From Oscillospiraceae bacterium (GTDB lineage: Bacteria; Bacillota; Clostridia; Oscillospirales; Oscillospiraceae): DNA of 52,973 nucleotides. The stretch spans positions 1 through 52,973 of the forward strand of contig JAAWDI010000007.1 of NCBI GenBank assembly GCA_022793685.1. The letters are read 5' to 3'. Below, one piece after another: positions 1 to 52,973 of the stretch; within the stretch, counting starts at the first letter, position 1, and every line of letters begins with the position of its first letter. The notes under the pieces were generated by a model. It saw only the letters and a list, made by a program, of their open reading frames with translations, was not told where the DNA came from and made no database searches. Both the position numbers and the translations under genes were made by a program.

Positions 1-448
1 CGTCGTACTTTTCCAGGTTGACATTGCCCACCTGGCGGGTGTCCACCAGCTTCTTTTCCGGCACGCGGGTGGTGGGCTTTTGAAGGGGCGCGCCCTGCTG
101 CGGCTTCTGGGCGGCCTGCTGCTGGGGCTTCTGCCCCTGCTGAGGCGCGGAAGAAGCGCCTGCTGCGCTCTTCTGCGGTTCCGCAGCGGCAGCCTTCGGC
201 TGCGCGGGCGCCTGCTCCGGCTTTTTGGCGTCCGCAGGCTCATGGTAAACGTCGGCGAAGATGCTTTCGATGCTCTCCACCTGATGATGCTGGGTCAGGT
301 AGTCGAAAATGACGGCCAGCTCGTTCTGCTCCAGTACCTGCATATGGTTTTTCGGGGTTGTGAAATACTTGGTCATAATGTCGGCGATGTCCTTGGAATT
401 CAGGCCGAAATCCTTGGCCACCTCATGCACACGATATTTGTTCAGCAA
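1..448 (-). CDS. infB: Translation initiation factor IF-2, N-terminal part (runs off window)
   Basis: The N-terminal IF2_N module is readable on the minus strand (NKYRVHEVAKDFGLNSKDI), followed by a long Ala/Gln/Pro/Lys-rich linker typical of the poorly conserved IF-2 N-terminus. The GTPase domain lies outside the window. No ATG fits; a TTG at 448 (LLNKYRV) is preceded by GGAGGTGG at 456-463, so I take TTG as start. IF-2 delivers fMet-tRNA to the 30S subunit and drives subunit joining. It is the last visible gene of the rimP-nusA-rnpM-ylxQ-infB operon, the usual Firmicutes order. Confidence 0.93.
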   Translation of the reverse strand, partial: MLNKYRVHEVAKDFGLNSKDIADIMTKYFTTPKNHMQVLEQNELAVIFDYLTQHHQVESIESIFADVYHEPADAKKPEQAPAQPKAAAAEPQKSAAGASSAPQQGQKPQQQAAQKPQQGAPLQKPTTRVPEKKLVDTRQVGNVNLEKYD

Positions 449-480
449 TAGAATGCCACCTCCATTTGGTGGGACCTGCG

Positions 481-521
481 CCACTCCGAAAGGACAAAAG
501 GGCTTTGCCCTTTCGGAGTGG
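481..521. promoter_or_regulatory. Intra-operon stem-loop between ylxQ and infB
   Basis: A perfect 13-bp inverted repeat (CCACTCCGAAAGG at 481-493, its complement at 509-521) with a smaller GGGC/GCCC stem inside the loop. It sits between the ylxQ stop and the infB ribosome binding site. No T-run follows on the minus strand, so it is more likely an RNA processing, stability or translational element than a terminator. Confidence 0.6.
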
Positions 522-558
522 AATAAGTCTCCGATGTTCCCTGTTCTGTGCCATGGTC

Positions 559-1041
559 TTATGTCTTTTCAGCGGGCTGATGGCCGCCGTCCTTCGGCGG
601 GGCGGCCCAGGGCTTCTTTTTGCCCTCCCGCAGGTTTTTCTCGTGTCGGCGCTTTTCAAGTTGGCGTGCGCGAACCTTGTCAGCCTTGCCGCTGAGCTGT
701 TCTGCTGCCGCGGCATACTGCTCCGGGGCCGCCGCGCTGAGCTTCTTGGCGAGGGACGCTGCAAAACCGGCGTCCATGATGGCCGCCATAGCCACGTCGC
801 CCCGGCCCAACACGTCGCCCAGCTCTGCTTTGGTGCAGGGAAGGGTCAGCCACAGCACATTTCCCGCCTCGCCAAAGTGGCGGATACGGCGAAAGGTGTT
901 GGGCGATGCGTCGGACGCCGCAATCAGCAGCTTGGCCTGCCGCGCACGGCAGGCGCTGCCTGTCGGCTCCTCGCCCACCTCCAGCTTACCGGCCTTGCGA
1001 ATCAGGCCCAGCAACCGGAGAATATCCTCATTGTGTGTCAC
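559..1041 (-). CDS. ylxQ: L7Ae/L30e-family ribosomal-type protein YlxQ
   Basis: 160 residues from a GTG at 1041. An upstream in-frame extension to 1164 is possible but would run deep into rnpM, so GTG overlapping the rnpM stop by 14 nt is preferred. The first ~100 residues have the L7Ae fold signature (LLGLIRKAGKLEVGEE, AKLLIAASDASPNT, LGDVLGRGDVAMAAI). The remaining ~55 residues are a basic, Lys/Arg/Ala-rich tail absent from short homologues such as B. subtilis YlxQ (~100 aa). Probably a kink-turn RNA-binding protein linked to translation; the partner RNA is unknown. Confidence 0.85.
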   Translation of the reverse strand: MTHNEDILRLLGLIRKAGKLEVGEEPTGSACRARQAKLLIAASDASPNTFRRIRHFGEAGNVLWLTLPCTKAELGDVLGRGDVAMAAIMDAGFAASLAKKLSAAAPEQYAAAAEQLSGKADKVRARQLEKRRHEKNLREGKKKPWAAPPKDGGHQPAEKT

Positions 1042-1303
1042 AGCCCGCCTCCATTTCCTGCGCAAGCGCACCGTAAACGTCGGGGGGCAGAGCAGCGCCG
1101 AAGGCCCGTTCCAGCGCCCTGGCTTTTTTGGCCTTGGTAAGACAGCCATCGTTGGGACACACATAAGCGCCCCGCCCTGGTTTTTTGCCCTTGAAGTCCA
1201 GCGATACCTCCCCTTCGGGGGAGCGTACCACCCGAATCAGCTCTTTCTTCGGCTTCATTTCCCGGCAGCCTACGCATTGGCGCAGGGGTATTTTTTTCGG
1301 CAT
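1028..1303 (-). CDS. rnpM: RNase P modulator RnpM (YlxR, DUF448)
   Basis: 91 residues with the family signature: N-terminal RQCVGCREMKPKKELIRVVR, a central GRGAYVCPNDGCL and a basic C-terminal helix. YlxR homologues bind RNA, and in B. subtilis the protein was shown to associate with and modulate RNase P, hence the newer name. It lies between nusA (30 nt gap) and ylxQ (overlapping), so it is co-translated within the nusA operon. Confidence 0.9.
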   Translation of the reverse strand: MPKKIPLRQCVGCREMKPKKELIRVVRSPEGEVSLDFKGKKPGRGAYVCPNDGCLTKAKKARALERAFGAALPPDVYGALAQEMEAGCDTQ

Positions 1304-1333
1304 GGTGGTTCCCCCTTTCAGACGGGTTGTGGA

Positions 1334-2497
1334 TTAAGCGTCCGCTTCGTCTCCGGCAATCAGGTCGATTTCGTCTTCCATTTCACCCAGCGGGTCGCCG
1401 TCAGGCGCGGACTCTGGCTTAATGTCGATTTTATAACCGGTCAGTTTGGCGGCCAAACGGGCATTTTTGCCTTCCTTGCCGATGGCAAGAGAGAGCTGGT
1501 CGTCCGGCACAATGGCACGGCAGGCGTTACTGCCGTCGTCGGCGGTGTCCACCCGGATAACGTCAGCGGGAGCCAAGGCGGCGGCCACATACTGGGCAGG
1601 GTCGTCGGAATATTTGATGATGTCCACCTTTTCGCCCTTCAGCTCTTCCACAATATTGTTCACCCGCTGACCCCGCTGACCGACGCAGGCACCGATGGCG
1701 TCCACATTTTCGTCGGCAGACCAGACGGCAATCTTGGTGCGGCTGCCTGCCTCGCGGGCGATGGACTTGACCTCTACGGTGCCGTCATAGATTTCAGGCA
1801 CTTCAAGCTCGAACAGGCGCTTGACAAGCCCCGGATGGGTGCGGGAGATGAGCACCTGCGCGCCGCGGGTGGAGCGGCGGACCTCCACTACATAGACCTT
1901 GATGCGGTCGCCCTCGCGGTAGACCTCGCCGGGCACCTGTTCGCTGGCGCTGAGGAACGCGCTGGTGGTCTCGCCGCCGCTGCCGAGGCGCAGAATGACG
2001 CTGCCGTTGCGGGGGTCGACTCGTGTGACCACGCCGGTGAGAATTTCGTGCTCCTTTGAGGTAAATTCGTCGTAAATCATGCCCTGTTCCGCCTCACGGA
2101 TGCCCTGAATGATGACCTGGCGGGCGGTCTGGGCGGCGATGCGGCCAAAATTTTTCGGCTTTATCTCCATGCGGATAACGTCGCCCAGTTGGGCGTGGGG
2201 CAGGGAGAGACGGGCTTCGTCCAGAGAAAGCTCGGTGGAGGGGTTATCCACCGTCTCCACCACGTCCTTCTTGATATACATGTGAAGCTCGCCGGTCTCC
2301 TCGTTGCCCTCAATGGACAGGTTGTCGCCCAGTCCCTCGTGGTCTCGGCGGTAGGCGGTGATGAGAGCCTGGGTGATTTTTTCCAGCATATAGCCCTTCT
2401 GGATGCCCTTTTCCTGCTCAATCTGCGCGATGGCGGCGAAAAACTCCTTGCCGTCGCTCTCGTTGCTGTTTGCTGCTTTCTTTGTGTTTCTTGCCAC
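1334..2497 (-). CDS. nusA: Transcription termination/antitermination factor NusA
   Basis: 387 residues, typical length for a Firmicutes NusA lacking the Enterobacterial AR repeats. Order: N-terminal RNAP-binding domain (EFFAAIAQIEQEKGIQK), S1 domain (GVVTRVDPRNGSVILRLG), KH1 (RTHPGLVKRLFELEVPEI, IGACVGQRGQRVNNIVEEL) and KH2 (DQLSLAIGKEGKNARLAAKL), with a short acidic tail. It binds RNA polymerase and nascent RNA to control pausing and termination. The ATG at 2497 has GGAGGGAAATAACG just upstream. Second gene of the operon, 44 nt after rimP. Confidence 0.97.
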   Translation of the reverse strand: MARNTKKAANSNESDGKEFFAAIAQIEQEKGIQKGYMLEKITQALITAYRRDHEGLGDNLSIEGNEETGELHMYIKKDVVETVDNPSTELSLDEARLSLPHAQLGDVIRMEIKPKNFGRIAAQTARQVIIQGIREAEQGMIYDEFTSKEHEILTGVVTRVDPRNGSVILRLGSGGETTSAFLSASEQVPGEVYREGDRIKVYVVEVRRSTRGAQVLISRTHPGLVKRLFELEVPEIYDGTVEVKSIAREAGSRTKIAVWSADENVDAIGACVGQRGQRVNNIVEELKGEKVDIIKYSDDPAQYVAAALAPADVIRVDTADDGSNACRAIVPDDQLSLAIGKEGKNARLAAKLTGYKIDIKPESAPDGDPLGEMEDEIDLIAGDEADA

Positions 2498-2541
2498 GTT
2501 ATTTCCCTCCTGGCGTCCGGAGAACGCCCTGTTGTCTTTTA

Positions 2542-2997
2542 TCAGATGGTTACATGGAGGCGCACCTGCGCCACGTCCTTTTTTTCAAGCGTGAGGCTTT
2601 CGCCGCCCACGGCCAGGGTAACGTCGCCGTTTTCATAACCGGCGAGCACCCCTATCAATTCTTTTTTACCTGCCATGGCGCGGTAGAGCTTTACGTCAAC
2701 TTCGCTGCCCAGAAAGGCGGAAAAGTGTTCCGGCTTTTTGAGTGCACGGTCCGCCCCGGCGGAGGATACCTCAAAGGTGTAACTGCCCTCGATGGGGTCG
2801 GCCTCGTCCAGCTTGTCGCTGACCACGCGGGAGATGGCTTCGCAATCGTTGATGGAAACGCCGCCCTCCTTGTCGATGTAGAGGCGAAGATACCAGGAAC
2901 CGGCCTCTTTGACATATTCCACGTCCCAGAGGGTGCAGCCGTGAGCCTCCACCTCCGGACGGGCCAGCGCCTGCGTGATTTCCGTCACTTTAGACAT
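2542..2997 (-). CDS. rimP: Ribosome maturation factor RimP
   Basis: 151 residues from ATG 2997 (MSKVTEITQ), preceded by GGAAGGGGG. An in-frame ATG at 3066 gives 23 extra residues without family similarity and lies in the mRNA leader. Family signatures: GCTLWDVEYVKEAGSWYLRLYIDKEGGVSINDC (split by eye into its two conserved blocks), the VSSAGADR motif and a C-terminal SH3-like domain. RimP assists 30S maturation. First gene of the nusA-infB operon, as usual. Confidence 0.94.
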   Translation of the reverse strand: MSKVTEITQALARPEVEAHGCTLWDVEYVKEAGSWYLRLYIDKEGGVSINDCEAISRVVSDKLDEADPIEGSYTFEVSSAGADRALKKPEHFSAFLGSEVDVKLYRAMAGKKELIGVLAGYENGDVTLAVGGESLTLEKKDVAQVRLHVTI

Positions 2998-3094
2998 GAC
3001 CGTCCCCCTTCCAAAAAATTCCTTGGTCGATTTTTTCAATAAGAAAGAGCGGAGGAAATCCCCCACTCCGTCAACTTACCATTCTTACACTGGA

Positions 3095-3123
3095 ATTATA
3101 GCACAGCTTTTCACGCAATGCAA
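3095..3123 (-). promoter_or_regulatory. Sigma-A promoter of the rimP-nusA-infB operon
   Basis: On the minus strand TTGCAT (3123-3118) and TATAAT (3100-3095) are separated by 17 nt, near consensus. It reads into rimP with a leader of roughly 90 nt that contains a CGGAG/CTCCG hairpin near 3050-3072. Confidence 0.8.
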
Positions 3124-3216
3124 GTGTTTTCAAAGATTTCCCACCTTAAAAAGCGGGGTGTCAGCGACGGGCGGGAAGGAATAGGATGACGCAGACGGGA
3201 AAAAGGAGGGAAGAGG

Positions 3217-3546
3217 ATGCAAAGAGAGGGACGGAACTGCCGCCGCGGCTGCTGCAATGCGGAGGCGCTTCTGGAAAGCGGCTGCGGCTGTGGCTGCAGA
3301 GAGAGCTTGGAAGAAGATATGCCTATGTGCCGTCATACAAACCCTATCTTTACCTGCGGGGATTGTTGTGATTGTGGCTGCAGTTGTGACTGCGGCTGTG
3401 GGGACAGTGAAGGGCTGGCGGCCATCTGTGCGGCGCTTCAGGAGCAGAACAGACTGCTTTCTGAGCTGGTATGCGGTATCACCGGACTGACCGGCGTGGC
3501 GCTTCACTGCTGCCGTGATTTGCAGAACGAAAACGACCGCCGCTGA
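3217..3546 (+). CDS. Cysteine-rich small protein, function unknown
   Basis: 109 residues with 19 cysteines, concentrated in three runs (CRRGCC, CGCGCR, CGDCCDCGCSCDCGCG), then a helix-like stretch (AICAALQEQNRLLSELV) and a final CC. ATG 3217 has an AGGAGG-type site. No signal peptide is visible. The pattern suggests metal binding or a cross-linked structural protein; a spore-coat role would suit a spore former but is only a guess. It stands alone, divergent from rimP and convergent with the CDF transporter, with a strong terminator just after the stop. Confidence 0.6.
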   Translation: MQREGRNCRRGCCNAEALLESGCGCGCRESLEEDMPMCRHTNPIFTCGDCCDCGCSCDCGCGDSEGLAAICAALQEQNRLLSELVCGITGLTGVALHCCRDLQNENDRR

Positions 3547-3571
3547 CAACAAGGTTTCGGTACAGCAAAGG

Positions 3572-3601
3572 AAAGAGGGACGCCGTACGGCGTCCCTCTT
3601 T
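3572..3601. terminator. Bidirectional intrinsic terminator
   Basis: Perfect 13-bp stem (AAAGAGGGACGCC and complement) around GTAC, with A-run before and T-run after. It serves the cysteine-rich gene on + and the CDF gene on -. Confidence 0.9.
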
Positions 3602-3607
3602 TGGCGT

Positions 3608-4792
3608 TTACCTGTCGTGGGGGAGGGGAGCGAAGCTCTCGTCCAGCGTGATGACGCAAAAATAGTCAGGGTAGCGCTCCGTCACCAGCTTACTGACCGC
3701 GGCTTTCAGCGCGCCGTCCTGCAGCGGGCAGCCGGATGGCACCACGCAGTCAAAAATGACGTTGGTGTGGGTGGGGCCGGGGACAATGCGCAGGTCATGG
3801 ATGGTCAAATCGGGATGAAGGGTGCGAACGGCCTCCGCAAGCCATGCGCGCAAATCGCTGGTGGCGCCGTCGGCCGTGACGATGGGGTCGAAGTGAATAA
3901 TCAGATGAAGGCCGGACTCGGTGAGGAAAGCCCGTTCAATATTGTCAATTACGTCATGGCTTTCCAGCACGTTTTCCTCTGCTGCCATTTCCACATGAAC
4001 GCTGGCGAACTGCCGGCCGGGGCCGTAATCGTGAATCATCAGGTCATGGGTGCCAAGCACGCCGGGATAGCTCAGAATTTTACGCTGGATGTCCTGCACC
4101 AGCGCAGGGTCTGGGGCCTTGCCCAGTAAGGGGTCTAACGTGTCCTTGATGAGGCCGAAGCCGCTGTACAGGATGAACAGAGCCACCGCGATGCCAATCC
4201 AGCCGTCCAGCTCCACCGCGGCAAAATGGGAGATAAGGGCGGCGGCCAACACCGCCAGCGTGCTGATAACGTCGTTCCGGCTGTCGGCGGCGGTGGCAAT
4301 GAGGGTTTTGGAGGAGATGGCCTTGCCCATGGCGCGGTTGAACAGCATCATCCACAGCTTAACCGCCACAGAGCAGAGCAGTACCGCCACGGTAAGCCAG
4401 CTGAACTCCACGGCTGACGGGTGCATGGCCCGCTGTATGCTGGAGCGGAGCAGCTCCAAGCCGATGATAAGGATGAGCAAAGAGACGGAAAGGCCGGAGA
4501 GGTATTCATACCGCCCGTGGCCGTAGGGGTGTTCCGCATCGGCGGGGCGGCTGGCCAGCTTAAAGCCCAGAAGGCTGATGACGCTGGACGATGCATCTGA
4601 CAGGTTGTTGACCGCGTCCGCCGTAATCGACACCGAGCCGGACAGCAGCCCGACGGTCAGCTTGCCGAAAAACAGCAGGACGTTGCAGGCCATTCCGATA
4701 AAGCTGCTGGCCTTGCCGCAGGCAGTGCGCAGTTGGGGGTCGGAGGTGGCGCTCTGGCCGTACAGCAGTTTGCGAACGAGCCACTTTGTCAT
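3608..4792 (-). CDS. Cation diffusion facilitator (CDF) metal transporter with two C-terminal cytoplasmic domains
   Basis: 394 residues. Six predicted membrane spans in the first ~215 residues include the metal-site motifs ITADAVNNLSDA (TM2) and ATAADSRNDVISTL (TM5), and EHPYGHGRYEYL between TM2 and TM3. These proteins exchange divalent metal (Zn, Fe, Mn, Cd) for protons. Most CDFs are ~300 residues. Here a normal dimerisation domain (~230-305) is followed by a second similar ferredoxin-like stretch (~315-390: WLAEAVRTLHPDLTIHDLRI...VITLDESF), so the tail looks duplicated. Metal cannot be assigned. Single gene, divergent from degV. Confidence 0.9.
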   Translation of the reverse strand: MTKWLVRKLLYGQSATSDPQLRTACGKASSFIGMACNVLLFFGKLTVGLLSGSVSITADAVNNLSDASSSVISLLGFKLASRPADAEHPYGHGRYEYLSGLSVSLLILIIGLELLRSSIQRAMHPSAVEFSWLTVAVLLCSVAVKLWMMLFNRAMGKAISSKTLIATAADSRNDVISTLAVLAAALISHFAAVELDGWIGIAVALFILYSGFGLIKDTLDPLLGKAPDPALVQDIQRKILSYPGVLGTHDLMIHDYGPGRQFASVHVEMAAEENVLESHDVIDNIERAFLTESGLHLIIHFDPIVTADGATSDLRAWLAEAVRTLHPDLTIHDLRIVPGPTHTNVIFDCVVPSGCPLQDGALKAAVSKLVTERYPDYFCVITLDESFAPLPHDR

Positions 4793-4818
4793 GCCGGTCT
4801 GCTCCTTTCGCTTTTTGA

Positions 4819-4848
4819 TTGACAGGGTATTGCAGGGTGGGATATAAT
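4819..4848 (+). promoter_or_regulatory. Sigma-A promoter for degV
   Basis: TTGACA at 4819-4824 and TATAAT at 4843-4848, 18 nt apart, followed by an ~90-nt leader to the degV ribosome binding site (AGAGGGGG at 4921-4928). Confidence 0.7.
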
Positions 4849-4938
4849 AATAAGACTATAAAGGGTCATATGGAAAGACATTGACATTTATTATATCGGT
4901 GCAAAAAAAGCCTGTCAAGAAGAGGGGGTGTGCGGCTC

Positions 4939-5799
4939 TTGAACCAGCAGAAAATTGCGATTTTGGCCGACTCGTGCGCGGACATTTCACCAGAGGTGCT
5001 TGCCGGGCGCAAGGAGGTTTTTGTGGTGCCGCTGAAAATCCTCTGTAAGGACGGGGAATTTTACGATGGCGTAGATATTTTCGCCCCAGACGTCTATGCC
5101 CGTCAGGCCAAGGGCGAGCTGCCCCGCACCTCTCTGCCGGACGGCGCCACAATGGAACGGACGCTGGACGAAATTGCCGCCCAAGGGTACGAAAAGGTGA
5201 TTGCGCTGATGCTCTCCGGCGGCCTTTCGGGAACGTATAATATGATGCGCATTTACGGAGAAGAACGCAAGGACCTGGATGTGCGGGTATATGATACACG
5301 AAACGGCAGTCTGGGCATCGGCATCATGGTTTATCAGCTTTTGTTGGATATGGACGCAGGCCTTGGCTGGGAGGAGCTGTTAAAGCGTGCGGAGCATTAT
5401 ATTGGCAACACCTTCCCATTCTTTTCGGTGGATACGCTGGAATTTCTGCAAAAGGGCGGCCGTATCGGTCGGGTGACCGCCTTGGCGGGCACAATGCTTC
5501 AAATCAAGCCCATTATTATTTTTGACCATGACGGCCAGTTGAAGAGTACGGCTAAGGTGCGGGGGCGGCGGCAGCTTATTGACCGGTTTGTGGAGTTGGT
5601 GAAGCAAAAAGTGGGCAGCCATGCCAGGTACAACATCGCGGTGGCCCATGGCGGGGCTTTTGAGGCAATGCAGGAGCTGGGCGAAAAGCTGAAGCAGGCG
5701 TTGCCAAACTACATTCATTATTGGGAGGGGGAGCTGGACGCAACTCTCAGCACCTACATCGGTTCCGGTGTTCTGGGTGCAGGCGTGCAGCTCCTTTAA
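4939..5799 (+). CDS. DegV family (fatty-acid binding) protein
   Basis: 286 residues from TTG 4939, which has AGAGGGGG ten bases upstream; a GTG at 4930 (three residues longer) is almost on top of that site and less likely. Family signatures: IAILADSCADIS at the N-terminus, PRTSLPDGATM, LMLSGGLSGTYNM, and FSVDTLEFLQKGGRIG. DegV/FakB proteins bind a fatty acid; FakB types present it to the kinase FakA for phosphorylation. No fakA is nearby, so the partner is not known. It reads straight into the DUF4180 gene (12 nt gap). Confidence 0.9.
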   Translation: MNQQKIAILADSCADISPEVLAGRKEVFVVPLKILCKDGEFYDGVDIFAPDVYARQAKGELPRTSLPDGATMERTLDEIAAQGYEKVIALMLSGGLSGTYNMMRIYGEERKDLDVRVYDTRNGSLGIGIMVYQLLLDMDAGLGWEELLKRAEHYIGNTFPFFSVDTLEFLQKGGRIGRVTALAGTMLQIKPIIIFDHDGQLKSTAKVRGRRQLIDRFVELVKQKVGSHARYNIAVAHGGAFEAMQELGEKLKQALPNYIHYWEGELDATLSTYIGSGVLGAGVQLL

Positions 5800-5811
5800 G
5801 CAGGAGACAGG

Positions 5812-6150
5812 ATGCAAATCAGAGCAGTTGAGAAGAATCAGAAAATATGCGCTGTTGTCAGTGGAAAGGGAAAGGCCATCAAGGGAGTAGGCTCTGCGCT
5901 GGATGTTTTGATGAGCGCAAAGTATGAGGCGAAAACGGAAAACGTTGTTATCGGCAAGCGTTTGGTGGCGGATGGCTTTTTTAGCTTAGCACGGGCTTTT
6001 CCGGAGAAATTTTGCAGGAATACATCAATTATGACGACTATTCCAAATTATACAAGCAAGCCCTTGAAGGATTTCATTTATGAGAGCAACAAGGGCAAAA
6101 ACGTATTTTTTACCTCCACGGAAGAAGCGATTGATATACTGACACGGTAG
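5812..6150 (+). CDS. DUF4180 protein with two compensating frameshifts (possibly non-functional)
   Basis: 112 residues. The N-terminal part and the C-terminal YTSKPLKDFIYESNKG with EEAIDIL match DUF4180, a small family of unknown function. Residues ~60-79 (nt ~5989-6049) do not. Reading that stretch in the next frame gives STGFSGEILQEYINY then DYSK, which is the family sequence. A -1 event near 5988 and a +1 event near 6047 thus scramble the core, and about eight family residues also seem missing. The reading frame stays open, so it may still be translated. Ribosome site GGAGACAGG. Confidence 0.75.
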   Translation: MQIRAVEKNQKICAVVSGKGKAIKGVGSALDVLMSAKYEAKTENVVIGKRLVADGFFSLARAFPEKFCRNTSIMTTIPNYTSKPLKDFIYESNKGKNVFFTSTEEAIDILTR

Positions 6151-6162
6151 CGTGACTGCGGT

Positions 6163-6212
6163 AAAACAAGCGTCCGCTGGGAAGATACTTCCCAGCGGAC
6201 GCTTGTTTTTTT
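6163..6212. terminator. Bidirectional intrinsic terminator
   Basis: 19-bp perfect stem (ACAAGCGTCCGCTGGGAAG and complement) around ATA with T7 on the + side and a shorter T-run on the minus side. Ends the degV unit and the two-component operon. Confidence 0.9.
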
Positions 6213-6255
6213 CTTTTTATGGAGGCGTGAACCGGACGTTTCTGATTCACTGCGC

Positions 6256-8271
6256 TCAAAGCACCGCGTCCCGCGAAAGGGCGGCTGCGCGGGGAAGAGC
6301 CACCTCCGCTTTGAACAGGTCGCCGTCCACGGTGAGGGAGAAGGAGCCGCCCTGCAATTCCGTCAGGCTTTGCGCGATGGAGAGGCCCAGGCCGCTCCCC
6401 TCAGTGGAGCGGGAAGCGTCGCCGCGGACAAACCGCTCCAAAAGCTGCGCCGCGGGAACGTTCAACGGTTCTCTGGACACGTTTTTCATCGTGACCACAG
6501 CCCGCTCTCCCCGCGCTTCTGCGTCCAGATAAATACGGGTGCCCGGCATGGCGTATTTGCAGCAGTTGGACAGCAGATTGTCCAGAATACGCCACAGGTG
6601 CCGCCCGTCTGCCCAGACGTACAGATCTTCTTCCGGGAGATTCAGGACGATGGAGAGGTCTGTTTTTGCAAGGCGTTCACTATATTCGGCGGTGGCCTGG
6701 CTGATAAGCTGGCTCAACCCCAGCCGCTCTCGGTTTACGGTCAGCGTGCCGGTGGACGCCTTGGAGGCCTCCACCAAATCCTCTGTCAGTTTTTTAAGCC
6801 GTTGGCTTTTGCGGTCCAGCACCTCGATATACTCTTTCGCTTTTTCGTCCTGAATATCCTCTTTTTTCAGCAGGTCCACATAGTTGATGATGGAGGTGAG
6901 GGGGGTTTTCAGGTCATGGGATACGTTGGTGATAAGTTCCGCTTTGAACCGTTCGGACTGCATTCGCTCGTCCACCGCCTTGCTGATGGCGGTGTTCAGG
7001 TCGTTCAGCGCTTCAGCGTGGGCCTTCAGGTCGGGATACATCTTGGTGGTGTCGATTTTCGCGTCAGGGTCGCCGCCCACAATGAGGGCCGCACCGCTGC
7101 GGATATGCTTCCACTGGGCAACCCAGCGGCAGCACGCGCCGAATGCAAGGCCGTTGAACAGCACCAGAAGCAGCAGGTAAAATCCAGAACTGAAAGAGCG
7201 GTAAAGCCCCAAGGAAAGGAAGGCGTTGACAACCAAAAAGCCGAGGAAGAGCAGCGCGAAGCGCCATGCCAGCGGCAGGGTGCGGGCGGTTTCGCGGAAC
7301 TTCCGTCCAATCAGGGCGCATACGCGCCAGATGATGGTGTTGCGGAAAATGGTGCGGCTTTTGATACGGGTGGCGGTGGAGAGCACCGCGGCAAGGAATA
7401 GACCTATCAGCACCACACCCGCGCAAATGACGACGCTCCAGCCCAACTCGCTCCATTCGAGGAGGTAATCAAGCGACCCAAAGGAGCCGAGCAAGGCGGT
7501 GGCGCCGAACAGGAGCCAGAACATGATGAACAGGTAGAGGTCGTATGGTATCTTATCCTGCCATGTGAGGTGGATACCCTCCAACCCCGCCTTGTACCCC
7601 ACGAGACAGCACAGAAAGACAATCAAAGCGAGGAACACCACTGCACCCACCAGTGTGAGCCATAAAAACAGCGGGTCGCCCACCTCATAGCTCTGATACT
7701 CCGCAAGGAAAATATCATCATAAACCAGCGGAACAAGGGTGGTGCAGGACACAAGCACATCGGGCGGCAGCGGAGTGCCGTCGGGCAAAGCAGGGGCAAG
7801 CATCACTTCTGTGGTGATTGAGGAGGTGCCCTCCTCGTCGTAATAGCTGATGTTGGGAGAGGCATAGAGGCTGTAATTGGTAAAGAGGGTGGCGCCGGTG
7901 GAATCCATGTCTTCAAGAAGCAGCCCGCCGGTGTTGTCCAGCAGAAGTAGTCCGGTCTGGCTGTCCTGCACGGTAAAGCGGAAATTTGTGGCCTCCGCCT
8001 TCAGAGACTCCTCCATGCTTTCGATTTGCTTGCGCTGCATATAGTTATAGTTCCCTGTGTCCCCAGACATTAGGTCGAGGTAGTTTAGCAGGTCGCCGCG
8101 GCAGCTGTATAGGCTTTGGTAATAGACGCTGCTGTCAAAATAGCCGCGGCCAAACAGGCTATCCCAGTGCTGAAGGATATAGAACCCCCCAAGCAGGGTG
8201 GCGGCGCCCACTGCGATGCAGAGGACGACAGAGAGCACCTTCACGCTCAGATTTTCCCGCAGCTTCTTCAT
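6256..8271 (-). CDS. Membrane sensor histidine kinase
   Basis: 671 residues. TM1 (~11-33) is followed by an extracytoplasmic segment to ~205, then about six further hydrophobic spans (~205-395), an unusually rich membrane part. The kinase core is intact: H-box ELITNVSHDLKTPLTS, N-box RILDNLLSNCCKYA, G-box GSGLGLSIAQSL. It should autophosphorylate the H-box histidine and pass phosphate to the regulator encoded 10 nt upstream. The ligand is unknown; the bundle of membrane helices resembles large Clostridia VanS/YclK-like kinases. Second gene of a two-gene operon. Confidence 0.93.
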   Translation of the reverse strand: MKKLRENLSVKVLSVVLCIAVGAATLLGGFYILQHWDSLFGRGYFDSSVYYQSLYSCRGDLLNYLDLMSGDTGNYNYMQRKQIESMEESLKAEATNFRFTVQDSQTGLLLLDNTGGLLLEDMDSTGATLFTNYSLYASPNISYYDEEGTSSITTEVMLAPALPDGTPLPPDVLVSCTTLVPLVYDDIFLAEYQSYEVGDPLFLWLTLVGAVVFLALIVFLCCLVGYKAGLEGIHLTWQDKIPYDLYLFIMFWLLFGATALLGSFGSLDYLLEWSELGWSVVICAGVVLIGLFLAAVLSTATRIKSRTIFRNTIIWRVCALIGRKFRETARTLPLAWRFALLFLGFLVVNAFLSLGLYRSFSSGFYLLLLVLFNGLAFGACCRWVAQWKHIRSGAALIVGGDPDAKIDTTKMYPDLKAHAEALNDLNTAISKAVDERMQSERFKAELITNVSHDLKTPLTSIINYVDLLKKEDIQDEKAKEYIEVLDRKSQRLKKLTEDLVEASKASTGTLTVNRERLGLSQLISQATAEYSERLAKTDLSIVLNLPEEDLYVWADGRHLWRILDNLLSNCCKYAMPGTRIYLDAEARGERAVVTMKNVSREPLNVPAAQLLERFVRGDASRSTEGSGLGLSIAQSLTELQGGSFSLTVDGDLFKAEVALPRAAALSRDAVL

Positions 8272-8281
8272 AAAAAATCGT

Positions 8282-8977
8282 CTACCTTTCCGGATTTTCC
8301 AGCTTATAGCCGAGGCCCCACACCACCTTGAGATAGCGCGGCTCGGCGGGGGTTATCTCAATTTTCTCCCGCAGATGGCGGATATGCACCGCAACGGTGT
8401 TGTCGGAGGACAGGGCGGCGTCGTTCCACACCTGCTCGTAAATTTGGGCGGAGGAAAACACCTGCCCGGGATGGGAGAGGAACAGCTTCAAAATGTTGTA
8501 TTCGATGGGGGTGAGGGTGACACTTTCGCCGTCCACAGTCACCTGCTTGGCCTTGTCGTCCATGGAGATGCCGCCCACGGTGAGCAGGTCGGTGCCGACG
8601 CTTTGGCCGCCCAGCGTGGTGTAGCGCCGGAGCTGGCTCTTCACCCGTGCAATGACCTCCAAGGGGTTAAAGGGCTTTGTGATGTAGTCATCTGCGCCGA
8701 TGTTGAGGCCCAGTATCTTGTCGGTGGCCTCGCTTTTGGCGGTCAGCAGGATGATGGGGACGTTGCAGGTCTCCCGCAGCTTGACGGTGGCGTGAATGCC
8801 GTCCATGGCGGGCATCATGACGTCCATCAGAATGAGATGGACTTCTTCCTTTGCCGCGACCTCCAGCGCCTCGGCGCCGTTGTAGGCCGCCAGGGTGCGG
8901 TAGCCCTCGCCCTTCAGATAGATTTCCAGAGCGGAAACAATGTCGCGGTCGTCGTCACAAATGAGTATGGTCTGCAA
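8282..8977 (-). CDS. OmpR/PhoB-family response regulator
   Basis: 231 residues. Receiver domain with the acidic pair (ICDDDRDI), phospho-acceptor in LILMDVMMPAMDGI, LLTAKSE and the KPFNPLE lysine. A winged-helix DNA-binding domain follows (LTPIEYNILKLFLSHPGQVFS ... VAVHIRHLREKIE). The start is TTG at 8977, supported by GAGGTG nine bases upstream; no ATG fits. Upstream of and co-transcribed with the kinase. Target genes are not evident from context. Confidence 0.95.
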   Translation of the reverse strand: MQTILICDDDRDIVSALEIYLKGEGYRTLAAYNGAEALEVAAKEEVHLILMDVMMPAMDGIHATVKLRETCNVPIILLTAKSEATDKILGLNIGADDYITKPFNPLEVIARVKSQLRRYTTLGGQSVGTDLLTVGGISMDDKAKQVTVDGESVTLTPIEYNILKLFLSHPGQVFSSAQIYEQVWNDAALSSDNTVAVHIRHLREKIEITPAEPRYLKVVWGLGYKLENPER

Positions 8978-9100
8978 GGGGAATCACCTCGTTTACAATT
9001 TGTATGGTATCACCTGTTTTTTAAGCGGCAAGTGGGGAAAGACTGAAGAATTTTTTAAGAAATGCTGCGATGCGCCCTCAGCATACCACATTTCGTCAAA

Positions 9101-9136
9101 AAACAAAAGGCGGAGCGCCCAAATCGGGCGCTCCGC
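9101..9136 (-). terminator. Intrinsic terminator of the glf-glycosyltransferase operon
   Basis: GCGGAGCGCCC (9110-9120) pairs with its complement at 9126-9136; on the minus strand the stem is followed by TTTTGTTTTTTG. Confidence 0.85.
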
Positions 9137-9143
9137 GCTGCTT

Positions 9144-10178
9144 TCAGTTGAATTTGTAAATGCGCCGAACAAGGCGGTACAGCTTGAGGGAAAGCCGCCG
9201 CCCCTGATAGCCGGGGAAGCACCCGACTGCGGAGACCGCCCGGTATTTCATGCGGTGGTAAATACCGGAGTCCACCGTCCGCAGGTACTCCCAGAGCTCG
9301 GTGCGCTGTCCCAGTTTTTCGGGGGAGCCGTCCATCACAAGAAAGATGGAGGAGATGGTCATCATCATGGCGAGGTCATTGAACATATAGCGCCCCAGCG
9401 CCCGGTTTTGGGACATGACCGATTGGAGGCTGTGGGAGTCTATCATCAGCTTGGTGACCTTCACCTGCTGCTCCACCCGTGAGCACATGATTTCCTCATT
9501 GACCGATTGGTCGGCCCGCCCGATGAAGTAGCGGTACAGGTCCACGTCCATGTAGTAGATGCTGCGGACATAGGGGAGGGGCTGGTAGACAAAAAGGTTG
9601 TCGACATAGAAGGTGTGCTTGGGCAGCACCAGACCGCAATCCCGCAGAAGCTGGGTGCGGTAGATGACGGAGTGCATCAGCAGGTATTGGGACGGGCGGA
9701 ACCGGCTGGTCTCCGCCCATGTGAACACCCGCCCCTCCGGGAATACGTTGCGGTAACGCATGACCTTCTGGGTGCCGTCCTCCACATGCTCATAGACATA
9801 GTTGCACACCAGCATGTCGATGAGCCGGTTGCCGGACGCAAAGGCGCGGAGCTGGTCGAGAGCCTTGTGGAGGGCGTCCTCGTCCAGCCAGTCGTCGCTG
9901 TCCACCACCTTGTAATAAAGCCCCGACGCGTTGCGCAGTCCCTGATTGACCCCCTCGCCGTGGCCGCCGTTCTCCTGATGGATGGCCTTGATGATACCGG
10001 GGTATTGGGCGGCATAGCGGTCGCAGATAGCGGGGGTATCGTCCTTGGTGGAGCCGTCGTCCACCAGAATGATTTCGACGTCCTCGCCGCCCTTCAGCAG
10101 GCTCTCCACGCACTTGTCCATATAAGCGGCGGAGTTGTAGCAGGGTACGGCAAAGGTAATCAGCTTTTTCGGTTCCAT
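9144..10178 (-). CDS. Family 2 glycosyltransferase
   Basis: 344 residues. GT-A fold signatures: start TFAVPCYNSAAYMDKCVESL, nucleotide-sugar loop IILVDDGSTKDDTPAIC, and a DxD-type metal site in KVVDSDDWLDEDAL. There is no membrane span, so it probably acts at the cytoplasmic face. It begins 2 nt after the glf stop and is translationally coupled to it, which suggests transfer of galactofuranose or a related sugar to a surface glycan. Substrate specificity is inference. Confidence 0.88.
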   Translation of the reverse strand: MEPKKLITFAVPCYNSAAYMDKCVESLLKGGEDVEIILVDDGSTKDDTPAICDRYAAQYPGIIKAIHQENGGHGEGVNQGLRNASGLYYKVVDSDDWLDEDALHKALDQLRAFASGNRLIDMLVCNYVYEHVEDGTQKVMRYRNVFPEGRVFTWAETSRFRPSQYLLMHSVIYRTQLLRDCGLVLPKHTFYVDNLFVYQPLPYVRSIYYMDVDLYRYFIGRADQSVNEEIMCSRVEQQVKVTKLMIDSHSLQSVMSQNRALGRYMFNDLAMMMTISSIFLVMDGSPEKLGQRTELWEYLRTVDSGIYHRMKYRAVSAVGCFPGYQGRRLSLKLYRLVRRIYKFN

Positions 10179-10180
10179 TG

Positions 10181-11335
10181 TTACACCAGCCTGTCACACA
10201 GTTCGAGCGCCTTCGCAACGATGGCGTCCATGTTGTAGTATTGATATTCCGCCAGCCGCCCCAGCAGATGGAAGTCTGGATAACGCTGGCAAAGGGCGCG
10301 GTAGCGCTCGTAAAGCGCCCGGTTTTCTTCGTTGATAATGGCATAGTAGGGGACTTCGCCGTCCGCGCCGGTATAGGCGCGGGAATACTCCTTCACGATG
10401 GTGGTCACCCCCGGCAGCCGTTGTCCGGTGAGGTGCTTGAACTCGGTGATACGGGTATAGTCCTCATCCACCGTATAGTTGACGGTGCCGTGGGTCTGAT
10501 ACCACGTTTTGTCGTGGGTTTCAAAGCGGAAGTCCAGCGTGCGGTAGGGCAGTTGCCCGAACTGGTGGGAGAACAGCTCATCCACTGCGCCGGTGTAGAT
10601 GACGGTGCCGGTGAAAAGCTGGCCGTCCAGCCTCAGGCCGCCTTCCTCCGGCGTCAGGCGGCTGCGGGCATCGCAGCCAAGCTCCACCGTGATATTGGGG
10701 TGGTCGAGGATGGCCTCCACCATAGCGGTGTAGCCTTTGGCGGGCATCCCCTGATAGGCGTCCTGAAAATAGCGGTCGTCGGTGGAGAGAAGGACGGGGA
10801 CGCGGGCGGTGGTGGCAGGGTCAATTTGTTCCGGAGTGGTGCCCCACTGCTTCATGGTGTAGGTCTTAAAAATGTTTTCATACACATAGTCCGCCAGCGC
10901 GGAGATTTCAGGGTCGGTGTTTTGCCGCAGCTCCAGAATGGTCACCCTGCACTCGGCCCCATAGGCGTCCGTCAGCTTGCGCGTCAGGCGTTCCGCCTTT
11001 TCCTCCCCAAAGGCGATGGCCAGAGAGGTGAGGTTGAACGGCACCGGCATAAGCTGGCCGTGGACGTTGGCCACCACCCGGTGCTCATATTCCCGCCAGT
11101 CGGTGAACCGGGTGAGATACTGAAACACCCGTCGGGATTGGGTGTGGAAAATATGGGGGCCGTATTGGTGAATGAGCACGCCGTGCTCGTCGGTACAGTC
11201 GTAAGTGTTCCCTGCCACATGGGGCCGACGCTCCAGTAGGAGCACCCGGCGGCCGCCGCGCTCGGCCAGCTCTCGGGCGGCGACGCTGCCCGCCAGTCCC
11301 GCACCGATGACGAGGGCGTCAAAAGCAAAGGGCAT
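10181..11335 (-). CDS. glf: UDP-galactopyranose mutase
   Basis: 384 residues. N-terminal FAD-binding Rossmann motif (DALVIGAGLAGSVAARELAE), then EHGVLIHQYGPHIFHT, a hallmark of the family, and YTMKQWGTTPEQID. The enzyme interconverts UDP-galactopyranose and UDP-galactofuranose using reduced FAD. Length is typical. It forms an operon with the downstream glycosyltransferase, so the pair probably contributes galactofuranose to a cell-surface polysaccharide. Confidence 0.95.
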   Translation of the reverse strand: MPFAFDALVIGAGLAGSVAARELAERGGRRVLLLERRPHVAGNTYDCTDEHGVLIHQYGPHIFHTQSRRVFQYLTRFTDWREYEHRVVANVHGQLMPVPFNLTSLAIAFGEEKAERLTRKLTDAYGAECRVTILELRQNTDPEISALADYVYENIFKTYTMKQWGTTPEQIDPATTARVPVLLSTDDRYFQDAYQGMPAKGYTAMVEAILDHPNITVELGCDARSRLTPEEGGLRLDGQLFTGTVIYTGAVDELFSHQFGQLPYRTLDFRFETHDKTWYQTHGTVNYTVDEDYTRITEFKHLTGQRLPGVTTIVKEYSRAYTGADGEVPYYAIINEENRALYERYRALCQRYPDFHLLGRLAEYQYYNMDAIVAKALELCDRLV

Positions 11336-11473
11336 ATTTATGACCTCATTTCGAGTGGTGATGCGGCGTATGTATCAAGTCAAGCATCATAGCCGCTTTG
11401 CGGTTATTATACCAAAACAGAAGGAAAAGAAAAAGGAAATCCTCCTTAATTTTCCTTAAATTTAGCGAAAAGA

Positions 11474-11512
11474 AAACCGGCAGGCTTCACAAAAGTCGAA
11501 GCCTGCCGGTTT
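11474..11512 (-). terminator. Intrinsic terminator of the ECF S-component gene
   Basis: 15-bp perfect stem (AAACCGGCAGGCTTC and complement), with TTTTCTTTT following on the minus strand. Confidence 0.85.
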
Positions 11513-11529
11513 CAGGAGAAAAAGAGGAT

Positions 11530-12057
11530 TTAGCGGCTGTCTTCGAGCGTAGGCATCAGCGGCGTTTTGGAAAGTGCCAGCGATACCATCACGGCGGCCG
11601 CGACGGCGAAAGCGCCCTGTATCAGATTGCCTGGGACGCTGGCGGCGGCAGCCAACCCCTTACCCAGCAGCAGGGAGGCATAGCCGAAGTAGCCTGCCGC
11701 CATCACGCCCTCGCACACTACAGAGGAAACGATGCGGGCGGAGAGCGCGTGGCGGAGCGCCTTGTTCAGCAGGGGGAGAAGAAGGGCGGCCAGCAGGGCC
11801 ATCAAGCCCTTGATGACGAAGGTGCCGGGGACATAGTGGAAGTAGCCGGTCAAGGCGTCCGCCAGAGCGGAGCCGATGCCGGCGGCGAAGAAGCCCCAAG
11901 CGGGGCCGAGCATCCAGCCTGCAAGCAGAACAAAGCAGTCGCCCAGATTGACATAGCCGTGCATAGGGGAGGGAATCTGAATGACCATGGTGGCCACGCA
12001 GCAGAGGGCGGCAAGCAGGGCGGCGCGCACCAGCTTTTGCAGCTTTGGGTTTTTCAT
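11530..12057 (-). CDS. ECF transporter S component, probably for pyridoxine-type vitamin
   Basis: 175 residues, about six hydrophobic segments, starting with a basic KNPKLQKLVRAALLAALCCV and containing the GYVNLGDCFVLLAG and PGTFVIKGLMALL motifs of ECF S-components. Such proteins capture a vitamin and use a shared EcfAA'T module encoded elsewhere. The assignment to vitamin B6 is inference from its divergent neighbour, a PdxR-type MocR regulator, and from shared operator-like repeats between them. Confidence 0.78.
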   Translation of the reverse strand: MKNPKLQKLVRAALLAALCCVATMVIQIPSPMHGYVNLGDCFVLLAGWMLGPAWGFFAAGIGSALADALTGYFHYVPGTFVIKGLMALLAALLLPLLNKALRHALSARIVSSVVCEGVMAAGYFGYASLLLGKGLAAAASVPGNLIQGAFAVAAAVMVSLALSKTPLMPTLEDSR

Positions 12058-12179
12058 TGCAATCAGACCTTTCGGAAATTATGCTTGCAAATTTGCTTAC
12101 CCTGTATTTTAATCATATCTGATAGGATTAAAATAACCAAATTGATTCAATTAAACCATATCAGATTGAAGGGAAACCA
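12058..12179. promoter_or_regulatory. Divergent control region with paired PdxR-like operators
   Basis: Two related sites, CATATCTGAT (12114-12123) and CATATCAGAT (12157-12166), lie 43 bp apart, about four helical turns. They can be read as direct repeats with one central mismatch or through their ATCTGAT/ATCAGAT cores as inverted repeats. A minus-strand promoter TTGGTT-17-TATGAT covers the first site, so regulator binding could control the S-component gene. Confidence 0.6.
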
Positions 12180-13571
12180 ATGTTGACTTATGTGCTGTCA
12201 CGGCGGGGCAGTCTGCCTGCCTATGATTATTTGTACCGCTGTATTCGGAGGGATATTCTCGCCGGACGGCTTAAAACAGGAGAGAAGCTGCCGTCTAAGC
12301 GGGCGCTGGCGGGAGAACTGGGCGTATGCGTTGCTACGGTGGAGAACGCCTATGCCCAACTGGCAGCGGAGGGCTATATACGCACCAAGGAACGCAGCGG
12401 ATATTTTGTGCTGCCCGTCATGGAGCAGAGAAACGCACCGGCGGAGCAGCCGCGCCAAGGGGAGGGGGAGCCGTGCGAGCGGGCGTGGCTTTTGGATTTT
12501 AAGGCCAACCATGTGGAACAGGGCAAATTCCCTTTTACGGTGTGGGCGCGGCTCATGCGGCAGGTGCTGTCGGAGGAGGACAAAGAGCTGCTGCGGCCCT
12601 GCCCGCCCGGAGGCGTGTACGCCCTCCGCACCGCGTTGGCGGACTACCTCTACCGTGCGCGGGGGCTTTCCGTGCTGCCGGAGCAGATTGTGGTGGGCGC
12701 CGGAACGGAATATCTCTACACCCTGATGGTGCAATTGTTGGGTCGGGAGAAAATTTACGGCGTGGAGGACCCCGGCTATGACAAGGTGGCCCGCATTTAC
12801 CGCGCAAACGGCGCACAGGTGCGCTATCTGGGGGTGGACGGGGGAGGCATGGTGTGCGCGGAGGCAGAGGAAAGCGGCGCGGAGGTGCTCCACCTGTCTC
12901 CCGGACACCACTTCCCCACGGGCGTAGTGATGCCGGTGGGGCGGCGGCAGGAATTGCTCCGCTGGGCGGAGGAGGATGGCGGGCGCGCCATCATCGAGGA
13001 CGACTATGACAGCGAATTCCGCCTCTCCGGACGGCCTATCCCCACATTACAGGGGTTAGACCATACCGGGCGGGTGCTGTACGTCAACACCTTTTCTAAA
13101 ACCCTGTCCCCTGCTTTTCGTATCAGCTATATGGTGCTGCCGCCCGCCTTGGCGGAGCGGTACAGGGACAAGCTGGGCTTTTATGCCTGCACAGTGTCCA
13201 GCTTGGAGCAGTACACCTTGGCGCGGTTTATCTCCGGCGGCTACTTTGAGCGGCACATCAGCCGCATGAAGACCTTTTACCGTGCCAAGCGGGATGCGGT
13301 GGCGGCGGCCATTGAAGAAAGCCCTCTAGGCGGGCGCTCTCAAATTTTGGCGGCGGACGCGGGACTTCATTTCCTGCTGGAGCTGGACACAGACCTCGAA
13401 GATGAGGAGCTGGAGCGCAGGGCGGCGGATGCGGGGGTGCGGCTGAGCTGTCTGTCAAGCTATGTAAACGGAAACCACCCGGTGCAAACGCATCGGGTGG
13501 TGGTAAACTACTCCGGTCTTGACCCTGAGAAATTGCCTGAAGGCCTTGACAGGCTGGCGGCCCTTATGTGA
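12180..13571 (+). CDS. MocR/GntR-type regulator with aminotransferase domain, PdxR-like
   Basis: 463 residues. N-terminal GntR winged helix (YRCIRRDILAGRLKTGEKLPS, SKRALAGELGVCVATVENAY) joined to a fold-type I aminotransferase domain with a PLP-lysine motif NTFSKTLSPAFRIS and EDDYDSEFR. MocR regulators of the PdxR group sense PLP and control its synthesis or uptake. Divergence from an ECF S-component fits that job. The ATG at 12180 has GAAGGGAAACC upstream. The gene overlaps the convergent rubrerythrin by 8 nt. Confidence 0.88.
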   Translation: MLTYVLSRRGSLPAYDYLYRCIRRDILAGRLKTGEKLPSKRALAGELGVCVATVENAYAQLAAEGYIRTKERSGYFVLPVMEQRNAPAEQPRQGEGEPCERAWLLDFKANHVEQGKFPFTVWARLMRQVLSEEDKELLRPCPPGGVYALRTALADYLYRARGLSVLPEQIVVGAGTEYLYTLMVQLLGREKIYGVEDPGYDKVARIYRANGAQVRYLGVDGGGMVCAEAEESGAEVLHLSPGHHFPTGVVMPVGRRQELLRWAEEDGGRAIIEDDYDSEFRLSGRPIPTLQGLDHTGRVLYVNTFSKTLSPAFRISYMVLPPALAERYRDKLGFYACTVSSLEQYTLARFISGGYFERHISRMKTFYRAKRDAVAAAIEESPLGGRSQILAADAGLHFLLELDTDLEDEELERRAADAGVRLSCLSSYVNGNHPVQTHRVVVNYSGLDPEKLPEGLDRLAALM

Positions 13572-14175
13572 AGGGAACCTCGCTCAGGCGGATATAGAAG
13601 CCCTGATTGTGTTTGCACAGGGGGCAGGCCTTGGGCGCGTCCTTGCCGGATAGGATGTGGCCGCAGTTGAGGCACATCCATTCCACCGGCGCGTCGGCGG
13701 AGAACAGAGCGCCGCTTTCCAGCCGGTCGGCAAAGGCGCCGAAACGGTCGCCGTGAACTTTTTCCACCTTGGCCACCATGTTGAACAGGGAGGCAACGTT
13801 GGCAAAGCCTTCCTCTTTGGCCACATTGGCAAAGCCGGCGTAGTCCACCTCCCACTCCTGGTATTCATTATGCTGGGCAGCGCGGAGCAGGGGCAGTACC
13901 TCATCGGAAATATCGACCGGATAGGTGCCGTCCACCGTGATGGTCTTGCCCGCCACCGGCTGGAGCAAATCCCAAAACGCCTTGGCGTGGGCGCGTTCCT
14001 GTTCGGCGGTGAACTCGAATACCTGAGAAACGACATACAGCTCTTTTTTACGCGCGAGAGACGAGGCGAACAGATAGCGGTTGCGTGCCTGACTTTCTCC
14101 GGCGAAGGCGCGCATCAGATTTTCACAGGTTTTGCTGTTTTCAAAAAGAATAGCCAAAGCGGATACCCTCCCCAT
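13564..14175 (-). CDS. rbr: Rubrerythrin
   Basis: 203 residues. Four-helix di-iron domain with the carboxylate/His motifs GESQARNRY, EQERAHAKAF, HNEYQEWEVDYAGFA and VEKVHGDRF, then a C-terminal rubredoxin-like centre with CLNCG and CPLCK. It reduces peroxide in anaerobes using electrons from reduced rubredoxin or NADH oxidoreductases. The start is taken at 14175; an ATG-less alternative further in would trim the unusual MGRVSALAIL leader. Single gene between pdxR and pncB. Confidence 0.93.
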   Translation of the reverse strand: MGRVSALAILFENSKTCENLMRAFAGESQARNRYLFASSLARKKELYVVSQVFEFTAEQERAHAKAFWDLLQPVAGKTITVDGTYPVDISDEVLPLLRAAQHNEYQEWEVDYAGFANVAKEEGFANVASLFNMVAKVEKVHGDRFGAFADRLESGALFSADAPVEWMCLNCGHILSGKDAPKACPLCKHNQGFYIRLSEVPFT

Positions 14176-14228
14176 GATTGATGGGAACAGTATCCGCTGA
14201 AGCGCCGTATTTTATGCACCGGACAGGA

Positions 14229-15674
14229 TTATTTTCCCTGTCCCTTGAGCAGGCTCTGCTTGATGTCCCACAGCTTCTGGCTAAGGTCGACATAGTAAGT
14301 GTGAGGGTTCTCAAACCGCTTGACCTCGTCCCACTGGCGGTCAATCTGAGCTTTGCAGTAGGCGCGTATCTCGTCGATGGGCGGGCTTTGGTACACCTTT
14401 TTACCGCCCTGAAAGATGGGCGTAAGCAGCGGTTCCACCGTGAAATTGGAAATGGTCTTGCGCTTCCACGTTTCCTCTGGGTGGAACAGCTCCAGCGGCT
14501 TGCTTTCGTCGATAACCTCGTCGTGGAGGCAAATCAAATCGCCGATGGCCTTGCCGCTCTCCCGCTCAAACAGGCGGAAAACCTTTTTGAAGTGGGGATT
14601 GGTTATCTTAGCGGCGTTTTCGCTGATTTTAATCTTGGGGATAATATTGCCGTCCTTGTCCTCCACGGCGGCCAGCTTGTAGACGCCGCCGAACACCGGC
14701 TCGGACTTGGAGGTGATAAGCCGCTCTCCCACGCCGAAGGAATCGATTTTTGCCCCCTGAAGGAGCAGGTCGCGGATGATATACTCGTCCAGCGAGTTGG
14801 AGGCTACAATCTTACAGTCGGTCAGCCCCGCCGCGTCCAGCATTTTGCGGGCCTTGCGGGACAGATAGGTGAGGTCGCCGCTGTCCAGACGAATGGCGCA
14901 GTCGGTGATGCCTTGGGGCAGCAGCACCTCCTGAAACACCTTGATGGCGTTGGGAACGCCGGATTTCAGCACATTGTAGGTGTCCACCAGCAGGGTGGCG
15001 GCGTGGGGGTACAGCTCGCAGTAAGTCTTAAAAGCGGTGTATTCATCGGGGAACATCTGCACCCAGGAGTGGGCCATGGTGCCGCCGGCGGGAGAGCCGT
15101 AAATCTGGTCGGCGATGGTGCAGGCGGTTCCGGCGCAGCCTGCGATGTAGCTGGCCCGCGCGCCCAGTACGGCCGCGTCCGGCCCCTGCGCCCGGCGGGA
15201 ACCGAACTCGCTCACGGGGCGGCCGTCGGCGGCCCGAACGATGCGGTTGGTTTTGGTGGCGATGAGGGACTGGTGGTTCAGGGTGAGCAGGATAAAGGTC
15301 TCAATAAACTGGGCCTCGATTGCCGGGGCGCGGACGGTGAGAATCGGCTCTCCGGGAAAGATGGGGGTGCCTTCCGGCACGGCCCAGATGTCTCCGGTGA
15401 AGCGGAAGGTCTTGAGGTAGTCCAAAAACTCCTCTGCAAACACATTTTTGGAACGCAGATAGGCGATGTCGTCCTCGTCAAAATTCAGGTTTTCGATATA
15501 GTCGATGACCTGCTCCAGACCGGCGGCGATGGCAAAGCCGCCGCCGTCAGGCACATTGCGGAAGAAAACGTCGAAGTAACAAACCTGTTCTCCCATTCCG
15601 GTTTTGAAGTAGCCGTTGCCCATGGTCAGCTCGTAGAAATCACAGAGCAAGGTATAGTTCATGTGACCTTTCAT
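14229..15674 (-). CDS. pncB: Nicotinate phosphoribosyltransferase
   Basis: 481 residues from ATG 15674 (MKGHMNYTLLCDFYELTMG); a start four codons later, with AAAGG in front, is equally possible, and the ORF extends 11 codons further upstream without a good site. Signatures: DFYELTMGNGYF, EFGSRRAQGPDAA, LVDTYNVLKSG, IRLDSGDLTYLSRKAR and the phosphate-binding region FGVGERLITSKSEPVFGGVYKL. It converts nicotinate and PRPP to nicotinate mononucleotide in NAD salvage. Its promoter lies 11 bp from the left prophage attachment repeat. Confidence 0.94.
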   Translation of the reverse strand: MKGHMNYTLLCDFYELTMGNGYFKTGMGEQVCYFDVFFRNVPDGGGFAIAAGLEQVIDYIENLNFDEDDIAYLRSKNVFAEEFLDYLKTFRFTGDIWAVPEGTPIFPGEPILTVRAPAIEAQFIETFILLTLNHQSLIATKTNRIVRAADGRPVSEFGSRRAQGPDAAVLGARASYIAGCAGTACTIADQIYGSPAGGTMAHSWVQMFPDEYTAFKTYCELYPHAATLLVDTYNVLKSGVPNAIKVFQEVLLPQGITDCAIRLDSGDLTYLSRKARKMLDAAGLTDCKIVASNSLDEYIIRDLLLQGAKIDSFGVGERLITSKSEPVFGGVYKLAAVEDKDGNIIPKIKISENAAKITNPHFKKVFRLFERESGKAIGDLICLHDEVIDESKPLELFHPEETWKRKTISNFTVEPLLTPIFQGGKKVYQSPPIDEIRAYCKAQIDRQWDEVKRFENPHTYYVDLSQKLWDIKQSLLKGQGK

Positions 15675-15720
15675 GTGAAGCGCCGCTCCTTTCGCGCACA
15701 AGCGCAAGGAAATTAAAGGT

Positions 15721-15749
15721 ATTATATGCGCTTTTTATCTAAAAAGCAA
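15721..15749 (-). promoter_or_regulatory. Sigma-A promoter of pncB
   Basis: Minus strand TTGCTT (15749-15744), 17 nt, TATAAT (15726-15721). The prophage left repeat starts at 15760, so phage insertion replaced everything upstream of the -35 box but left the core promoter intact. Confidence 0.75.
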
Positions 15750-15759
15750 GGGCGGAAGA

Positions 15760-15774
15760 ACGAGGCCCCTGTTT
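15760..15774 (+). repeat. attL: left 15-bp direct repeat
   Basis: ACGAGGCCCCTGTTT, identical to 25239-25253. The exact copy at both edges of the phage gene block marks the integration boundary. Confidence 0.85.
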
Positions 15775-15775
15775 G

Positions 15776-15800
15776 GCAAGTTTTATATTGAATTTAGACA
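15776..15800 (+). repeat. Left terminal inverted repeat of the prophage
   Basis: GCAA, ten variable bases, then GAATTTAGACA. The reverse complement of 25214-25238 has the same GCAA-N10-GAATTTAGACA layout (18 of 25 positions identical). It lies one base inside the direct repeat, a position suited to recombinase binding. Confidence 0.75.
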
Positions 15801-15847
15801 AGCAGTTACCGATGCTGCTTGGAAGAAAACAACGAGGAGTGATGGAA

Positions 15848-16099
15848 ATGAAAATCATCGGTATTCGCAAGAGTGAGTTCACAGGAAGCGACGGAGACAC
15901 AGTAAAAGGCGTCAATTATTACCTGACAGAGCCTATGACGGCCAGCAGCGCAGAAGGTTTGTTGGCAGAGCGTGTCTACCTGACGGAGAAGCGCCTGTCC
16001 GAGCTCGGCTTTGTGCCGAAGCTGGGCGACGAGGTGTCTGTGGAGTATAACCGTTTTGGCAAGTGCAGCGGCCTGCGTCTGAACTCCTCCAGTAAATAA
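15848..16099 (+). CDS. Small phage protein, probable ssDNA-binding protein
   Basis: 83 residues from ATG 15848 (MKIIGIRKSEF), with GAGGAG eight bases before it; ATG 15842 is too close to that site. The sequence is a compact mixed-charge beta-rich protein (YYLTEPMTASSAEGLLAERVYLTEKRLSELG split, VSVEYNRFGKCSGLRL). Position directly ahead of the Rep gene and size resemble the ssDNA-binding proteins of small Firmicutes rolling-circle and filamentous phages, but I see no diagnostic motif. It is followed by its own terminator. Confidence 0.6.
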   Translation: MKIIGIRKSEFTGSDGDTVKGVNYYLTEPMTASSAEGLLAERVYLTEKRLSELGFVPKLGDEVSVEYNRFGKCSGLRLNSSSK

Positions 16100-16118
16100 A
16101 TACTCCCTCCCCCTCTAT

Positions 16119-16165
16119 CCCCATGGCGGCTTTGCTCTTTCCTTGGCTGCCATGGGGGCTTTTTT
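16119..16165 (+). terminator. Intrinsic terminator after the small phage protein
   Basis: CCCCATGGC (16119-16127) pairs with GCCATGGGG (16149-16157), followed by T6. Confidence 0.8.
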
Positions 16166-16196
16166 CAGGCTGGTGAATGTCGGGATGATATGCATC

Positions 16197-16250
16197 TGTC
16201 TGAGTGGTCTCCCGGAAGCTGTGACAGGCTTCCGAAGCGGCCACTTGACA
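16197..16250. promoter_or_regulatory. Palindrome beside rep, candidate replication origin
   Basis: A 54-nt imperfect palindrome: TGTC, GTGG and GGAAGC on the left pair with GCTTCC, CCAC and GACA on the right, around a TGTGACA loop. It ends 10 nt before the rep start, a usual place for the rolling-circle plus-strand origin of HUH replicons. The nick site itself cannot be identified from sequence alone. Confidence 0.5.
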
Positions 16251-16260
16251 CCATATCAAA

Positions 16261-17148
16261 TTGCGGGAAGTGGTTGCTATTGCTATATCGCCATTGTACA
16301 CCATTCATCAGTACCGCGAGGACATTTACAAGGTCGTTGCGTTTAAGGGCGTCCGTGACCCGGACAGCTATCTTTTCCGTGAAACGGAGAACGTGCAGCA
16401 CAATGACAGGAAGCTGGACAACAATTTTTCCCGCGCCCGGTCAATGGTGCTGCAATACGCCCTCTGTAATCCGTGGGATTACTTCTTCACCGGCACCCTT
16501 GACCGCAAAAAGTTTGACCGCTATAACCTTGACACTTATGCCGGAAAACTGATGCAGTTCATTCGGGATAAGCGCAAGAAATATGCCGCCTCTTTTCAAG
16601 TGCTGCTGGTGCCGGAACACCACAAAGACGGCGCGTGGCATATGCACGGTCTGGTGTTCGGCCTGCCGGAGACGGCGCTCTGTCCCTTTGCTCCTCCGGC
16701 TCCGCAAAAGCTGATAGAAAACGGTTTTCTGAACTGGCCGGATTACATGGAGAAATTCGGCTTCTGCTCTCTGGCTCCTATCCGTGACCCGATAGCAACG
16801 GCGTTTTACATATCCAAGTATGTCAGTAAAGACCTGTCCCAACGGGCGAAGGAGCTTGGCAAGCACCTGTATTTTCATTCTCGGCCTTTGAAAAAGGCGG
16901 AAAAGGCGTCCGATGTTTATTGGCACAACCAGCGGCTTGAGGACTGCTGTACCCATGAATATGACTTCTGCAAGGTTGGCATGGTGGAGGGCGTCAACTG
17001 GATGTTCCCCTACCAGTGGGACGGCGTGGACTTCCCCTGCGAGGAGCTGCCCTCGATGCGCCCCATAGCTGAACCATTACAGGATTTTGACCCGCAGACC
17101 ATAGACCCATTCTGGGACGGCTCGTTTGAGCAGTCCACATTCCTGTAA
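16261..17148 (+). CDS. Rolling-circle replication initiator (HUH endonuclease, pII/G2P-like)
   Basis: 295 residues. The metal-binding HUH motif is WHMHGLVFG (~126-134) and the catalytic tyrosine motif is FYISKYVSKDL (~182-192). An FFTGTLD motif (~75-81) matches motif 1 of this Rep family. It should nick the plus-strand origin and start rolling-circle replication. The frame opens with TTG 16261 lacking a good ribosome site; a start a few codons later is possible. The stop codon TAA lies inside palindromic element A. Confidence 0.88.
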   Translation: MREVVAIAISPLYTIHQYREDIYKVVAFKGVRDPDSYLFRETENVQHNDRKLDNNFSRARSMVLQYALCNPWDYFFTGTLDRKKFDRYNLDTYAGKLMQFIRDKRKKYAASFQVLLVPEHHKDGAWHMHGLVFGLPETALCPFAPPAPQKLIENGFLNWPDYMEKFGFCSLAPIRDPIATAFYISKYVSKDLSQRAKELGKHLYFHSRPLKKAEKASDVYWHNQRLEDCCTHEYDFCKVGMVEGVNWMFPYQWDGVDFPCEELPSMRPIAEPLQDFDPQTIDPFWDGSFEQSTFL

Positions 17149-17207
17149 CACAAAAAGTAAACTGCTGCGTCTGGATGGGAGCTGGAGCTGACGCAGGAAT
17201 GTGTTAC
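17145..17207 (+). repeat. Palindromic intergenic element A (63 bp)
   Basis: Begins GTAACACA (17145-17152), ends TGTGTTAC (17200-17207), with an inner CTGCGTC/GACGCAG stem (17165-17171, 17190-17196). It contains the rep stop codon and ends 21 nt before the orf84 start. Element A' at 23546-23608 is its inverted partner: same length, 45 of 63 identical, best in the first 24 bases. Confidence 0.8.
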
Positions 17208-17228
17208 GAACAGAAAGGAAGATATGTG

Positions 17229-17483
17229 ATGTTTGAAAATAAGCATATTGTGCTGCCAACCGACCGCCTGCGTAAATTGTGCCTTGAAAAAGGATGGTTT
17301 GACTGTGGCACTGTTGAACTGTATGAAAAGATGCTTGAGATGAATGAATTTGGTGTTCCAATGGACGAGCTTGCGGCTATTATTTGGTTTTGTACCGATG
17401 CCGGTGGATATAGCGAAGTTGATATTTTGGATTGTCTCTTTGCTGAGTACCTGAAATTTTACTGTGAGCAATACGGGTGTTAA
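17229..17483 (+). CDS. Small acidic protein of unknown function (phage accessory gene)
   Basis: 84 residues from ATG 17229, with AAAGGAAG ahead; the open frame extends upstream into element A but without a start site. It contains LCLEKGWFDCGTVELYEKML, MDELAAIIWFCTDAGG and VDILDCLFAEYLKFYCEQ. Similar short acidic proteins occur in Firmicutes mobile elements as far as I recall, without known function. The gene is clearly more AT-rich than rep and the coat genes, and is boxed between palindromes A and B, which suggests a transferred cassette. Confidence 0.65.
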   Translation: MFENKHIVLPTDRLRKLCLEKGWFDCGTVELYEKMLEMNEFGVPMDELAAIIWFCTDAGGYSEVDILDCLFAEYLKFYCEQYGC

Positions 17484-17488
17484 GAGGC

Positions 17489-17540
17489 GTAATACAAAGC
17501 GCGTGCCCTGGCGTCGCGCCGGCGCACAATTCTGTGTTAC
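17489..17540 (+). repeat. Palindromic intergenic element B (52 bp)
   Basis: Begins GTAATACA, ends TGTGTTAC (17533-17540); the GC-rich inside has a GGCG-TCG-CGCC hairpin and GTGC/GCAC outer pairs. Element B' (24655-24706, inverted) differs at only 2 of 52 positions. It starts 5 nt after the orf84 stop and ends just ahead of the AGGAGG of the adhesin gene. Confidence 0.85.
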
Positions 17541-17556
17541 ACAGGAGGCTTTAGCT

Positions 17557-20500
17557 ATGAAGCAGTGTCTCAAAAAGAGAATAGCGCCTGTCCTGCTGGC
17601 CGTGGTTCTTGTCCTGCCCATGTTGACTTTCTCCGTGTCGGCGGGTGCAGAGTATGTATATACTCCCGTTAATAACGGTTGGACAGCTTTAAGCCTATCA
17701 TTAAGTCATTGTTTGGAAGAAGATGGCTTGGAAGCATCTAATATAATTGCAGGCTTTACTTTTGGTACTAATTACGGGAAGGTATCAAAAGCAGAGTTGG
17801 ATGCTGCGTGTGAGCATTATAATTCTTATTGGAACAAGCAAGTTCGTAATTTTACGTCTAATATGGCTGCTCTTCTTACTGGTGGAGATTGGAATTATGG
17901 AGCGGTTGTTCGAGAAGATGACGATTTGGGTATTGTGCGCCTTGCCGAGAAGCGGAGCGGTGCATGGATATACGATATAAACGGGAATTTTCCTTATTAT
18001 GAGGCTGATGGTGACATTCCTGCACAGCAAGTAAACCCATCTAATCCTGTAGGCAACAAGTGGATAGACTCCCGTTCTCTTGATAAAGTGCCGAACATTG
18101 TGCCAGTTTCAAGGGCGCAACTTGATGTCGCTTTGGATAAAGTCAAAGAAGTATATCCAGATGCGAAAATTGTTGAGTTGTATATTCGTAAAGTCAAGTT
18201 TTTTGTTATTACAAAAGACCAAAATCAAAGAGTTTATGCTGACCCTGATGGTAAGCCTTTTGCCGCCTCGCCGGAGAATACGACCGCTGCCGAAAATAAT
18301 TATAACTACATCGTCAACGGAAACGGCAACACGGTCAACAACCAGTTCATCGACAACGAAAACGGCGTGGTAACGAACATCAAGGACGACAGCACCACGC
18401 AGCAGTTCGACATTGACTATATCACCTACAACTTCGACGACCACAGCTATACGGTCAACACCTACAATTACGACAACCGCACTTATACTTACTATACATG
18501 GCAGTACACCTACAATATCACCAACACCTACTATACCTATATCGGCACCTCCGCCGAATACCAAAATGAGGCATACGAGTTTTATTACGAACTGCCGGAC
18601 GGCCGCTCCTCCGCAGACCTGACGGCGGAAGAAATTGCGGGGATGTCCTTCCAGTTCACCGACGTGGTGAACTACGAACGCTCCGCCACCGATACCAGTC
18701 TCCGCTCCCTGTACCATTTCGACGGCAACACGGATGACGCCAGCTACTTTTCCACCCAGACAGAATTTGCATGGAACACAGGCGCCAGTATCACCTACAT
18801 GGACAGCGGCGTCTTTGACGGCTGCCTCTATCTGGACAATACCGCCCATTCCTTTGACCTGACGCTTCCGTCCCATATTGCTTCCGCTGATTTTACCTTG
18901 CAGTTCCGCTACTATCAGGCCAGCGAGCCGGACACCCAAAACAACATTGAGAATACACTTTCAATCGGTGCAACTGCCGTCCTGAAATGGGATGAAGCGT
19001 CCCTGTATAACGGCTCCGGTGCAAAGCTGTGCGCCCTGCCTGTCGGCTCATGGAACGAGGTCGCAATCATGCGCCATAACGGTACGGTTTACACTTATTT
19101 GAACGGTATCAAGGTGGGACAGGTATCGAATACGACTGCTTTTAATAATAAGCTGTCCTTTGTCCTCGGCTCTACCTCCCGCGCCTACTCCCAGATAGAT
19201 GAGTTGCGCTTCGTCAACTTCGCCGTCGCGGAAAGCGGCAAGTCCTATACCTGCACCGCCGTCCCTTACGATACCAACTCCGTTCTTGTGCTCCCCGGTG
19301 GCGCGCACCCTATTGCGGATGAATATATCGAATGGGATACCACCTATGAAAATCTTCTTTCGTGGGGCAGCTGCTTTAGCGAAGGAGACAGTACGCCTAT
19401 TTATTTTGCGCCGAGTTCTTATAGCAATAGTAGTGGCTATGATGGCAGTAAAAAACCTGTTTATGTTGCTGGCAATGGCGGCGGGCTGGATTATAGCTTA
19501 AACCCTGACTGTTTGTCGCTTTCCGCATCAGCTTCCCGTGGATATTCCTCTATCAGTTCAACCTTTCCCTATGACCTTTCATGGGATCGTCCCAGATATT
19601 CCGGCGTCGCGGTCTCTTTGTCCGCTTCTGCGGGCGCGAACGGCTTTAGGTCGGAGACTTCTTATAGCAAGGTTTCTGTACCTATCACGGACACCAGTAC
19701 CTATACGTTTACTGTGATGGATACCGATTTTAATCGTTACAGCATTACGTTCCGCTTGACCGCACAAAACCGTATCAGTCAAGCGGTTGATTGTAAACAG
19801 GTTGTTGGTACTTACTCCAAAGAATACGACTGGGGCTTCCTGCTCCTTTCCGACTCCACCGATACAGTAAGCAACTGGCGGTCTTGTGTGGCGAGTATCC
19901 TTTTGAAACCCAACCAGTCCCTTGATATTGCCTATATGGAGCTTGTGAAGGGCAGCACCCCCAACACCGGCCACAAGAAGGTGACCTGCATCTACTCCGA
20001 TTTGGAGCTAAAGCCCAACACCGCCGCCGTACAGTCTGATATCCCCGTCAGCGGCTACACCGTGGGCGGCGTTCGCCCCACCTTTCCCAAGCGCGGCGAT
20101 GTGTGGTTCCCTGTGTCCGGCTCCCGTATCACCGGGTGCTATATCTACACCGGCTCCATGTGGCAGGAAGCTGGGTGCCGTTACTACACCGGCAAGCGCT
20201 GGATACCCATTTACGCCCTCGACATTTACACCATGGCCGACTGCTGGGACACCGCCGACGGCGGCGATGTGCAGCAGTCCATCACCAGCGAGTATAACTT
20301 CTGGAACTGGTGGCAAAAAAGCTGGCTTGACTTCCGTCAATGGCTGTCCGCGAACTGGACAGGCTCGCCCGGTGGCTCCGGCTCTGGCGGCGGCTCCATC
20401 AACGAGGATGACTTTCCTGTCGATACCCCCGCGCCGGGCGAGGAGGATAACGGCTTTACCATTCTGGATTTGCTCGTCGCGCTGAAAGACGGCTCATGGA

Positions 20501-20649
20501 GAATTATTAAAGGCGTGGTGTCCATCGGCGCGGACGGCCTCGCCGGATTGGTCGGTTCTGTTGGCGATATAGGCAACTTTTTTGACGCCTACGGACAGGG
20601 CGGCATCTTCGACATAGAGAACTTCGGAGGCGATGACATATGGGATTAG
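17557..20649 (+). CDS. Secreted LamG-domain protein, probable adsorption (pIII-like) protein of the phage
   Basis: 1030 residues from ATG 17557 (AGGAGG at 17543-17548). Signal peptide: MKQCLKKRIAPVLL then a hydrophobic core to FSVSAGA (~30). Residues ~30-245 form an AT-rich-encoded N-terminal domain; ~248-335 is an Asn/Tyr/Thr/Asp-rich repetitive stretch resembling fibre or beta-helix sequence; ~380-560 is a LamG/concanavalin-like domain (LRSLYHFDGNTDDASY ... WNEVAIMRHNGTVYTYLNG). A GGSGSGGGS linker (~938-948) precedes a C-terminal part with a modest hydrophobic stretch. Signal peptide, Gly linker and position before the coat genes match filamentous pIII. It is far larger than pIII of M13. 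Confidence 0.75.
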   Translation: MKQCLKKRIAPVLLAVVLVLPMLTFSVSAGAEYVYTPVNNGWTALSLSLSHCLEEDGLEASNIIAGFTFGTNYGKVSKAELDAACEHYNSYWNKQVRNFTSNMAALLTGGDWNYGAVVREDDDLGIVRLAEKRSGAWIYDINGNFPYYEADGDIPAQQVNPSNPVGNKWIDSRSLDKVPNIVPVSRAQLDVALDKVKEVYPDAKIVELYIRKVKFFVITKDQNQRVYADPDGKPFAASPENTTAAENNYNYIVNGNGNTVNNQFIDNENGVVTNIKDDSTTQQFDIDYITYNFDDHSYTVNTYNYDNRTYTYYTWQYTYNITNTYYTYIGTSAEYQNEAYEFYYELPDGRSSADLTAEEIAGMSFQFTDVVNYERSATDTSLRSLYHFDGNTDDASYFSTQTEFAWNTGASITYMDSGVFDGCLYLDNTAHSFDLTLPSHIASADFTLQFRYYQASEPDTQNNIENTLSIGATAVLKWDEASLYNGSGAKLCALPVGSWNEVAIMRHNGTVYTYLNGIKVGQVSNTTAFNNKLSFVLGSTSRAYSQIDELRFVNFAVAESGKSYTCTAVPYDTNSVLVLPGGAHPIADEYIEWDTTYENLLSWGSCFSEGDSTPIYFAPSSYSNSSGYDGSKKPVYVAGNGGGLDYSLNPDCLSLSASASRGYSSISSTFPYDLSWDRPRYSGVAVSLSASAGANGFRSETSYSKVSVPITDTSTYTFTVMDTDFNRYSITFRLTAQNRISQAVDCKQVVGTYSKEYDWGFLLLSDSTDTVSNWRSCVASILLKPNQSLDIAYMELVKGSTPNTGHKKVTCIYSDLELKPNTAAVQSDIPVSGYTVGGVRPTFPKRGDVWFPVSGSRITGCYIYTGSMWQEAGCRYYTGKRWIPIYALDIYTMADCWDTADGGDVQQSITSEYNFWNWWQKSWLDFRQWLSANWTGSPGGSGSGGGSINEDDFPVDTPAPGEEDNGFTILDLLVALKDGSWRIIKGVVSIGADGLAGLVGSVGDIGNFFDAYGQGGIFDIENFGGDDIWD

Positions 20650-20786
20650 TGGAAAGTATGAACGCCGTCTTTACCTTTTTGCGCGGCGTCTATGACTGCT
20701 TGCCGAATGCCGTCAAACTCCTGATTGTCGTCTCCTTTGGCTCCGTTGTCTTTATCTGCATTTTGAAAGGAGTTGGCAAGTCATGA
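20640..20786 (+). CDS. Tiny membrane protein 1 (48 aa), phage structural/assembly candidate
   Basis: Starts with ATG 20640, ten bases before the end of the adhesin frame, so translation is coupled. MGLVESMNAVFTFLRG is followed by one hydrophobic span (KLLIVVSFGSVVFICIL) and KGVGKS. Too short for standard ORF calling. Minor coat proteins of filamentous phages (pVII, pIX) have this build. Overlaps the next gene by 4 nt. Confidence 0.65.
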   Translation: MGLVESMNAVFTFLRGVYDCLPNAVKLLIVVSFGSVVFICILKGVGKS

Positions 20787-20923
20787 GCGGTTTCATCTCC
20801 ATGCTTTGCGGCTGGCTTCCTGCGCCTTTGCTGGTGCTGGTGCTTGGCGTTTGCGCTATATTCATTATTTCCGTCATCCTCCGGCTCATCGCCTTTATCC
20901 TTGACCTGATACCGTTTCTGTGA
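20783..20923 (+). CDS. Tiny membrane protein 2 (46 aa)
   Basis: ATGA overlap with the previous stop. MSGFISMLCGWLPAP precedes a long hydrophobic stretch (LLVLVLGVCAIFIISVILRL) continuing to FILDLIPFL. Probably a minor coat or assembly membrane protein; no specific homology recognised. Confidence 0.6.
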   Translation: MSGFISMLCGWLPAPLLVLVLGVCAIFIISVILRLIAFILDLIPFL

Positions 20924-20933
20924 GGTGTTCTCT

Positions 20934-21149
20934 GTGACCGATTTGTTGACCGCCATCGGCTGGCTGTTCTCCAATGCGTGGGATTTCTTTACAGAAATCA
21001 CCGTTCCCGGCATCGGTGTTTCCTTTGCCGCTCTGTTCGTGGCGCTGTTTCTTGCAAGCCTCGGTCTGCGCTTGTTCCTCATGGTGCTGAACGGCTCCTC
21101 TGACGCTGGCGGCTTCAGTATTTTCAGACGAAAGAAGGATGATAAATGA
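20934..21149 (+). CDS. Small membrane protein (71 aa), phage
   Basis: GTG 20934 has GAGG eight bases upstream; an in-frame GTG at 20925 lacks spacing. VTDLLTAIGWLFSNAWDFF, a span (VSFAALFVALFLASLGLRLF) and a charged end FRRKKDDK. N-out, C-in topology with a basic cytoplasmic tail, as in filamentous minor coat proteins. Overlaps the next gene (ATGA). Confidence 0.65.
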   Translation: MTDLLTAIGWLFSNAWDFFTEITVPGIGVSFAALFVALFLASLGLRLFLMVLNGSSDAGGFSIFRRKKDDK

Positions 21150-21343
21150 AAGACCTCATTGTGACCATCTTCGGCATCTATGAGCCGGTCACCACCGCCG
21201 TCTATGACGCCTCTGGCGCAGTTGTTGGACAAGCCGTCGCCTCCGGCGTGGCCGGCGTGGACTGGCCGTATCTCGCGGGCATCCTCCTTTTTGCCCTCGT
21301 CCTTTACTCCTTTTTTCGACTGTTAGGGATGGTGCTGAAATGA
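21146..21343 (+). CDS. Small membrane protein (65 aa), phage
   Basis: MKDLIVTIFGIYEPVTTAV, then a small-residue-rich stretch (GAVVGQAVASGVAG) and a membrane span (YLAGILLFALVLYSFFRLLG). Short Ala/Gly/Val-rich part followed by a span and a terminal lysine resembles a minor coat protein. Coupled by 4-nt overlaps on both sides. Confidence 0.65.
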   Translation: MKDLIVTIFGIYEPVTTAVYDASGAVVGQAVASGVAGVDWPYLAGILLFALVLYSFFRLLGMVLK

Positions 21344-21522
21344 AAGTGACCCGCTATCAGCTTCGCGCTTGCGCTCATGCGGCAAAGTCCTTTGTACCGT
21401 ACCCCCTGCGGCGCTTTGTCCGCTATGGCCTGTATGTGGCTTGTTTGTTGGCCGGACTGCTGGTCGGCTTCCTCATTGGCTCCCATTGCTTCCATGGCTC
21501 CTTTGGAGGTGTGTTCCTGTGA
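21340..21522 (+). CDS. Small membrane protein (60 aa), phage
   Basis: Basic N-terminal half (KVTRYQLRACAHAAK, LRRFVRYG) then a span (LYVACLLAGLLVGFLIG) and HCFHGSFGGVFL. This topology is opposite to the other small proteins (basic end first). No family recognised. Overlaps the following ATG by one base. Confidence 0.6.
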   Translation: MKVTRYQLRACAHAAKSFVPYPLRRFVRYGLYVACLLAGLLVGFLIGSHCFHGSFGGVFL

Positions 21523-21677
21523 TGATGCAAAGCATGATTGATTTCTCCACCGCCATGCTGTCCGCCCTCTCCGAGTTCCTCATTGCAGAGCCTATGATTT
21601 ACCTCCTTGGCTTGGTCTGCTTTCTCTTTGTCGTGAAGGCGTTCAAGATACTCTGCACGAAAGGAGGTGATTTCTAA
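21522..21677 (+). CDS. Small membrane protein (51 aa), phage
   Basis: From ATG 21522 (the next codon is also ATG), with TTGGAGG 14 bases upstream. MMQSMIDFSTAMLSALSEF, then a span (MIYLLGLVCFLFVVKAF) and KILCTKGGDF. Upstream in-frame codons have no start site. Ends one base into the next gene; its own last codons contain the AAAGGAGG that serves the coat gene. Confidence 0.6.
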   Translation: MMQSMIDFSTAMLSALSEFLIAEPMIYLLGLVCFLFVVKAFKILCTKGGDF

Positions 21678-21874
21678 TGGAAGGTGCGGCCACCGTCACC
21701 ATTGCCACCCTGCTGACCTCTGTGGGCGAGGTGTTCACCAAGGTCATGTCTTGGGCTGGAAGCGTCGGCTCTACCATCGTCGGCACGCCCGTCCTGCTGC
21801 TCTTCGCCGTGGGCGTTCCCCTGTGCGGCCTCGGCGTGGGCATGTTCAAGCGCCTGTTGTCCAGCCGTGGCTGA
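21677..21874 (+). CDS. Major coat protein candidate 1 (pVIII-like)
   Basis: 65 residues: short N-terminal stretch, LLTSVGEVFTKVMSWAG, then a strong span (TPVLLLFAVGVPLCGLGVG) and a basic end MFKRLLSSRG. N-terminal helix, one span and a basic C-terminus that contacts DNA is the pVIII plan. It lacks a classic cleavable signal peptide, as in several Gram-positive inoviruses. Ribosome site AAAGGAGG. 87% identical (47 of 54 aligned) to the next gene. Confidence 0.75.
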   Translation: MEGAATVTIATLLTSVGEVFTKVMSWAGSVGSTIVGTPVLLLFAVGVPLCGLGVGMFKRLLSSRG

Positions 21875-21917
21875 TGCGGCGTCCTGAATGTGCATTTTCA
21901 AAGAAAGGAGGAATTGC

Positions 21918-22091
21918 ATGACTGACCTGCTCACCTCTGTCGGCGCCGTCTTTACACAAGTGGTCAGCTGGGCGGGCACCGTTGGCGAGACCATCGTTGG
22001 CACGCCTGTGCTGCTGCTGTTTGCCGTCGCCGTGCCCCTGTGCGGTCTTGGCGTTGGAATGTTCAAGCGACTCCTGTCCACCCGCGGCTAA
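21918..22091 (+). CDS. Major coat protein candidate 2 (pVIII-like), tandem paralogue
   Basis: 57 residues from ATG 21918, with AAAGGAGG ahead; the upstream ATG at 21888 belongs to the intergenic spacer. LLTSVGAVFTQVVSWAG, a span and MFKRLLSTRG as in the preceding gene. Differences cluster in the exposed N-terminal helix (E/A, K/Q, M/V, S/T, S/E). Followed at once by a strong hairpin, as pVIII is followed by the central terminator in fd/M13. Confidence 0.75.
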   Translation: MTDLLTSVGAVFTQVVSWAGTVGETIVGTPVLLLFAVAVPLCGLGVGMFKRLLSTRG

Positions 22092-22100
22092 AAACAAAGC

Positions 22101-22145
22101 GAGGAGGCCCCCTCCACCACGCGAAAGCGGGGAGGGGGCCTCCTC
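22101..22145 (+). terminator. Strong hairpin after the coat genes
   Basis: 15-bp perfect GC-rich stem (GAGGAGGCCCCCTCC at 22101-22115, complement 22131-22145). No long T-run follows, so it may attenuate rather than fully stop transcription into the Zot gene. A packaging-signal role is an alternative. Confidence 0.65.
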
Positions 22146-22169
22146 TGTCTATATTAGGAGGTTTCCTCT

Positions 22170-22946
22170 ATGATTGTCGTTCTTGTTCTGCTCGTTGTTG
22201 CCGTCCTCGTCTTTGACCTCAAGACCCGGAAATACCTCAACCCCTACAAGCTCTATCTTGTTTTCGGCAAGAAAGGCTCCGGTAAAAGCACCTACCTTGT
22301 CAAGCTGGCCAAAAAGCACCTGAAAAAGCACTGGCTTGTCTACACCAATATGGACGAGCTTTTCATCCCCGGCGTCCGGCATTTCAACGTCCAGCATTTG
22401 GGTGATTACGTCCCGGAGGCGCATAGTCTCCTCCTGCTGGATGAAGTGGGCATGATTTGGGACAATCGGGATTACAAGGTGTTTAAGCCTGCCGTCCGTG
22501 ACTTTTTCAAGCTCCAGCGTCATTACAAGGTCAAGGTCTATATGGCCTCCCAGAGCTTCGACGTGGATAAGAAGCTCCGCGACCTCTGCGACGGAATGTA
22601 TCTCCACACCAACTTTGCCCGTGTGTTTACCCTCGGTAAGCGCATTACCCGCAAGATTACCATTACCGCCAGTACCAGCGAGGCGGAGAGCCGCATTGCC
22701 CAAGACCTGAAAATATGTCCGCCGTGGGAGTGGACGCTCACCTATATCCCGCGCTGGGCAAAGTGCTTTGATAGTCATACTATCCCCGATATGCCGAAGC
22801 TGGAGTATAGCGAGGATGCGGAGGGTGCAGAACCAGAGGATGTAGAGATGGATGCAGATGCTCCGGCTCCGGTAGACCTCTCCGACTACTTCGGCCACTC
22901 GCAGGAGGATTATGACGCGCTGGAAGGTGGTGATGATAATGAATGA
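22170..22946 (+). CDS. zot: Zot/pI-type phage assembly ATPase
   Basis: 258 residues. N-terminal membrane span (MIVVLVLLVVAVLVF), Walker A GKKGSGKST (~33-41), Walker B SLLLLDEVG (~86-94), then NRDYKVFKPAVRDFFKLQRH and YMASQSFDVDKKLRDLC typical of Zot. The C-terminal ~50 residues are very acidic. Filamentous pI/Zot proteins drive coat-protein assembly and extrusion through the inner membrane. In most, the span is C-terminal to the ATPase domain; here it is at the N-terminus. Ribosome site AGGAGG. Confidence 0.9.
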   Translation: MIVVLVLLVVAVLVFDLKTRKYLNPYKLYLVFGKKGSGKSTYLVKLAKKHLKKHWLVYTNMDELFIPGVRHFNVQHLGDYVPEAHSLLLLDEVGMIWDNRDYKVFKPAVRDFFKLQRHYKVKVYMASQSFDVDKKLRDLCDGMYLHTNFARVFTLGKRITRKITITASTSEAESRIAQDLKICPPWEWTLTYIPRWAKCFDSHTIPDMPKLEYSEDAEGAEPEDVEMDADAPAPVDLSDYFGHSQEDYDALEGGDDNE

Positions 22947-22967
22947 GCTTCATTAGCTATCGTATGG

Positions 22968-23189
22968 TCAGTCTTTGAAATATTTGTATTTTGAGTTAGA
23001 TTTCTTGCGTCCAAACAGCAACCGCTTGATTATTGTGATAAGGCCGACAACGGCGAGAATTACAATGATGAGTGAAATTATAAATGCTCCTATGGCTCCC
23101 AATGTTCCATCCCATACAAAACCAATCATACCTCTGGCAGCATATCTGTACAAAAGTGCTTCAAATCCTTCTCCGAAAATGAATTTCAT
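22968..23189 (-). CDS. Small membrane protein, antisense accessory gene
   Basis: 73 residues from ATG 23189 (GGAGGG upstream; ATG 23204 sits before that site). Central hydrophobic stretch (AIGAFIISLIIVILAVVGLI) followed by a basic tail KRLLFGRKKSNSKYKYF. AT-rich compared with the coat genes and on the opposite strand. Lies 34 nt behind the 89-aa gene; probably an operon. Function unknown; superinfection immunity or host modification are possibilities only. Confidence 0.6.
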   Translation of the reverse strand: MKFIFGEGFEALLYRYAARGMIGFVWDGTLGAIGAFIISLIIVILAVVGLITIIKRLLFGRKKSNSKYKYFKD

Positions 23190-23223
23190 ATTTTCTCCCT
23201 CCATATTCTCTTTCAGTAAAGCG

Positions 23224-23493
23224 TCAATTTATTTCTTCATCTAATTCCCATAGTAACGTAAATGCTTCGTGTCCTATTCGTAGTGCGTCACTTTTGTAAT
23301 TATTTTCTCCCCCCAAGTCTGTTGGATTTCGTAATGATAGTGTAATTAGTTCAGCTTGTTTTTCCGTTATTTGGGCTGTGCAAAATTGGATTTTTGTCTG
23401 CTTCCTCATTTCCACGGTATGGAGCGTAACGCCTGCGATATTGGTCGCAAGAATGGCGCAGAGTATAATAACGACTGCTTTCGGTGTTTTCAT
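23224..23493 (-). CDS. Small membrane-anchored protein, antisense accessory gene
   Basis: 89 residues from ATG 23493 with AGGAGG seven bases upstream; ATG 23499 and 23544 are less well placed. An N-terminal anchor or signal (KTPKAVVIILCAILATNIAG) is followed by a polar exported-looking part with DLGGENNYKSDALRIG. No family recognised. AT-rich, preceded by palindromic element A'. Confidence 0.6.
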   Translation of the reverse strand: MKTPKAVVIILCAILATNIAGVTLHTVEMRKQTKIQFCTAQITEKQAELITLSLRNPTDLGGENNYKSDALRIGHEAFTLLWELDEEIN

Positions 23494-23545
23494 GTCCATT
23501 CCTCCTTTTTTCTCCATTGTATGGTGTGGCGCTGCCTTTGTCAAT

Positions 23546-23608
23546 GTAACACGTTTTATCTTCAGCTCTGGTTCTCCAGGACATGCTGCAGTGTACTTTT
23601 TGTGTTAC
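23546..23608 (-). repeat. Palindromic intergenic element A' (63 bp, inverted partner of A)
   Basis: Read on the minus strand it begins GTAACACAAAAAGTA, has a CTGG-AGAA-CCAG inner hairpin and ends GTGTTAC. The transposase stop codon (23607-23605) lies in its first bases. It separates the transposase gene from the 89-aa gene. Confidence 0.8.
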
Positions 23609-24615
23609 GTTGCCAGCTCCGCAGGCGTCGCCCAGTTCAATATTTTCCTCGGATAGTGGTTCATCCAGTCCTGCACCCGCGCTATCTCCTCGTCCGGCAC
23701 CTTGCCGAAATCCGTCCCCTTGGGGAACCAGCGGCGTATCATGCGGTTATGGTTCTCGTTCGTTCCTTTCTCCCATGCTGCATAACTGTGGCAATACCAC
23801 ACCTCAAACCGTTGGCCACCGTGAATGGATTGTCGAAGCTGCTGATATTGCAAAAACTCCACTCCATTGTCTGTCGTGATGGATTTGAACCGTTCCTTGA
23901 AGTCCGCCTGCTCTTGTTCCAGTTTGTTGAAAACGCCCTGCACGGTGGCCGCTTTCCTGTCCGGCAGCTTGAAGATAAGCTCCTGCCGTGTGACCCGCTC
24001 TGTAAGCGTCAGCAGTACCGTTTTGGTCTTTGCTTTCCCCACAACTAAATCCATTTCCCAATGACCGCGCTCTGACCGCGCCTCAATTTGCTTTGGCCTG
24101 TTTATGATAGACGGGAGCAACGGATGCGCAATCCGGCGCTCCTCGCTCGCTTTTCTTTTTCGCTTCTTCTTGTTCCATAAATGCTTGTCCGTCAGCTTGT
24201 AAAAGACCTGTTTGGTGATGTAGCTGTAAAGCGTTGTGACGCATACCTTTGTTTGGTAACCCTGTTTCCGTGCCGCTGCCAGAGCCGCCGCGGGGGAATA
24301 TCGCTCCTCTATGATTTTCTGCTCCAAAAAGGCCGCATAAGCATAGTCGCCCCCTATCTTTAGGGGGCGGCCTTTGGCAGTCTGTGCGTATTGAAATTTC
24401 TGCTGCGCTTTCTCTGCTGAATATTCCACGGTGTCAATGGGGATGCCGTGCCGATTCCTGATGTAATTAACTTTTCCACGGCACAATTCGTTGTAGATAG
24501 TTTGGCGGCAAAAACCAAGCTGACGGGCTATCTCCGCTATGGGTATCCTGTTGCGGTGCATTGCCTCCAACTGCTGCCGTTCATCCCTTGTCATGTAGTG
24601 CTGTTTTCTTGCCAT
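23605..24615 (-). CDS. IS30-family DDE transposase, candidate phage integrase
   Basis: 336 residues, full length. N-terminal HTH (IAEIARQLGFCRQTIYNEL), DDE domain with GHWEMDLVVGK (first Asp ~189), ITTDNGVEF (second Asp ~249) and WEKGTNEN...WFPKGTDF with the catalytic Glu. IS30 enzymes join element ends through a circle intermediate. It has no ordinary IS ends of its own beyond the TGTGTTAC motifs of elements A' and B'. The prophage has no other recombinase, and some Spiroplasma filamentous phages carry transposase genes, so a role in phage integration is plausible. Confidence 0.92.
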   Translation of the reverse strand: MARKQHYMTRDERQQLEAMHRNRIPIAEIARQLGFCRQTIYNELCRGKVNYIRNRHGIPIDTVEYSAEKAQQKFQYAQTAKGRPLKIGGDYAYAAFLEQKIIEERYSPAAALAAARKQGYQTKVCVTTLYSYITKQVFYKLTDKHLWNKKKRKRKASEERRIAHPLLPSIINRPKQIEARSERGHWEMDLVVGKAKTKTVLLTLTERVTRQELIFKLPDRKAATVQGVFNKLEQEQADFKERFKSITTDNGVEFLQYQQLRQSIHGGQRFEVWYCHSYAAWEKGTNENHNRMIRRWFPKGTDFGKVPDEEIARVQDWMNHYPRKILNWATPAELAT

Positions 24616-24654
24616 GTCGCTGTCCTCCGTCGTAATATGGCATTTTCCTTCATT

Positions 24655-24706
24655 GTAACACAGAATTTTGCGCCGGCGCGACGCCAGGGCACGCGCTTTG
24701 TGTTAC
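24655..24706 (-). repeat. Palindromic intergenic element B' (52 bp, inverted partner of B)
   Basis: 50 of 52 bases match element B on the opposite strand. It contains the stop codon of the RHH gene (24705-24703) and ends about 40 nt before the transposase start, so relative to the following gene it has the same orientation as B. Confidence 0.85.
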
Positions 24707-25008
24707 GCTTTCCATTGCAGGACAGCGCGGTTAACTGCCCGTTCCATTTCTCTTACTTTGTCCGATAGGCTGATAAGCGTCCCGCTTAACTGCTGGGCTT
24801 GTTCCGACATTGCCCGAAGTTGTTCCCGCTTGTGTGCAATTCTTTCCTCCAGCCGCTTTAGTTCCGCTTCCTTCTGCGGCAGTTCCCCGACGCAGCGGGT
24901 CACAAGGTTGGTGAATTTCTCCGTGAAGTTGCCTCCGTCCTGCTGGTCGATGAGCGCGGCCAGTTCGTCGTTGAAGCGGATGCTCCTGATGTTGCTCTTT
25001 TTGTTCAT
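24703..25008 (-). CDS. Ribbon-helix-helix plus coiled-coil protein
   Basis: 101 residues. N-terminal IRSIRFNDELAALIDQQ looks like the strand and first helix of a CopG/MobC-type RHH domain; ~45-95 is a long Glu/Lys/Leu-rich coiled coil (EAELKRLEERIAHKREQL). Probably a DNA-binding dimer, either a repressor of phage genes or an accessory factor at the adjacent hairpin region. First gene of the leftward phage unit (RHH, B', transposase, A', accessory genes). Confidence 0.65.
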   Translation of the reverse strand: MNKKSNIRSIRFNDELAALIDQQDGGNFTEKFTNLVTRCVGELPQKEAELKRLEERIAHKREQLRAMSEQAQQLSGTLISLSDKVREMERAVNRAVLQWKA

Positions 25009-25038
25009 GGTGCGTTTCCCCTCTCAAAATGTAAAGTA

Positions 25039-25070
25039 GCGAGCCAGCGAGTGCAGCTCGCCCGGCTCGC
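25039..25070. promoter_or_regulatory. GC-rich double hairpin in the phage non-coding region
   Basis: GCGAGCC (25039-25045) pairs with GGCTCGC (25064-25070), and inside GCGAG pairs with CTCGC around TGCAG. On + it is followed by TTTCTT, so it may terminate rightward transcription, or belong to the origin/packaging region. Confidence 0.6.
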
Positions 25071-25085
25071 TTTCTTCACCATGAA

Positions 25086-25186
25086 CACAAAAACAGTCTG
25101 GCAGTCAGGGGAACCGTGGAATAAATCCAGTGCGCACACTGGTTTTATGCCGCGAAAGTCCCTTGACGGTCAGACTGTCTTTTGTG
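25086..25186. promoter_or_regulatory. About 100-nt imperfect palindrome (cruciform/ssDNA hairpin)
   Basis: Arms 25086-25132 and 25137-25186 pair almost throughout: CACAAAA/TTTTGTG, CAGTCTG/CAGACTG, GTCA-GGG/CCC-TTGAC, ATAAA/TTTAT and the tip CCAGTG-CGCA-CACTGG. In a single-stranded genome this would fold into one long rod. It holds no gene. Position in the non-coding end suggests minus-strand origin, packaging signal, or a folded single-strand recombination site. Confidence 0.75.
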
Positions 25187-25213
25187 ATTTTTCACTCCGC
25201 GTTTTTACTCATG

Positions 25214-25238
25214 TGTCTAAATTCTTCTTGACATTTGC
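25214..25238 (-). repeat. Right terminal inverted repeat of the prophage
   Basis: Reads TGTCTAAATTC, ten bases, TTGC on +; reverse complement of the left-end pattern at 15776-15800 (18 of 25). Directly abuts the right 15-bp repeat. Confidence 0.75.
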
Positions 25239-25253
25239 ACGAGGCCCCTGTTT
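25239..25253 (+). repeat. attR: right 15-bp direct repeat
   Basis: ACGAGGCCCCTGTTT, identical to 15760-15774. Host sequence resumes after it, with the promoter of the ASCH-like gene 48 bp on. Confidence 0.85.
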
Positions 25254-25300
25254 CATGGCGGTGTTGCTGTGCAGAACTCTGTGGGCTTCACGGAAACGAG

Positions 25301-25329
25301 TTGAACAAGGTATGTGCCTATACTATAAT
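25301..25329 (+). promoter_or_regulatory. Sigma-A promoter of the ASCH-like gene
   Basis: TTGAAC (25301-25306), 17 nt, TATAAT (25324-25329). Confidence 0.75.
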
Positions 25330-25363
25330 GAAACGACGAATTTTGTTTTAGGAGCGTATGAAA

Positions 25364-25828
25364 ATGGTGCATTTAGTATATTGCGATGACGCGGGCAGGA
25401 AGGGCGAAAAAGTATTGGATAAAATCTTGGCGGGAACCAAGACGATGATTGTCCGCGGGGCGGCGGGGAGGAAGATTCCCCATAGCAGAGTTTTCGCGGG
25501 GGACCGTCTTTATTTCATGGAAAAAGGAAGCGCTTCCATAACGGCAACCGCCCTTGTGAAAGAGGTTCAAAATTTTGTGAAGCTGTCTGAGGAAGAGATT
25601 ACCAAAACGCTTGCGGACAATCAGAGCAAGTTGAATCTATCAGAGAAGCAAAAAGTACGGTGGCATAAGAAGTGTTTATGCCTGGTGGAATTTGAAAAAG
25701 TGGAAAAGATAACCCCACTTGCTTTTGAACATCAAGGAAATATGGACGATTGGCTGATAATAGAAAAAATTGAAGATGTGGTTGTGGGGACAAGCATTCC
25801 CTATGATTACGAAAAGTCGAAGTTTTGA
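25364..25828 (+). CDS. ASCH/PUA-like domain protein
   Basis: 154 residues from ATG 25364; the ATG at 25358 is only three bases from GGAG (25351-25354), so the second is favoured, though both are possible. The sequence MVHLVYCDDAGRKGEKVL, then KTMIVRGAAGRKIPHSRV, a GDRLYFMEKGSASITATALV beta stretch and WLIIEKIEDVVVG at the end suits the ASCH beta-barrel, a putative RNA-binding or nucleotide-processing fold. Function unknown. It has its own promoter and is the first host gene right of the prophage. Confidence 0.65.
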   Translation: MVHLVYCDDAGRKGEKVLDKILAGTKTMIVRGAAGRKIPHSRVFAGDRLYFMEKGSASITATALVKEVQNFVKLSEEEITKTLADNQSKLNLSEKQKVRWHKKCLCLVEFEKVEKITPLAFEHQGNMDDWLIIEKIEDVVVGTSIPYDYEKSKF

Positions 25829-25992
25829 GGCGGCAGCTTCCGGTTTGGCGGGCAGCTATCCATCACGGATAGCTGCCCGCCTGTATACTTTGAGGAAAGA
25901 GTTCGGCAACAGGGCGCTTGAACAGGAACTGAACGGGGAACTTGTTGCGGCGGGGACGGGCGTATGATATGATGAAAAAAGAGGTGAGGACG

Positions 25993-26625
25993 ATGGCGTT
26001 TGATTTCAAAAAGGAATATAAGGAATTTTATATGCCGCCCAACCGCCCGAAGCTTGTGACGGTGCCGCCCATGAATTATATTGCTGTCCGCGGCTGCGGC
26101 GACCCCAACGAGGAGGGCGGCGCTTACAAACAGGCGGTGGGCGCACTCTACGCCATTGCATACACCATCCGTATGAGCCGCAAGGCCGGCCATGAAATCG
26201 GCGGTTTTTTTGAGTATGTGGTGCCGCCGCTGGAGGGCTTTTGGTGGCAGAACGGTGCAAATAAAATCAATTATGCGGATAAAGCGTCCTTTCGATGGAT
26301 TTCTGCAATACGCCTCCCTGACTTTGTATCGACGGCTGATTTTGAGTGGGCGGCGACGGAGGCAGGGCGGAAGAAGAAGCTGGACTGCTCCAAGGCGGAA
26401 TTCCTGACGGTGGACGAGGGCCTCTGCGTCCAGATGATGCACGTCGGGCCGTATGACGACGAACCGGCGTCAGTGGCGCGCATGGACGAATTTCTGGCGG
26501 AAAACGGCTATGGGACCGATTTTACAGACGCCCGCCGCCACCATGAGATATACCTGACCGACCCCCGCCGCTCTGCACCGGAAAAGCAGAAAACCGTGCT
26601 TCGGCATCCTGTCCGCAAGCTGTAA
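25993..26625 (+). CDS. GyrI-like small-molecule-binding domain protein
   Basis: 210 residues from ATG 25993 (MAFDFKKEYKEFY), preceded by GAGGTGAGG; ORF ATGs further upstream lack a site. PPMNYIAVRGCGDPNEEGGAY and LCVQMMHVGPYDDEPASVARM are the two conserved blocks of GyrI-like/DUF proteins that bind small organic molecules. There is no DNA-binding domain. A short hairpin (GGCAGCTATC near 25850 and its complement) lies between it and the ASCH gene. Substrate unknown. Confidence 0.85.
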   Translation: MAFDFKKEYKEFYMPPNRPKLVTVPPMNYIAVRGCGDPNEEGGAYKQAVGALYAIAYTIRMSRKAGHEIGGFFEYVVPPLEGFWWQNGANKINYADKASFRWISAIRLPDFVSTADFEWAATEAGRKKKLDCSKAEFLTVDEGLCVQMMHVGPYDDEPASVARMDEFLAENGYGTDFTDARRHHEIYLTDPRRSAPEKQKTVLRHPVRKL

Positions 26626-26707
26626 AAGGGAGACGCAGTTGACGGAGGAGCCGCTCTCCTTTATACTGAAGCTACGAGAACCACAACAAAAAAAGGAGGT
26701 CAAGCTC

Positions 26708-27394
26708 ATGTATTACGAGACCGACAAAGACGACCACGGCCTACCCTTCAGCCCCTTCAAGTCCTGCGTGGTACCCCGCCCCATCGGCTGGATTTCCACC
26801 CGCAGCAAGGACGGCGTGGACAACCTTGCGCCGTACAGCCAGTTCCAGAACCTGACCTTTGACCCGCCCTATGTGATGATTGGCATCAACCAGACGGTGG
26901 ACGGCAAGCGGAAGGACACCACGGTGAACATCGAGGACACCGGCGAGTTCGTCTACAACATGGTGACTTATGACCTGCGGGACGCTATGAATCGCACCGC
27001 CGTGCAGGAGCCGCCGGAGGTGGACGAGTTCGAGGCGGCGGGCCTGCACAAAGCGCCGTCCAAAATGGTCAACGTGCCGCGGGTGGAGGAGTCCCCCATA
27101 CAGTTTGAGTGCGTCTACCATTCCTCCCTGCGCTTGCCCGGCCGCAGTCCGGTGGGCACCATCGACATCATCATCGGCAAGGTGGTTGCCGTCCACATCA
27201 AGGACGAGGTCATCCGTCCCGACGGCCGTTTGGATATGGATAAGCTTCGCCCGCTGGCCCGCATGGGCTACTCCGACTACACCAGCGTGGAGCACACCTT
27301 TGAGCTCATCATCCCCGCTGAAAACAAGGAGGAGATTATGTCCGGACTGTCCGGCGCGTCCAGCATCGATAAGAACAGCACCTTCAAAAAATGA
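26708..27394 (+). CDS. Flavin reductase-like FMN-binding split-barrel protein
   Basis: 228 residues from ATG 26708 with AAAAGGAGG upstream. Signatures: FKSCVVPRPIGWISTRSKDG, NLAPYSQFQNLTFDPPYVM and DTGEFVYNMVTYDLRDAMN, characteristic of the FMN-binding family related to flavin reductases. Probably reduces or carries FMN with NAD(P)H; physiological partner unknown. Follows the GyrI-like gene by 82 nt and may share its transcript. Confidence 0.85.
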   Translation: MYYETDKDDHGLPFSPFKSCVVPRPIGWISTRSKDGVDNLAPYSQFQNLTFDPPYVMIGINQTVDGKRKDTTVNIEDTGEFVYNMVTYDLRDAMNRTAVQEPPEVDEFEAAGLHKAPSKMVNVPRVEESPIQFECVYHSSLRLPGRSPVGTIDIIIGKVVAVHIKDEVIRPDGRLDMDKLRPLARMGYSDYTSVEHTFELIIPAENKEEIMSGLSGASSIDKNSTFKK

Positions 27395-27412
27395 CCGTGG
27401 AGTGATGTCAGC

Positions 27413-27793
27413 ATGAAAACCGCCGCGAAGCGAGACCTGTCTCTGAGGTTGCTGGCCGCGGGACTGGCGGTCGTCCTGCTTGCCCTTGTGCTGAGTTGCT
27501 TCAGCCCAGTGCGGGAATGGGGGATGGTCGGTACATGGCGGAGCGACGGGAGCTATTCCATCGCCGGTATGAATACCCCGCTGAATGGTGCGGAAAGCCT
27601 GACCTTGCATCTGGACGGAACAGGCAGCGTCAAAAAGGCTGACGGCGATATTGTTCCGTTCGAGTGGTCATTGGTAAACATGACGCTGAATTTGCAGATA
27701 ATGAACGGCTGTTACGGCGTGGCATTCGCCAAGGCGGGACCTGTTTTAGACATTGCGGACGACAGCGGCATGATAAGGTTTTCCCGCGCATAA
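27413..27793 (+). CDS. Membrane-anchored small protein, lipocalin/DUF5640-like
   Basis: 126 residues. N-terminal anchor (LRLLAAGLAVVLLALVLSCF), then a small beta-rich domain (VGTWRSDGSYSIAGM, LTLHLDGTGSVKKADGD, FEWSLVNMTLNLQI). VGTW near the start of the domain recalls lipocalin-like bacterial lipoproteins, though the Cys lacks a good lipobox. Function unknown. Confidence 0.6.
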   Translation: MKTAAKRDLSLRLLAAGLAVVLLALVLSCFSPVREWGMVGTWRSDGSYSIAGMNTPLNGAESLTLHLDGTGSVKKADGDIVPFEWSLVNMTLNLQIMNGCYGVAFAKAGPVLDIADDSGMIRFSRA

Positions 27794-27798
27794 AAGAG

Positions 27799-27836
27799 AG
27801 AAACCGCCCAGTCAGCTTTGACCGGGCGGTTCTTTT
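27799..27836. terminator. Bidirectional intrinsic terminator
   Basis: AACCGCCC (27802-27809) pairs with GGGCGGTT (27824-27831), flanked by A-rich and T-rich runs; ends the 27413 gene and the mod operon. Confidence 0.8.
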
Positions 27837-28884
27837 ATTTTGCGTCAGATAATAACAGCAGCTTCTCCTTGGGGATGCACAGCAGCCCGTCCTTGGGCAG
27901 GGCGCGGAATTCCTCCTTTGAAAGCTCCCACCGCAGGGAGCAATCCTCCGCCGCGCCGCGGGGGCGTACCATCAGAATAAAGCTGAAGGTGTCCTCAATG
28001 GTGCGCACCACCTCAAAGGGGAAGGTGTTTTCACCGGAGATTTTTGCACTTTGAAAGTCGTGGGCGCGTATTCCCACATGGGTGACCGGACGGTCATCCC
28101 GCCCCTCAAGGGTCAGCCCCCACGCGGGGACGAATACCCTGCCGTCCTTGTTCCGATGGGCGGGGGACAGGTTTTTGCACCCAGTGAGGCGGGCGGCATT
28201 CAAAGTGCGGGGGTCGCGGAACAGCGACCATTTTTCATCGGTGACCTCCACTGTCCCCTCACCGTAAACCGCCACCTTGTCTGCAATACGGTAGATTTGG
28301 TCGCGGTCATGGGAGACAAGTAAAGTCGTGCCGCCGAAGGAATCGATAACCCGCATGACCTCCTGCTCCACCTCCCAACGGAGGTGAGCGTCCAGTGCGG
28401 AAAACGGTTCGTCCAGCATGAGGATGCGGGGCTGCGACATGAGGATACGCGCCAGCGCCACCCGCTGCTGCTGTCCGCCGGACAGTTCTTCCGGTCGGCG
28501 GCGCTCCAAGTCGGTGAGGTAGAAGCGCTCCAAAAGCTGTTTGAGCCGTTCCGTCTGCTCCTGCCCCCGGCCTGCTCTGCGAATGCCCGCCAGCAGGTTT
28601 TGCTCTACCGTCATGTTGGGGAACAGGGCGTAATTCTGGAACAGAAGTCCCACCCGCCGCTTTTGGGGCGGCAGGTTGATGTGGGCGGCGGAGTCGAACA
28701 GGGTGACGCCGTCCAACACAATCTTGCCCTCGTCGGGCGTAACGATGCCGGCAATGCACTTGAGGGTCATGCTCTTGCCGCAGCCGGACGCTCCCAGCAG
28801 GGCGAGGGTTTCGTTGCCCGCCTCAAATTGAGCGTTGAGGGTAAACGAGCCGAAATCCTTACGTATATTTACGGAGAGTGACAT
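27835..28884 (-). CDS. modC: Molybdate ABC transporter, ATP-binding protein
   Basis: 349 residues. Walker A LLGASGCGKSMTLK, Q-loop LLFQNYALFPNM, signature [13 protein letters not shown], Walker B RILMLDEPFSALD, H-loop LLVSHDRDQ; residues ~230-349 form a TOBE-like C-terminal regulatory domain. It powers oxyanion import through ModB. Last gene of modABC; it starts 1 nt from modB. Tungstate cannot be excluded as substrate. Confidence 0.92.
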   Translation of the reverse strand: MSLSVNIRKDFGSFTLNAQFEAGNETLALLGASGCGKSMTLKCIAGIVTPDEGKIVLDGVTLFDSAAHINLPPQKRRVGLLFQNYALFPNMTVEQNLLAGIRRAGRGQEQTERLKQLLERFYLTDLERRRPEELSGGQQQRVALARILMSQPRILMLDEPFSALDAHLRWEVEQEVMRVIDSFGGTTLLVSHDRDQIYRIADKVAVYGEGTVEVTDEKWSLFRDPRTLNAARLTGCKNLSPAHRNKDGRVFVPAWGLTLEGRDDRPVTHVGIRAHDFQSAKISGENTFPFEVVRTIEDTFSFILMVRPRGAAEDCSLRWELSKEEFRALPKDGLLCIPKEKLLLLSDAK

Positions 28885-28885
28885 A

Positions 28886-29563
28886 TCATGCGCCCCCCTT
28901 TCGGGCGGGACGGCGCTTACGCTCCAACAGGTTGACCGCCAGCAGTACCACGGCGGAGATAGCCAAATTCACCAGTACCCACCGCATGGCCAGCGCCTCG
29001 TCGTTGGTGCGCCAAAGCTGATAGACGGTGGTGGAGATGGTGGCCGTTCGGCCGGGGGTATAGCCCGCCACCATGCTGGTAGCGCCGTACTCGCCCAGCG
29101 CACGGGCGAAGGCCAGCACGATGCCCGCTAAAATGCCCTGCTTGCAGGCGGGGAGCATGATGCGCCAGAAAATATAGGTGTTGGACAGTCCCAAAGTCTG
29201 CCCCGACCAGCGCAGGGTCTGGTCAAAGGATTCAAACGCGCCCCGGGCCGTGCGGTACATGAGGGGAAAGGCCACCGCCACCGAGGCGAAGATGGCGGAA
29301 TACCACGTCATCACCATGCGGGTTCCGAAGGCGGCCAGCACCCACGCGCCCAGCGGACGCTTCGGCCCCAGCAGCAACAGAAGGAAATAGCCCACCACCG
29401 TGGGGGGAAGCACCATGGGCAGGGTGAGCACCACGTCCAGAACACCCTTTAACAGTCGGGGCAGCTTGGCGATGTAGTAGGCGGCAAAGATGCCGGTAAA
29501 AAAGACAATCACAGAAGAACACAGGGCAATACGCAGGGAGTTGAAAAGGGGGTACCAGTCCAT
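28886..29563 (-). CDS. modB: Molybdate ABC transporter, permease
   Basis: 225 residues, five to six spans: SLRIALCSSVIVFFTGIFAAYYIAKL (in two pieces by eye), LTLPMVLPPTVVGYFLLLLLG and the cytoplasmic coupling motif ARALGEYGATSMVAGYTPGR typical of ModB/CysTW permeases. Forms the channel between ModA and ModC. Confidence 0.92.
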   Translation of the reverse strand: MDWYPLFNSLRIALCSSVIVFFTGIFAAYYIAKLPRLLKGVLDVVLTLPMVLPPTVVGYFLLLLLGPKRPLGAWVLAAFGTRMVMTWYSAIFASVAVAFPLMYRTARGAFESFDQTLRWSGQTLGLSNTYIFWRIMLPACKQGILAGIVLAFARALGEYGATSMVAGYTPGRTATISTTVYQLWRTNDEALAMRWVLVNLAISAVVLLAVNLLERKRRPARKGGA

Positions 29564-29594
29564 TTTTCCGCCTCCTTTCAGTTTGTGTTAGGAC

Positions 29595-30467
29595 TTACTC
29601 GGTCACCATGGTGAAGCCAACGGCCTCAAACACAGCGGCGGCCTCCGGCCCTTGAAGATACTCCAAAAACGCTTTGGCCTTGTCGGCGTGGGGGGCGTTT
29701 TTCAGTACGGCGGCGGGATAGATGACCTGCCCGCACATCTCCGCCGTGGCGAAATCCACCGGGGTCAGACCGGAAGAAAAAGCGTCGGTGCAGTAGATAA
29801 CGCCGCAGTCCACAGTGGCCTCCGCGATTTGTGTGGTGACCTCCTTCACGTTGGTGCCGTAAGTGATAACGCCGCTGGCGGCCAGTTCTTCTTCGTTCAG
29901 GCCGTAATAGGCAAAGATTTTTTGGGTGTACTGCCCCACGGGCACGTCGGAATTGCCCATGGCAAACAGGATGTCGCCTGCCCTCAGATGAGCGGCCAAG
30001 TCGTCGAAGGTCTGAATACCGGCGGGGTTGCTTTCGTTGACGCACAGGATGACCTTGTTTTCCAGCAGGTTCAGCCGGGTGGAGCTGTCCACAAAGTCCA
30101 GCCCCTCATCCTCATAGGTAGCGTTTCCGTTTTCGTCCACAACAGGAGCAACGGCGGCGTCAAGCTGGTTCATCTGCTTCTGCCCGGCGGAGATGAACAG
30201 GTCGCACTCAGCGCCCTCCTGAATTTGCGTCTTCAAATCACCGGAAGAGGCGAAGGAGAACACCAGATTGACGCTGGGGTCGACCTCCTTATAAAGCGCG
30301 GCGATTTCCGTGAGGCTTTCCGTCATGGAGGCGGCGGAGAACACCACCACGTCGGTCTGTTTCGCATTGGGAGCGGCGCTTTCAGTGGGTTTGGGTGTGC
30401 TGGCGCAGGCCGCCAGAGAAAGGGCCAGCGCGCCCGCCGTCAATAGGGTGAGCAATTTCCGCTTCAT
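29595..30467 (-). CDS. modA: Molybdate-binding lipoprotein
   Basis: 290 residues from ATG 30467 (MKRKLLTLL); 32 upstream in-frame codons lie over the promoter. Lipobox LSLAACAS. Ligand-binding motifs VVFSAASMTESLTEIAALY, SFASSGDLKTQIQEGAECDLF and a C-terminal YPAAVLKNAPHADKAKAFLEYL match ModA. It captures molybdate (or tungstate) outside the membrane. First gene of the operon under a ModE-like operator. Confidence 0.93.
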   Translation of the reverse strand: MKRKLLTLLTAGALALSLAACASTPKPTESAAPNAKQTDVVVFSAASMTESLTEIAALYKEVDPSVNLVFSFASSGDLKTQIQEGAECDLFISAGQKQMNQLDAAVAPVVDENGNATYEDEGLDFVDSSTRLNLLENKVILCVNESNPAGIQTFDDLAAHLRAGDILFAMGNSDVPVGQYTQKIFAYYGLNEEELAASGVITYGTNVKEVTTQIAEATVDCGVIYCTDAFSSGLTPVDFATAEMCGQVIYPAAVLKNAPHADKAKAFLEYLQGPEAAAVFEAVGFTMVTE

Positions 30468-30500
30468 ATTGCATTTCTCCTTATCAGTTCTCATTACAAG

Positions 30501-30544
30501 CGTTATGTTTTTTATAGTATAACGAGGAAAAAAGGAAAATGCAA
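30501..30544 (-). promoter_or_regulatory. modABC promoter overlapped by a ModE-like operator
   Basis: On the minus strand TTGCAT (30544-30539), 17 nt, TATACT (30521-30516). A 24-bp palindromic site at 30501-30524 starts CGTTATA and ends CATAACG with 10 bases between, the same layout as the E. coli ModE site at modA. The -10 box lies inside it, so binding would block transcription when molybdate is plentiful. Confidence 0.78.
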
Positions 30545-30560
30545 GCATTATTTTCCCCTG

Positions 30561-30588
30561 CACCCTTTCTCCACGGGGGCATAGACTG
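30561..30588 (+). promoter_or_regulatory. Possible sigma-K promoter of dpaAB
   Basis: CACC at 30561-30564 and CATAGACTG at 30580-30588, 15 nt apart, resemble the mother-cell sigma-K pattern (mACm, 16 nt, CATAnnnTA) with one mismatch and one base less spacing. In B. subtilis the homologous spoVF genes are sigma-K dependent. Confidence 0.45.
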
Positions 30589-30616
30589 GTTCAGTGACGG
30601 ATTGGAGGGCTGTGAG

Positions 30617-31495
30617 ATGAAACGTGCTTGGAACATCTGGTTGGCGGGAGGCGATATGCGGCAGGCAAAGCTGGCGGAGCTGCTGGCCCGGGACGGCCAC
30701 GGGGTGCACGCGTGGGCGCTGGAGGAGAGTGGGCTGGATTCACTGGAAAACCTGAAACGGGAAGAGACGCTGTCCGGCCTTGACCGGGCGGACTGCGTGG
30801 TGCTTCCGCTTCCGGTGCTTGACCAGATGGGGCGGCTGAACGCGCCCCTTTCCAACCTGCCGCGGCAGGTGGAAGAGGTGCTGGACGCAGCAGGAAAAGA
30901 GAGCGTCCTGTGCGGCGGCATGGTGAACGAAACGCTGACCGCGCTGGCGCAGGCGCGGGGGCTGAACATCCACGATTACTTTGCCAGGGAGGAGCTGGCC
31001 GTGGCCAACTCCGTTCCAACGGTGGAGGGAGCCATCCAAATCGCCATGGAGAATATGCCCATCACCCTGTGCGGCGCGAGGGTGCTGGTGGTGGGCTGCG
31101 GGCGCATCGGCAAGCTGCTGGCGGTGCGTATGGGCGCGCTGGGCGCCAAGGTTACCGTGGCGGCGCGGAAGTATGAGCAGCTTGCGTGGGCGGAGGCCTA
31201 TGGTTTCCATTCGGAGCACATCTATCAATGGCTGGGCTATCTATGCGGTTATGACCTGGTGGTGAATACGGTTCCCCATCAGGTGTTGGGCGTGGAGGAG
31301 TTGGCCGACCTGAAGGAAGGGTGCCTTGTCATCGACCTGGCGTCCAAGCCGGGCGGAGTGGATATGGACGCGGCGGCCCAGTTGGGCGTACAGGTCATCT
31401 GGGCGCTCTCTCTGCCCGGAAAAGTTGCGCCAGTGACGGCGGGGGCGGGAATCCGTACCGCCATTTATAATCTCATGCGGGAATTGGGAGCGTGA
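30617..31495 (+). CDS. dpaA: Dipicolinate synthase subunit A
   Basis: 292 residues from ATG 30617 with TTGGAGGG upstream. NAD(P)-type Rossmann motif RVLVVGCGRIGKLLAVRMGAL (two pieces), WNIWLAGGDMRQ start, NSVPTVEGAIQIAMEN and CGGM, LIDLASKPGG-type end (VIDLASKPGGVD). With DpaB it oxidises dihydrodipicolinate to dipicolinic acid in the mother cell for deposition in the spore core. Its presence shows the host is equipped for sporulation. Overlaps dpaB by 4 nt. Confidence 0.95.
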   Translation: MKRAWNIWLAGGDMRQAKLAELLARDGHGVHAWALEESGLDSLENLKREETLSGLDRADCVVLPLPVLDQMGRLNAPLSNLPRQVEEVLDAAGKESVLCGGMVNETLTALAQARGLNIHDYFAREELAVANSVPTVEGAIQIAMENMPITLCGARVLVVGCGRIGKLLAVRMGALGAKVTVAARKYEQLAWAEAYGFHSEHIYQWLGYLCGYDLVVNTVPHQVLGVEELADLKEGCLVIDLASKPGGVDMDAAAQLGVQVIWALSLPGKVAPVTAGAGIRTAIYNLMRELGA

Positions 31496-32091
31496 TATAT
31501 ACCATGGAACAACTGCGAGTGGGCTTTGCCCTAACCGGTTCCTTTTGTACATTTAGTAAGGCCATGACGGCGCTGGAGCAGCTTCGCGCCCGCTATGGCG
31601 ACGTGACCGCAATCGTCAGTGAGCACAGCGCCGATACGGACACCCGGTTCGGCAACGCCCACGACTTTATGCGGGAGATGGAGCGCATCTGCGACAAGCG
31701 TGTTATCAAGAGCATTGTAGAAGCGGAGCCTATCGGCCCCAAGGGCATTTTGGATGTGCTGGTGATTGCGCCGTGTACAGGCAACACCTTGGCGAAGATG
31801 GCCAGCGGCATCACCGACACCACCGTGACCATGGCGGCCAAGGCCATGCTGCGCAACGGCAGGCCGGTGGTGGTGGCAGTGTCCACCAACGACGGGCTTT
31901 CCGGGTCATGCAAGAACATCGGCGCCTTGTTGGAGAAGAAGAACGTCTATTTTGTCCCCTTCCGGCAGGACGACCCGACGGGAAAGCCGACCTCTCTTGT
32001 GGCGGAGATGAGCCTCATTCCGGAGACCATCGACGCCGCTCTGCGGGGAAGTCAGCTTCAGCCCTTACTTTTAGGGCCGAGCGGAAAATAA
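31492..32091 (+). CDS. dpaB: Dipicolinate synthase subunit B (flavoprotein)
   Basis: 199 residues from GTG 31492 in a GTGA overlap with dpaA; ATG 31504 is an alternative. Flavoprotein fold: VGFALTGSFCTFSKAM, VIAPCTGNTLAKMASGITDT and VVVAVSTNDGLSGSCKNIG. Partner of DpaA in dipicolinate synthesis. Confidence 0.95.
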   Translation: MIYTMEQLRVGFALTGSFCTFSKAMTALEQLRARYGDVTAIVSEHSADTDTRFGNAHDFMREMERICDKRVIKSIVEAEPIGPKGILDVLVIAPCTGNTLAKMASGITDTTVTMAAKAMLRNGRPVVVAVSTNDGLSGSCKNIGALLEKKNVYFVPFRQDDPTGKPTSLVAEMSLIPETIDAALRGSQLQPLLLGPSGK

Positions 32092-32125
32092 AAAGCACCC
32101 CGAAGCATTGCTTCGGGGTGCTTTT
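32091..32125. terminator. Bidirectional intrinsic terminator
   Basis: 16-bp perfect stem (AAAAGCACCCCGAAGC and complement) around ATT; shared by dpaAB and the convergent reductase gene. Confidence 0.9.
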
Positions 32126-32130
32126 CTGTT

Positions 32131-34023
32131 TTATTCAATATTCATCGCGGTAAAGAAGCCATCCCGAACAGCGGAGGTGATATTTCCCGCGCGGCTGTGG
32201 CAGTCTCCGATAATATAGGTGGCGTCCACAATGCCGCTCAGCTCATCGACAATCTGCTGGCGGGGGCGCACGCCCATGGACAGCACCACGGTATCGCAGG
32301 GAATGGTCTCAAGGGTGCCGTCGGCGTGCTCCACCGTAAGCCCCTCGTCGGTGACGGCGTGAGCCTTTACTCCGGTCACGTCCTTGACGCCCGCTTTCGC
32401 CTGCATCCCGCGGAGGGTTCCCATGATGAGGTTGGAGGCCTGCTTTTTTGCGTCGATTTCCGGGATGGTGAGCATATCCACAATGGTCACGTCGTGCCCC
32501 TCCTGAGCAAGTGCAACGGCGGTTTCGCTGCCTGTGAGGCCTGCGCCGATGAGCGCCACCCGCTTGCCCACCTTGACCTTGCCCATGTCCACGTCGGTGG
32601 CCAGCACCACGTTGCTGCGGTCAAAGCCGGGGACGGGAGGCACAAAGGGGTCGCTGCCCACGGCGATGATAACAGCGTCCGGCTGCTCTGCCGCCACCTG
32701 TGCACGGGTGGCGGTGGTGTTCAGGCGGATGTCGATGCCGGGCGTTTTTTCCGTCATGCGCACCGACCAGTCCAGATAGCGGCGCACGTCGCTTTTCAGC
32801 GAGCAGGCCGCCGCCGCGTGGAGGGTGCCGCCAAGCTGACTTTCCCGTTCAAAGAGCACCGGACGGTGACCACGCTGTGCCAACCAGCGGGCGGCCTCCA
32901 TGCCGCCTGCGCCGCCGCCCACGACAACCACCTTTTTCGGCTCCTTCGCTTTGGGGATGTCGCGGAACTCCAGATTCCGCCCTGCAACGGGGTTGACGGA
33001 GCAGCGCAGGGGCTTGGGACAGCCGTGGGGGTCGTCGCCGGTGCAGATGCAGCAGCGGATGCAGGGGCGAATTTCGTCCGCCTTGCCCAGCCGGGCCTTG
33101 TTGACCTGTTCCGGGTCGGCCACAAAGCCGCGAATCATGGCCACCATGTCTGCCTTGCCGTCGGCTAAAGCCTGTTCCGCCAGCTCCATGTTGAAGGAGC
33201 CGACAGTGGTGACGGGGATGGACACCGCCTTTTTCATGGCCTCCGCAAAGCGGACGTTGGTGGCGGTGGGGATGTAGGCGGGCTGAATTTGATAGGCGAT
33301 GGTGGTCACGTCGTAAAGGTTGCCCGCAGAGACGTGGACCATGTCGATTTTATCCTGAATGTACCGGACGAACTGAACAGCCTCCTCCAGATGAACGCCC
33401 TCCGAATTCAGCTCGTCGCCGGAGATGCGGTATTCGATGGCCATGTCGGGGCCGATGGCCTCCCGTACCGCGTCCAGCAGGGTACAGGCGAACCGGCAGC
33501 GGTTCTCAAAGGTTTGGCAGCCGAATTCGTCGGTGCGTCTGTTGAACTGGGGGGAGAAGAACTGGGCCACCGTATGGCCGTGGCCGCCGTGGACGAGCAC
33601 CATGTCAAAGCCGCCCTTTCGGCACTGGCGGGCGGAGTCGGCAAAGTCCTGAATGATTTGGTAAAGCTCCGCCTTGCTGTACTCATGGGGGAGGCGGTGG
33701 TCCCGCAGGTTCAGCTCGATGGAGGCGATAGCGCCGTAACGGTGGATGGCCTCAGTCACCTGCACAAGACCGTGGACGACGTAGGGGTCGGCCAGATTGA
33801 CCACATAGTGGTTTTCGTCGGCATAGGCCTGATTGACCGGACTGTCGCCGATGGTGACGATGCCCGCTCCGCCCTTGGCCATGGCGGCGGTGAACTCGAT
33901 GAACTCCGGCGTAATCAGGCCGTCGCGGGTGCAGAGAAACGGCTCGGCCGGGGAGACCTCAATGCGGTTGCGGACGGTGAAGCCCCGCAGCTTCATGGGC
34001 TGAAATACATGGCTAAACTCCAT
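32131..34023 (-). CDS. FMN/FAD/FeS NADH:flavin oxidoreductase (Old Yellow Enzyme-type enoate reductase family)
   Basis: 630 residues. OYE-type TIM barrel (~1-330; VLVHGGHGHTVAQFFSP, NRRTDEFGCQTFENR), a [4Fe-4S] cysteine cluster CIRCCICTGDDPHGC ... RCSVNP (~345-370), then FAD- and NAD-binding domains (VVVVGGGAGGMEAARWLA; VALIGAGLTGSETAVALA). Family members reduce activated double bonds: 2-enoates, dienoyl-CoA, bile-acid intermediates (BaiCD/BaiH). Cysteine spacing C-x2-C-C-x-C differs from the common C-x2-C-x3-C of 2,4-dienoyl-CoA reductase. Substrate unknown; single gene. Confidence 0.9.
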   Translation of the reverse strand: MEFSHVFQPMKLRGFTVRNRIEVSPAEPFLCTRDGLITPEFIEFTAAMAKGGAGIVTIGDSPVNQAYADENHYVVNLADPYVVHGLVQVTEAIHRYGAIASIELNLRDHRLPHEYSKAELYQIIQDFADSARQCRKGGFDMVLVHGGHGHTVAQFFSPQFNRRTDEFGCQTFENRCRFACTLLDAVREAIGPDMAIEYRISGDELNSEGVHLEEAVQFVRYIQDKIDMVHVSAGNLYDVTTIAYQIQPAYIPTATNVRFAEAMKKAVSIPVTTVGSFNMELAEQALADGKADMVAMIRGFVADPEQVNKARLGKADEIRPCIRCCICTGDDPHGCPKPLRCSVNPVAGRNLEFRDIPKAKEPKKVVVVGGGAGGMEAARWLAQRGHRPVLFERESQLGGTLHAAAACSLKSDVRRYLDWSVRMTEKTPGIDIRLNTTATRAQVAAEQPDAVIIAVGSDPFVPPVPGFDRSNVVLATDVDMGKVKVGKRVALIGAGLTGSETAVALAQEGHDVTIVDMLTIPEIDAKKQASNLIMGTLRGMQAKAGVKDVTGVKAHAVTDEGLTVEHADGTLETIPCDTVVLSMGVRPRQQIVDELSGIVDATYIIGDCHSRAGNITSAVRDGFFTAMNIE

Positions 34024-34092
34024 GGGAAAAGTACCCCCTTACTCACAATATCTTTCGTTTAACAATAGCATCTGCACCGCGTAAAGTCAAGA

Positions 34093-34119
34093 AAACGCCC
34101 GACCAACGGCCGGGCGTTT
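34093..34119 (-). terminator. Intrinsic terminator of the radical SAM gene
   Basis: AAACGCCCG and CGGGCGTTT pair; TTTTCTT follows on the minus strand. Confidence 0.8.
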
Positions 34120-34125
34120 CGCGTT

Positions 34126-35640
34126 TTATCTGCCAAATACGCGCATTCGCATACTCTTCAGCACCACCCGTCCTTTTTTCATCAGGTAACGGGTGCGGTA
34201 CTGCTTCTGCGCCTTGGCATAGGCGGCGTGAATGGCGGCCTCGTTTGCCCACGGGTCTTTCGACCATGCCTGCGCCTTGGCGCGCAGGTTGGGGAACTGG
34301 AGGCAGTAGATAAGCTCAAACCATAGAGAGCTTTCCTCACTCTTTTCCCATTTCCAGAAGGTGTTGAACTGCTCTTCCATGGGGGCGAACATGATGTGGT
34401 TCAGCTCTTCCTTCGTGTAATAGCCCTGCTCGATGGCAAGGGGGATGATGTCGGTGCCGGGCAGGAAGTTCAGGCCGTGGAGCTGAAGCTCAAAGGGGGG
34501 AACCATCTGCTCAATGAGGTGGAAGGACTGCTGGATGTCCTCAATGGTCTCAAAGGGGTGCTGGAGCATAAAATCATAAGTGGCCCAGAACACGCCCGCG
34601 TCGTGGATGACCTGCGTGGCCTTGATAACGTCCTCCGAGGACTCATAGCGGTGGAAGATGTCCTTGCGGATGCGGGGGGAGCCGGTCTGAATGCCCATGA
34701 TAACTTCGGTGAGCCCCACTTTCACCAGCTTGTCCAGCATCTCTTTGTTCACCATCTTGGGGTGGGACCAAATGGTAAAGGGGAGGTTGATGTGCTTCTT
34801 GTACTCCACCACAAACTTGTCCACCCAGCCGGGGGTGTTGGGGAAAATTTCGTCATAGAAGTGGACGAACACCAGCTTTTTCATGGACTTTTTTGCGATG
34901 ATAAGCTCCTCCATCACGCTTTCCACCGAGCGGGTGCGCACGGTGCGGATGCCCTTGGGATTCAGGTGACTCAGGTTAGAGCCGGCGCAGTAGGAGCAGG
35001 TGAAGGGGCAGCCGCGGGAGGCCACCACCTCGTAACTCAGGGCCTCTAACTGGGGGTCGCACCGCTTGAGGGTGTTGCTTTCGATAAAGCAAGAGTCGGG
35101 ACAGTGGATGGTGGGCAGGCCGTAAAGGTCGATGTCGTTTTCGATGCAGCCAATCTCGTTCTTGTGAACCTCGCCCGCCTCGTCCCGATAGCAGAGGGAG
35201 GGAATGTCATGGTAGCTGCGGCCCTCTACGATGGCGTCTGCAAGCTGGCAGATGGTGTGCTCGCCGTCGCTGCGCAGGACGCAGGTCGCGCCGCGCTCCA
35301 GCAGGTATTCAGGGAACATGGTGGCAAACGCGCCGCCGCAGGCGATGGGCAGGTCGAACTTCTGCTGAAGACGCTCCATCAGCATGTTGACCGTGTCCAG
35401 ATACATGGAGCTCATAACGCTGAGGGCGATAAAAGCGGGCTTGCAGCGTTCGATTTCGCCGCACAGTAGCTCCACCTCCTCCGCGGTGGCAGGGCGGGGA
35501 TGGATGCTGTTGAAGTCCTTGAAGTAAATAGTGGTGACCTCATAGCCGTGCTTGCGAAGGGCGGACTCCAAATAGCGCACGCCGAGGGCGCGGGTGTTGT
35601 AAAACGCCACAAGGGCCACGTGCTTGGAAGGCTGCTGCAT
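34126..35640 (-). CDS. B12-binding domain radical SAM protein
   Basis: 504 residues. N-terminal cobalamin-binding-like Rossmann domain (~8-150; LGVRYLESALRKHGYEV, ACGGAFATMFPEYLL), then a radical SAM core with the CxxxCxxC cluster in ASRGCPFTCSYCAGSN (~215) and a HFYDEIF, HPFETIEDI region. The C-terminal ~100 residues are family-specific. Such enzymes often methylate or rearrange unactivated carbons; the substrate cannot be read from context. It has its own promoter (TTGACA-18-TAAAAT, 35716-35687 minus). Confidence 0.88.
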   Translation of the reverse strand: MQQPSKHVALVAFYNTRALGVRYLESALRKHGYEVTTIYFKDFNSIHPRPATAEEVELLCGEIERCKPAFIALSVMSSMYLDTVNMLMERLQQKFDLPIACGGAFATMFPEYLLERGATCVLRSDGEHTICQLADAIVEGRSYHDIPSLCYRDEAGEVHKNEIGCIENDIDLYGLPTIHCPDSCFIESNTLKRCDPQLEALSYEVVASRGCPFTCSYCAGSNLSHLNPKGIRTVRTRSVESVMEELIIAKKSMKKLVFVHFYDEIFPNTPGWVDKFVVEYKKHINLPFTIWSHPKMVNKEMLDKLVKVGLTEVIMGIQTGSPRIRKDIFHRYESSEDVIKATQVIHDAGVFWATYDFMLQHPFETIEDIQQSFHLIEQMVPPFELQLHGLNFLPGTDIIPLAIEQGYYTKEELNHIMFAPMEEQFNTFWKWEKSEESSLWFELIYCLQFPNLRAKAQAWSKDPWANEAAIHAAYAKAQKQYRTRYLMKKGRVVLKSMRMRVFGR

Positions 35641-35686
35641 AGTTGAATCGAACCTTTCAGCCCCGCAAGAGCGGGGATTTTTCTAT

Positions 35687-35716
35687 ATTTTACCCGTCTG
35701 CGCGGGGGACTGTCAA
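35687..35716 (-). promoter_or_regulatory. Sigma-A promoter of the radical SAM gene
   Basis: Minus strand TTGACA (35716-35711), 18 nt, TAAAAT (35692-35687); leader contains a CCCCG/CGGGG hairpin at about 35660-35675. Confidence 0.65.
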
Positions 35717-35739
35717 GAAAAAGCAAAATTTCAAAGTCT

Positions 35740-36453
35740 TTATGCCATAAGCCCCGAAATCAGGCTGGCCAGCGGCAGGTATGCGATGGGTAGAAATATG
35801 GCAGGCAGCATATTGCCCACCCGTATTTTCTCTTTGGGCAGTCCCAGCATATTCAAGGCGATGCCGATGATGATAACGCCGCCCACGGCGCTCATTTCGC
35901 CTGTGACGGTAGCCCCAAGATAAGGCCCCACCCACGCCGCCAGCAGAGTGAGCGCCCCCTGATAGACAATGAGAGGGATGACGGAAAATACCACGCCGAA
36001 GCCCATGGCGGCGGCGAAGGTGATGGAGGTAACGCCGTCAATAACGCCTTTGGAAATCAGAATAGAGTAATTCCCGTGGAGGCCGGCCTCCAGCGAGCCG
36101 TTGATGGCCATAGCGCCCACGCAGAACAGAAGGGTGGCGGAGACAAAAGCCTCGGTAAAGCGGCTGTTGGCGCTGTCCTGCTTTACCAGCCGCGCCTTGA
36201 GCGCATCGCCCAGCTTGTCCATGTACTGCTCAATGCCGACGGCTTCGCCAATCAGCGTGCCGATGACCATGCACAGAATGACGCACAACGTATTTTCTGT
36301 GACGATGGCACAGCTGATGCCGATAACGAGCACGCACAGACCCAAGACGGTGGTAAGGGCGCGGATAAGCTTTTCACTGATGCGGTTGCGGAACAGCAGG
36401 CCAAGCAGGCTTCCCAGCAGAATGAGAGCCGCGTTGATAAAGGTTGCGGGCAT
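35740..36453 (-). CDS. DUF554 membrane protein (YdfK-like)
   Basis: 237 residues from ATG 36453 (MPATFINAALILLGSLLGLL) with GGGGAGG just ahead; an upstream in-frame ATG has no site. About seven spans, with the family motifs GLCVLVIGISCAI, LFCVGAMAINGSLEAGL and DGVTSITFAAAMGFGV. Function of DUF554 is unknown. Single gene. Confidence 0.9.
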   Translation of the reverse strand: MPATFINAALILLGSLLGLLFRNRISEKLIRALTTVLGLCVLVIGISCAIVTENTLCVILCMVIGTLIGEAVGIEQYMDKLGDALKARLVKQDSANSRFTEAFVSATLLFCVGAMAINGSLEAGLHGNYSILISKGVIDGVTSITFAAAMGFGVVFSVIPLIVYQGALTLLAAWVGPYLGATVTGEMSAVGGVIIIGIALNMLGLPKEKIRVGNMLPAIFLPIAYLPLASLISGLMA

Positions 36454-36589
36454 ATTGGGGCCTCCCCAAAACAGTAAAATGAATGCTTTCCCCATTTTAC
36501 CAGATATTCCGCAAAAGTCAAACTGCAATCATGCCCCGGCGGGGCGGTGAATAGACTGCTTGTATGAAAGAAAAGGAGGCGGGGCCGCT

Positions 36590-38116
36590 TTGAAAGGGAA
36601 GAAGGCGTCCATGCTGTACGGGACGGTATTGCTCACCGCTACGGGGCTGGTGTCTCAAGGGCTGGGATTTCTTTACCGCATTGCCTTGTCCCGACTCATC
36701 GGCGCGGAGGTCATGGGCCTTTACCAGCTCATTATGCCGGTGTATTCCGTTCTGTTGTCCTTGACTGCGGTGGGACTGACTTCCGCCGTGTCCACCTTGT
36801 CCTCCACCTATCATGCGCTGGACAACCGCAAGGCCGCAGGGCAGGTGCTGAAAAGCTGCCTGAAGGCCTTTTTTCTGCTGATTGCCGTGACGGCGGCGGT
36901 GGTGGTGCTGTTTTACGACCCTATCTCCGTCTACCTGCTGGGAGACGCCCGCACCCAGCTCGGCTTGCTGCTCCTCTTGCCGTGCATCGCCTTGACGGGG
37001 ATAGAAAATCTTCACAAGCACTTCTTCTATGGCGCGGGCCATGTTCGCCCGCCTGCCGTCACAGAGCTTTTAGAGCAGTTTATCCGCACCGGCGCAGTGC
37101 TGGGACTGTTGCTGTGCTTCCTGCCCCAGAATCCGGAACGCACCGTGGGCCTTATTGTATTAGGCATGGTAATCTGCGAGGTGTTTTCCGCGGTGACGCT
37201 CCTTCTGCTCTACCGCAGGGAAAAACGGCGGGGCTTGACCGGACAGGGAGAACGCCCCAAGACAGTCAGGCGGCGGGTTGTCTCGATTGCAGTGCCCATT
37301 GGAGCGACTGCGCTGGCGGGCAACCTGATGGGCGCGGCCAATTCGGTGCTGATTCCCCAGCGGCTGGTGGCAGGGGGAGCCACCGCGTCGGAGGCCATGT
37401 CCGCTTTCGGCGTTCTCTGCGGTATGACCCTGCCCATGCTGATGCTGCCCACTGCCTTTTTGGGAGCGTTGGGCCTGATGCTGGTGCCAAAGATGGCGGA
37501 AAACGCAGCTTTGGGCAAAAAAGAGGCCGTCAAGGACGACCTCCACAGCGCCATGAGTGCCACCTCGGCTATCAGCCTGCCCGCCATGGCGCTGCTGGTG
37601 GTGTTGGGGCCGACCATCGGTCAGGCGCTGTTTCGGGAACAAACGGTGGGGAATTACATCCTGCCGCTGGCGGTGGCGGTGGCGCTGGACTGCTACCGTA
37701 CCGTGTTCGCGGCCTCCCTTAACGGCATCGGGAAACAGCCCACCACCGCACGCATCAGCATTTTCTGCGGCGCCGTACAGCTTCTGTTTACTTTCGGCAC
37801 AGTCAAGACATGGGGACTGGCGGGCTATGCGGCGGGTTTTGTAGTCAGTGACCTAATCGGCGCACTGCTGACTGGTCGGGCCTTCTGTAAGGCGGCTGGG
37901 GTGAAGCTGCGCCTGTTCCAGTGGGTGGCGGCCCCCGGCCTGTCCAGTTTGCTGATGGGGCTGGTGGTCAATCTGCTGTTCCATATTTTGCCCCAATACG
38001 GTCTGACGGCGGGACAGTCGACGGCGCTGTGTATCCCCTTCGGCGTGGTACTCTATCTGGCCGCTATGTCGGCGCAGGGGTGCCTGCCATTCAGGAAAAG
38101 GCGGAGCAAAGAATAA
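36590..38116 (+). CDS. SpoVB-like lipid-linked polysaccharide flippase (MOP superfamily)
   Basis: 508 residues from TTG 36590, ten bases after AGGAGG; the ATG at 36560 precedes that site. Around 12-14 spans; start LYGTVLLTATGLVSQGLGFLYRIALSRLIG (in pieces) and GLYQLIMPVYSVLLSLTAVG are typical of stage V sporulation protein B and related flippases. SpoVB acts in spore cortex formation; vegetative paralogues such as YkvU/MurJ-like also exist, so spoVB itself is not certain. Confidence 0.85.
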   Translation: MKGKKASMLYGTVLLTATGLVSQGLGFLYRIALSRLIGAEVMGLYQLIMPVYSVLLSLTAVGLTSAVSTLSSTYHALDNRKAAGQVLKSCLKAFFLLIAVTAAVVVLFYDPISVYLLGDARTQLGLLLLLPCIALTGIENLHKHFFYGAGHVRPPAVTELLEQFIRTGAVLGLLLCFLPQNPERTVGLIVLGMVICEVFSAVTLLLLYRREKRRGLTGQGERPKTVRRRVVSIAVPIGATALAGNLMGAANSVLIPQRLVAGGATASEAMSAFGVLCGMTLPMLMLPTAFLGALGLMLVPKMAENAALGKKEAVKDDLHSAMSATSAISLPAMALLVVLGPTIGQALFREQTVGNYILPLAVAVALDCYRTVFAASLNGIGKQPTTARISIFCGAVQLLFTFGTVKTWGLAGYAAGFVVSDLIGALLTGRAFCKAAGVKLRLFQWVAAPGLSSLLMGLVVNLLFHILPQYGLTAGQSTALCIPFGVVLYLAAMSAQGCLPFRKRRSKE

Positions 38117-38248
38117 GAATACACGTTTGATTTTGTACTATATAAACGAATTGAATTTCTGTTGTTTATGGTAGACAACAAGAGCTATTAGAAGAATTCC
38201 GAGATAGGCTTATTTAATTAGTTTGATGTCAGTATAAAGCCTGATGTA

Positions 38249-38284
38249 AAAAAGACGGTACGGTTTTAACCGTACCGTCCTTTT
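38249..38284 (-). terminator. Intrinsic terminator after deoD
   Basis: GACGGTACGGTT (38254-38265) pairs with AACCGTACCGTC (38268-38279); T-runs on both sides. The remaining AT-rich spacer 38117-38248 shows nothing else. Confidence 0.85.
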
Positions 38285-38303
38285 GTCTTATAAGAAGCCC
38301 AGT

Positions 38304-39029
38304 TCATTCCGCAGGGAATGCGATAGCAGTATCCAGGGCGACTTCCATCATCTTGGTGAAGGCTACCCGCGCCTCATAGGGGACTTCCTCACCGGAGAAG
38401 ATGTGGTCGGAAATGGTGAGAATGGCCAGCGCGCGCTTGCCTGCAACCGCAGCGTTGGTGTAGAGGCCGGCGGCCTCCATCTCCACGCACATGGCGCCCA
38501 TGTCCTTCCACTTCTGGGCGTTGGAATGCTTCTCATAAAACGCGTCGGAGGTGACGCAGTTGCCGACATGGTAGGCATAGCCCCGCGCTTCGGCGGCCTC
38601 CACGGCCTTGCGCAGCAGCTCGAAGCTGCAGGTGGGGGCATAGTGGCCGTTCAGTTCCAGATGATAGGCGTAGTTGGAGGCGGTGTTTGCACCCACGGCG
38701 AAGCAAATGTCGCCCACATGGATGTCGTCCTGATAGCCGCCGGCGGTGCCGATGCGGATGATGTTGTCCACGTCGTAAAAGTTGTAAAGCTCATGGGAAT
38801 ACAGGCAGATAGAGGGTACGCCCATGCCGCTGCCCATGACGGAGACGGGCACGCCCTTGTACTTGCCGGTGTAGCCGTACATACCGCGGATTTCGTTGAA
38901 GAGCACCGCGTCGGTCAGAAAGTTTTCCGCCACAAACTTGGCGCGCAGGGGGTCGCCGGGCATAAGGACGGTCTTGGCAATGTCGCCCTTCTTGGCTGCG
39001 TTATGGGGGGTGGGGGTCAGGTCTGCCAT
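38304..39029 (-). CDS. deoD: Purine-nucleoside phosphorylase, DeoD type
   Basis: 241 residues from ATG 39029 (MADLTPTPHNAAKKGDIA) with AAAGGAGCG upstream. Phosphate and nucleoside site motifs VLMPGDPLRAKF, VMGSGMGVPSICLY, RIGTAGG, VEMEAAGLY and LTISDHIFSGE are those of hexameric DeoD. It cleaves purine (deoxy)nucleosides with phosphate. Together with the phosphorylase at 43.0 kb it suggests nucleoside salvage. Confidence 0.95.
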   Translation of the reverse strand: MADLTPTPHNAAKKGDIAKTVLMPGDPLRAKFVAENFLTDAVLFNEIRGMYGYTGKYKGVPVSVMGSGMGVPSICLYSHELYNFYDVDNIIRIGTAGGYQDDIHVGDICFAVGANTASNYAYHLELNGHYAPTCSFELLRKAVEAAEARGYAYHVGNCVTSDAFYEKHSNAQKWKDMGAMCVEMEAAGLYTNAAVAGKRALAILTISDHIFSGEEVPYEARVAFTKMMEVALDTAIAFPAE

Positions 39030-39090
39030 GTTCAATCGCTCCTTTATTTTCATATCATAGTTTGGTTGACCGTATTTTGACTGTTTCAAT

Positions 39091-39120
39091 ATTATAGCAT
39101 TGCTGTGCCGAAAAAGGCAA
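39091..39120 (-). promoter_or_regulatory. Sigma-A promoter of deoD
   Basis: Minus strand TTGCCT (39120-39115), 18 nt, TATAAT (39096-39091). Confidence 0.7.
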
Positions 39121-39187
39121 GGAGCAAAACGGGAGACGGACAGTGGAAGGTGACGGCATCAAGGAGCATCCTTGACAGCAACTATGT

Positions 39188-39928
39188 TCACCATCTGCTT
39201 TGGCACCGCTCCACCAAATTAGCAAATAGCCGGTTCATGATGGGGGCTGAATCAATCAAATCCTCCGGGTGCCACTGCACGCCCATAATCAGGCCGTTCG
39301 CATCCTCCAAGGCTTCGATTGTGCCGTCAGAGGCTCTGGCGGAAATTCGCAGTCCATGCCCAAGTTCTTTCACTGCCTGATGGTGCATGGAGTTGGTTTT
39401 CAACTGCCGAGTGGCGAACAGTTCCGCCAGCCGGGTGCCTTGCACAATTTCCACATAGTGGGTCAGGTAGGAACGGTCGTATTTTTGTAAATGTTGGAGG
39501 GACGCGCCTTCCTGCAACGAGATGTCTTGATACAGACTTCCTCCCATCAGCACGTTCAAGGTTTGGTGCCCCTTGCAGATGCCCAGCATGGGAAGCTCGT
39601 GCTCAAGCGCATACCGGCCTGCTTTCAGCCATGCGTCGTCAATTTCAGGGCGAAAGACGCCGATGACCGGAAGAGGCTCTTCCCCGTAATACCAAGGTGT
39701 CATATCATCCCCTCCAGGCAAAAGTAAGCCATCGCAACAAGCGAGGGCGGCTTCTGCATCCTCCGCCGCCATAGCGGCAGGAATAACTACCGGAACGCCG
39801 CCGTTTCGCTGGATTGCCTGAATGTTGGCGCTGCTTGTAAAAGCATATTCATTGCTGATATATAAGCCGGGTTCTGTTTTTCGGGTCAGGCCAAGAATTC
39901 CGATGATAGGCTTCCTGTGTTGTTCCAT
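39188..39928 (-). CDS. Peptidase C26 family glutamine amidotransferase-like hydrolase (PuuD-like)
   Basis: 246 residues. Class I amidotransferase fold: oxyanion region LLLPGGDDMTPWYYG, nucleophile elbow MLGICKGHQTLNVLMGG (Cys, with Lys where Arg is usual) and GVQWHPEDL with the catalytic His/Glu. Homologues hydrolyse gamma-glutamyl bonds, e.g. gamma-glutamyl-GABA. Substrate not determined. Ribosome site GGAAGGAGC. Confidence 0.88.
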   Translation of the reverse strand: MEQHRKPIIGILGLTRKTEPGLYISNEYAFTSSANIQAIQRNGGVPVVIPAAMAAEDAEAALACCDGLLLPGGDDMTPWYYGEEPLPVIGVFRPEIDDAWLKAGRYALEHELPMLGICKGHQTLNVLMGGSLYQDISLQEGASLQHLQKYDRSYLTHYVEIVQGTRLAELFATRQLKTNSMHHQAVKELGHGLRISARASDGTIEALEDANGLIMGVQWHPEDLIDSAPIMNRLFANLVERCQSRW

Positions 39929-39970
39929 GATGATAGCTCCTTCCTGACTTTTTTGGGCGGTCGCAACATG

Positions 39971-40002
39971 ACGGGAGGCATTTCGTGAGAAATGCCTCCC
40001 GT
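39971..40002 (-). terminator. Intrinsic terminator of gdhA
   Basis: 14-bp perfect stem (ACGGGAGGCATTTC and complement) around GTGA, between the gdhA stop and the C26 gene. Confidence 0.75.
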
Positions 40003-40038
40003 TGTGTTTCTATATCAATGGCAATCAATTAACCGCAT

Positions 40039-41472
<1,434 letters not shown>

Positions 41473-41556
41473 GAGGTATAAGACAAAAAATCATTATTGA
41501 AGAAAAATTCCCGATTTTCCACACGTTTTTACATATATTTTGCAAGATGGTTGTGC

Positions 41557-42396
41557 TTATTGCATCAATTCTTTGAGGAAAGGCTCGAAATTTGGCCCCA
41601 TAATCGGGTCGAGTCCCGCGGCAGCAGTGTGAGCGGCGCAGCGTTGGACGAAGGAAACGGCGGTCTCCGCGGCCTGCGGAAGCGGTTCTCCGCGTAAACG
41701 CGCCCCCAGCAGGACGCTGGCAAACAGGTCGCCTGTACCGGAAAAAACCCCTTCCACCACAGGCGCGTCGCAAAATGCAAGGGAATTCTGTTCCGCGTCA
41801 TAACTGGCGCACCCCACCCAGCCGGGCGTCCTGCTTACACCGGTAAGGGCCACGGAACGAACGCCGTTTCCGGAAAGGCGCTCCAGCCACGCATCCACTT
41901 TTTGAGGCGTGGGCGCAGGGTCATAGTCCTCCCCCAGCAGAATGGCGGCCTCCGTCAGGTTGGGGGTAATCAGCCCGGCCTGCTTCACCAGCACAGCCAT
42001 GCGTTTGCACATCTCTGCGGTGTAGGTGCGGTATAATTTGCCGTGGTCGCCCATGACCGGGTCTACCAGCACCAGCGTATCCGGGGCGCGGAAGGCATGG
42101 ATTAGGCTTTCCAGCGCGCCGATTTGTTCCGCCGAGCCAAGGAAGCCGGAGTAGACGGCGTGAAAGGTGACGTTTAGCTCCTGCCAGTGGGCGACGGTGC
42201 CCGCCATGCCGCCGGTCAGGTCGGTAAAGACGGCGTGCCGGGAGGGTGGAAAACCGGTGTGGGCGGAGAGATAGGCCGTGGGCAGCGGGCAGCACTGCGC
42301 GCCCATGGCGGCCAGAACGGGCAGCGCCACGGTGAGGGCGCAGCGCCCGAAGCCGGACAGGTCGTGAACGGCGGCAACGCGGGGAGTGTAGTCCAT
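41557..42396 (-). CDS. pdxY: Pyridoxal/pyridoxamine kinase
   Basis: 279 residues from ATG 42396 (MDYTPRVAAVHDLSGFGRCALT), with GAGGCG ahead; the frame runs 20 codons further without a site. Ribokinase-like fold: PVLAAMGAQCCPLPTAYLSAHTG, VDPVMGDHGKLY, GLITPNLTEAAILLGE and the anion hole with catalytic Asp in FSGTGDLFASVLLG. Phosphorylates B6 vitamers with ATP. With the PdxR-like regulator and ECF S-component at 11.5-13.6 kb it indicates B6 salvage; whether pyridoxal or pyridoxamine is preferred is unknown. Confidence 0.88.
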   Translation of the reverse strand: MDYTPRVAAVHDLSGFGRCALTVALPVLAAMGAQCCPLPTAYLSAHTGFPPSRHAVFTDLTGGMAGTVAHWQELNVTFHAVYSGFLGSAEQIGALESLIHAFRAPDTLVLVDPVMGDHGKLYRTYTAEMCKRMAVLVKQAGLITPNLTEAAILLGEDYDPAPTPQKVDAWLERLSGNGVRSVALTGVSRTPGWVGCASYDAEQNSLAFCDAPVVEGVFSGTGDLFASVLLGARLRGEPLPQAAETAVSFVQRCAAHTAAAGLDPIMGPNFEPFLKELMQ

Positions 42397-42541
42397 GAAA
42401 AGCGCCTCCTGAAAACGGAATGGTTCATTATACACCGAAGGGACGCGTTGGCGCAACGCCGGAGAGCGAGTTGCTTTTATGGCAGGATATGATATACTAC
42501 ATTAAATTCCGCGTGGCAGACAGGAAGGGAGAGACTGACGG

Positions 42542-42930
42542 ATGACGAAACGGAAGTATTGCTTTTCTATGTTGGTATGCCTCCTTATGCTGTTGGGCGG
42601 CTGCGCGCCTGCATCTCCGCAAGAGGCCGCTGCGGAGAGCACGGTTGAAATCAGCGACGTTCAAACCTTCTGCGGCCAGCGGCTGGAGGAGCATATGAAC
42701 GCCTGCGGCTATCGGGACTATCAAGTGACGGCAAGCTCAGTTGCCTTCCGCCCGGCAGCGGAACGCTATCTCTGCCTTTACCATTAAATGTGACGGACAG
42801 CGGCGGGACGGCAGAGGAACTGGCGTATTGCTATGAAATCAGGGCAGAGGACGGGGGTGTTTTGTGGCGCAGGAGGGGGCAGAAATTGGCGAGTCCGTTC
42901 TTCTGGAAGAATAAGCAGAAGGCCGCCTGA
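42542..42930 (+). pseudogene. Frameshifted small lipoprotein gene
   Basis: The first frame (42542-42787, 81 aa) has a lipoprotein signal (LLMLLGGCAPAS) and stops shortly after ERYLCLYH. From about 42775 a shifted frame continues LNVTDSGGTAEELAYCYEIRAEDGG...WKNK to a stop at 42928-42930, directly before a terminator. The seamless continuation and GC bias suggest one original protein of ~125 residues broken by a single indel near 42775-42784. Sequencing error is the alternative. No family recognised. Confidence 0.65.
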
Positions 42931-42951
42931 TTTTTTAATCAGGCGACTTTT
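42920..42951 (+). terminator. Intrinsic terminator
   Basis: CGCCTGATT (42924-42932) pairs with AATCAGGCG (42937-42945), followed by ACTTTTG; ends the lipoprotein unit. Confidence 0.7.
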
Positions 42952-43034
42952 GTACGTCCTGCTGGGGAAAGCCCTTCCCTCATGGAAAAAGCTGTGGTAT
43001 GATAAAATTAAAAATGTTAAGGAGGCATCTTACC

Positions 43035-44345
43035 ATGAGAATGGTAGACCTGATTGAAAAAAAGGCGGCGGGAGAAGCCCTTTCCCGCCAGGAGTTGCAA
43101 TTTTTCATTGACGGGTTCTGCGCTGGAGAGATTCCCGACTATCAGGTGACGGCTCTGCTGATGGCCATTTTTTTGAAGGACATGACGCCTCAGGAAACGG
43201 CGGAGCTGACCGACATCATGGCCCACTCCGGCGGTATGATTGACCTGAGCGCCATCGACGGCGTTAAGGTGGACAAGCACAGCACCGGCGGCATTGGCGA
43301 CAAGACCACGCTGGTGGTTGCGCCGCTGGTGGCGGCCTGCGGCGGCAAGGTGGCCAAGATGTCGGGCCGGGCGCTGGGCGCCTGCGGCGGCACCATCGAC
43401 AAGCTGGAGTCCATTCCCGGCTTTCAGGTGGCGCTGGGAGAGGACGATTTCGTTCGCAGCGTCAATGAATTGGGGCTTTCCGTCATCAGCCAGACGGCGG
43501 ATGTGGCTCCGGCAGATAAGAAAATATATGCCCTGCGGGATGTGACGGCGACCATCGCCAGCACGCCCCTCATTGCCAGCAGCGTCATGAGCAAAAAGCT
43601 GGCCTCCGGCGCAGACCGGTTTGTGCTGGAGGTGACGGTGGGTTCCGGCGCTTTTGTCCGGGACGTGGAGGGCGCAAAGGCGCTGGCGGAGACCATGGCG
43701 GAAATCGGCCGCCGCAACGGCAAGCCGACGGTGGCCCTCATTACCAACATGGACAGGCCGCTGGGCAGGAAAATCGGCAACCTTTTGGAGGTGCAGGAGG
43801 CCGCCGCCGTGCTGCGGGGCGAGGGGCCGAAGGACGTGGAGGAGGTTTGCTTGCTGCTGGCCGCCGAGATGCTGTATATGGGCGAGAAAGGCAGCCGGGA
43901 GGAATGTAAGGAAAAGGCGGAGCAGGCCCTCAGAAGCGGCGCGGCGTATGAAAAATTCCTTGCTTTTCTCACCAATCAGGGCGGCAAGACCGATGTGCTG
44001 GAGTATCCGGAAAAGTATTACCCTGCGCCCCGCTGCGTGACGGTGGCGGCAGAGCGGGACGGCTATCTGAACACCGTCAACGCGGAGGAGATAGGCAAGG
44101 CGAGCATGATGATGGGCGCAGGCCGGGCGACCAAGGAGGACGCCATCGACGTGACGGCGGGCGTGGAGCTGTGCGCCGCCGTGGGCGAGGCCGTCAAGCA
44201 GGGTCAGCCGCTGTTCAAGGCATACGCGCAGGACGAAAAGAAGCTGAACGCCGGACTTGCCATTCTGAAGGAAAACATTGTTGTTTCACCGGAAAAGCCA
44301 GAGGAACAGCCCCATATTTATGGCCGTGTCGGCGGCCTTGACTGA
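43035..44345 (+). CDS. pdp: Pyrimidine-nucleoside (thymidine) phosphorylase
   Basis: 436 residues from ATG 43035, with AAGGAGG upstream; ORF extension to 42999 lacks a site. Signatures: DKHSTGGIGDKTTLVVAPLVAACGG (in pieces), KMSGRALGACGGTIDKLES with the phosphate-binding Lys/Ser, SNxD-like ITNMDRPLGRKIGN. Family members cleave thymidine, and in Gram-positives often uridine too. Heads an operon with the SDR gene (15 nt gap). Confidence 0.93.
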   Translation: MRMVDLIEKKAAGEALSRQELQFFIDGFCAGEIPDYQVTALLMAIFLKDMTPQETAELTDIMAHSGGMIDLSAIDGVKVDKHSTGGIGDKTTLVVAPLVAACGGKVAKMSGRALGACGGTIDKLESIPGFQVALGEDDFVRSVNELGLSVISQTADVAPADKKIYALRDVTATIASTPLIASSVMSKKLASGADRFVLEVTVGSGAFVRDVEGAKALAETMAEIGRRNGKPTVALITNMDRPLGRKIGNLLEVQEAAAVLRGEGPKDVEEVCLLLAAEMLYMGEKGSREECKEKAEQALRSGAAYEKFLAFLTNQGGKTDVLEYPEKYYPAPRCVTVAAERDGYLNTVNAEEIGKASMMMGAGRATKEDAIDVTAGVELCAAVGEAVKQGQPLFKAYAQDEKKLNAGLAILKENIVVSPEKPEEQPHIYGRVGGLD

Positions 44346-44360
44346 ACGGGAGGGAGACAC

Positions 44361-45149
44361 ATGAGCGAGCTTGGAACTCTGCTGAATTTTTCAGGGAAAA
44401 CGGCGCTGGTGACCGGCGGCGGCAAGGGTGCGGGCGTGGCCATTGCCCGCCAGTTTGCCAAGGCGGGCGCAAACGTGGCCATTACATACAGCCGCAGCAA
44501 GGACCCCGCTATGCAGACGGTAGAAGAACTTCGCGCGCTGGGCGTGAAAGCGGAGGCATTCCGCTTTGACCAGAGCCGCACAGAGGAAATTCCCACGCTG
44601 CTGGACACGGTAACAGAGCATTTTGGGAGTCTTGATGTGCTGGTGAACAACGCGGGCATCTATCCGGCCAAGATGGTGATGGACATCACGGCGGAGGACT
44701 GGGACGACATGATGGACTGCAACGCACGGGGCGTATTTTTCCTGTGCAAAGAGGCGGCCAAACGGATGGGCGCCTGCGGCGGCGGAGCCATTGTGAACAT
44801 CTCCTCCATCAACGCGGATAACCCATCAGACAGGCTTATCCATTACGGCGCGTCCAAAGCGGCGGTGGAAATGCTGACGAAAGGGCTGGCGCATTCCTTC
44901 GGCGAGTTGGGCGTGCGGGTAAACTGTGTCGCCCCCGGCCTTATCTGGGCGGAGGGGCAGGAGAAGAACATTCCCGGTTGGAGGGAGAGCTACTGCGAGC
45001 GAGCGCCCCTGAGCCGTTTGGTAGAGGCGGAGGACATCGGCAATGCCTGTGTATTTCTGGCGTCCCCGCTTGCAAGCGCCGTCACCGGACAGACGCTGAC
45101 GGTGGACTGCGGTGTGCTGCTGGCGCCGTGCTTTGACAACCGTTGTTAA
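44361..45149 (+). CDS. Short-chain dehydrogenase/reductase (SDR)
   Basis: 262 residues. NAD(P) motif ALVTGGGKGAGVAIA, structural NNAGIY, catalytic SSIN...Y-x3-K in YGASKAAVEML and the family end VTGQTLTVDCGVLL. Classical SDR resembling 3-oxoacyl-ACP or sugar dehydrogenases. The substrate is not apparent. Followed by the cupin gene, whose start is 13 nt beyond. Confidence 0.9.
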   Translation: MSELGTLLNFSGKTALVTGGGKGAGVAIARQFAKAGANVAITYSRSKDPAMQTVEELRALGVKAEAFRFDQSRTEEIPTLLDTVTEHFGSLDVLVNNAGIYPAKMVMDITAEDWDDMMDCNARGVFFLCKEAAKRMGACGGGAIVNISSINADNPSDRLIHYGASKAAVEMLTKGLAHSFGELGVRVNCVAPGLIWAEGQEKNIPGWRESYCERAPLSRLVEAEDIGNACVFLASPLASAVTGQTLTVDCGVLLAPCFDNRC

Positions 45150-45162
45150 GGAGGCCGCACCG

Positions 45163-45690
45163 ATGAATATGCCTACATTGCAGGAAGTCATTGAGACCTT
45201 AAACCTGAAGCCGCTGGTGGGAGAGGGCGGCCTTTGGTCGCAGCCCTATTGCAGTGACGAGACCCTGCCCGGCGGTACGCTGGCGGGGCGGGATACCGAC
45301 CGCCCAGTGGGGTCCACCATTCATTTTTTGCTGACGGAAAGCACCTTTTCCTGTATGCACCGTCTGGTGACCGATGAAATATGGTACTATCACCTGGGCG
45401 CGCCGGTGGAGCTGCTTCTGCTTTCCCCAGACGGAAGCTGTGCCGTCCGGCGGCTGGGGTGCGACCTTTCAGCAGGAGAGCGGCCTCAGATTACGGTGCC
45501 CCGCGGCACATGGATGGGCGCGCATCTGGCACAGCGGGGCGAGTACAGCCTGATGAGCACCTCTATGGCGCCAGCTTACGTGGGCAGTGATTTTGAGGCG
45601 GGCAGCTTTGAGGCGCTTCGCCCCCTGTTGAACGACGCAAAGCTGGAGCCGCTGCTGAAGCTGCTGGCCGGCGAGCCGCGCTACGAGTAA
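45163..45690 (+). CDS. Cupin, DUF985 family
   Basis: 175 residues from ATG 45163 (AAGGAGG upstream). The conserved blocks LNLKPLVGEGGLWSQPY, GSTIHFLLTESTFSCMHRL, DEIWYYHLGAPVELLLL and PRGTWMGAHLAQRGEYSLMS (pieces) match DUF985 cupins. Function of the family is unsettled (sugar epimerase or storage-type cupin). Third gene of the pdp-SDR-cupin unit. Confidence 0.9.
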   Translation: MNMPTLQEVIETLNLKPLVGEGGLWSQPYCSDETLPGGTLAGRDTDRPVGSTIHFLLTESTFSCMHRLVTDEIWYYHLGAPVELLLLSPDGSCAVRRLGCDLSAGERPQITVPRGTWMGAHLAQRGEYSLMSTSMAPAYVGSDFEAGSFEALRPLLNDAKLEPLLKLLAGEPRYE

Positions 45691-45701
45691 GTGGGACGCG
45701 T

Positions 45702-45734
45702 CAAGGCCCGAACGGCTGCGCCGTCCGGGCCTTG
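45702..45734 (+). terminator. Terminator-like hairpin after the cupin gene
   Basis: CAAGGCCCG pairs with CGGGCCTTG around a 15-nt loop with an inner ACGGC/GCCGT pair. It directly abuts the -35 box of the tRNA promoter. Confidence 0.7.
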
Positions 45735-45763
45735 TTGACTTTTGGATGGGAAGTTGCTACAAT
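45735..45763 (+). promoter_or_regulatory. Promoter of the tRNA-Leu gene
   Basis: TTGACT (45735-45740), 17 nt, TACAAT (45758-45763), 12 nt before the tRNA. Confidence 0.75.
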
Positions 45764-45775
45764 AGCAGGGCATTT

Positions 45776-45860
45776 GCGGGCATGATGGAATTGGCAGACA
45801 TGCGAGATTTAGGTTCTCGTGCAGAGATGCGTTGGGGTTCGAGTCCCCATGCCCGCACCA
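45776..45860 (+). tRNA. tRNA-Leu, anticodon TAG
   Basis: 85 nt. Acceptor GCGGGCA pairs with TGCCCGC; anticodon stem CGAGA/TCTCG encloses TTTAGGT, giving anticodon TAG (codon CUA and family). Long variable arm (TGCAGAGATGCG), T-arm GGGGTTCGAGTCCCC, and encoded CCA. These are all class II leucine features. Confidence 0.95.
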
Positions 45861-45863
45861 AAC

Positions 45864-45900
45864 AAAAACCGACTTGTTTCAACAAGTCGGTTTTTGTTTG
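45864..45900 (+). terminator. Intrinsic terminator of tRNA-Leu
   Basis: 15-bp perfect stem (AAAAACCGACTTGTT and complement) around TC, followed by T-rich sequence. Confidence 0.9.
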
Positions 45901-46072
45901 GGTTCCGACCGCCAAAGGTGGTCTTCCACCTTTCGGCATTAAAATCCTCAGTCGTGCGAAGCCCTCCCTCCGGAAATTCTCCGTCGCCGTGCGGCTCCGA
46001 ATTTACGGCGCATAAGCGCCACGGCCCAGAAGGGCCGTTTGGCGATGGCCTGCATCCACCGCCCGTTCCTCC
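45901..46072. repeat. Structured intergenic sequence with three neat hairpins, probable dispersed repeat
   Basis: Hairpins: GCCAAAGGTGG-TCTT-CCACCTTTCGGC (45911-45937), GGCGC-ATAA-GCGCC (46007-46020) and ACGGCCC-AGAA-GGGCCGT (46021-46038). One frame reads PPKVVFHLSALKSSVVRSPP, a stretch I remember as a recurrent spurious hypothetical protein in Oscillospiraceae genomes. This suggests a dispersed element rather than a gene. No real CDS seen. Confidence 0.55.
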
Positions 46073-46909
46073 TTGAGCTCCTCGATGAAAAATCTGGAGG
46101 ACGAGCTGGGCGCACCCATCTTTGAGCGCGGCAGCTGCGGTGTGCGGCTTACTCAATTCGGTGCGGACGTCTATTACCACGCAAAAGAGATTTGCGAAAA
46201 GGTGGGCTTTCTCCATGACCTGCCCCGCACCGATTACCCCAAGCAGCTGAGCGTTTCCAGCATGTATTGCTCCCTGGCGAACGATGCCTTTGCAGAGCTT
46301 TACCGCCGACACAGCAGCGAGCCCGTTGCCGGAGCCATCAAGGAGAGTATGCTCGGCACCGTGGTGGACAACGTTGCCACAGGACTTTCTGAACTGGGCG
46401 TCATCCCCCTGCTTCCCAACAGTGAGGCGATTCTGTTTCACCACTTCGAGCAGAATGGGCTGGAATTCCACAAGCTATATGACCAACGGTTTCATGCCAT
46501 CGTAGGCCCGTCAAATCCCCTCTACCACAGCGAGGCGGAGACGGTCACGCTGGACGAGCTCAGGGTGTTCCCCTATATCATTATCTACGATTCTCCCTCT
46601 GACTTTTTCCTGAAGCGCATTATGAGCGGCCACTGGCAGCGGCGGGCAGAGCTGCAGGTCAATGACCGGGGATGCGCCTTCCGAATCATTGGCCACACCG
46701 CCGCTGTCGCCATTGATAGCTGTTATCCAAAGGCTTATGCCAAGCTGTATGCGTCCAATCCCCTTCGGTTTCTCCCTGTGGACGATTTATCCCTCCAGTG
46801 CAAGACGGGGTGGATTAGACAGAAGCAGCGTGCCCTTTCCCCAGTGGCGGAGGAATTTTTAGCGCTGCTGAAAAAGCTGGCGGAGGAAGAGGGACTCGCC
46901 GCCACTTGA
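46073..46909 (+). pseudogene. LysR-family regulator, 5'-truncated
   Basis: The frame begins inside the DNA-binding domain: LSSSMKNLEDELGAPIFERG is the recognition-helix end of a LysR HTH, but the first ~30 residues are missing and are not found in any frame upstream. They are replaced by the structured repeat. The effector domain to residue 278 looks intact (LGTVVDNVATGLSELGVIPLL, FHAIVGPSNPLYH). Without a full HTH it is unlikely to bind DNA. Confidence 0.75.
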
Positions 46910-47007
46910 TAGTGGTGTTCGGTTTTTTCGGACATTGGCAGACGGAATGTGGAACGACCATGCGCCCGCCGCCTGTGCTATCATGAAAGCACAAGGAGGC
47001 GAAAGCG

Positions 47008-47837
47008 ATGAAACAATATGCCAAGAATTTTCTCTACATCATGGCAGGTAACCTGATGCTCACCTTCGGCACAGTTGCTTTTCTGGAGCCAACGGGAATT
47101 ATCAGCGGCGGAACCACCGGTGTCGGATTGTTCCTGCTGAATATATTCCATGTTCCCATGGCGGCCACCTTTGCTGTTGTGAACGGCCTCATTTCTGTTG
47201 GGGCTGTTCGTGCTGGGAAAGCGCTTTGCGCTCACCACCTTGCTTTCCAGCGTGCTGGCCCCCGTTTTCATACGGCTTTTTGGCCTTGTCGAGCCTGACC
47301 GGAGACCTTCTGCTGTGCGCCATCTTGGCCAGTGTGTTGGCCGGTCTCGGCGTGGGGCTGGTCATCCGGGCGGGAGCGTCTACCGGCGGTCTGGACATCC
47401 CGCCCTTGGTGCTCAACAGGACGATGGGAATATCGGTGGGGGCGGTGATGCTGGCTGAGAACGTGATAATCCTCGTGTTCCAGCTTTTCATCTCAAGACC
47501 GGAACAGATTTTGTACGGTATCGTTCAGGTGGCGCTTACATCCCTGACGGTGGACTGGATTACTCTATCTGGGAAAAAGCAGGCGCAGCTGCTCATCATC
47601 AGCCCCCTGCACGAAGAAATCCGCAGTGCGCTGCTCAATCAGGCGGATGTCGGCCTCTCTCTGCTTCAAATGGAAACGGGCTACTCCCGCATTGCTCAAC
47701 AGGCGGTGCTGTGTGCCGTTCCGCCCCATAAGCTGCCAAAGGTGGAGGACCTTGCCGTCGGCATAGACCCTACTTGCTTCATGCTGGTCAGCTCGGTAAG
47801 CGAGGTTAGAGGGCGCGGCTTTTCCCGCCCCCGCTGA
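47008..47837 (+). pseudogene. YitT/YczE-type membrane protein gene with two frameshifts
   Basis: Three frames must be joined: 47008 to ~47197 (NFLYIMAGNLMLTFGTVAFL, GIISGGTTGVGLFL), ~47198 to ~47285 (LGLFVLGKRFALTTLLSSVL) and ~47286 to 47837 (ALSSLTGDLLLCAILASVLAG, STGGLDIPPLVLNRTMG, then the DUF2179-like C-terminal domain). Together they give a normal ~275-residue YitT-family protein. Good ribosome site AAGGAGG before ATG 47008. Indels near 47197 and 47286 make it a pseudogene unless they are sequencing errors. Confidence 0.8.
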
Positions 47838-47870
47838 CCTGGTGCGTTCAAACATTCAGAGGTGTTTTTC

Positions 47871-49027
47871 ATGGATATTTTGAAAGAAGCAGAGGCGCTT
47901 CAGGATGAAATCGTTGCCAACAGGCGAGACATCCACGGCTATGCTGAGTTGGGCTTTGACCTGCCCAAAACGCGGGCTTTGGTGTGGAACAGGCTGACAG
48001 AGTACGGCTGCGCGCCCTATGCCGTCGGGAAAACCGGCGTGTGCTGTGACTTCGGCAGAAAGGGCCCTATGGTGCTGTTGCGGGCGGATATGGACGCCTT
48101 GCCTATGAAGGAAGAAAGCGGCCTTCCCTTTGCGTCCACGAATGGTCATGCGCACGCCTGCGGACATGACATCCACACCGCCATGCTGCTGGCGGCCGCT
48201 AAACTTTTTAAGCGCCACGAGGACGAGCTGAAGGGCCGCGTGCGGCTGATGTTTCAGCCGGCGGAAGAGACTTTAGGCGGCGCGAAAGACATGATTGACA
48301 ACGGTGTACTGGACGGCGTGGAAGCCGCCTTTGGCCTCCATGTGGGGGTGGGCTTTCCTCTCTCGTACTCCGGTATCATCAGCGTGCCAAACGGACCGAG
48401 CAGTGCTATACCGTTAAAGTGCACGGTAAGAGTGCCCACGGCTCACAGCCGCAGGAAGGCGTCGATGCGATTCTCATCGCCGTCCGGATTATCGAGGCGT
48501 TCCAGATGCTGTTGACCACTGAAGTGGGTATGGACGAGCACTGCGTTTTGCTGGTCGGCACCATCAAGGGCGGCACCAGTCCCAACAGCGTTGCAGAGAG
48601 CGCCGAGCTTGGCGTCACGCTGCGCACCGACGACGAGGCGGTGCGCGGCAGGATGCAGCGCCGCATCAAAGAAGTGGCGGAAAGCGTCGCCGCTGCATTT
48701 CGGGGGACGGTGGAGGTCGAGCATCAAATGGGGGCGCCCGGCCTGCAAAATGACCCTGCAATGAATGTGTTGGCCCGAGAAACGATGGTCGCCCTGTTTG
48801 GCGAAGAGCAGGTGCGTGTCCAGCCCAAAGTGGCAGGCGAGGACTTTTTCCTTGTGAGCGAGCGGGTGCCTGTGTGCTTCCTCGGACTTGGCTGCGGCCA
48901 TCTGGACGAGGGCTACTCTGGCTGTGTGCACCAGCCCGACGTTATCTTCAATGAGGCATGCTTCTGGAGAGGAACCGCTGCCCTGACAGCCTGCGCTTTG
49001 GCTTGGCTGGAGGAAAGAAATAGATGA
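47871..49027 (+). pseudogene. M20-family amidohydrolase with a frameshift
   Basis: From ATG 47871 (AGAGGTG upstream). First frame carries ANRRDIHGYAELGFDLPKT, LLRADMDALPM and the metal motif HACGHDIHTAMLL, up to about SVPNGPSS near 48400. The second frame continues YTVKVHGKSAHGSQPQEGVD, GGTSPNSVAESAELGVTLRT, VAGEDFFLVSERVP and stops at 49027. The pair forms a typical ~385-residue aminoacylase/N-acyl hydrolase with a break near 48400-48410. Third broken gene in a row after the tRNA. Confidence 0.8.
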
Positions 49028-49209
49028 GTTCCGTTTTGAACCGCTTGATTGGTGTAAGGCTTATCAGGAATGAGCGCTTGGAAATTGAGGTTTGGCCGGG
49101 GACTCAAATGTGATATGGCGAAGCAGCCGCTTTCCCTTGGGAGGGCAACAGCAGGTTGCTTGATTTTGGGCGGTTGCAGGCGCATAATGCTTTTGAGGTG
49201 ATGAATACC

Positions 49210-49665
49210 ATGGAAACGAAAGACGTTCTGCTTGCGCTCCGCACCCAAAGAGGACTGTCTCAGGACGAGCTTGCGGAAAAGCTCTATGTGACGCGGCAGG
49301 CCGTGTCACGGTGGGAAAGGGGCGAAACAGTGCCGGGAACAGAGCTTCTGAAGCTCTTATCGAAGCTGTTTGACGTTTCCATCAATACGCTGTTGGGGTC
49401 GCCGCGAAAGCTGACCTGTCAATGCTGCGGTATGCCGCTTGAGGATGGCGTTATCAGCAGAGAAACGGACGGCGCATTTAATGAGGAATACTGCAAATGG
49501 TGTTATGCGGACGGAAGGTTTACCTACACGAGCTTGGAGGAATTGGTCAACTTTCTCGTCGGACATATGTCAAACAGGGGTTGGCCGCAGGAAGAAGCGC
49601 GGGCCTATTTTGAGGTGCAGCTTCCAACCCTGCGCCACTGGAAAAAGCCGGAGGGTATGCTATAA
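49210..49665 (+). CDS. XRE-family regulator with C-terminal zinc-ribbon domain
   Basis: 151 residues from ATG 49210; ATG 49201 is only 2 nt from GAGGTG and gives three more residues. HTH: LALRTQRGLSQDELAEKLYVTRQAVSRWERG (pieces, ~6-40). A putative zinc ribbon follows (CQCCGMPLEDG ... EEYCKWCYADG, ~75-105) and a helical end. This combination is common in Firmicutes regulators of unknown ligand. The 180 nt upstream hold nothing I recognise. The stop codon lies in the following terminator loop. Confidence 0.85.
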   Translation: METKDVLLALRTQRGLSQDELAEKLYVTRQAVSRWERGETVPGTELLKLLSKLFDVSINTLLGSPRKLTCQCCGMPLEDGVISRETDGAFNEEYCKWCYADGRFTYTSLEELVNFLVGHMSNRGWPQEEARAYFEVQLPTLRHWKKPEGML

Positions 49666-49683
49666 GCATGCCCTCCGGCTTTT
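49643..49683. terminator. Bidirectional intrinsic terminator
   Basis: 18-bp perfect stem (AAAAGCCGGAGGGTATGC and complement) around TATAA; shared by the XRE gene and the ABC operon. Confidence 0.9.
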
Positions 49684-49695
49684 GTTCATTTCTTA

Positions 49696-50463
49696 TTATC
49701 TGGCGTAGCGGGAGAGGAACTGCCGTGTGCGTTCTTCCTTGGGGTTGCAGATAACTTGCTCAGGAGGGCCTTGCTCCACGATGACGCCGCCGTCCATGAA
49801 GATAACCTGGTCGGCCACGTCGCGGGCGAAGGCCATTTCGTGAGTGACGATGACCATGGTGGTGTTCTGGTCGGCAAGGGAGCGGATGACCTTCAGCACC
49901 TCACCCGTCAGCTCTGGGTCGAGTGCAGAGGTCGGCTCGTCAAAGCAGAGGATGTCCGGGTGCATGGCCAAAGCGCGGGCGATGGCTACCCGCTGCTGCT
50001 GTCCGCCGGAGAGCTGGTGAGGGTAGTGGTCGGCCCGGTCGGCCAGCCCCATCTGCGCCAGTAGGCGGCGGCCCTCCTCCGCAATGGCGGCCTTATCCGG
50101 GCCGCTGCCCTGCTCTTTTGCCAGCAGCTCCGGCGCAAGGGTGACGTTTTGCAGGGCGGTGTACTGGGGAAACAGGTTAAAGGACTGGAACACCATGCCG
50201 AAATGGAGCCGCTTGCGGCGAATTTCTGCCTCCCGCTGGGTGGCGGGGTCGTTTGCGTCAAACAGGGGTTTACCCTGTACTCGGATGATGCCGCTATCCG
50301 GCTTTTCCAGAAAGTTCAGGCAGCGAAGCAGGGTGGTTTTTCCGCTGCCGGAGGAGCCGATGATGGCCAGCGCCTGCCCCTGGTCAAGCTGAAAACTGAT
50401 GTTTTCCAGCACGCGGGTGCGGCCAAAGTGCTTTTCGATGTTTTCTACTTCCAACAGTGCCAT
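49696..50463 (-). CDS. Amino-acid ABC transporter, ATP-binding protein
   Basis: 255 residues. Walker [23 protein letters not shown]-loop [13 protein letters not shown], signature [13 protein letters not shown], Walker [16 protein letters not shown]-loop [14 protein letters not shown]: the GlnQ/HisP type. Third gene of a binding protein-permease-ATPase operon, 13 nt after the permease. Confidence 0.94.
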
Positions 50464-50476
50464 AGACCGCGCCCCC

Positions 50477-51202
50477 TTACTTAAAATAATTCAGCCGACG
50501 TTCCAGATAACCGAAAAACAGCGTCAGGATGCCGACAAAGACAAGGAAGTAAACGCCGGTGAAGAACAGCGGCGTGATGATGCCCTGCCGCAGGAAATTC
50601 TCGCCCGCCTTGATGATTTCTCCCACGGCGATGACGCGGGCCAGCGAGGTGTCCTTGACCAGCGTGATGATTTCGTTGGACATGGGGGGCAGGATGCGTT
50701 TAATCATCTGGAGCAGGGTGACCTTGAAGAAAATCTGCCGCTTGGTCATACCCAGCACCTCGCCCGCTTCCCGCTGGCCTACCGGAACGCTTTCGATGCC
50801 GCCCCGATAGATGACGGAGAAATAGCAGGTGTAGTTGATGACAAAGGCGGCCAGCACGGCTATGTAGCGGCCCTGATAGCCGGAACCCCAGATGTTCTGG
50901 TCAAAAATCAGGCCGGGACCGTAGTAGATGACCAAAAGCTGAAGCACCAGAGGGGTGCCGCGGATGACCCACACCACCACGTCGACGATGAATTTGACGG
51001 GACGGAACGCGGCCAGCACCTTTCGCCAGCGGGGGGCATCCTCGCCCTGCCCGCGCATCAAGAAGCGGAAGGGCGCCCACCGGCTGCGGGAGATGACGGC
51101 AAGCAGCAAGCCCAGCGGCAGGGAAAAGAGCAGCGTAATGCCAAATATCTGAATGGAGGTCACAAAGCCTGAGTTCAGGGCTTGGATGATGGTAGATGAC
51201 AT
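50477..51202 (-). CDS. Amino-acid ABC transporter, permease
   Basis: 241 residues. HisM/GlnP-type permease with spans at ~15-40, ~75-110 and ~190-225, a [15 protein letters not shown] motif and the coupling loop [21 protein letters not shown]. Both permease subunits are presumably this protein as a homodimer, since no second permease gene is present. Confidence 0.93.
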
Positions 51203-51241
51203 GGCGTCGCCTCATTTACAATGGTTTCTAAAACAGGGGGA

Positions 51242-51269
51242 GGCAGAGGACGGGCTCCCGTCCTCTGCC
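51242..51269 (-). promoter_or_regulatory. Intra-operon hairpin after the binding-protein gene
   Basis: GGCAGAGGACGGG pairs with CCGTCCTCTGCC around a 3-nt loop, with no T-run. Such hairpins after a first-gene binding protein commonly protect its mRNA and lower expression of the permease and ATPase. Confidence 0.65.
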
Positions 51270-51294
51270 TTTGTGCATGGTTCTGAGAAAGGGG

Positions 51295-52134
51295 TTATTC
51301 CGGTTTCACCACCATGTCGGCGATGCCGTACTGCTCTGCAAGCTGAAGGGTGGTGCCGTTTTCATAGAGGGTGACCATCTGCTCGTTGATAAACTCGGTC
51401 AGGTCGGAGCCCTTGCGGCAGGCGGCCACGTCCATTTCAACTTCCAAATCGGCCGCAATTACCAGGTCGGCATAGTCGGTGCCCTCTCCGGTGGAGACAT
51501 TGGCCAGCAGGGTGTCGATAACACAGCTGTCGGACGTACCGGCGGCCACTTCCATCAGGGCGTCAACCTGAGCTTCTACGGGAACGCAGGACAGACCGGC
51601 GGCCGCAGCGGCCTTCTCGCCGGAGGAACCGGCTTCAACGGCGGGGGTAAAATCAGCGAGGGCCAGTTCGCCTGCCTCGAACTTTGCGGCGTTCTCCGCC
51701 TTGAGCACCAGCACCTGGCCGTTGCTCAGGTAGCCTATGGTGGGGGAGGAGCCGTTGGCAACCTCGTCGGTCAGGGTCATGCCGTTCCAGATAACGTCGA
51801 TGCTCTTGCCCTCCAGCTCCATCAGCTTGTTGTTCCAGTTGATGGACACAAATTCGCACTCGACGCCCAGAGCCTCGGCCACGGCGCGGCACATATCGGC
51901 GTCAAAGCCGACCCACTCGCCGCTCTCGTCCTGATAGTCCAGCGGGGGATAGTCGGTGACGCCGACCACCAAGGTGCCCTTGCTCTGGATGTACGCAATG
52001 TCGCTCTCTGCGACGGGAGTGCTGCCGGTGGGGTCGGGGGTTTCGGTGTCCTGCGGGGCCTTGTCGGTGCAGCCGGCCAGGCTGATGGCCAGAGCGGCCA
52101 CAAGGCCCAGCAGGGCCAATGTACGCTTTTTCAT
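51295..52134 (-). CDS. Amino-acid ABC transporter, substrate-binding lipoprotein
   Basis: 279 residues from ATG 52134 (AAGGAGG upstream). Lipobox ISLAGCTD. SBP family 3 motifs: GTLVVGVTDYPPLDYQDESGEWVGFDADMC (pieces), VSINWNNKLMELEGKSIDVIWNGMTLTDE and VDTL-like VIDTLLANV. Recognises a polar amino acid; which one cannot be told. First gene of the operon with promoter TTTACA-17-TATTAT. Confidence 0.93.
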   Translation of the reverse strand: MKKRTLALLGLVAALAISLAGCTDKAPQDTETPDPTGSTPVAESDIAYIQSKGTLVVGVTDYPPLDYQDESGEWVGFDADMCRAVAEALGVECEFVSINWNNKLMELEGKSIDVIWNGMTLTDEVANGSSPTIGYLSNGQVLVLKAENAAKFEAGELALADFTPAVEAGSSGEKAAAAAGLSCVPVEAQVDALMEVAAGTSDSCVIDTLLANVSTGEGTDYADLVIAADLEVEMDVAACRKGSDLTEFINEQMVTLYENGTTLQLAEQYGIADMVVKPE

Positions 52135-52221
52135 GCTGAGTTCCTCCTTGTCATATAACCGTGTTGGCAAATATTGATTTTGATTGGCCAAATCGTTACG
52201 CTATTACTTTAACGTGTTAGC

Positions 52222-52250
52222 ATAATAGCACAATAAAAAGCGCTTGTAAA
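52222..52250 (-). promoter_or_regulatory. Promoter of the amino-acid ABC operon
   Basis: Minus strand TTTACA (52250-52245), 17 nt, TATTAT (52227-52222), with an ~85-nt leader. Confidence 0.65.
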
Positions 52251-52329
52251 GAGGAAAATGAAAATTTCTCAAAAATTTTTACCTGCTGATATTTGCCGGC
52301 CTTGACAAGAAAACTACAAGGATGGGCGG

Positions 52330-52365
52330 AAGGAAGTTTTGTTGTAAACACAACAAAACTTCCTT
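52330..52365. promoter_or_regulatory. Operator 1: 16-bp perfect palindrome
   Basis: AAGGAAGTTTTGTTGT (52330-52345), AAAC, then the exact complement (52350-52365). Its core TTTGTTGT-AAAy-ACAACAAA recurs in operator 2. It abuts the -35 box (TTGACT, 52364-52369) of the Crp/Fnr-family gene. Confidence 0.8.
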
Positions 52366-52425
52366 GACTTCGAGCGAGCGTGCTGTTAAAATGATAAAAA
52401 AGAGGTTTGTTGTAAATACAACAAA
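52364..52425 (+). promoter_or_regulatory. Promoter of the Crp/Fnr gene plus operator 2
   Basis: TTGACT (52364-52369), 17 nt, TAAAAT (52387-52392). Operator 2 is TTTGTTGT-AAAT-ACAACAAA at 52406-52425, downstream of the start point. Promoter bracketed by two like palindromes points to autorepression by the encoded regulator. Confidence 0.75.
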
Positions 52426-52436
52426 AAGGAGAGCCT

Positions 52437-52973
52437 ATGGATTACACCTTCCTGTCAAACACCCTCCTGTTCTGCGGCATGAACGAGGGCGAGATTAAAA
52501 AAGTATTGCAATGTATTGGGGCGTACACCCGTACTTATCGAAAGGGAGAAGTTGTTCACCATGCAGGCGAGCTGGTGGACTGCTTTGGTTTGGTGCTTTC
52601 CGGCGGAATCACCGTGACCAATGATGACCTGTGGGGGAACAGGCGTTTTTACAGTTATGTAGAGCCGGGCCGCTCCTTTGCCGAGTTGTATGCCTTTTTA
52701 CAGGGCCAGCCGACGGTTGTGCGCATTGAGGCTGAGGAGGACAGCGAGGTGCTAATGCTCAACGCCGCAAAGCTGCTCCAACCCTGCGCAAAAAGCTGCG
52801 CCTGCCACCATAAGCTGATTGAAAATGTGCTGTACACCTTTGCGCGAAAGAGCCTGGCGCTGGCAAAGCGGGTGCTGAATATCTCATCTCGTTCTATTCG
52901 GGGGAAATTGCTCAGCTTTTTGTCTCAGGAGGCGGCAAGAAACGGGAGCCGCCACTTCACCATTGAATATGAC
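52437..52973 (+). CDS. Crp/Fnr-family transcriptional regulator (cut by window end)
   Basis: 179 residues visible from ATG 52437 (AAAAGGAGAG upstream). N-terminal cyclic-nucleotide-binding-like barrel (YRKGEVVHHAGELVDCFGLVLSG, two pieces; EPGRSFAELYAFLQ) and the dimer helix (HHKLIENVLYTFARKSLALAKRV); the C-terminal HTH is just starting at the edge (LSFLSQEAARNGS). Contains CAKSCACHH near the dimer helix, which could bind metal or haem. In strict anaerobes such regulators often respond to nitrosative or redox stress. Confidence 0.88.
   Translation, partial: MDYTFLSNTLLFCGMNEGEIKKVLQCIGAYTRTYRKGEVVHHAGELVDCFGLVLSGGITVTNDDLWGNRRFYSYVEPGRSFAELYAFLQGQPTVVRIEAEEDSEVLMLNAAKLLQPCAKSCACHHKLIENVLYTFARKSLALAKRVLNISSRSIRGKLLSFLSQEAARNGSRHFTIEYD

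Follow-up and report, generated by a model that had tools for sequence, protein, structure and literature searches.

The window analysed here, a stretch of 52,973 nucleotides that corresponds to contig C26 of an Oscillospiraceae genome assembly (1.67 Mb, 73% complete), carries a gene that probably encodes a spore coat or exosporium protein, which would be controlled by sigma-K, oligomerised through a helix and cross-linked through its cysteine-rich part. We observed a real gene with relatives, a locus that is conserved in these relatives and a common type of promoter; a cysteine-rich part modelled at low confidence and a single C-terminal helix are predicted for the protein.

A cysteine-rich protein and its relatives

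The cysteine-rich open reading frame lies at 3217..3546 on the forward strand (stop codon included), starts with ATG and is preceded by a Shine-Dalgarno sequence, AAGGAGG, that can be read from the window sequence at 3203..3209 on the same strand. Its translation bears out the count made in an earlier note on this DNA, with 19 cysteines in 109 residues, and contains the string CDCGCSCDCGCG and, altogether, seven CxC, two CxxC and three CC patterns. Six of the cysteines are located in an N-terminal region (residues 8-27, 3238..3297), which is followed by the motif EEDMPMCRHTNPI that is conserved in our alignments A1 and A2 (residues 32-44, 3310..3348), by the cysteine cluster CGDCCDCGCSCDCGC in a linker where cysteines recur in relatives (residues 47-61, 3355..3399) and by a predicted C-terminal helix, delimited from an AlphaFold model, the alignment and a heptad count, with hydrophobic residues at heptad positions a and d and a near-invariant Gln (residues 61-108, 3397..3540), all on the forward strand.

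As in coat and exosporium structural proteins, this cysteine content is far above that of other proteins, since the 33 frames of at least 250 aa in the window contain on average 1.6% cysteine; with these long frames as background, the binomial chance of finding at least 19 cysteines in 109 residues is ~2e-14. In 20,000 mononucleotide shuffles of the ORF, the number of encoded cysteines never reached 19 (maximum 12), and the densest 60-residue stretch among the 454 stop-to-stop frames of at least 60 codons was that of the same ORF (15 cysteines, against 11 for the next one). These statistics, together with the ribosome-binding site and with the relatives and promoter described below, rule out a chance ORF, and an RNA feature was also ruled out, as the three Rfam matches within 2500..5000 were all far below their gathering scores. 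The cysteine-coding stretches contain imperfect 21-nt direct repeats, so that slippage may account for the growth of part of the cluster.

The earlier note had called the protein an orphan and had named a lack of homologues as what would refute its reading, but relatives were found in our sample of the same taxonomic family. An initial search with the single sequence in 200 genomes of this family, at E values up to 1, gave mostly chance matches and several true relatives; 29 loci from this search were read and most were judged to be chance matches, the true relatives being recognised by the motif E/D-E/D-x-P-M-x-R-Y/H and by a common C-terminal stretch. A six-sequence profile then matched 57 of 400 genomes of the taxonomic family at E <=0.01, that is 56 genomes besides its own, in 20 of 106 genera, the source genome being the sole one of its genus in the genome set searched. 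A 25-sequence profile matched 9 of 394 genomes sampled in the order (its own included), all of them in its own family, and a single one of 391 genomes sampled in the class, which was its own. Within the genomes sampled, the protein's family thus appears to be found in one bacterial family only. A scan of genome contigs with the single window protein gave no relative (89 pattern matches), and the same scan with alignment A1 gave two records, both from Oscillospiraceae, one of which (L062), having the same length and protein, appears to be the contig already matched as G046. In viral contigs, the family profile confirmed none of 41 pattern matches as a relative, and a phage origin was rejected.

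We read 50 members of the family: 48 from the 57 profile-positive genomes, one from the contig scan (L063) and one from the order sample (G081). G390 was excluded, the start of its gene coinciding with the end of a contig, and eight weak matches are not among the members read (G028, G068, G121, G250, G284, G319, G356 and G393). The start codons of weak members, above all that of L167, were chosen by us. Members are 60-126 aa long and share a layout in which a motif resembling EEPMxRYxHPIP lies in the middle and is followed by a variable linker, frequently with cysteines, and by a C-terminal helix with hydrophobic heptads; four of them, including the window protein, have the variant PMCR. As the earlier note had stated, no known family is recognisable: the window protein matched none in Pfam or NCBIfam up to E 10, and the 25 aligned members gave weak matches only, each to one member. 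The sequence family is therefore without a name in either library, and the function and kind of protein proposed here, that of cysteine-rich spore-envelope proteins, are familiar.

The 19 cysteines of the window protein are the highest number among the 50 members, the 49 relatives having 0-10 (median 3) and two of them none. Cysteines were located in the N-terminal part of 37 members and in the linker of 34 according to a rough split into N-terminal part, linker and helix, which failed for four members and was misplaced in several. Any CC, CxC or CxxC was found in 18 of the 50, and CxC clusters are also present in L055, L149, L162 and L165. One linker cysteine is invariant in a 6-member alignment and at least 90% conserved in a 13-member one, but not conserved in the 25-member alignment, where the invariant or near-invariant residues are Gln, Leu, Met, Arg and Asn of the motif and helix, with no cysteine among them. 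Since most relatives are this poor in cysteines, disulfide cross-linking cannot be the core function of the family as a whole. In L162 and L165 (9 and 10 cysteines), the same linker carries another type of cluster, CxCxxCxCxxCxC, apparently from an independent enrichment.

The C-terminal half, which the earlier note had described as helix-like, was modelled by AlphaFold (25 sequences) as a single helix spanning residues 61-108, with a block pLDDT of 81 for residues 61-70 and of 97-99 from residue 71, while the part before the helix was of low confidence (block pLDDT 52-67; 74.9 on average for the whole protein, pTM 0.43). A second member gave a similar C-terminal helix (63-100) and an N-terminal helix (9-35), with a mean pLDDT of 79.5 and a pTM of 0.38. 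When heptads were counted in 47 of the 50 members, strongly hydrophobic residues occupied 84% of a and 71% of d positions, compared to 20, 0 and 1% of b, c and f and 39 and 35% of e and g positions, in a count that leans towards a coiled-coil result because its windows were fitted to a consensus; a Gln was found at one d position in nearly all members counted. We infer from this pattern that the helix forms a coiled coil, of which a single predicted helix with a pTM of 0.43 is no proof. The only match in a profile search of the PDB (E 0.78) was not meaningful.

Promoters of the sigma-K type

In most members, the sequence GCATARNATGG is found just upstream of the ribosome-binding site. More generally, a CATAnnAT-like -10 element is located 22-65 nt before the start codon in 48 of the 50 upstream regions, with C as its first base in 46 and A in 2; that of L034 (CATATTTT) may be a chance occurrence, and L161 and L166 have no such element. 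Upstream of these 48 elements, a C is found at -18 in 36 cases and AC exactly at -19/-18 in 19, while the sigma-E triplet ATA at -19..-17 is found in none. Both features expected of sigma-K promoters, a CATAnnnT-type -10 and a C replacing the T of sigma-E at -35, were thus seen across the family. The strict form CATAnnAT was present 22-65 nt upstream of 45 of the 50 family genes, compared to 5 of 168 other ORFs of the same loci preceded by a Shine-Dalgarno sequence (Fisher P ~4e-35, which is not a true probability because the sequences are related). For comparison, we looked at spoIVA, which we take to be a sigma-E gene, in other genomes of the bacterial family: ATA was present at one site in each of six loci (seven sites in total, the seventh being without it). 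These six, none of which comes from a genome carrying the family gene, passed a scoring filter among the 27 upstream regions extracted from 30 loci, the rest being read by eye.

For the gene in the window, the -10 element AATAGGAT lies at 3180..3187 on the forward strand and deviates from the family consensus CATARNAT at its first base (AATA instead of CATA), and the -35 region lies at 3159..3163 on the same strand, with a C at 3162, corresponding to -18 relative to the first -10 base, and a T at -19 where the AC motif has A. When scored with a matrix built from the 47 other members, this site ranked second of 105,876 positions on both strands, with 12.9 bits compared to a mean of 20.4 for the members. 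The gene may be under a putative sigma-K promoter, within a family whose promoters mostly have the C at -35 by which sigma-K sites differ from those of sigma-E.

Among the sporulation sigma factors of the genome, SigE and SigG both score above a curated cut-off, SigK scores above the cut-off of PRK05803 and below that of TIGR02846, and another factor has SigF as its best match, below cut-off. The residue before SYISR is Gln in its SigE and Arg in its SigK, so that a SigK with the -35-reading Arg is present. These sigma factors, and the promoter type that is common to the family, speak for the earlier proposal that the protein could be part of the coat of a spore former. spoIVA was not found in the source genome, of which 73% is covered, and 170 of the 200 genomes sampled in the bacterial family carry it: 26 of 29 carriers of the gene and 144 of 171 others, with no tracking beyond background, in a comparison without power since most of the bacterial family carries spoIVA.

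The pattern ACM-N15-GCATARNATRG was found at 16 sites in four genomes, compared to 2 for the reversed pattern, and none of the 16 is the own promoter of the four family genes in these genomes. The genes behind them encode a collagen-like protein (a match below the Pfam cut-off), a 1-Cys peroxiredoxin, an Mntp-type membrane protein, DUF2935, DUF4397, DUF6774, a cupin, a CDF transporter and two proteins that we read as MurA; one aspartokinase-like gene has no clear ribosome-binding site, and 5 of the 16 sites have an unknown gene or no convincing gene behind them. In C. difficile, the sigma-K regulon includes collagen-like exosporium genes and a peroxiredoxin/chitinase coat gene (PMC3789822).

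Several sites of the sigma-K type deserve mention on their own. The CDF cation-efflux gene lies behind a sigma-K-like site in another genome (L136, genome G077). A MurA-like gene does so in two genomes (L141 and L143), including that of the window, hinting at a sporulation copy of MurA. In the window, the site ranked first, at 14216 on the reverse strand, precedes a gene read as rubrerythrin-like (13564..14175, reverse strand), so that a second sporulation-controlled gene may be present. The third-best site precedes a small ORF beside a gene that we read as a Zot-like ATPase (22170..22946, forward, and 23224..23544, reverse, for the pair), which suggests a filamentous-phage-type prophage.

A locus conserved in the relatives

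The CDF metal transporter gene pointed out in the earlier note does adjoin the gene, at 3608..4792 on the reverse strand, but it is convergent, and a terminator-like hairpin at 3572..3601 lies between the two (called on the reverse strand, a short T run following it on the forward strand as well). The CDF protein of the window had no match in 22 plus 20 loci of relatives, with flanks of at most ~8 kb. Given this orientation and this lack of matches, the idea of a metal store beside a metal transporter is weakly placed.

The neighbours that are conserved are others: in 40 of 41 relatives with a wider context, the gene is accompanied by an ABC-transporter operon in divergent orientation, by a LytR-CpsA-Psr (LCP) gene that comes after it, or by both, as named from Pfam scans of one example each, the exception being L066, on a 5.6-kb contig. 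Among a first set of 21 relatives, 20 have the gene in divergent orientation to an operon encoding a substrate-binding protein, a permease and an ATPase; a Crp-type regulator was matched in 12 of these 20 loci, and the LCP gene follows on the same strand in 17. Another 20 weaker relatives all keep at least one of the neighbours, with the binding protein in 13 and the LCP gene in 13 (the LCP match of L165 is weak), which supports these weak matches as true members. In the region upstream of the gene, on the side of the divergent operon, a palindrome near TGTCTCATTTGAGACA was seen in L040, L057, L058, L061 and L063 and is perhaps a site of the Crp-type regulator there. An operon with the LCP gene was judged unlikely considering the gaps and the separate sigma-A-like promoter that was read by eye in most of 30 loci, where some start choices, such as that of L167, are off.

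Neither the binding protein nor an LCP gene was matched in the window, whose generic ATPase and weak Crp-type matches are all distant from the gene; the gene itself adjoins rimP-nusA-rnpM-L7Ae. In L063 and L070, the ABC operon separates this block, found a few kb upstream, from the family gene, so that the operon was probably lost or moved in the window genome.

Proposed role and known systems

In the model that we favour, the protein would be produced late in the mother cell under sigma-K, its helix would hold it together as an oligomeric coiled coil, and its PM-x-RY-x-HPIP motif might anchor it to a different protein of the envelope. After assembly of the layer, cysteines of the N-terminal part and linker could form inter-chain disulfides, making the layer resistant and insoluble; in the species of the window, expansion of the linker into a dense CxC cluster would provide more cross-links per chain. 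For the hardening step, we infer by analogy with CsxA, CdeC/CdeM and ExsY/CotY. Extending this model to the whole family is tentative and more doubtful than not: the family, so far without a name, would be specific to the Oscillospiraceae lineage and would serve late in the spore envelope as a coiled-coil scaffold whose cysteine part can be tuned. Through expansion of a short CxC repeat, lineages would set how many cross-links are formed or how many metal ions are bound. The species of the window would be the extreme case, and its outer layer, hardened by redox chemistry or by metal, may be of a kind not seen in model spore formers.

A sporulation-specific metal-binding protein, whose CxC clusters would bind zinc or another soft metal for storage in the spore envelope or for protection of the mother cell, seems unlikely to us considering that nothing in Pfam or NCBIfam was matched up to E 10, that the number and spacing of cysteines vary, with CC, CxC or CxxC in the 18 members only, and that the CDF neighbour is convergent and not found at the loci of relatives; such a role would nevertheless fit the CxC, CxxC and CC patterns of the window protein, the recurrence of CxC clusters in the four members named above, the adjoining CDF gene and the one behind a sigma-K-like site in L136. 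Another reading is that of a morphogenetic adaptor in the envelope that works through its helix and motif, its extra cysteines being low complexity that grew by slippage and is nearly neutral in this lineage. It would account for the conserved residues without any cysteine in the 25-member alignment, for the 21-nt repeats and for the low median of the relatives, but the linker cysteine conserved in the two smaller alignments, the presence of cysteines in the N-terminal part and linker of so many members and the enrichment of the same linker in other members make it slightly less likely still.

What we consider very improbable is that the protein acts in vegetative cells, as a regulator or in stress, in connection with the ABC operon and LCP gene, and not as a spore component: the synteny in 40 of 41 relatives speaks for it, yet the LCP gene mostly seems to have its own sigma-A-like promoter, the ABC operon is divergent, no such binding-protein or LCP gene was found in the window, and the sporulation-type -10 precedes most family genes but few of the other ORFs in their loci.

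Little was found in print on Oscillospiraceae spore envelopes in the open-licence literature, though most sampled genomes carry spoIVA, and none of the matches listed for Oscillospiraceae or Ruminococcaceae spore coats and cysteine-rich proteins, seen by title and abstract start, concerns this family, which offers a spore-envelope candidate characterised by its promoter type, its motif and a locus kept in the relatives.

Metallothioneins are small proteins with dense CxC clusters, and both Pfam and NCBIfam include metallothionein profiles; Pfam also includes a CotZ-type profile and DUF1540. The window protein is similarly small and has similarly dense CxC clusters, but it differs from metallothioneins by its long helical C-terminal part, by the absence of a match to any family of the two libraries up to E 10 and by the variable cysteines of its relatives, among which neither number nor spacing is kept and at most one linker cysteine is conserved, in small alignments. 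No Pfam family up to E 10 also means no CotY/CotZ/ExsY profile and no DUF1540 domain, which in CdeA has four conserved cysteines according to the passage describing it (PMC7677010). CotY, CotZ and ExsY of Bacillus are described as cysteine-rich proteins of outer spore layers (PMC6101409, PMC7333573), as we propose for the window protein, which, compared by profile, differs from them in matching no Pfam family.

Closer in kind are CdeM and CdeC of the C. difficile exosporium, which, as described in the relevant passages of PMC6101409 and PMC7677010, are also cysteine-rich proteins of a spore-forming clostridium, with clustered cysteines, and form multimers on expression. CdeM, like the window protein, has no conserved domain reported in these passages, but it is longer (161 aa), contains 8.7% cysteine and has described repeats; compared by description only, neither protein is mentioned there with a motif or helix like that of the window family. 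CsxA of C. sporogenes, also compared by description only, is cysteine-rich as well, with 25 cysteines, and forms a hexagonal lattice by microscopy (PMC7333573), whereas the window protein is known from sequence alone. The authors of the CsxA study proposed that self-assembly combined with cross-linking by disulfides is a strategy which unrelated cysteine-rich spore proteins use in general (PMC7333573), and such unrelated proteins are described as building disulfide-linked spore layers elsewhere (PMC7333573, PMC7677010, PMC6101409). The window protein is possibly a further case for this proposal that spores are repeatedly hardened in this manner (PMC7333573).
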